A stretch of 21,250 nt of DNA from a virus. Shown here one piece after another: positions 1 through 21,250 of this stretch. Both the position numbers and the translations under genes were made by a program. The notes beneath the pieces are model-generated. The model was not told the origin of the DNA. It made no database searches and was given only the letters and a program-made list of their open reading frames with translations. The stretch covers positions 1-21,250 of IMG/VR virus record IMGVR_UViG_3300021961_000751; one strand, 5' to 3'. Positions within the stretch are counted from its first letter, which is position 1. Each line of letters begins with the position of its first letter.

Positions 1-77
1 GCGCTGGCGTGTTGGTGGTGAACTATGTTGTGCGTAACTCCGACGGCACAATGTACCAAACATCTTCACAGGTCTAA
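1..77 (+). CDS. 3' end of an upstream phage gene (partial)
   Basis: Reading from base 3 gives an open frame of 24 residues ending in TAA at 75-77 (C-terminus ...SDGTMYQTSSQV). The other two frames hit stops within about 36 bases. The 5' part lies outside the window. From its place directly before a terminator-like hairpin and a structural gene cluster it may be the end of a capsid or decoration protein, but nothing in these few residues proves that. Confidence 0.6.
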   Translation, partial: AGVLVVNYVVRNSDGTMYQTSSQV

Positions 78-85
78 TTGGTCTC

Positions 86-105
86 GGGGCTTCGGCCCCT
101 GTTTT
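86..105 (+). terminator. UUCG-capped hairpin followed by T-run (terminator or attenuator)
   Basis: GGGGC (86-90) and GCCCC (95-99) form a 5-bp GC-only stem closed by a C(UUCG)G tetraloop, an exceptionally stable loop. TGTTTT follows at 100-105. It lies 9 bases past the stop of the upstream partial gene and just before a strong Shine-Dalgarno. It is the only terminator-like element I see in the window. The short stem and interrupted T-run suggest a partial terminator or an mRNA 3'-end protector rather than a full stop. Confidence 0.6.
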
Positions 106-119
106 AAAGGAGATTGATT

Positions 120-635
120 ATGATGCAAACGGACGTAAAACAAGGGCATCTAAACCAAAGTGGTTTTTTTGTTCTTGGGCGAAACCGCGTTAAAGGCATT
201 TCGTTTTTTGGTAGTGGTACGGATGGCACTGTCGTGTTGTTTGATACTGCTTCTGTTCCAGTAACTTCTAGCGTAACTTATGCTCGTACAGGCACGGCTG
301 TGACGGTAACTAAAGTTGCTCACGGTTTAATAACTGGCGATGTTGTTGGTATTCACTTTGACAGCAATGCAAGTCAATCAGCAACTGATGGTAACTACAC
401 CATTACTCGCACGGGCGCAGATACCTTTACGTTGACGGACATTAACAGTGGAAACATAACTTCTACTGCGGCTGCGTATGTAAGTGGTGGCGGTCGCTGG
501 TTGATGACGTATGAGATTGATGCTACTGATACTTTTAGCAATGCCCCCATCATTCCGGGTGAGGGCGTGTTGGCAGTCAACGGTATTTATGCGCTTATGA
601 CCAACATTGATTCAACACAAATTTATTATGGCTGA
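120..635 (+). CDS. Phage structural protein with inserted FCCH-like beta domain
   Basis: 171 residues from ATG 120, preceded by AAAGGAG (106-112) at 7 nt. An in-frame ATG at 123 and a TTG at 114 are possible alternatives, but the spacing favours 120. The N-terminus (MMQTDVKQGHLNQSGFFV) and C-terminus (IPGEGVLAVNGIYALMTNID...IYYG) look like the two halves of a compact beta-rich phage head/tail protein that I recall uninterrupted in other phages. Residues about 46-124 seem to be an insert with the pattern VTVTKVAHGLITGDVV...DGNYTI...TFTLTD, resembling the FCCH/HGLxTGD module repeated in the 14770 gene. The role (decoration or minor structural) is inferred from context. The last 8 bases overlap the next gene. 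Confidence 0.7.
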   Translation: MMQTDVKQGHLNQSGFFVLGRNRVKGISFFGSGTDGTVVLFDTASVPVTSSVTYARTGTAVTVTKVAHGLITGDVVGIHFDSNASQSATDGNYTITRTGADTFTLTDINSGNITSTAAAYVSGGGRWLMTYEIDATDTFSNAPIIPGEGVLAVNGIYALMTNIDSTQIYYG

Positions 636-1365
636 AGCAAAACAAACAGTTCTGGCGGGGCGTAAGCTGTTTATCGGCATCCCCGCGTATGACGGCAAGA
701 TCAACATCAAACTTGCGTACAATCTTGCGGCGTTAATGCCCAAGGCGTTGCAGTTTGGTGTTTCCGTCAAACTTGGCGACGTGTCCGGATGCTCAATCAT
801 CACCATGGCTAGAAACCAATTGGTGCACGAGTTTCTCAAGACCGATGCCACAGAACTGTTGTTCATTGATTCTGATGTGATTGCCACAGCAGATGACGTC
901 TTACGTTTGATGGCCCAGAGTGGTGACAAAGACATCACTGCTGGCGCTTATCCACGTAGATCAAAAGACAAAAACTTTTTCGCCGATTTGTATTTCGACG
1001 AGAACAAAGACCTAGAGTTTGATGGCTCTCTCATGCGCCTTGAGCGTGTGGGCACAGGCTTTATGTTGATCCAACGCCACGTTATTGAAGCGATGGTTGC
1101 CGCACACCCCGAGTGGTTCTATGACTTTAAGGGCGAACAAGTGTGTGGTGTGTTTGATTTCCAAAATCGCGATGGTCGCTACCTCGGTGAAGACTATCTG
1201 TTCTGTGACCGCGCACGCGAGCACGGATTTAAAATTCACATTGACGTGGACATTAGCTTGCCCCACGTTGGTACAGAAGCATTTGAAAACAACTTTAGAG
1301 AAGAAGTTGTACTCCCGCTTCTGGACATGATTCGTCAATCCAAACTGAAAGTCGTAAATGGCTAA
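628..1365 (+). CDS. GT-A fold glycosyltransferase-like protein
   Basis: 245 residues from ATG 628, inside the end of the previous gene (ATGGCTGA overlap, no clear Shine-Dalgarno, so translation is probably coupled). The N-terminus FIGIPAYDG is followed by ARNQLVHEFL and then LLFIDSDV, with a DxD-type D81-S-D83. That arrangement is typical of GT2/GT-A nucleotide-sugar transferases, where the DxD holds the metal and UDP-sugar. G187-E-D-Y fits the acidic helix seen near the catalytic base, and H213 (LPHVG) could be the late metal-binding His. No signal peptide or membrane segment is seen, so it should be cytosolic. Its place among structural genes suggests it modifies a virion protein or a host surface glycan; DNA modification is less likely. 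Substrate unknown. Confidence 0.75.
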   Translation: MAEAKQTVLAGRKLFIGIPAYDGKINIKLAYNLAALMPKALQFGVSVKLGDVSGCSIITMARNQLVHEFLKTDATELLFIDSDVIATADDVLRLMAQSGDKDITAGAYPRRSKDKNFFADLYFDENKDLEFDGSLMRLERVGTGFMLIQRHVIEAMVAAHPEWFYDFKGEQVCGVFDFQNRDGRYLGEDYLFCDRAREHGFKIHIDVDISLPHVGTEAFENNFREEVVLPLLDMIRQSKLKVVNG

Positions 1366-1603
1366 GACCGCAGCATGGACAAGGAAAGAAGGCAAGAATC
1401 CCAAGGGCGGCTTGAACGCCAAGGGACGAGCCTCCGCGAAAAAGCAAGGCATGAATTTGAAACCGCCCCAGCCCGAAGGCGGCTCCCGGCGCGACTCTTT
1501 TTGTGCGAGGATGGAAGGGATGAAAAAGAAATTGACATCCGCCAAAACCGCCAAAGACCCAGACTCACGCATAAATAAATCATTACGTGCATGGAATTGC
1601 TGA
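1358..1603 (+). CDS. DUF6321-like small basic phage protein
   Basis: 81 residues, starting at ATG 1358 inside the stop of the glycosyltransferase gene (ATGGCTAA overlap). The sequence has the pattern AWTRKEGKNPKGGLNAKGR, then LKPPQPEGG and SFCARMEGMKKK. I recall this pattern as the DUF6321 family, common in aquatic phages and some bacteria; the family name is from memory. It is very rich in Lys/Arg/Gly and has two Cys residues (SFCARM and the C-terminal NC). No enzyme motif is visible and function is unknown; nucleic-acid or virion association would fit its charge. Two other frames are also open over this stretch, but only this frame shows a recognisable conserved pattern and coupled start. 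Confidence 0.75.
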   Translation: MAKTAAWTRKEGKNPKGGLNAKGRASAKKQGMNLKPPQPEGGSRRDSFCARMEGMKKKLTSAKTAKDPDSRINKSLRAWNC

Positions 1604-1604
1604 T

Positions 1605-1853
1605 ATGGACTTGATGGTTTGGAACGTCATTCTCTCGTTTGCCTCAACACTGCTGGTGTTCTGGGTAAAGGTGTCGCACGACGAAGTAAAGCGCTTGAGT
1701 ATTCTCTTGAGTAAGACTCGGGAAGAAAACGCTGAAAAGTTTGTGACCAAGTCTGATGTACACAACGACATCAACCGAGTGTTAGCACGTCTTGACCGAC
1801 TAGAGAGCAAGATTGATGACTTTATGAAGGAGCATCGCAGTGCCCTCAGTTAG
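1605..1853 (+). CDS. Small membrane-anchored coiled-coil protein
   Basis: 82 residues from ATG 1605, one base after the previous TGA (TGATATG), with no good Shine-Dalgarno, so reinitiation is likely. GTG 1587 is upstream in frame but would overlap the preceding gene; ATG 1614 is also possible. Residues 4-22 are a hydrophobic segment (VWNVILSFASTLLVFWV). Residues 23-78 are highly charged with heptad-like Leu/Ile spacing (VKRLSILLSKTREEN, LARLDRLESKIDDFM), suggesting an N-in membrane anchor and a helical coiled coil. Such one-TM plus coiled-coil proteins are common in phage structural or lysis regions, but I cannot assign a specific role. Its 3' end overlaps the next gene by 14 bases. Confidence 0.65.
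   Translation: MDLMVWNVILSFASTLLVFWVKVSHDEVKRLSILLSKTREENAEKFVTKSDVHNDINRVLARLDRLESKIDDFMKEHRSALS
1826..1832 (+). promoter_or_regulatory. Shine-Dalgarno deciding a GTG start
   Basis: GAAGGAG lies inside the 3' end of the preceding gene, 7 nt before GTG 1840. No ATG in that frame is nearer than residue 12, so this site supports GTG initiation. Confidence 0.75.
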
Positions 1854-2184
1854 TAAAAAGCAACATAATTTCATGGCGGCGGTGGCTAACAACCCAGCGT
1901 TTGCTAAGAAAGCAGGCGTTCCACAGTCCGTGGGCAAAGAATTTAACCAAGCGGACAAGGGCCGCAAATTTTCAAAAGGTGGCGACATGAAACACAAAGA
2001 CGTGAAGATGGACAAAAAGATGATGCAGAAGGCCGTGAATAAACACGAAGGCCGTTTGCACAAGGGTCAGCCAATGACTAAGTTGGCTACGGGTGGTTTC
2101 ACTCGCGCCGCTGATGGTATTGCTACAAAAGGCAAAACCAAGGCTAAACAAATTAAGATGGCCGGTGGCGGCTACTCTTGCTAA
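1840..2184 (+). CDS. Small basic phage protein with KFSKGG and ADGIAxKGKT motifs
   Basis: 114 residues from GTG 1840, chosen because a strong Shine-Dalgarno lies 7 nt upstream and the N-terminus MPSVSKKQHNFMAAVANNP is one I recall as conserved among phage proteins. The middle is Lys/Met/His-rich (residues 49-77). RKFSKGG lies at 42-48, ATGG at 83-86, ADGIATKGKT at 91-100, and the protein ends MAGGGYSC. The KFSKGG and DGIA motifs recur in neighbouring genes. No enzymatic motif or membrane segment is seen, and net charge is strongly positive. Function is unknown; a nucleic-acid-associated or internal virion role would fit but is inference. A stop/Shine-Dalgarno module (TAAGGAG) links it to the next gene. 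Confidence 0.75.
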   Translation: MPSVSKKQHNFMAAVANNPAFAKKAGVPQSVGKEFNQADKGRKFSKGGDMKHKDVKMDKKMMQKAVNKHEGRLHKGQPMTKLATGGFTRAADGIATKGKTKAKQIKMAGGGYSC

Positions 2185-2196
2185 GGAGCAATCATG
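2182..2196 (+). promoter_or_regulatory. Stop/Shine-Dalgarno/start junction module
   Basis: TAAGGAGCAATCATG: the TAA stop of the upstream gene is also the 5' part of the Shine-Dalgarno (UAAGGAG), and the next ATG follows 9 nt later in the same frame. Two junctions at 7411 and 12416 have the closely related TAAGGAAAAATCATG. Confidence 0.75.
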
Positions 2197-3165
2197 GCTA
2201 AAAAACCTATGAAGTTCAAACGCTACGAAGGTGGCGGTGAAGTTGAAGAATCCGCAGCCAAACAACGCGGGTTGGATATATCCAATAAAGAAAAGCCTGT
2301 TGGCTTCTTTGAGCGTATTCGTATGGGCAACATCGATGACCCTTCTTCTGAAGCGTACAAGCGCTTTGGTGCCGGTCGTGGCCGTGCCGCCCCTGCCGCC
2401 GAGGAAGATCGTCCCCGCCCCGTGCCCCGTCCTCCCGCAAAACCAAACCCCATTTTTGCCGCTAGTGAAGAGCAAGGTAAGCGTCAGCCTTCTGGCGATG
2501 CAAGCGTAGCGGAAGACTATTCAGGCGCACGCACTAAGCCGATTATCACTACTGCGGAAAAGAAACCTGCCGCATCTAAACCTGCGTCAAAACCCGCTGA
2601 GGCAAAGCCAAAAATGGAAGCGGTCAGTAAGTCATCGTATGACGGCCCATTGCGCGGTATGCGTAGCGATATGCGTTCTTCAGGCGTAGACAAGCGTGGT
2701 GAGACTGACATGTCTAACTACAAGCCACGTCGTTCTTCTGGTTCTTCTAGCACGGATGGGCGTGGTGAGACTGATATGTCTAACTACAAGCCACGTCGTT
2801 CTTCTGGTTCTTCTAGCGCGGATACACGTGGTGAGACAGACATGTCTAATTACAAACCCCGCCGTTCTTCTGGCTCCTCAAGCACGGATGGGCGCGGTGA
2901 GACTGATATGTCTAACTACAAACCCCGCCGTTCTTCTGACGCTCCTGACATGTCTAACTACACTCCCCGCCGTACTCCCGGCCCTTTGAGTGACGTTCGT
3001 CGCCCCGGCACTAACGTCAATTACGAAAACGACGATACGTCTGATATGTCGTTTAGAAAAGGCGGTAAAGTTAAAAAGTACGCTTCCGGCGGTATGGTAT
3101 CTGCCGCATCTAAACGCGCCGATGGTATTGCCTCCAAAGGCAAGACACGTTGCAAGATTTGCTAA
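2194..3165 (+). CDS. Disordered repeat protein with 22-residue RGETDMSNYKPRRSS repeats and C-terminal ADGIAxKGKT
   Basis: 323 residues from ATG 2194 with GGAG 5 nt upstream. The N-terminus (MKFKRYEGGGEVEE) carries a GG motif. Residues about 50-165 are Pro/Ala/Lys-rich and low complexity. From about residue 168 there are four tandem 22-residue units with core RGETDMSNYKPRRSSGSSS, then a shortened fifth (DMSNYTPRR). The C-terminus has FRKGGKVKKYASGGMVSAA, then ADGIASKGKT at 309-318, ending RCKIC. The composition (Ser, Arg, Lys, Pro, Gly, few hydrophobics) indicates intrinsic disorder. No enzyme motif or membrane segment is present. Function unknown. Repeat number is likely to vary between relatives because the DNA units are nearly identical. 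Confidence 0.75.
   Translation: MAKKPMKFKRYEGGGEVEESAAKQRGLDISNKEKPVGFFERIRMGNIDDPSSEAYKRFGAGRGRAAPAAEEDRPRPVPRPPAKPNPIFAASEEQGKRQPSGDASVAEDYSGARTKPIITTAEKKPAASKPASKPAEAKPKMEAVSKSSYDGPLRGMRSDMRSSGVDKRGETDMSNYKPRRSSGSSSTDGRGETDMSNYKPRRSSGSSSADTRGETDMSNYKPRRSSGSSSTDGRGETDMSNYKPRRSSDAPDMSNYTPRRTPGPLSDVRRPGTNVNYENDDTSDMSFRKGGKVKKYASGGMVSAASKRADGIASKGKTRCKIC
2695..2973 (+). repeat. Tandem 66-bp coding repeats (4 full units plus a shortened fifth)
   Basis: Units begin at the Arg codon at 2695, 2761, 2827 and 2893, exactly 66 bp apart, each encoding RGETDMSNYKPRR plus a Ser/Gly-rich linker. A fifth DMSNYTPRR follows at 2947, only 42 bp after the fourth DMSNY. Units 1 and 2 are almost identical at DNA level. 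Units 3 and 4 differ from them mainly at synonymous positions (CCACGT versus CCCCGC for Pro-Arg), which suggests stepwise duplication. Confidence 0.9.
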
Positions 3166-3173
3166 GGAATAAC

Positions 3174-3653
3174 ATGGCTGACATTGAATATAAAACCCCA
3201 CAAGACGTAGCCGACGAAAAGGCGCGTGCGAAAGCCGACAAAGCCTATAACAAAGCTATGCCTGAGCCAGATACCACGACCGGTAAACTTAAAGGTCAGT
3301 CAATCATGGACAGCATTAGGAAGTACTCTCCTAACCAAGCCGCAGAAATTGATGAGTCCGAAGCAAAAACCAAAAAGTATGGTGAGACTGCTGCTAAAGA
3401 CTTCAAAGAAGGAAAGTATGGCTCCGCTGCATTAAACACCGCCAAAGGTTTGGGTTCTGCCGCCGACACTCTGTTGGTTAAAGGCCCAAAAGCAGCGGCG
3501 TTTGCTGCACGCAATCGCATTGTAGATGGCGAGAAAAAAGCGTCTGGCGGTATGATTGGAAAGAAGTTTTCCAAAGGCGGTTCAATTTCGTCTGCCGCTA
3601 AACGCGGTGATGGTATTGCCAAAAAGGGCCACACCCGTGGCAGGATGGTCTAA
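3174..3653 (+). CDS. Basic Ala/Lys-rich phage protein with KFSKGG and GDGIAxKGHT tail
   Basis: 159 residues from ATG 3174, with AAGGA (3164-3168) 5 nt upstream; the stop of the previous gene is part of this Shine-Dalgarno. The first 70 residues are charged and probably helical (DVADEKARAKADKAYNKA). Residues 75-125 are Ala/Gly-rich with moderate hydrophobicity (AALNTAKGLGSAADTLLVKG). The C-terminus repeats the block's tag: KASGGMIGKKFSKGGSISSAAK, then GDGIAKKGHT at 145-154, ending RGRMV. Compared with the previous gene's tail, the SxAxKRxDGIAxKGxTR core is the same. No known fold is recognised. A small internal or accessory virion protein is possible. Confidence 0.7.
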   Translation: MADIEYKTPQDVADEKARAKADKAYNKAMPEPDTTTGKLKGQSIMDSIRKYSPNQAAEIDESEAKTKKYGETAAKDFKEGKYGSAALNTAKGLGSAADTLLVKGPKAAAFAARNRIVDGEKKASGGMIGKKFSKGGSISSAAKRGDGIAKKGHTRGRMV

Positions 3654-3654
3654 C

Positions 3655-3975
3655 ATGTTGGCCAGTCGCGGCATGGGTGCCATGAACCCCTCTAAAATAC
3701 CAAAAGGTATTGTGAAGAAGCGTCGTGATAACACGGACTTCTTGGAGAACGGCAAGCGCAAACCGCGCCGCGACAACACTGACTTCACCGAGTACGCCGA
3801 AGGCGGTAAAGTGAATGAGGCAGGTAACTACACCAAGCCCGGTCTTCGCAAGAGGATTGTGTCGCAGGTAAAAGCCGCAGCAACTCATGGCACCGGTGCC
3901 GGTCAGTGGTCAGCACGTAAAGCACAACTTGTTGCAAAGAAGTACAAAGAAGCCGGTGGAGGGTATAGAGATTGA
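3655..3975 (+). CDS. Small basic protein: GMGAMNPSK head, duplicated RRDNTDF, GQWSARKAQ domain (DUF5872-like)
   Basis: 106 residues from ATG 3655, one base after the previous stop (TAACATG). Three parts are visible. The N-terminus SRGMGAMNPSKIPKG is a pattern I recall at the start of many phage small proteins. A duplicated RRDNTDF lies at residues 23-29 and 38-44, followed by EYAEGGKV (46-53). A C-terminal domain (NYTKPGLRKRIVSQVKAA ... GQWSARKAQLVAKKY ... AGGGYRD) looks like the first half of a two-part family that I tentatively connect with DUF5872; the name is uncertain. The following gene looks like the second half of that family. Function unknown; it is strongly basic, and no catalytic motif is visible. 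Confidence 0.7.
   Translation: MLASRGMGAMNPSKIPKGIVKKRRDNTDFLENGKRKPRRDNTDFTEYAEGGKVNEAGNYTKPGLRKRIVSQVKAAATHGTGAGQWSARKAQLVAKKYKEAGGGYRD
3958..3963 (+). promoter_or_regulatory. Shine-Dalgarno deciding a TTG start
   Basis: GGAGGG within the 3' end of the preceding gene, 8 nt before TTG 3972. The TTG overlaps the preceding stop as TTGA. There is no ATG at a sensible position, so this site supports a TTG start. Confidence 0.75.
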
Positions 3976-4205
3976 AAGCACCGCAAAAATCGCTAAAAGA
4001 TTGGGGTGACCAGAAGTGGCGCACCAAGTCTGGAAAGCCGTCGAGTAAGACGGGGGAGCGGTATTTGCCTGAAGCTGCAATCAAGTCTCTATCACCAGCG
4101 GAGTATGCCGCTACAACCAAAGCCAAACGTGCGGGTAAAGCGGCTGGGAAGCAGTTTGTATCGCAGCCCAAAACAATTGCAAAGAAAACGGCAGGATTTA
4201 GATGA
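3972..4205 (+). CDS. Small basic KSGKPSSKTGERYLP protein (second half of a DUF5872-like pair)
   Basis: 77 residues from TTG 3972 (TTGA overlap with the previous stop, GGAGGG 8 nt upstream). The conserved-looking string is SLKDWGDQKWRTKSGKPSS, then TGERYLPEAAIKSLSPAEYA, then KQFVSQPKTIAKKTAGFR. I recall this as widely distributed in phages and some bacteria and large viruses, there often joined to a GQWSARKAQ...GGGY domain like the one ending the gene upstream. Here the two halves are separate genes in different frames. Very basic (about 20 Lys/Arg), no membrane segment or catalytic motif, function unknown. It overlaps the next gene by ATGA. Confidence 0.75.
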   Translation: MKAPQKSLKDWGDQKWRTKSGKPSSKTGERYLPEAAIKSLSPAEYAATTKAKRAGKAAGKQFVSQPKTIAKKTAGFR

Positions 4206-5131
4206 CCACTAGCGGCTCAACCTTCTTTAACCTTGACTTCACGGAAATCGCTGAAGAGGCGTGGGAACGTGCGGGTCGAGAGATGCGTTCTGGCTACGAT
4301 TTGCGCACTGCGCGTCGTTCTATGAACCTGATGACCATTGAGTGGCAAAACCGTGGCATTAACATGTGGACGATCGAGGAGGGAACTATCCCCCTCGTAC
4401 CCGGCCAAAACACGTACGCATTGCCCAACGACACCATTGACTTGTTAGAGCACGTCATCCGTACGGGCGGCAACACAGCGTCTACACAAGCCGATCTCAC
4501 CATCACACGTATCAGTGTATCTACGTACGCCACTATCCCTAACAAGTTAGCGCCGGGCCGTCCCATTCAGATTTGGGTACAGCGCATGAGTGGCGAGACA
4601 AGCCCAACCGGTACGTTCTTGGACGGCACCATTACTTCTACTGCCACAACAATCACAGTGGCGGACGCGTCGAATCTGGCGGGTACAGGATTTATCAAGT
4701 TAGACGATGAAATCATCAACTACGGATACATCACAGGGAATACCCTATACAACTGTTTCCGTGGGCAACAGAACACTACGGCAGCGGCGCACACTACGGG
4801 CGTAACTGTCTACAACCCCAATGTACCAGCCGTGACGTTGTGGCTCACACCTGATAACTCGCAACAGTACACGCTCGTGTATTACCGCCTACGCCGCATT
4901 CAGGATGCGGGGGCTGGTGTAGAGACCGGCGACATGAATTTCCGCTTCCTGCCCGTCGTGGTGGCTGGCTTGGCCTACTATATTGCCATGAAGGTGCCTG
5001 AATTGATGCAGCGTCTCCCGATGCTCAAAGAGGCGTATGACACGCAGTTTGACCTTGCCGCAGGTGAAGACCGCGAAAAGGCCGCAATTCGCTTTGTACC
5101 CCGTCGTCAGTTCCTTGGAAGTGGTGTGTAA
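4202..5131 (+). CDS. Head-to-tail adaptor-like protein with inserted beta domain
   Basis: 309 residues from ATG 4202 (ATGA overlap). The helical N-terminus (EIAEEAWERAGREMRSGYDL, then RTARRSMNLMTIEWQNRGINMW) followed by GTIPLVPGQNTYALPNDTIDLLEHVIR matches the helical-bundle connectors that sit below the portal in podoviruses (T7 gp11/P22 gp4-type). The family name is by pattern, not by search. Conserved-looking ISVSTYATIPNK and GRPIQIWVQR follow. Residues about 138-206 look inserted: a beta-rich piece ending in YNCFRGQQNTTAAAHTTG, a string common in many unrelated phage proteins. The core then resumes (VTLWLTPDN...YTLVYYRLRRIQDAG) and ends in helices. It probably joins the portal to the tail. 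It is the first of two adaptor-type proteins here. Confidence 0.65.
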   Translation: MTTSGSTFFNLDFTEIAEEAWERAGREMRSGYDLRTARRSMNLMTIEWQNRGINMWTIEEGTIPLVPGQNTYALPNDTIDLLEHVIRTGGNTASTQADLTITRISVSTYATIPNKLAPGRPIQIWVQRMSGETSPTGTFLDGTITSTATTITVADASNLAGTGFIKLDDEIINYGYITGNTLYNCFRGQQNTTAAAHTTGVTVYNPNVPAVTLWLTPDNSQQYTLVYYRLRRIQDAGAGVETGDMNFRFLPVVVAGLAYYIAMKVPELMQRLPMLKEAYDTQFDLAAGEDREKAAIRFVPRRQFLGSGV

Positions 5132-5514
5132 TGGGAAATAGATTTGCGTCCGGCAAGATAGCCATTGCGATATGCGATCGCTGTGGCTTCCAATTTCGCC
5201 TGCGCAATCTTAAAGAAGAAATTATCAAGACCAAGCGGTTCAACATTTTGGTCTGCCAAGAGTGCTGGGATCCCGACCAGCCGCAGTTACAGTTGGGTAT
5301 GTACCCAGTGGATGACCCACAGGCCCTACGCAACCCGCGTAGGGATACAACCTATGTAACGTCAGGCATAAACGCCAACGGCAATTTGTCGGGGGGCTCA
5401 CGGGATATTCAGTGGGGGTGGAACCCTGTTGGGGGCGCAAGATTTTTTGACGTCGATTTAACACCAAACTACTTGGTGGCAACGACATTTGTTGGTACAG
5501 TAACGGTCAGTTAA
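5131..5514 (+). CDS. Four-cysteine zinc-ribbon phage protein
   Basis: 127 residues from ATG 5131 (TAATG overlap with the adaptor gene). Two CxxC knuckles, C15-x2-C18 (CDRCGFQF) and C42-x2-C45 (CQECWDPDQPQ), are spaced like a zinc ribbon, and DDPQALRNPR follows at 61-70. I recall this arrangement next to adaptor genes in related phages. The C-terminal 50 residues are Gly/Trp/Val-rich and probably beta. The zinc site is well supported by the Cys pattern. Its job is unknown: a structural zinc site in a connector or tail component seems more likely than DNA binding, given the position between two adaptor genes. Confidence 0.75.
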   Translation: MGNRFASGKIAIAICDRCGFQFRLRNLKEEIIKTKRFNILVCQECWDPDQPQLQLGMYPVDDPQALRNPRRDTTYVTSGINANGNLSGGSRDIQWGWNPVGGARFFDVDLTPNYLVATTFVGTVTVS

Positions 5515-5524
5515 GGAGATCACT

Positions 5525-5716
5525 ATGGCATACACACGATCAGCAGACGGCATCGCCAAAAAAGGCAAAACCGAAGGCACAAACTTGGGCAATAGCGGCC
5601 CCGCAGTTGGCATCATGACTGGCGGAAAAGGTCGCTCTGGCGGTGGTAAAACTAACGCAGACATGAAGACTATGGGTCGTAACTTGGCCAAAGTCGCTGC
5701 ACAAAAGCGAGGTTAA
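5525..5716 (+). CDS. 63-residue Gly/Lys-rich protein with N-terminal ADGIAKKGKT
   Basis: Starts at ATG 5525, with AAGGAG (5513-5518) 6 nt upstream that includes the previous stop codon. The shared motif ADGIAKKGKT is here at residues 7-16, near the N-terminus instead of the C-terminus as in three genes upstream. The middle is Gly-rich (MTGGKGRSGGGK) and the end TNADMKTMGRNLAKVAAQKRG looks helical and basic. No enzyme motif or membrane segment. Function unknown. It belongs to the block of tag-bearing small proteins. Confidence 0.7.
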   Translation: MAYTRSADGIAKKGKTEGTNLGNSGPAVGIMTGGKGRSGGGKTNADMKTMGRNLAKVAAQKRG

Positions 5717-5717
5717 T

Positions 5718-5963
5718 ATGGCCACAGTAAACAACAAGCCCGCATCTGCTTACGCCAAACCACACACAATGAGTGGTAAAGGTGTGACTGTTGCCGAGAA
5801 TCCCGGTAGTGGCCCTAACCACAGCCGCGCTGATACAGTTGACATGAGCGTCGGTAACGTCAGCAAAAATGCTGGTGACAAGCCAACTAAAACGTCAGGC
5901 ATCATGGTGCGTGGCGGTAAAGCCCAGACCAAAGGCAGAATGGCACGCGGCCCCATGGCCTAA
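5718..5963 (+). CDS. Small conserved phage protein (SGKGVTVAENPGSGP type)
   Basis: 81 residues from ATG 5718, one base after the previous TAA; GAGG (5709-5712) supplies a close Shine-Dalgarno. The string AYAKPHTMSGKGVTV, then NPGSGP, SRADTVDMSVGNVSKNAG, KTSGIMVRG and MARGPMA is one I recall from related phage clusters as a hypothetical protein. It is Gly/Lys/Asn-rich, has no Cys and no hydrophobic segment, and is probably mostly extended or disordered. It sits directly before the second adaptor gene. Function unknown. Confidence 0.7.
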   Translation: MATVNNKPASAYAKPHTMSGKGVTVAENPGSGPNHSRADTVDMSVGNVSKNAGDKPTKTSGIMVRGGKAQTKGRMARGPMA

Positions 5964-5972
5964 GAGGTAGAC

Positions 5973-6812
5973 ATGAACTACACCGAGTTAAAAGCCCAAA
6001 TCATTGACATCTGCGAAAACAATTTCGAAGAGGTGTCTTTGGCTATGTTCACGCGTCAAGCGGAACAGAAAATTTACAACACGGTGCAGTTGGCTAACTT
6101 GCGTAAAAACGTTACAGGCATATTGACAACAGGTAACAAATATCTGTCGTGCCCCGATGACTTTTTATCGCCGTATAGTCTGGCGGTTTACCCATACAAC
6201 ACAACCACTGCTACAGGGACATCTGGGCAAAGCACAATAGTTGTTGCAAGTGCTTCTGGAATAACAGTTGGTCAGGCAGTGTCTGGTGTTGGGATTGCTA
6301 CTGGCGCGTTAGTACGTGCGATTTCCGGTACAACAATAACTTTAAATATTGTTAACTCCGGTACGGTATCAGGAGCGATTGTTTTTCAAGGCGATTATTT
6401 GTACCTGCTAAACAAAGACGTTAACTTTATCCGCGAAGCGTACCCAAATACTTCAGCAACATCACAGCCAAAACACTATGCAATTTTTGGCCCAACATCA
6501 ACCGATGTTAGAGAACTGACGTTTATCGTAGGCCCAACGCCAAACTATAACTACCGCGCAGAGTTGCATTATTTTTATTACCCACCATCAATTGTTGATG
6601 CGGGTACTTCATGGCTTGGTGACAACTTTGACAGTGCACTGCTTAATGGTGCATTGATTGAAGCCTTGCGTTTCATGAAGGGTGAAGCGGCTGATACTGC
6701 GGTGTATGATAAGTTATACGCACAAGCAATTGGATTGCTCAAAAACTTTGGCGATGGTAAGCAACGTATGGACGCTTATCGTGATGGCCAGTACCGGATG
6801 CCTGTGACATGA
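5973..6812 (+). CDS. SU10-type phage adaptor protein with inserted beta domain
   Basis: 279 residues from ATG 5973, with AGAGG 6 nt upstream. The N-terminus MNYTELKAQIIDICENNFEE, then FTRQAEQKIYNTVQLANLRKN, then YLSCPDDFLSPYSLAVY and, later, YLLNKDVNFIREAYP, PKHYAIFG and ELHYFYYPPSI with helical LLNGALIEALRFMKGE, resembles what is annotated as phage adaptor (SU10_adaptor-like): the ring below the portal that carries the nozzle. Family naming is from memory. Residues about 77-139 (TGTSGQSTIVV...SGVGIATGALVRAISGTTITL...VFQ) interrupt the core between LAVY and GDYLYLLNKDV, so they look like an inserted beta cassette. The gene overlaps the next by ATGA. Confidence 0.7.
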   Translation: MNYTELKAQIIDICENNFEEVSLAMFTRQAEQKIYNTVQLANLRKNVTGILTTGNKYLSCPDDFLSPYSLAVYPYNTTTATGTSGQSTIVVASASGITVGQAVSGVGIATGALVRAISGTTITLNIVNSGTVSGAIVFQGDYLYLLNKDVNFIREAYPNTSATSQPKHYAIFGPTSTDVRELTFIVGPTPNYNYRAELHYFYYPPSIVDAGTSWLGDNFDSALLNGALIEALRFMKGEAADTAVYDKLYAQAIGLLKNFGDGKQRMDAYRDGQYRMPVT

Positions 6813-7225
6813 GTAGCATTGTTCAAACGCAGACAACAAGTTTCAAAGCTGAGTTGTACCAAGGTATCCATGACTTGCTCACGGATCAGATCAAGATTGC
6901 GCTCTACACTGCGGGGGCAAACTTAAATGAAGCCACTACCGCATATTCTTCTACAGACGAAGTAACCGGTACAGGATATGTTGCTGGTGGGGTGGTGATG
7001 ACAGGCGTCACAATCAATACGTCTGGATACACTGTGTATGTAGACTTTGCGGACGTGGTGTTTAGCGCTTCAGTGACCGCACGTTGTGCGTTGATGTACA
7101 ACGCTACGCAAGGCAACAAATCAATTGCGGTATTAGATTTTGGCGCTGATAAAACTTCCGCTAATTTCACTATCACAATGCCCGCCAACACTGCAACCGC
7201 AGCACTTATTAGGAGTTCAAATTGA
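6809..7225 (+). CDS. Beta-rich phage structural protein, paralogue A
   Basis: 138 residues, starting by ATGA overlap. The pattern SFKAELYQGIHDL, then IKIALYTAGANLNEATTAYSS, EVTGTGYVAGGV, LMYNATQGNKSIAVLDFG and FTITMPANTATAALIR is one I recall from many phage genomes as an unnamed virion protein of about 130-150 residues. The gene at 7423 shows the same pattern. Thr/Ala/Val-rich and probably an all-beta sandwich; no membrane segment or catalytic motif. A minor tail or decoration protein is the most likely role, by context. Confidence 0.7.
   Translation: MSSIVQTQTTSFKAELYQGIHDLLTDQIKIALYTAGANLNEATTAYSSTDEVTGTGYVAGGVVMTGVTINTSGYTVYVDFADVVFSASVTARCALMYNATQGNKSIAVLDFGADKTSANFTITMPANTATAALIRSSN
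7211..7215 (+). promoter_or_regulatory. Shine-Dalgarno deciding a TTG start
   Basis: AGGAG in the 3' end of paralogue A, 6 nt before TTG 7222, which overlaps the stop as TTGA. This is the second TTG/TTGA start in the window. Confidence 0.7.
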
Positions 7226-7413
7226 TTGTTACGACAACCAAAGGCGATATGGACGATTCCTTGCTTGAGAAAAAAGAAGGTTTCGTTGATAATGACGACG
7301 AGTACACCACGTGGGTGGAGTATTGGTTGGATGGAGAACTTGTCCACCGTTCGGTGCACGTTCAGTTAAAAAAATCCGTGGTTCTTTCAGGTTCCACAGC
7401 TTCTTTTGAGTAA
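7222..7413 (+). CDS. Small acidic phage protein (GDMDDSLLEKKEG type)
   Basis: 63 residues from TTG 7222 (TTGA overlap, AGGAG 6 nt upstream). The sequence KGDMDDSLLEKKEGFVDND, then EYTTWVEYWLDGELVHRSVHVQLKK, is a pattern I recall from related phages, in which MDDSLLEK and DGELVHRSVHVQLKK are conserved. The N-terminal half is acidic and the C-terminal part predicted beta. It sits between two paralogous beta-rich proteins, so it may work with them (chaperone or small subunit). Function unknown. The gene ends in the TAAGGAAAAATCATG junction. Confidence 0.7.
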   Translation: MIVTTTKGDMDDSLLEKKEGFVDNDDEYTTWVEYWLDGELVHRSVHVQLKKSVVLSGSTASFE

Positions 7414-7425
7414 GGAAAAATCATG
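7411..7425 (+). promoter_or_regulatory. Stop/Shine-Dalgarno/start junction module (copy 1)
   Basis: TAAGGAAAAATCATG. The stop TAA pairs as part of the Shine-Dalgarno, and the next start is in frame 9 nt later. The identical 15 bases recur at 12416-12430. Confidence 0.75.
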
Positions 7426-7881
7426 GCAAATACCCAAGCAATGTGCTCATCTTTCTTAGGTGAATTGATGACAGCAACGCACAACTTCACTACAAGTACA
7501 GGCAACACTTTCAAAGCCGCTTTGTATTTGGCTTCTGCCACAGTGAACGCGTCGACAACCGCGTATAGCACAACGGGCGAAGTGACTGGCACAAACTACA
7601 CTCCCGGCGGTGTAACAGTGACTAATGGTACGTCGCCTTTGTCTACAAATACATCTGCTACAGCAGGTACAGGCTATTGGACACCCAGCGCCAGTATTAC
7701 GTACACAAACGTAACATTGACTACTGCGTTTGATGCTGTGTTAATTTATAACTCATCGGCTTCTGACAAGGCTGTTAGCGTTCATACCTTTGGTTCACAG
7801 ACTGTGACTGCCGGTACGTTCACTTTGACAATGCCTTCAAACACCACATCTACTGCGTTGCTCCGTTTGGCTACAACCTGA
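7423..7881 (+). CDS. Beta-rich phage structural protein, paralogue B
   Basis: 152 residues from ATG 7423. It is clearly related to the 6809 product: FLGELMTATHNF/FKAALYLASATVNASTTAYST, EVTGTNYTPGGV, LIYNSSASDKAVSVHTFG and FTLTMPSNTTSTALLR align in order. It carries a longer loop (about residues 66-85, SPLSTNTSATAGTGYW), which accounts for the extra length. Thr/Ser-rich, all-beta prediction. Two related but diverged copies suggest a hetero-oligomer or alternative virion proteins. The stop TGA at 7879-7881 lies immediately before a hairpin covering the Shine-Dalgarno of the next gene. Confidence 0.7.
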   Translation: MANTQAMCSSFLGELMTATHNFTTSTGNTFKAALYLASATVNASTTAYSTTGEVTGTNYTPGGVTVTNGTSPLSTNTSATAGTGYWTPSASITYTNVTLTTAFDAVLIYNSSASDKAVSVHTFGSQTVTAGTFTLTMPSNTTSTALLRLATT

Positions 7882-7882
7882 T

Positions 7883-7898
7883 CCTCCTGTCTGGGAGG
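7883..7898 (+). promoter_or_regulatory. Hairpin that sequesters the Shine-Dalgarno of the 7906 gene
   Basis: CCTCC (7883-7887) pairs with GGAGG (7894-7898) over a 6-nt loop. GGAGG is the Shine-Dalgarno of ATG 7906, and the hairpin begins right after the TGA at 7879-7881. Ribosomes ending at that stop would open the stem, so translation of the repeat gene is probably coupled to the gene before it. The pairing is seen directly; the regulatory effect is inference. Confidence 0.55.
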
Positions 7899-7905
7899 GC
7901 AGTAA

Positions 7906-8748
7906 ATGACAACCGCATGGGGCGCAGGGGCGTGGGGTGACAATAGTTGGGGAGGTCAGCAATCTGAACTCTCTGGCGTTGTTGCGTCTGGTGGTGTCGG
8001 TTCTGTTACTGCAGAGGCCATATACGAGGTAGCTATTACCGGTGTAGCGGCTACTGGGGCAGTCGGATCAGTTACTGTTGCGGAAAGACAGTTTGTTCTT
8101 ACGGGCGTATCAGCCATTGGTGTACCGGGGGAGATTTCAATACCCGGACGTGATTCTGGGCTTGAAGGGGTTGGGGCAATAGGCGCGGTTGGTTCCGTTG
8201 CCGTTGACTCATCAGAAAGTGAAGACAGTGTTCTTGCGACAGGCTCGGTTGGTACTGTAGGAGTCTCAAAAACTGTCGCAATCTCTGGCGTTGAAGCCAC
8301 AGGCGCTGTTGCTACAGTTGGTTTTACGTATGGCGCAAATATTGGGGGCAATGAGGCTTCTGGTGTTGTTGGTACTTTGGGGTCTGACAGAACTGTCGCG
8401 CTTACAGGAGTTGAAGCCACAGGCGCTGTTGGCACGCTAGAATTTAATTTTCAAGCAACTAGCGTTTTGGCTACGGGCTCTGTTGGCGACGTCGCAATGG
8501 GCGAACGTACTGTTGCCTTAACGGGTATAAGTGCTTCAGGACTTATTGGGGATGAAGTTCCAGTCAAAGCAATAGCCATTTCAGGCGTATCCGCCGCTGG
8601 CGCCGCAGGCGCGGTGTCTATTGGCGCAAGGTTAGTGGCTGTTACTGGATCACAAGCCATGGGCGAATTAGGAACAATTGGGTTGTCTTACTGGAGTTTA
8701 ATTGATGACACAGAAGACGCAAACTGGCAAAATATCATCACAGTGTAG
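7906..8748 (+). CDS. Twelve-repeat phage virion protein (LTGVxATGAVGxV repeats)
   Basis: 280 residues from ATG 7906, with GGAGG 7 nt upstream inside a hairpin. The N-terminus is Gly/Trp-rich (TAWGAGAWGDNSWGG). Residues about 20-265 contain about twelve degenerate repeats of 18-22 residues with core (V/I)(A/L)(I/L)(T/S)GVxA(T/S)GAVG(S/T)V. The protein ends YWSLIDDTEDANWQNIITV, a tail I recall from similar phage repeat proteins. No Cys; strongly Gly/Ala/Val; likely a regular beta structure such as a fibrous or solenoid shaft. It lies directly before the tail-fibre genes, so a shaft or fibre-base role is plausible. No family could be named with confidence. Confidence 0.7.
   Translation: MTTAWGAGAWGDNSWGGQQSELSGVVASGGVGSVTAEAIYEVAITGVAATGAVGSVTVAERQFVLTGVSAIGVPGEISIPGRDSGLEGVGAIGAVGSVAVDSSESEDSVLATGSVGTVGVSKTVAISGVEATGAVATVGFTYGANIGGNEASGVVGTLGSDRTVALTGVEATGAVGTLEFNFQATSVLATGSVGDVAMGERTVALTGISASGLIGDEVPVKAIAISGVSAAGAAGAVSIGARLVAVTGSQAMGELGTIGLSYWSLIDDTEDANWQNIITV
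7962..8695 (+). repeat. About twelve degenerate 54-66 bp coding repeats
   Basis: Repeats encode LSGVVASGGVGSV, ITGVAATGAVGSV, LTGVSAIGVPGEI, LEGVGAIGAVGSV, DSVLATGSVGTV, ISGVEATGAVATV, GGNEASGVVGTL, LTGVEATGAVGTL, TSVLATGSVGDV, LTGISASGLIGD, ISGVSAAGAAGAV and VTGSQAMGELGTI. Most copies have diverged, but 22 bases at 8290-8311 and 8410-8431 are identical, exactly 120 bp apart. Confidence 0.85.
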
Positions 8749-8778
8749 ATAAGTTCTACGTATAGACAGGAGTTTTAA

Positions 8779-10464
8779 ATGACCACAGGCGCAACGGGAC
8801 AACTAGGACTTGCTTTACCGGTACAGGGTGAACTCTCTGGTACGTGGGGCGACACAGTTAACAACGGTATTACGCAGTACACAAACATTGCTATTGCGGC
8901 TACACTGACGCTAACAAATGATGGCGCGGTAACTCTGGCCAATACAACAGGCGATGCTTCAGCTTCTAACATCACATCCACACTGACTGGTGCAGGTACG
9001 GTTACGGCTCAGTTTGCCATCGTGCGGGTCACGGGTACGCTGACTACAGCCAAAGTAATTACGGCTCCAAGTTATAGCAAGACATACACAGTGGTGAATG
9101 CGGCTACTGGTGGTATCGTGACGTTCAAAGCGTCTGGTCAGACCGGTGTTTCTGTTGCTGTAGGCGAGTCAGCTTTTGTTTATTACAACGGCACAGACTA
9201 TGTAAAAGTGGCCTCCACCACTTCAGGCCCCGGTGATGTGGTTGGCCCAGCTTCTGCAACGGCTAACGGTATTGCACTATTTAACAGCACGACTGGCAAG
9301 TTAATTAAAGACTCAGCCGCATCTGATGGTTTGATTTATGGTCTGACTGTAGGTCGTGGTGGTGGTGCTGTGTCTACCAATACTGCGGTGGGTGCTAGTG
9401 CTTTGGCGGCTAATACAAGTGGTAGTGAAAATACGGCTGTTGGCTATCAGGCGTTGATTAGCGAGACAAGCGCAACAAATAATTCGGCATTTGGTGTGTG
9501 GGCCTTGCGCTACAACACCACAGGGTCATCAAACGTAGCCGTTGGTCGTTCGGCACTTGAAGCCAACACCACAGCATCTAACAACACTGCTGTTGGTTAT
9601 CAGGCTGGGTATAGCTACACCGGCACGGCTGGGCATAACACTTTCATTGGCCGTCAGGCGGGCTATTCGTCTACGACTGCTAACGGCATAACTGCCATTG
9701 GTGCGAATGTTTTATTTCAGAACACCACAGGCATAAGCAACGTAGCGGTCGGCGGCACAAATGGAGTGACGCTTGGCGCTGCTCTTGAAAACAACACGAC
9801 TGGAAGCAACAACACGGCACTTGGCCATGCGGCGCTTCTTTCCAACACCACAGCATCTAACAACACGGCTGTGGGTTATCAGGCGGGGTATACATCAACA
9901 GGTCAACGCAACGCTTTCTTTGGCTCTGAGGCGGGGTATGCAAACACGACTGGTGAAAGCAACACATACATTGGTCGCCAAGCAGGTAATTTGATGACCT
10001 CTGGTAACAACAATACCATCATTGGGCGCTACAACGGCAACCAAGGTAGCCTAGACATTCGCACAGCAAGCAACTACATCGTGCTGTCTGATGGAGACGG
10101 CAACCCACGGATGTATAACAACGCTACGGATTGGTACGATTCCGTTGGCAAACTCAGAGCCGTCCCACAATCAGGCTCTTCCAAGACAAGCTCCTACACA
10201 CTAGCAACAACTGATGTGGGTGAGTACATCTTGCTTGGCGCAAGCGGTGCGATTGTGATCCCTGATGCTACGTTTGCGGCTGGTGACGTTATCACCATCT
10301 TTAACAATACCGCCAGTACAGCAACAATCACTTGCTCAATCACAACGGCGTACATTGCAGGCACATTCACTGACAAAGCCACGATGACCTTGGCGGCGGC
10401 AGGTGTAGCAACTGTACTGTTCATCACCAGCACCCTGTGTGTTGTTTCAGGAAATGTGACCTAA
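8779..10464 (+). CDS. Tail fibre with thirteen NTAVG-type repeats
   Basis: 561 residues from ATG 8779, with CAGGAG (8768-8773) 5 nt upstream. Residues 1-155 form a beta-rich N-terminal module (LALPVQGELSGTWGDTVNNGI, then APSYSKTYTVVNAATG and FVYYNGTDYVKV) of the sort that attaches phage fibres to the virion. Residues 201-420 contain thirteen NxA(V/I/F)Gxx(A) repeats (NTAVGYQAL, NVAVGRSAL, NTFIGRQAGY and so on), as in YadA-head-like and phage-fibre beta-helices, which trimerise. The C-terminal 100 residues are beta-rich and end in VVSGNVT. There is no intramolecular-chaperone/S74 peptidase domain with its Ser-Lys dyad, so folding probably depends on a chaperone; a candidate is encoded at 12428. 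It is likely a trimeric fibre contacting the host surface. Confidence 0.8.
   Translation: MTTGATGQLGLALPVQGELSGTWGDTVNNGITQYTNIAIAATLTLTNDGAVTLANTTGDASASNITSTLTGAGTVTAQFAIVRVTGTLTTAKVITAPSYSKTYTVVNAATGGIVTFKASGQTGVSVAVGESAFVYYNGTDYVKVASTTSGPGDVVGPASATANGIALFNSTTGKLIKDSAASDGLIYGLTVGRGGGAVSTNTAVGASALAANTSGSENTAVGYQALISETSATNNSAFGVWALRYNTTGSSNVAVGRSALEANTTASNNTAVGYQAGYSYTGTAGHNTFIGRQAGYSSTTANGITAIGANVLFQNTTGISNVAVGGTNGVTLGAALENNTTGSNNTALGHAALLSNTTASNNTAVGYQAGYTSTGQRNAFFGSEAGYANTTGESNTYIGRQAGNLMTSGNNNTIIGRYNGNQGSLDIRTASNYIVLSDGDGNPRMYNNATDWYDSVGKLRAVPQSGSSKTSSYTLATTDVGEYILLGASGAIVIPDATFAAGDVITIFNNTASTATITCSITTAYIAGTFTDKATMTLAAAGVATVLFITSTLCVVSGNVT
9379..10038 (+). repeat. Thirteen coding repeats of the NTAVGxxAL type
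   Basis: Repeat cores start at Asn 201 (9379) and run to about residue 420. Two copies of the block around NTTASNNTAVGYQAGY, at about 9562-9606 and 9844-9888 (282 bp apart), differ at only a few bases. They are a likely substrate for in-frame loss or gain of repeats. Confidence 0.85.
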
Positions 10465-10465
10465 T

Positions 10466-12418
10466 ATGAGTTCATCACAGCAACTATTGTTAGGCGAAGG
10501 CGCAGGCGGCGGCCCAGCCAACTACATTGAAGATGTGTTCTCGACTTGGTTGTACACAGGCACGGGGTCTGCTCAAACAATTACTAATGGCATTGATTTA
10601 TCTACAAAAGGTGGATTGGTTTGGACAAAGTGCCGAAACAACCCCGGTAGTAACAGATTTAATGATACTGTTAGGGGGGCTACCAATGCTCTTAGATCAA
10701 ATAGCACTGACGCCTCGACTGTCATAGCAAACGGTCTAACTGCCTTTAATGCTAATGGCTATACTTTAGGCGATGATTCTGGTAACTCAGGGTATAACTT
10801 TAGTACTTCATACACCTACGTCTCATGGACATTCCGAGAGCAACCAAAGTTCTTTGATGTTGTGACTTATACGGGTACGGGATTTACTGAGCCTAATATT
10901 TCACACAACCTTGGCTCTGTACCGGGTTGCATCATTATTAAACGCACAAATGCCGCAGGAAGTTGGTTTGTATATCACCGGTCAGTAGGCTTAGCAGAGA
11001 TGTTGATTTTAGATTCAACTGCTGCCGTTACTGGTAATAATATGATAGGTGGAACGCCAACAAGTACAACATTTAAACCCGCTGGAGATGCTGATATTTC
11101 TGGCGCAACTTATGTAGCCTACTTATTTGCCCACAACGCAGGAGGCTTTGGTGCGGCTGGTACAGACAATGTGATTTCGTGTGGGTCTTATGTAGGTGAT
11201 GGAACAACTAGATTAATAAATATTGGCTATGAGCCGCAATGGATATTAATAAAAAACGCAACTAGTGGAGCGGGAGGGTCAGCCAACGATTGGAAAATGA
11301 TAGACAACATGAGAGGTTTTACTGCCACAGATAATTCATCCGTTCTAGAAGCCAACACAAGTGACGCGGAAGCAAATGACAACCCAATCACAATTGCTTC
11401 TCAAGGTTTTAATACCAATAACATGAGGAATACGAGTGAAACTTACATCTACATAGCCATCCGCCGTGGCCTGATGAAAGTGCCTACAAGTGGGACTAGT
11501 GTGTTTCAACCTGTTGCATATACTGGTACAAACGTAGATAACAGATTAGTTGATACAGGAATTGTTACTGATGCAATAATTGCACGACAAAGAGCTGACG
11601 TGGTAAATACAGTTATCTCCAATCGGTTACAAACCGATTATATGAATTTTACAAATTTGCCTGACGATAATAAATCGTATCTTGACGGACTAGATACTGC
11701 CCCCGATGGCAAAGGAAATTCTTTTTCTAGCATGACAGGTTTCTACGTTGGAAATAGTGCAAGTACAAACTTAAACCAAGCATCAACAGCACAACTTGCC
11801 TACGCTTTCAGACGCGCTCCATCGTTTATGGATGTTGTTATGTATACAGGAACGGGAGGTGGAGGTCAAACTCTCAACCATAACCTTGGCGTAACACCAG
11901 AACTGATTATTTCGAAGCGCAGAAGTGGTGTGTATGACTGGACTGTGTATTCGTCAGCAAGGGGAACATCAAATACATTATTCCTTAACCTGACAAACGC
12001 AGAAACGGCATACACAAGTGTAAGTGCGGCAACATCTACGACACTTACTGTTCAAGGTGTTGCGAATGCAAGTAGCGAAACATTTGTAGCCTACCTATTT
12101 GCAACTTGTGCGGGTGTTTCTAAAGTAGGCTCATACACAGGTACAGGAACAACGCTACAAATTAACTGTGGTTTTACTGCTGGCGCAAGGTTTGTTTTAA
12201 TCAAACGCACCGACTCAACTGGCGGCTGGTACTACTGGGATACAGCCCGTGGCATCGTGGCTGGTAATGACCCTTACTTGTTCTTAAACAGTTCAAACGC
12301 TGAAGTAACAAACACCGATTACGTTGACACCTACAGCGCAGGGTTTGAGATTAGCTCAACTGCGCCATCCGCCATCAATGCAAGTGGTGGCACATTCATA
12401 TTCTTAGCAATCGCATAA
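10466..12418 (+). CDS. Tail fibre/receptor-binding-like protein with four YTGTG units (DUF7483-like)
   Basis: 650 residues from ATG 10466, one base after the previous TAA. The N-terminus is short and Gly-rich (LLLGEGAGGG). Four related units can be seen, each with SYTGTG or VTYTGTG followed by HNLG or IGY/CGF and P..iiIKR..., beginning near residues 127 (KFFDVVTYTGTG), 239 (CGSYVGDG), 451 (FMDVVMYTGTG) and 554 (VGSYTGTG). The W-rich loops after the IKR strand (WFVYHRS, WTVYSSARG, YYWDTARG) are typical of a phage family annotated as DUF7483; that name is recalled, not searched. C-terminus GGTFIFLAIA. It is probably the host-contacting fibre protein and partner of the fibre upstream. No S74 peptidase or lyase motif was recognised. 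Confidence 0.7.
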   Translation: MSSSQQLLLGEGAGGGPANYIEDVFSTWLYTGTGSAQTITNGIDLSTKGGLVWTKCRNNPGSNRFNDTVRGATNALRSNSTDASTVIANGLTAFNANGYTLGDDSGNSGYNFSTSYTYVSWTFREQPKFFDVVTYTGTGFTEPNISHNLGSVPGCIIIKRTNAAGSWFVYHRSVGLAEMLILDSTAAVTGNNMIGGTPTSTTFKPAGDADISGATYVAYLFAHNAGGFGAAGTDNVISCGSYVGDGTTRLINIGYEPQWILIKNATSGAGGSANDWKMIDNMRGFTATDNSSVLEANTSDAEANDNPITIASQGFNTNNMRNTSETYIYIAIRRGLMKVPTSGTSVFQPVAYTGTNVDNRLVDTGIVTDAIIARQRADVVNTVISNRLQTDYMNFTNLPDDNKSYLDGLDTAPDGKGNSFSSMTGFYVGNSASTNLNQASTAQLAYAFRRAPSFMDVVMYTGTGGGGQTLNHNLGVTPELIISKRRSGVYDWTVYSSARGTSNTLFLNLTNAETAYTSVSAATSTTLTVQGVANASSETFVAYLFATCAGVSKVGSYTGTGTTLQINCGFTAGARFVLIKRTDSTGGWYYWDTARGIVAGNDPYLFLNSSNAEVTNTDYVDTYSAGFEISSTAPSAINASGGTFIFLAIA

Positions 12419-12430
12419 GGAAAAATCATG
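12416..12430 (+). promoter_or_regulatory. Stop/Shine-Dalgarno/start junction module (copy 2)
   Basis: TAAGGAAAAATCATG, identical over 15 bases to 7411-7425. A close variant, TAAAGGAAAATCATG, joins the next two genes at 12929-12943. All three keep a 9-nt, in-frame stop-to-start distance. Confidence 0.75.
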
Positions 12431-12931
12431 CAAATACGAATCAGATCAACAGGTCAAGTGCTACTTCAGCACGAGTGGGAAAAGTGGGTTGCACAGACCT
12501 ACGCCAAGTCATTGAGTGGCATATCTGAAGAAGCGGTCAATCGCTTTGAGTCAGACATTGTGTTTGAAGGCCCACAAGCCACAGGCGGCACTGTCTACCA
12601 ATACTCACAGCAAGACGGCGTAGAGCAGATTGACGGCAAGTGGTACACCAAGTACATCCTTGGCCCTGTCTTCACTGGCGATACAGCGGCGGCAGACGAA
12701 GCCGCATACAAAGCCCGTAAAGACGCAGAACAAGCCGCAAATGTACGCAGACAGCGTACTGAAATGCTTAAAGATTGCGACTGGGTGGTGACTAAAGCTA
12801 TAGACCAAAATGCTCAGGACAGCCTTGGCATTCAGATTCCTGTGGTCTGGGTCACGTACCGCCAAGCCCTGCGCGACATCACTGCGCAGTCTGGTTTCCC
12901 TTGGACAATCACTTGGCCTACACAGCCTTAA
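12428..12931 (+). CDS. Tail-fibre assembly chaperone-like protein
   Basis: 167 residues from ATG 12428. The N-terminal 95 residues are a mixed alpha/beta domain (MQIRIRSTGQVLLQHEWEKW, ... DGKWYTKYILGPVF). The C-terminal part, RRQRTEMLKDCDWVV ... YRQALRDITAQSGFPWTITWP, has the LL.DCDW...YR.ALRD...GFPW..WP signature of phage tail assembly chaperones (Phage_tail_APC type). These follow fibre genes and help the fibre fold or trimerise. Its position directly after two fibre genes supports this. The fibres lack a self-cleaving chaperone domain, which fits a need for a separate one. Confidence 0.8.
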   Translation: MQIRIRSTGQVLLQHEWEKWVAQTYAKSLSGISEEAVNRFESDIVFEGPQATGGTVYQYSQQDGVEQIDGKWYTKYILGPVFTGDTAAADEAAYKARKDAEQAANVRRQRTEMLKDCDWVVTKAIDQNAQDSLGIQIPVVWVTYRQALRDITAQSGFPWTITWPTQP

Positions 12932-12940
12932 AGGAAAATC

Positions 12941-13150
12941 ATGGATACACAAACACCAGAGCAAATTGCACAGCACTATTCTGCTGCAATGGATTCCGTC
13001 AACCTCATCAACGCTGGCCAGCCTAAAGGCATGGAAGCCCAAGAGTGGGCCGACTGCCTTGCCCGTAACAAGGAGCATTTGAATATCATGCTGGCTAAAG
13101 ACTTCTGGACGACGGAAGACTTAACACCCCTACGTACAGCAGCGGCGTAG
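12941..13150 (+). CDS. 69-residue acidic hypothetical phage protein
   Basis: Starts at ATG 12941 with AAAGGA 7 nt upstream. The sequence is soluble and helical, with PEQIAQHYSAAMDSVNLINAG, then EAQEWADCLARNKEHLNIML, then DFWTTEDLTPLRTAA. I recall similar short proteins after tail-chaperone genes, where they are unannotated. No catalytic or metal motif; one Cys. It ends two bases before the next ATG (TAGCCATG). Function unknown; it may be a partner of the chaperone. Confidence 0.65.
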   Translation: MDTQTPEQIAQHYSAAMDSVNLINAGQPKGMEAQEWADCLARNKEHLNIMLAKDFWTTEDLTPLRTAAA

Positions 13151-13152
13151 CC

Positions 13153-13245
13153 ATGAAAGACTGGGCTGAAGCGTTTATCGTTGCGGCCTTTATCGCCATC
13201 TTAGTTGTGTGGGGAACGTTTACCCTTGTGTGGATTTGGGGATGA
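13153..13245 (+). CDS. 30-residue single-pass membrane peptide
   Basis: ATG 13153 to TGA 13243-13245 encodes MKDWAEAFIVAAFIAILVVW then GTFTLVWIWG. After a charged start (KDWAE) nearly all residues are hydrophobic, giving one transmembrane helix of about 21-24 residues. It starts two bases after the previous stop and ends one base before the next ATG, so the tight packing supports it as a real gene. There is no clear Shine-Dalgarno; coupling is likely. As the first gene of the lysis block it could be a holin regulator, pinholin or small accessory membrane peptide, but nothing in the sequence decides between them. Confidence 0.6.
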   Translation: MKDWAEAFIVAAFIAILVVWGTFTLVWIWG

Positions 13246-13246
13246 A

Positions 13247-13702
13247 ATGATTGACATTACCAAAGCAATTGGAGCCGTTGCCGCTACCGTTGCCGCTTTA
13301 GGCGGTAGTTACACGCTTGCCGACAAGTTTGGTTGGTTTGACCGCGCAATCATTGAATGGTCGCCAGAGAATTTTAAAATTGTGGCAGAAGCTGGCAAGC
13401 CAATCACTGTCACGGTTGCAAGAATAAAGAAGCGGGACGATTGCTCCGTTGAGAGCTTCACCCCAAGCATTCGTGATGCAGCTGGTATGGTTCATGAAGC
13501 CACCACTACCGCCAGTAAATTCAGCGGCCCAGCAGGGCCAGAGATTGACACCTTCACTTATGAACTGACAATGGTAGGCAAGGAAAAGGTTACCAGCGGC
13601 AAAGCCACCTTGCTGGCAACGATCAAGTACAAATGCCCTGAAGGGGAGCGTGTTGTGCAGTATCCACGCCACGCAAACCTGTCATTCATGTTGAATCAAT
13701 AA
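13247..13702 (+). CDS. Membrane-anchored lysis-block protein of unknown function
   Basis: 151 residues from ATG 13247. A longer in-frame start at 13205 would run through the 30-residue peptide gene, so 13247 is preferred. Residues 7-25 are a moderately hydrophobic Ala/Val/Gly segment (AIGAVAATVAALGGSYTL) that could be a signal anchor. The remainder looks like a small beta domain (PITVTVARIKKRDDC..., DTFTYELTMVGKEKVTSGKATLLATIKYKC...), with Cys 66 and 130 available for one disulfide if exported. I recall similar proteins beside holin and endolysin genes in related phages. No peptidoglycan-binding or catalytic motif. It might act in the periplasm, possibly in spanin-like fashion, but it lacks the usual spanin coiled coil. 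Confidence 0.65.
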   Translation: MIDITKAIGAVAATVAALGGSYTLADKFGWFDRAIIEWSPENFKIVAEAGKPITVTVARIKKRDDCSVESFTPSIRDAAGMVHEATTTASKFSGPAGPEIDTFTYELTMVGKEKVTSGKATLLATIKYKCPEGERVVQYPRHANLSFMLNQ

Positions 13703-13714
13703 CAAGGAATAACT

Positions 13715-14206
13715 ATGTTTGAAATTTTTGGCGGTATTCTAGGCGGTGCATTAGGCGGCATATTTCGTCTAGCGCCAGAAGTTTTAAAATATTTTGATAA
13801 GAAGCATGAACGTACACACGAGTTAGCACTTTTCTCCAGGCAATGCGAACTAGAGCAAATGCGTGGCCAAATGAAGCTGGCTGAGATAGGCGCTCAACGA
13901 GAAGCCGCCGTAGACGTAGGCGTGATGGATGCCTTTAATTCTGCAATAGAGCAACAAGCTGCAATGGTCAAGTCCGCCGGCGGCTGGGCAGCCAGCCTGT
14001 CTGCCTCAGTCAGACCTGTTGTGACGTACTGGATACTCCTAGTTTGGTCGGGCGTACATCTGTGGTTTGGCTGGAACTCGTACCTTGCAGGAGCACCTCC
14101 AATGGAGGTTTTTAACATGATGATTTCTCCTGACTTCTCGGCGCTCTTGGCAGGAACAATCAACTATTGGTTTCTTGATCGTACTTTAAAACAAAGAGGT
14201 TTATAA
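13715..14206 (+). CDS. Holin (3TM/GTA-type)
   Basis: 163 residues from ATG 13715, with AAGGA 5 nt upstream. A Gly-rich amphipathic N-terminus (IFGGILGGALGGIFRLAPEVLKYF) is followed by a charged helix (residues 28-85). Then comes the signature SVRPVVTYW (99-106) leading into a transmembrane segment to about residue 123, and a last hydrophobic segment, FSALLAGTINYWFLDRTLK (141-159). This layout and the SVRP-VxxYW signature resemble holins of the gene-transfer-agent 3TM family. Such proteins make holes in the inner membrane so the endolysin can reach the wall. The endolysin is encoded 117 bases downstream, which supports the assignment. Confidence 0.8.
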   Translation: MFEIFGGILGGALGGIFRLAPEVLKYFDKKHERTHELALFSRQCELEQMRGQMKLAEIGAQREAAVDVGVMDAFNSAIEQQAAMVKSAGGWAASLSASVRPVVTYWILLVWSGVHLWFGWNSYLAGAPPMEVFNMMISPDFSALLAGTINYWFLDRTLKQRGL

Positions 14207-14326
14207 ATGGCACACGCTAATACTTGTTTAGTTCACGAAGATGGCCCATGCACTTGTGGGTTTGAAGAGATTCTTGAAGATGAGGCGAGAGAAGCCGAAC
14301 AAGAGCACCTTGAAGAAGAGCAATGA
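14207..14326 (+). CDS. 39-residue Cys/His and Glu-rich mini-protein
   Basis: ATG 14207, directly after the holin TAA, to TGA 14324-14326, overlapping the endolysin ATG (ATGA). The N-terminal half is C7-x2-H10-x4-C15-x-C17, a possible small metal site. The C-terminal half is a Glu-rich helix (13 acidic residues in total). The GAGG-type spacing is weak, but packing between holin and endolysin with a 4-base overlap supports translation. No family recognised. It might be a regulator of lysis or simply a small zinc-binding protein; both are speculation. Confidence 0.6.
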   Translation: MAHANTCLVHEDGPCTCGFEEILEDEAREAEQEHLEEEQ

Positions 14327-14766
14327 ACCTAGAACTCGCCGCAGAACTGTGCAGAAAGTACGAGGGCTATCGGGCCAAGCCGTACCTCTGCCCAGCCAAT
14401 GTTGCCACGATAGGTTACGGCTCTACCTACTACGCTGACGGTAGGAAGGTCACGTTGCAAGACCCGCCAATGGACGAACCCACGGCAAGAGCTTTGTTGT
14501 TGGTGGAACTAGAGCACACCTATTTGCCCGGTGTTTTGCGTAACTGCCCCATCCTTGCAACGGATGTGCGCAAGTGCAATTCCATCGTGGACTTTGCCTA
14601 CAATTGCGGCGTTGGACGCTTGCAAACAAGCACGTTAAAGAGGAAAATCAACGCCAATGATTGGGAAGGGGCCAAGGAACAACTGATGCTCTGGACTAAA
14701 GGTGGCGGCAAGGTTTTGCCGGGCTTGTTAAAACGCCGCACAGCCGAGTGCGCTTTACTGGATTAA
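14323..14766 (+). CDS. Endolysin, GH24 lysozyme (muramidase) with E-C-T active site
   Basis: 147 residues, start by ATGA overlap. The N-terminal KYEGYRAKPYLCP...VATIGYGSTY carries the GH24 signature: E14 as catalytic acid, T29 in TIGYG, with Cys 23 at the position of Asp 20 of T4 lysozyme (E+9, T at E+15). E-C-T sites are known in several GH24 phage lysozymes. Later parts fit the family: SIVDFAYNCGVGRLQTSTL, then LMLWTKGGGKVLPGLLKRR. No signal peptide, so release through the holin is expected. It cleaves the MurNAc-GlcNAc bond in peptidoglycan. Six cysteines (residues 10, 23, 75, 86, 96, 143) is more than usual for a cytosolic phage lysozyme. Confidence 0.9.
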   Translation: MNLELAAELCRKYEGYRAKPYLCPANVATIGYGSTYYADGRKVTLQDPPMDEPTARALLLVELEHTYLPGVLRNCPILATDVRKCNSIVDFAYNCGVGRLQTSTLKRKINANDWEGAKEQLMLWTKGGGKVLPGLLKRRTAECALLD

Positions 14767-14769
14767 CCG

Positions 14770-16968
14770 ATGTCGCTTAAGAAAATCATATTCCGCCCGG
14801 GGGTCAATCGCGAAAATACGCGCTATGCGTCGGAAACGATGGGTAACCCCAACTCGGCTACAAACGTAGCGGGCGGCTGGTATGAATCTGAGAAGGTGCG
14901 ATTTCGTTCCGGCAGCCCCGAAAAAATCGGTGGTTGGCAACGTATCTCTGGGGCAACGTTTCAAGGCGTATGCCGTTCTCTGTGGAACTGGGTAACGCTG
15001 GGTTTCTTAAACCTTATTGGTGTTGGTACGAACTTAAAGTTTTACATCGAACAAGGCGGGGCGTACTACGACATCACCCCACTGCGCTCGTACACGGAAG
15101 CCCCTGTCACCCTCAACAATCCGTTTGATACCACGTCCGGATTGGCGACCATCAATGTAAACGATACTGCTCACGGGCTGACCACTGGGGATGTTGCTAC
15201 ATTTTCGGGGGCCGTTGCAGTGGGCGGTATTCCAGCAGAAGTTATTAACACCAATCACAAAGTAACAGTTGTCGGGGTTGACGACTACACAATTACCGTA
15301 TCTACCACAGCTACTTCTACTGTGACAGGTGGGGGCGGTGCTTCCGTTTCCGCAACATACACAAAGTTCAATGTTGCGCTGACAAACCCTTTCACTGCAA
15401 CACTAGGCTCCCCTGTTATCACAGTTACTGATACTGCACACGGGGGTGTGACGGGCGACTTTGTAACCTTCAGTGGTGCTGTAGGATTAGGCGGCAACAT
15501 CACGGCTACGGTCTTGAATGCTGAATATCAAATTACAGTATTGGGCGCTAATACGTACACAATCAGTGTTGGCGTAAATGCCAACGCTACAGACGTTTCA
15601 GGTTCTCCCGGCGGCGGCGCGTCCGTGGTTGCCGTATATCAAATTAACGTAGGCCCCGCAATCGTAGGCCCCCTTGTAGGTTGGGGTGGTGGCGCGTGGG
15701 GTGCTGGGGTATGGGGTACTGGAGGAACATCTCTCAGTGCCATTCGCCTGTGGAGTCAGTCTAACTTTGGGGAAGACCTTGTGTTTGCCCCTCGCGGTGG
15801 CGCTATCTATTATTGGGATGCTACAACGGGAGTTACATCTCGTGGTGTTGCGTTGTCTTCCCTTAACGGCGCATCTGCTGTACCTATAGTTCAAAACTTT
15901 ATTTTTGTCTCTGACATCAACCGGTTTATCTTTGCGTTTGGGTGTAACGACCAAGGCTCTGCCGTGCAGAACCCTATGCTAATTCGCTGGTCTGCCCAAG
16001 AATCCGCAGTTGATTGGGCGGCTTCGGCTACCAACCAAGCAGGTAGCATTAGTTTCTCCCATGGCTCCGAACTGATCACATGCCTACAAACCCGCCAAGA
16101 AATTGTGGTGTGGTCTGACTCGGCTATCTACTCGATGCAGTACGTGGGTGCTCCGGCTATTTGGCAATCGCAACTGCTTGGCGATAACATTTCTATCCAG
16201 TCTCAAAACGCAGCCGCAACCGCTTCAGGTCTTGTGTTCTGGATGGGCGTAGATAAGTTTTATAAGTACGATGGTCGCGTACAAACCCTGCGCTGTGATC
16301 TGCGTCAATACATCTTTAGTGACATTAACACCACTCAAGCGGCACAAGTCTTCGCGGGTACAAGCGAAGGTTTCAATGAAATCTGGTGGTTCTACTGCTC
16401 TGCTAACAGTCAAGCAGTTAACAAATACGTTGTGTATAACTACAGCGAAGACATCTGGTATTACGGCACAATGGGCCGTACTGCGTGGCTAGATTCAGGC
16501 TTGCGGGACTACCCACTAGCGGCTACGTACTCTTACAACTTGGTCAATCATGAGCAAGGAAACGATGATGATGAAACGGGTACGCCGGTGGCTATTGCGG
16601 CCTCTATTGGTTCTTCTGAATTTGATATTGATGACGGCCATAATTTTGGTTTTGTCTGGCGCGTAATTCCTGACTTAACATTCCGCAACTCAACAGGTGA
16701 TCTGACGCCGCAGTGCACTATGACACTGTTACCCATGCGTAACTCAGGCTCAGGGTTTAATAATCCACAGTCCGCCGCAGGGAGCAGCAGTGCATCAATC
16801 CAGCGTATTGCCACTGCGCCAATTGAAGAGTTTACGGGGCAAGTGTATATCCGCGTTCGTGGGCGTCAGTTGATCTTTAAGATTGAATCTAATCGCCTTG
16901 GCACCGCATGGCAGTTGGGCGCACCACGTATCGACATCCGCGCTGACGGCAGACGAGGTAACACATGA
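14770..16968 (+). CDS. Large tail nozzle/tubular-like protein with two FCCH-like modules
   Basis: 732 residues from ATG 14770, three bases after the endolysin stop. The N-terminus (FRPGVNRENTRYASE ... NVAGGWYESEKVRFRSG, PEKIGGWQRISG) and the following FQGVCRSLWNWVTLGFLNLIGVGTNLKFYI describe a large beta-rich tail protein. It is similar in logic to podovirus tail tubular B/nozzle or P22 gp10 proteins, whose N-termini also refer to GG..KRPG-like strings; this is an inference from pattern. Residues 115-200 and 204-292 are two related modules (LNNPF/LTNPF, TAHGLTTGD/TAHGGVTGD, YTITV/YTISV). Then GWGGGAWGAGVWG (304-316), echoing the start of the 7906 product. Residues 320-732 form a repeating W/Y-rich beta region, possibly a propeller. 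ATGA overlap with the next gene. Confidence 0.6.
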   Translation: MSLKKIIFRPGVNRENTRYASETMGNPNSATNVAGGWYESEKVRFRSGSPEKIGGWQRISGATFQGVCRSLWNWVTLGFLNLIGVGTNLKFYIEQGGAYYDITPLRSYTEAPVTLNNPFDTTSGLATINVNDTAHGLTTGDVATFSGAVAVGGIPAEVINTNHKVTVVGVDDYTITVSTTATSTVTGGGGASVSATYTKFNVALTNPFTATLGSPVITVTDTAHGGVTGDFVTFSGAVGLGGNITATVLNAEYQITVLGANTYTISVGVNANATDVSGSPGGGASVVAVYQINVGPAIVGPLVGWGGGAWGAGVWGTGGTSLSAIRLWSQSNFGEDLVFAPRGGAIYYWDATTGVTSRGVALSSLNGASAVPIVQNFIFVSDINRFIFAFGCNDQGSAVQNPMLIRWSAQESAVDWAASATNQAGSISFSHGSELITCLQTRQEIVVWSDSAIYSMQYVGAPAIWQSQLLGDNISIQSQNAAATASGLVFWMGVDKFYKYDGRVQTLRCDLRQYIFSDINTTQAAQVFAGTSEGFNEIWWFYCSANSQAVNKYVVYNYSEDIWYYGTMGRTAWLDSGLRDYPLAATYSYNLVNHEQGNDDDETGTPVAIAASIGSSEFDIDDGHNFGFVWRVIPDLTFRNSTGDLTPQCTMTLLPMRNSGSGFNNPQSAAGSSSASIQRIATAPIEEFTGQVYIRVRGRQLIFKIESNRLGTAWQLGAPRIDIRADGRRGNT

Positions 16969-17630
16969 TCGTTACTTCAGATTTCCAACTGTCCCGCGTT
17001 GCCGCGCCGAATCTGCCGCTTGCGCCGAGGGTGTACGACCCTGACTACCACGAACAGTTTAACAACATCCTGCGTTTGTATTTCAACCAGTTGGATAAGA
17101 TTCTTCTGCAATTAGATACGTCTGGAGCAATTGATCCCGCCAACGTCAATTTTCCTAACGGGCTGTTCTTTAACACCGCAGACCAGACGCTTGCCGCTAT
17201 AAACACAGGCTACCCAATTACGTTTAACCAAACTTACCTTAATAACTTTGTGGCCCTCCAAGCCGCCAGCACTTCTAAGATTGAGGTGGCTGTTGCCGGT
17301 GTATATAACTTTCAGTTGTCGGCTCAGTTAAAAAGCACCAACGCGTCAGCCAAAGATGTGCAAATTTGGATCAAGCGCGGCACAACAACAATTGGTTATT
17401 CGGGGCACAGATACACGGTTGAAGGCTCAGACAACCACATAAATGTTAACTGGAACTTTGACATTGACTTGGCGGCTACTGAGTACATTGAGATGTACTG
17501 GGGCGCAGACGATACAAACGTGACGATGGAGGCTATCCCTGCATCTGCTCCATATCCTGCTGTTGCTTCAGCAGTAATGGCAGTAAACTATGTTGCGCGG
17601 TTGCCTGACCCACGCCCAACTCCCCCATAA
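16965..17630 (+). CDS. Virion protein with C1q/TNF-like jelly-roll domain
   Basis: 221 residues, start by ATGA overlap. The N-terminus VTSDFQLSRVAAPNLPLAPRV, then YHEQFNNILRLYFNQLDKILLQL, is a pattern I recall from related phages and probably a helical attachment segment. Residues about 85-205 fit a jelly roll: GVYNFQLSAQLKST, VQIWIKRGTTTIGYSG, VNWNFDIDLAATEYIEMYWGADD. The order of strands and the Y-N-F-x-L/W-x-K-x-G spacing recall C1q/TNF-type domains used in phage fibres and bacterial surface proteins for trimerisation. C-terminus is Pro-rich. Probably a minor tail component next to the nozzle. Confidence 0.65.
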   Translation: MIVTSDFQLSRVAAPNLPLAPRVYDPDYHEQFNNILRLYFNQLDKILLQLDTSGAIDPANVNFPNGLFFNTADQTLAAINTGYPITFNQTYLNNFVALQAASTSKIEVAVAGVYNFQLSAQLKSTNASAKDVQIWIKRGTTTIGYSGHRYTVEGSDNHINVNWNFDIDLAATEYIEMYWGADDTNVTMEAIPASAPYPAVASAVMAVNYVARLPDPRPTPP

Positions 17631-17639
17631 GGTTTAAAC

Positions 17640-20600
17640 ATGGCAGTAAGTAACGCAGACATTCTTGGGTGGTTAAACGCTAACCCCGGTGCAGATGACA
17701 CGCTAATTGCGCAAACAATGCAAGAAGCGGGCGTTTCTCCTGCGCAAATGGCGGAAGCTACTGGGCTTAATTATGGTGACGTGTCTAGTAGGTATGAGGC
17801 TGCGTTAGGTATTGCATCGCTCCCCGCAGCCGCTGCACCCGTTACAAACACTACACAAACGACCGCCGCGCAATCGGTAGACGATTTTATTGCGTCCGCC
17901 CCCACGTCAACAATGACGGTTGAAGACTTGTACACAACCATTCTTGGTCGTCCATCTGATGCAGGTGGTAAAGAGTTTTGGCAAAACGCGTTTGGGGATA
18001 CTGTAGACGAGTCAGAAAAGGCCAGCTTTTTGCAAGCTGCCCAAGCAGAACTTGATAATCGGTCTGTAGAAGAGCAAGCATTGCTAGCCCCTAAAATTGT
18101 GGATACGTCTGCTACCGGTGTAACTGATGCCGACATCCTTGGTTGGTTTGAAGCTAACCCCGGCGCAGACGATGCCACTATTGCTAGGGTAATGCAAGAA
18201 GCTGCGGTAACACCAGAACAATTAGCACGGGCTACTAATACAAACTTAGCCGACGTTCAATCTAGGTATGATGCGGCCCTTGCGAGTACAACCCAAACGC
18301 CAACAGTTGATCTGTCTAAAGCAGTCGACTTAAACAATGGCACGTTTCTTACCAATACCGGTGCAATTGTTGATTCTGAAGGTAGCGTAGTTAAAGACAC
18401 CGGCTCCGCTGCTACGGCTACGTTAACCCAACAAATTCTTGGGCAAAACTTAACAGACAAATGGCAAGGTGAAGGGTTTGGCACTGCGCAAGCTAATGCT
18501 GCGGATATGGCTGGTATTTTGGCCAGCATTGGTATTACAGACATTAAGCAGTTTGGTGAGATTACAAAAACTATTCCGGGGTACTCATACGAGACTGAAC
18601 AAGGTACAGTATACGTCCCCGAGCAGGTTGTTAAGACATTTGGTAACAAAGAAACAGGTCAAGAAGTTCCTAATACTTATAGCGAACGTCAAACCGGAAA
18701 TGCTTGGGGCGGGACGTTTGCTGGCTCTGGTAACACAGGTTACCGCGTTCAGTTCGCCGCTGATGGCACGCCTATTTTCTACACCACAAAAGCGTCTTCC
18801 AACACCCTTGCGAACCTTATGCAAGACCTTGGCCCTATTGGTCAGATTGGTCTTGCCGTTGCTACAGGTGGCTTGTCTATACCCCAACAGATTGCGGCTA
18901 ATTTGGCCTTAAACGTTTTAAGCGGTAAAGACCTTGGGGACGCAATTAAAGGCGCTGCAATCAGTTTTGCTGGTTCTCAAATTCCCGGCATGGACTTCAT
19001 GCAGGATGGCGCTTCGTTTATTAAAGACCTTGGTCTGTCCCCTGAAATCACAAAGACGTTAACCAACTCTTTCCAAAACGCTGCGGTTTCTGCTGGCACT
19101 GCGTTACTTAGCGGCCAAGATGTTGGTGAAGCCATGTTAAGAGGCGCGGCTACTGGTGGGATTAACGGCGCGGTCAACTCACTTTTGGGCAACATAGAAG
19201 GGTTTGGAGACCTAACCGATGCCCAACAAAGAATGGTTACAAACGCCGTGACTGGTGTAGTCTCAGGTAAGCCATTGGATCAGATTGTTATTAACACTGC
19301 GATTGCCGCAGCCAATTCCGCTATTGCGGAAGCCAAAGGTACAAAGGGTGAAGGTACCGACACTACGGTTACAACAGACACTACAACAACGACAGACACA
19401 GTAACAGGTGCAACAGGTAACGATACTGTTGCTTCAAACCTTGCAACCAAAGATATTGTTTCGTCAGTTGGTGATGGCGCAACTACAACGGACACATTGA
19501 ACCTTGGCGGTGCGGACGCGCTTGCAGGGACTCTTACAGACGCTAGTACGCTTATCGACACCGAGTTTGGTGATTTACAAGGCGCCCAAGATAGAAATAC
19601 CGCAAACAATCAAGCGCTCACAAGAATTGCCAACACACCCAAATTTGATGACGCATTTGCACAAGCGCGCGACTTGCTTGGCCCCGGTAAGACGTTTACA
19701 TGGCGCGGTAAAGAATACAGCACCGCTACAGCCACAGAACGCCCAGACCTAAGCACCAAATCTATTGATGCACTGAACGCAGCAAACTTAGCAACAACCA
19801 CCGATGCGTCTAAAACAGTAGCCGCACAGACTGACACAGCCGCACGTGAAGTTGCCGCTACCGAGACGCTTACCAACGTTGCAAACTCTACCAAAGCAGC
19901 CGAACCAATAACTTACAGTGGCCCCAAAATTCTTGGCGTGCCAATTGGCACAGTAGACGATTCAATCCGCACTGTTAAACGCATGGGTGACGTTTTGATG
20001 GATACATCACGCGGTCTTGGTCAAGGCTTTGGAAACTTTGCAACTTTCTTTGGCGACCTCGGCAACATCATGACTACAACGGCTGACGATAAGGCCGGTA
20101 CAACTTCGTCTCTCATCTCTAAAGACAACTTGTTAAGTACTGTTGGACGCGACGTGTCCAATTACTACAAAGGGTTGACTACGGAAGAAACTAAACAACA
20201 AACAAAAAACCTTATTAGCGATGTTAAGAACGCGCCGGATTACCTAAAACCATTTGTTGCAATTACGTCAGGCATTCAGAACATTGGCGGCCTGATTAAC
20301 ATGACTGCCGTAGAACTGGGCGAAGAAGGCCCTGCGTTTGCACTTGGGTTTGGTGCAGGTAGCGCGTTGTTAAAAAGCACGGCGGGAGCCGCCAAGAGTG
20401 CTGCGGCAGTGGCTAACGTGGCTGATATTGCGGAGGGGTCTACGAGTGGATTCCACAACGCCGGTAAGTTACTGGAAGGACGTACTGATTTAAACGACGC
20501 GCAGAAGTTTAATATTCAGATGCAGAGTGCCGCAACAAATGCAGCGGCTGTTGCGTTATTTTCCCCAATTGGTAACGCCGCTATTGCTCAGTCCGTCATC

Positions 20601-21250
20601 AAAGGCATTATGGCTCCGTCTGTGGCAAAGCAGATTGGTTCCGTAGCATCTGTAAACTACATGACCGAATATGGCGAGACGTTTACTCAAGTGCTTAACA
20701 CGCGGTATGCCGTCAACGGCACCGTAACTGCAAAAGATATTAGCGACGCACAGGTCGACTCGGCTGTTTCTGCTTTGATTGGTTTTACAAGTTCGGGCAC
20801 AATGTCCGGCGGCGCAAAAGTAATTGGCAGTGCGGATAACTCGTTTGTAGGTGCAACAGGCACGGACGCCGATGCTAAAGGCGTTTTAATTGTTCAGGAT
20901 TCAGACGGCAAGATTGGTTTAGTTCAAAACAATGGCGCAGAAGTTGGTAGCGAGATTGAGGTTAACGCGGACAATCAGATTACTGATCGTGGGGAGTTAG
21001 TTAATCAGTTTGCGTTTACAGACGAGCAAGACGGAACCATAGACAAAGACTTGGATACCGAAGGGGAAGTCAAGACAGATGCAGAAACAGATGCAGAAGC
21101 CGACGCCAAGGCAGATGCGGGTGTGGAAGTTGAGACCAAGGCAGAACCTGAAATAGACACTAAGGCAGAACCCGAGCCTGAGCCAGAACCCGAGCCAGAA
21201 CCCGAGCCTGAGCCAGAACCCGAGCCAGAACCAGAACCTGAGCCAGAACC
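17640..21250 (+). CDS. Giant internal/ejection-type virion protein (partial, runs off window)
   Basis: ATG 17640; open to the end, at least 1203 residues. AAGG 7 nt upstream includes the previous stop. Order of parts: helical repeat A (residues 5-57, ADILGWLNANPGADDTLIA...); a DUF4214-like segment at about 92-140 (VEDLYTTILGRPSDAGGKEFW); repeat B (163-215, ADILGWFEANPGADDATIA...); a mixed region; and a hydrophobic Gly-rich stretch near 396-430. A Thr-rich linker lies near 570-590. Further hydrophobic stretches lie near 898-930 (FALGFGAGSALLKS) and 965-1010. From about residue 1177 there is a Glu-Pro tract. Size, hydrophobic patches and position after tail genes suggest an internal virion/DNA-ejection protein rather than an enzyme; no transglycosylase motif is visible in this part. 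Confidence 0.65.
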   Translation, partial: MAVSNADILGWLNANPGADDTLIAQTMQEAGVSPAQMAEATGLNYGDVSSRYEAALGIASLPAAAAPVTNTTQTTAAQSVDDFIASAPTSTMTVEDLYTTILGRPSDAGGKEFWQNAFGDTVDESEKASFLQAAQAELDNRSVEEQALLAPKIVDTSATGVTDADILGWFEANPGADDATIARVMQEAAVTPEQLARATNTNLADVQSRYDAALASTTQTPTVDLSKAVDLNNGTFLTNTGAIVDSEGSVVKDTGSAATATLTQQILGQNLTDKWQGEGFGTAQANAADMAGILASIGITDIKQFGEITKTIPGYSYETEQGTVYVPEQVVKTFGNKETGQEVPNTYSERQTGNAWGGTFAGSGNTGYRVQFAADGTPIFYTTKASSNTLANLMQDLGPIGQIGLAVATGGLSIPQQIAANLALNVLSGKDLGDAIKGAAISFAGSQIPGMDFMQDGASFIKDLGLSPEITKTLTNSFQNAAVSAGTALLSGQDVGEAMLRGAATGGINGAVNSLLGNIEGFGDLTDAQQRMVTNAVTGVVSGKPLDQIVINTAIAAANSAIAEAKGTKGEGTDTTVTTDTTTTTDTVTGATGNDTVASNLATKDIVSSVGDGATTTDTLNLGGADALAGTLTDASTLIDTEFGDLQGAQDRNTANNQALTRIANTPKFDDAFAQARDLLGPGKTFTWRGKEYSTATATERPDLSTKSIDALNAANLATTTDASKTVAAQTDTAAREVAATETLTNVANSTKAAEPITYSGPKILGVPIGTVDDSIRTVKRMGDVLMDTSRGLGQGFGNFATFFGDLGNIMTTTADDKAGTTSSLISKDNLLSTVGRDVSNYYKGLTTEETKQQTKNLISDVKNAPDYLKPFVAITSGIQNIGGLINMTAVELGEEGPAFALGFGAGSALLKSTAGAAKSAAAVANVADIAEGSTSGFHNAGKLLEGRTDLNDAQKFNIQMQSAATNAAAVALFSPIGNAAIAQSVIKGIMAPSVAKQIGSVASVNYMTEYGETFTQVLNTRYAVNGTVTAKDISDAQVDSAVSALIGFTSSGTMSGGAKVIGSADNSFVGATGTDADAKGVLIVQDSDGKIGLVQNNGAEVGSEIEVNADNQITDRGELVNQFAFTDEQDGTIDKDLDTEGEVKTDAETDAEADAKADAGVEVETKAEPEIDTKAEPEPEPEPEPEPEPEPEPEPEPEPEPE
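21168..21250 (+). repeat. Hexanucleotide tract encoding (Glu-Pro)n, cut by window end
   Basis: From GAA 21168 to the last base the sequence alternates GAA/GAG with CCC/CCA/CCT, encoding about 14 Glu-Pro units inside the giant protein. Synonymous codons vary (GAGCCT, GAGCCA, GAACCC), so it is a coding repeat rather than a pure microsatellite. EP tracts form stiff, extended, negatively charged spacers. Assembly across such a tract is error-prone, so the true repeat number is uncertain. Confidence 0.9.

Follow-up and report, generated by a model that had tools for sequence, protein, structure and literature searches.

Dissimilar proteins encoded by neighbouring genes in one group of freshwater bacterial viruses share a peptide tag of about 20 residues. 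The tag is real, strongly supported and apparently undescribed, a partial literature search having found no earlier description, and its likely role is to dock the proteins to some phage partner that they share.

Copies of the tag in the window

The window, i.e., the whole stretch of 21,250 bases from an IMG/VR virus record analysed here, is the structural region of a podovirus-like phage, whose products include an SU10-type head-tail adaptor, virion structural proteins, a tail fibre, an endolysin and a stabilisation protein. A six-frame scan with the pattern [AG]DGIA.KG[KH]T found exactly four copies, all on the plus strand and starting at residues 91, 309, 145 and 7 of the products of the genes at 1840, 2194, 3174 and 5525, respectively, which are the genes and residues named in the initial annotation (Table 1). 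Given an expectation of 3.4e-7 from the residue composition of the window's six frames, chance is ruled out as the source of the four copies, and the reversed pattern, used as a control, has no match in the window. The motif also occurs outside this genome, in related IMG/VR contigs.

Table 1. Tag genes, tag cores and neighbouring genes in the window
Feature	Position	Strand	Description
DUF6321-type small basic protein	1358..1603	+	untagged in the window; tagged in L207, L070 and L220
Tag gene 1	1840..2184	+	114 aa, GTG start; predicted three-helix N-terminal domain, basic linker, tag
Tag core, internal form	2110..2139	+	AADGIATKGKT, then KAKQIKMAGGGYSC-stop
Tag gene 2	2194..3165	+	323 aa; low-complexity body with near-perfect GRGETDMSNYKPRRSSGSSS repeats
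Tag core, C-terminal form (gene 2)	3118..3147	+	SKRADGIASKGKTRCKIC-stop
Tag gene 3	3174..3653	+	159 aa
Tag core, C-terminal form (gene 3)	3606..3635	+	AKRGDGIAKKGHTRGRMV-stop
Small basic neighbour, phrog_17747	3655..3975	+	untagged
Small basic neighbour, phrog_14910	3972..4205	+	untagged; homologues in HMO-2011 and pelagiphages
SU10-type head-tail adaptor	4202..5131	+	PF24175 above cut-off; bounds the main tag cluster
Tag gene 4	5525..5716	+	63 aa; N-terminal tag and predicted C-terminal helix
Tag core, N-terminal form	5543..5572	+	MAYTRSADGIAKKGKTEGTNLG
Neighbour with possibly related ending	5718..5963	+	RGGKAQTKGRMARGPMA; family consensus RGTGAATKGxMARGPMA-stop

Tag sequence and spacing

The 10-residue motif first reported is indeed shared, as part of a longer piece in which the core is preceded by a GG linker and SASKR and followed by TRGxxx. 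The pattern scan of IMG/VR gave at least 120 stretches with the motif, many contigs holding 2 to 5 copies, and 148 unique C-terminal peptides yield the consensus SAS[KSR]R[AG]DG[IC]Ax[RK]G[KH]T[RK]G[KR]hx-stop, preceded by the linker and starting with [AS] in a broader form ([AS]S[KSR]R...). The D, G, G and T of the tag are invariant in these peptides and third codon positions vary, indicating that selection acts on the protein. The original proposal of a short tag common to dissimilar neighbours in a structural operon is thus borne out, with protein-level selection seen in addition. The stretch often lies directly before the stop codon in a tight operon, as would fit an RNA or regulatory element ahead of the next gene, but synonymous sites vary freely, on which ground this extremely improbable explanation was rejected, and where the tag is N-terminal or internal its amino acids are kept despite the different surroundings.

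Among the looser-pattern matches listed, the tag lies exactly 5 residues before the stop in 157 of 289, which is the mode; a second group lies about 12 to 17 residues before the stop, and a third form is N-terminal, being confined to the family of the 5525 gene. A free C-terminus is therefore not required.

The initial annotation had itself raised the objection that the motif could be a fragment of one known domain. This was rejected, since Pfam, NCBIfam and PDB hold no match to the tag region; the PHROG and Pfam matches fall in the bodies of the proteins, i.e., the parts outside the tag. A tblastn search of 50,697 phage records with the tag proteins of the window and the tag consensus, which as short low-complexity queries are insensitive, gave no matches. 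Among 11 pattern matches in genome contigs, L205 and L207 hold tag genes, and L208, L209, L212 and L215 are chance matches, judging from their context.

Tag genes and their neighbours

In the first tag gene product, the tag lies 14 residues from the C-terminus. Residues 1 to 43 match phrog_16759 (E=2e-21) and, over 43 aa, are 77% identical to proteins of the phiKZ group. AlphaFold predicts a confident three-helix domain for residues 1 to 40 (pLDDT 78-90), the rest scoring about 43-58. The same 43 residues (1840-1968, MPSxSKKQHNFMAAVANNP...) make up a stand-alone small protein in phiKZ-type phages (KTN4_204), and they also begin the virion structural protein GAP32_317 and its relatives.

The carriers had been described as small proteins, which does not hold for the 2194 product with its 323 residues. 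No confident family match was found for it in Pfam and PHROG profile searches. The third product has no Pfam or PHROG match and no tblastn match among isolate phages. The fourth belongs to a conserved family with at least 23 members in the alignment, and its AlphaFold model is of low confidence. In the models of the 1840 and 5525 products the tag is left unstructured, which is neutral on docking.

The DUF6321-type product ends SLRAWNC, and the relatives in L207, L070 and L220 add the tag straight after a similar end; the occurrence of this one family with and without the tag shows gain or loss of the tag. The RGGKAQTKGRMARGPMA ending of the gene at 5718-5963 is arguably a diverged version of the tag; as the score from the tag profile is at most 7.6 bits, homology is not established. 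Related loci have about one gene each with the RGTGAATKGxMARGPMA ending, which resembles the RGxGAAxRG ending of a pelagiphage (see below). Further along the window, the 7906-8748 product has repeated GVxATGAVGTV units, with similar repeats in the relatives' genes at the same place, and the window ends within a large open frame (17640-21248) that includes a long run of EPEPEPEP.

Position in related genomes

We collected 38 loci by their capsid gene, each extending 6.5 kb or more downstream, a choice that does not presuppose the tag. Tag genes are found in 34 of them, 1 to 4 per locus, and absent from four (at E<1e-3), which answers the second objection of the initial annotation, that the motif might be missing from genomes with the same genes. 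All 112 tag matches lie on the capsid strand, 1.5 to 7.3 kb downstream of the capsid gene, and the 20 loci with 8 kb of upstream sequence have none in it. Whole records numbered 41, including 12 picked for the motif itself; tags occur in 25 of the 41, in one cluster each. The gene order in several relatives is terminase, portal, GroES-like, putative scaffold, two small genes and capsid, followed by decoration, glycosyltransferase, DUF6321, the tag cluster, phrog_17747, phrog_14910 and adaptor.

Lying between the capsid and decoration genes and the SU10-type adaptor, the tag genes might instead encode minor structural or chaperone proteins that the tag docks to the head-tail connector or tail while the particle is being assembled, none of them being ejected. 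We consider this improbable, as it is unlike connector components to turn over so extremely and to be predicted so disordered as the bodies are (see below), and tag distance is not tracked by adaptor distance. Correlations between tag and structural protein distances are weak throughout (the best being phrog_14910, rho 0.22) and name no partner. In PDB, no match was found for the capsid or adaptor, and the stabilisation protein matched one capsid/scaffold entry.

Bodies of the tagged proteins

Clustering 279 tagged proteins by sequence after masking the tag gave 115 clusters, of which four hold chance matches only; about 110 body clusters are left, and no relation between these is detectable. 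Searches with 123 tagged proteins gave DUF6321 in one, along with three other single Pfam matches that are unconvincing, phrog_16759 in 18 and no match in NCBIfam; a further 56 gave DUF6496 in two and nothing else in Pfam. Essentially no cargo domain is recognisable among the 179 proteins searched against Pfam and the 123 searched against NCBIfam and PHROGs.

The bodies have a median pI of 9.85, 82% of them being above 9, and 87.5% of the bodies are predicted to be disordered, in contrast to a median pI of 5.1, 4% above 9 and 18% predicted to be disordered for controls from ten structural gene families of the same loci (gene starts were called by the first ATG). Body turnover was measured by masked tblastn, which under-detects low-complexity sequence; by this measure, when the capsid proteins of two genomes are 90-95% identical, a body of one can be recognised in the other in 3% of comparisons, as opposed to 82-100% for the neighbours (100% for the adaptor and 82% for the phrog_16759 family). 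Above 95% capsid identity, the body is recognisable in 28% (18 comparisons). The same search finds the small basic neighbours in 72-100% of pairs up to a capsid divergence of 20%. The bodies look like cargo rather than structure.

The body of the tagged protein at 4606-5217 of L207 recurs inside an 825 aa protein of L221 (3354-5831), the segments of which are parted by KxGGxAHMAxGG. The segment shared with the L207 body has a very weak match (E=0.99) to CC0527, which has an ADP-ribosylation-type fold.

Similarity of tags within one genome

In 52 genomes with at least two C-terminal tags, the tags of one genome differ at 3.22 of the 14 core positions compared to 4.28 after shuffling (0 of 1000 shuffles as low), whereas their codons at conserved residues are about as alike as after shuffling (identity 0.41 versus 0.404). 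Amino acid likeness without codon likeness points to a shared, genome-specific partner. The excess likeness is found at +4, +5, +12 and +13, being strongest at +4 and the hydrophobic +12/+13. A less probable source of such likeness is ancient copying with later saturation of the synonymous sites.

A spreading coding cassette, in which 3' ends are copied among neighbouring genes with no common function, would explain the few within-genome pairs with near-identical DNA (3% at 90% identity or more). Most pairs, however, have no excess codon identity, yet their amino acids are constrained and co-adapted, and with the near-identical pairs removed the difference persists (3.58 versus 4.28, 0 of 2000), making this explanation highly unlikely. 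In L231 (9079-11415), three of four tag genes have final 20 residues that are 93-100% identical in DNA, likely reflecting recent copying of gene ends.

The roles initially suggested were a docking tag, a packaging or cargo signal and a nucleic-acid contact. A docking or packaging signal is the most likely of these, and nucleic-acid contact stays a live rival because the bodies are basic. In that case the tag would be a basic, Gly-rich element of histone-like proteins binding packaged DNA, with no protein partner, in keeping with the Lys/Arg/Gly-rich bodies and tag and with the likewise small and basic phrog_17747, phrog_14910 and DUF6321 neighbours. We nevertheless regard it as unlikely, given that the invariant Asp and Thr, the fixed C-terminal spacing and the hydrophobic last residues are atypical of a charge-driven contact, and that co-adaptation within genomes peaks at +4 and the hydrophobic +12/+13 and not at basic positions alone.

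Possible function of the tag

In T4, a stretch of about 10 residues at the N-terminus directs small internal proteins to the head interior and suffices for the encapsidation of almost any protein (PMC7697877). These internal proteins are injected and disable host restriction enzymes, and their genes were found by spotting the signal (PMC12373910). The present proteins resemble T4 IPI-III in having a short peptide common to small proteins, injected in T4, with genes that vary among relatives; as in T4, a short terminal peptide is found on several unrelated proteins of one phage. The T4 signal is N-terminal, about 10 residues long and cut by the head protease, whereas the present tag has another sequence, is mostly C-terminal, has about 20 residues and gives no sign of being cleaved. 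We noticed no gene for a separate protease next to the capsid gene; the capsid protein is weakly similar to families that contain a protease. Identity with the T4 capsid targeting sequence was rejected, as position and sequence differ and homology is unsupported by the tests made. A second comparison is offered by the ejection (inner body) proteins of the phiKZ/SPN3US type, in which many proteins are packed with the DNA. The phiKZ group has the N-terminal domain of the 1840 product in common with the window phage, but it has no tag, and the shared part is a domain without an assigned function.

We infer a function from these analogies and from the evolutionary behaviour of the tag, and likewise infer a shared partner, packaging into the virion, ejection and a role of the bodies as cargo. 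By analogy, the tag could quite plausibly, with arguments evenly balanced, package small basic and probably ejected proteins into the head or connector; that it works like the T4 capsid targeting signal is an equally balanced proposal. The tag would be recognised by one shared partner, encoded by the phage and situated in the head or connector during assembly (candidates being the scaffold, portal, adaptor or inner capsid surface), so that unrelated proteins bearing it would enter the virion and would probably be delivered to the host with the DNA. This would leave the bodies free to be replaced, which is what one would expect if they are cargo that associates with DNA or acts against the host.

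If the tag loads virions, any frame of an aquatic metagenome ending in it would be a candidate packaged or injected protein, even where the body has no recognisable homologue, and "hypothetical" proteins would become a testable class. Anti-host cargo could be mined from genomes with its help, as was the case with the T4 signal, and it would serve as a portable peptide for placing proteins inside podovirus-like heads. A broader proposal, somewhat unlikely in our view, is a C-terminal virion-loading code, in which one phage receptor packages an open-ended set of fast-evolving effectors and the pelagiphage RGxGAAxRG ending is a second dialect; the tag would then allow the proteins that abundant aquatic phages eject to be mined from genomes.

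Cultured relatives and the pelagiphage ending

Three cultured-phage records carry the tag, namely, Planktothrix phage Pag-Yong1, Synechococcus phage MinM2 and Pra-JY27, with a capsid protein 74% identical; the cultured carrier surfaced via the capsid gene only and not via the tag queries. The tagged protein (UMO75986.1 in Pag-Yong1, WEV89192.1 in MinM2) has 308 aa and a pI of 11.3, ends RDGCAKRGRTKGRFI and is encoded between the capsid and adaptor genes. It is the only tag product of these phages, annotated as "hypothetical protein", whereas the window has four tag genes. With Pag-Yong1 as a cultured carrier, an experimental test is feasible. The phages DSL-LC04, HTVC023P and CRP-902 keep the gene neighbourhood and have no tag, which is therefore dispensable in related phages.

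In Pelagibacter phage HTVC023P, two unlike proteins end in RGVGAAIRG and RGGGAAVRG, each followed by exactly seven residues. They are gp32 (4873-5610 of L313), which adjoins the large gene after the terminase, and gp51 (15698-16081). Both endings fit R[AG]xG[ICA]Ax[RK]G plus seven residues and stop, and they align without gaps to RADGIAQRG plus seven, although this is a visual alignment of nine residues that differ from the tag at most positions, with homology not established. A relation of this ending to the tag is a lead suggested by the residue pattern. The pattern has three matches in 1212 isolate frames, compared to 0.18 expected.
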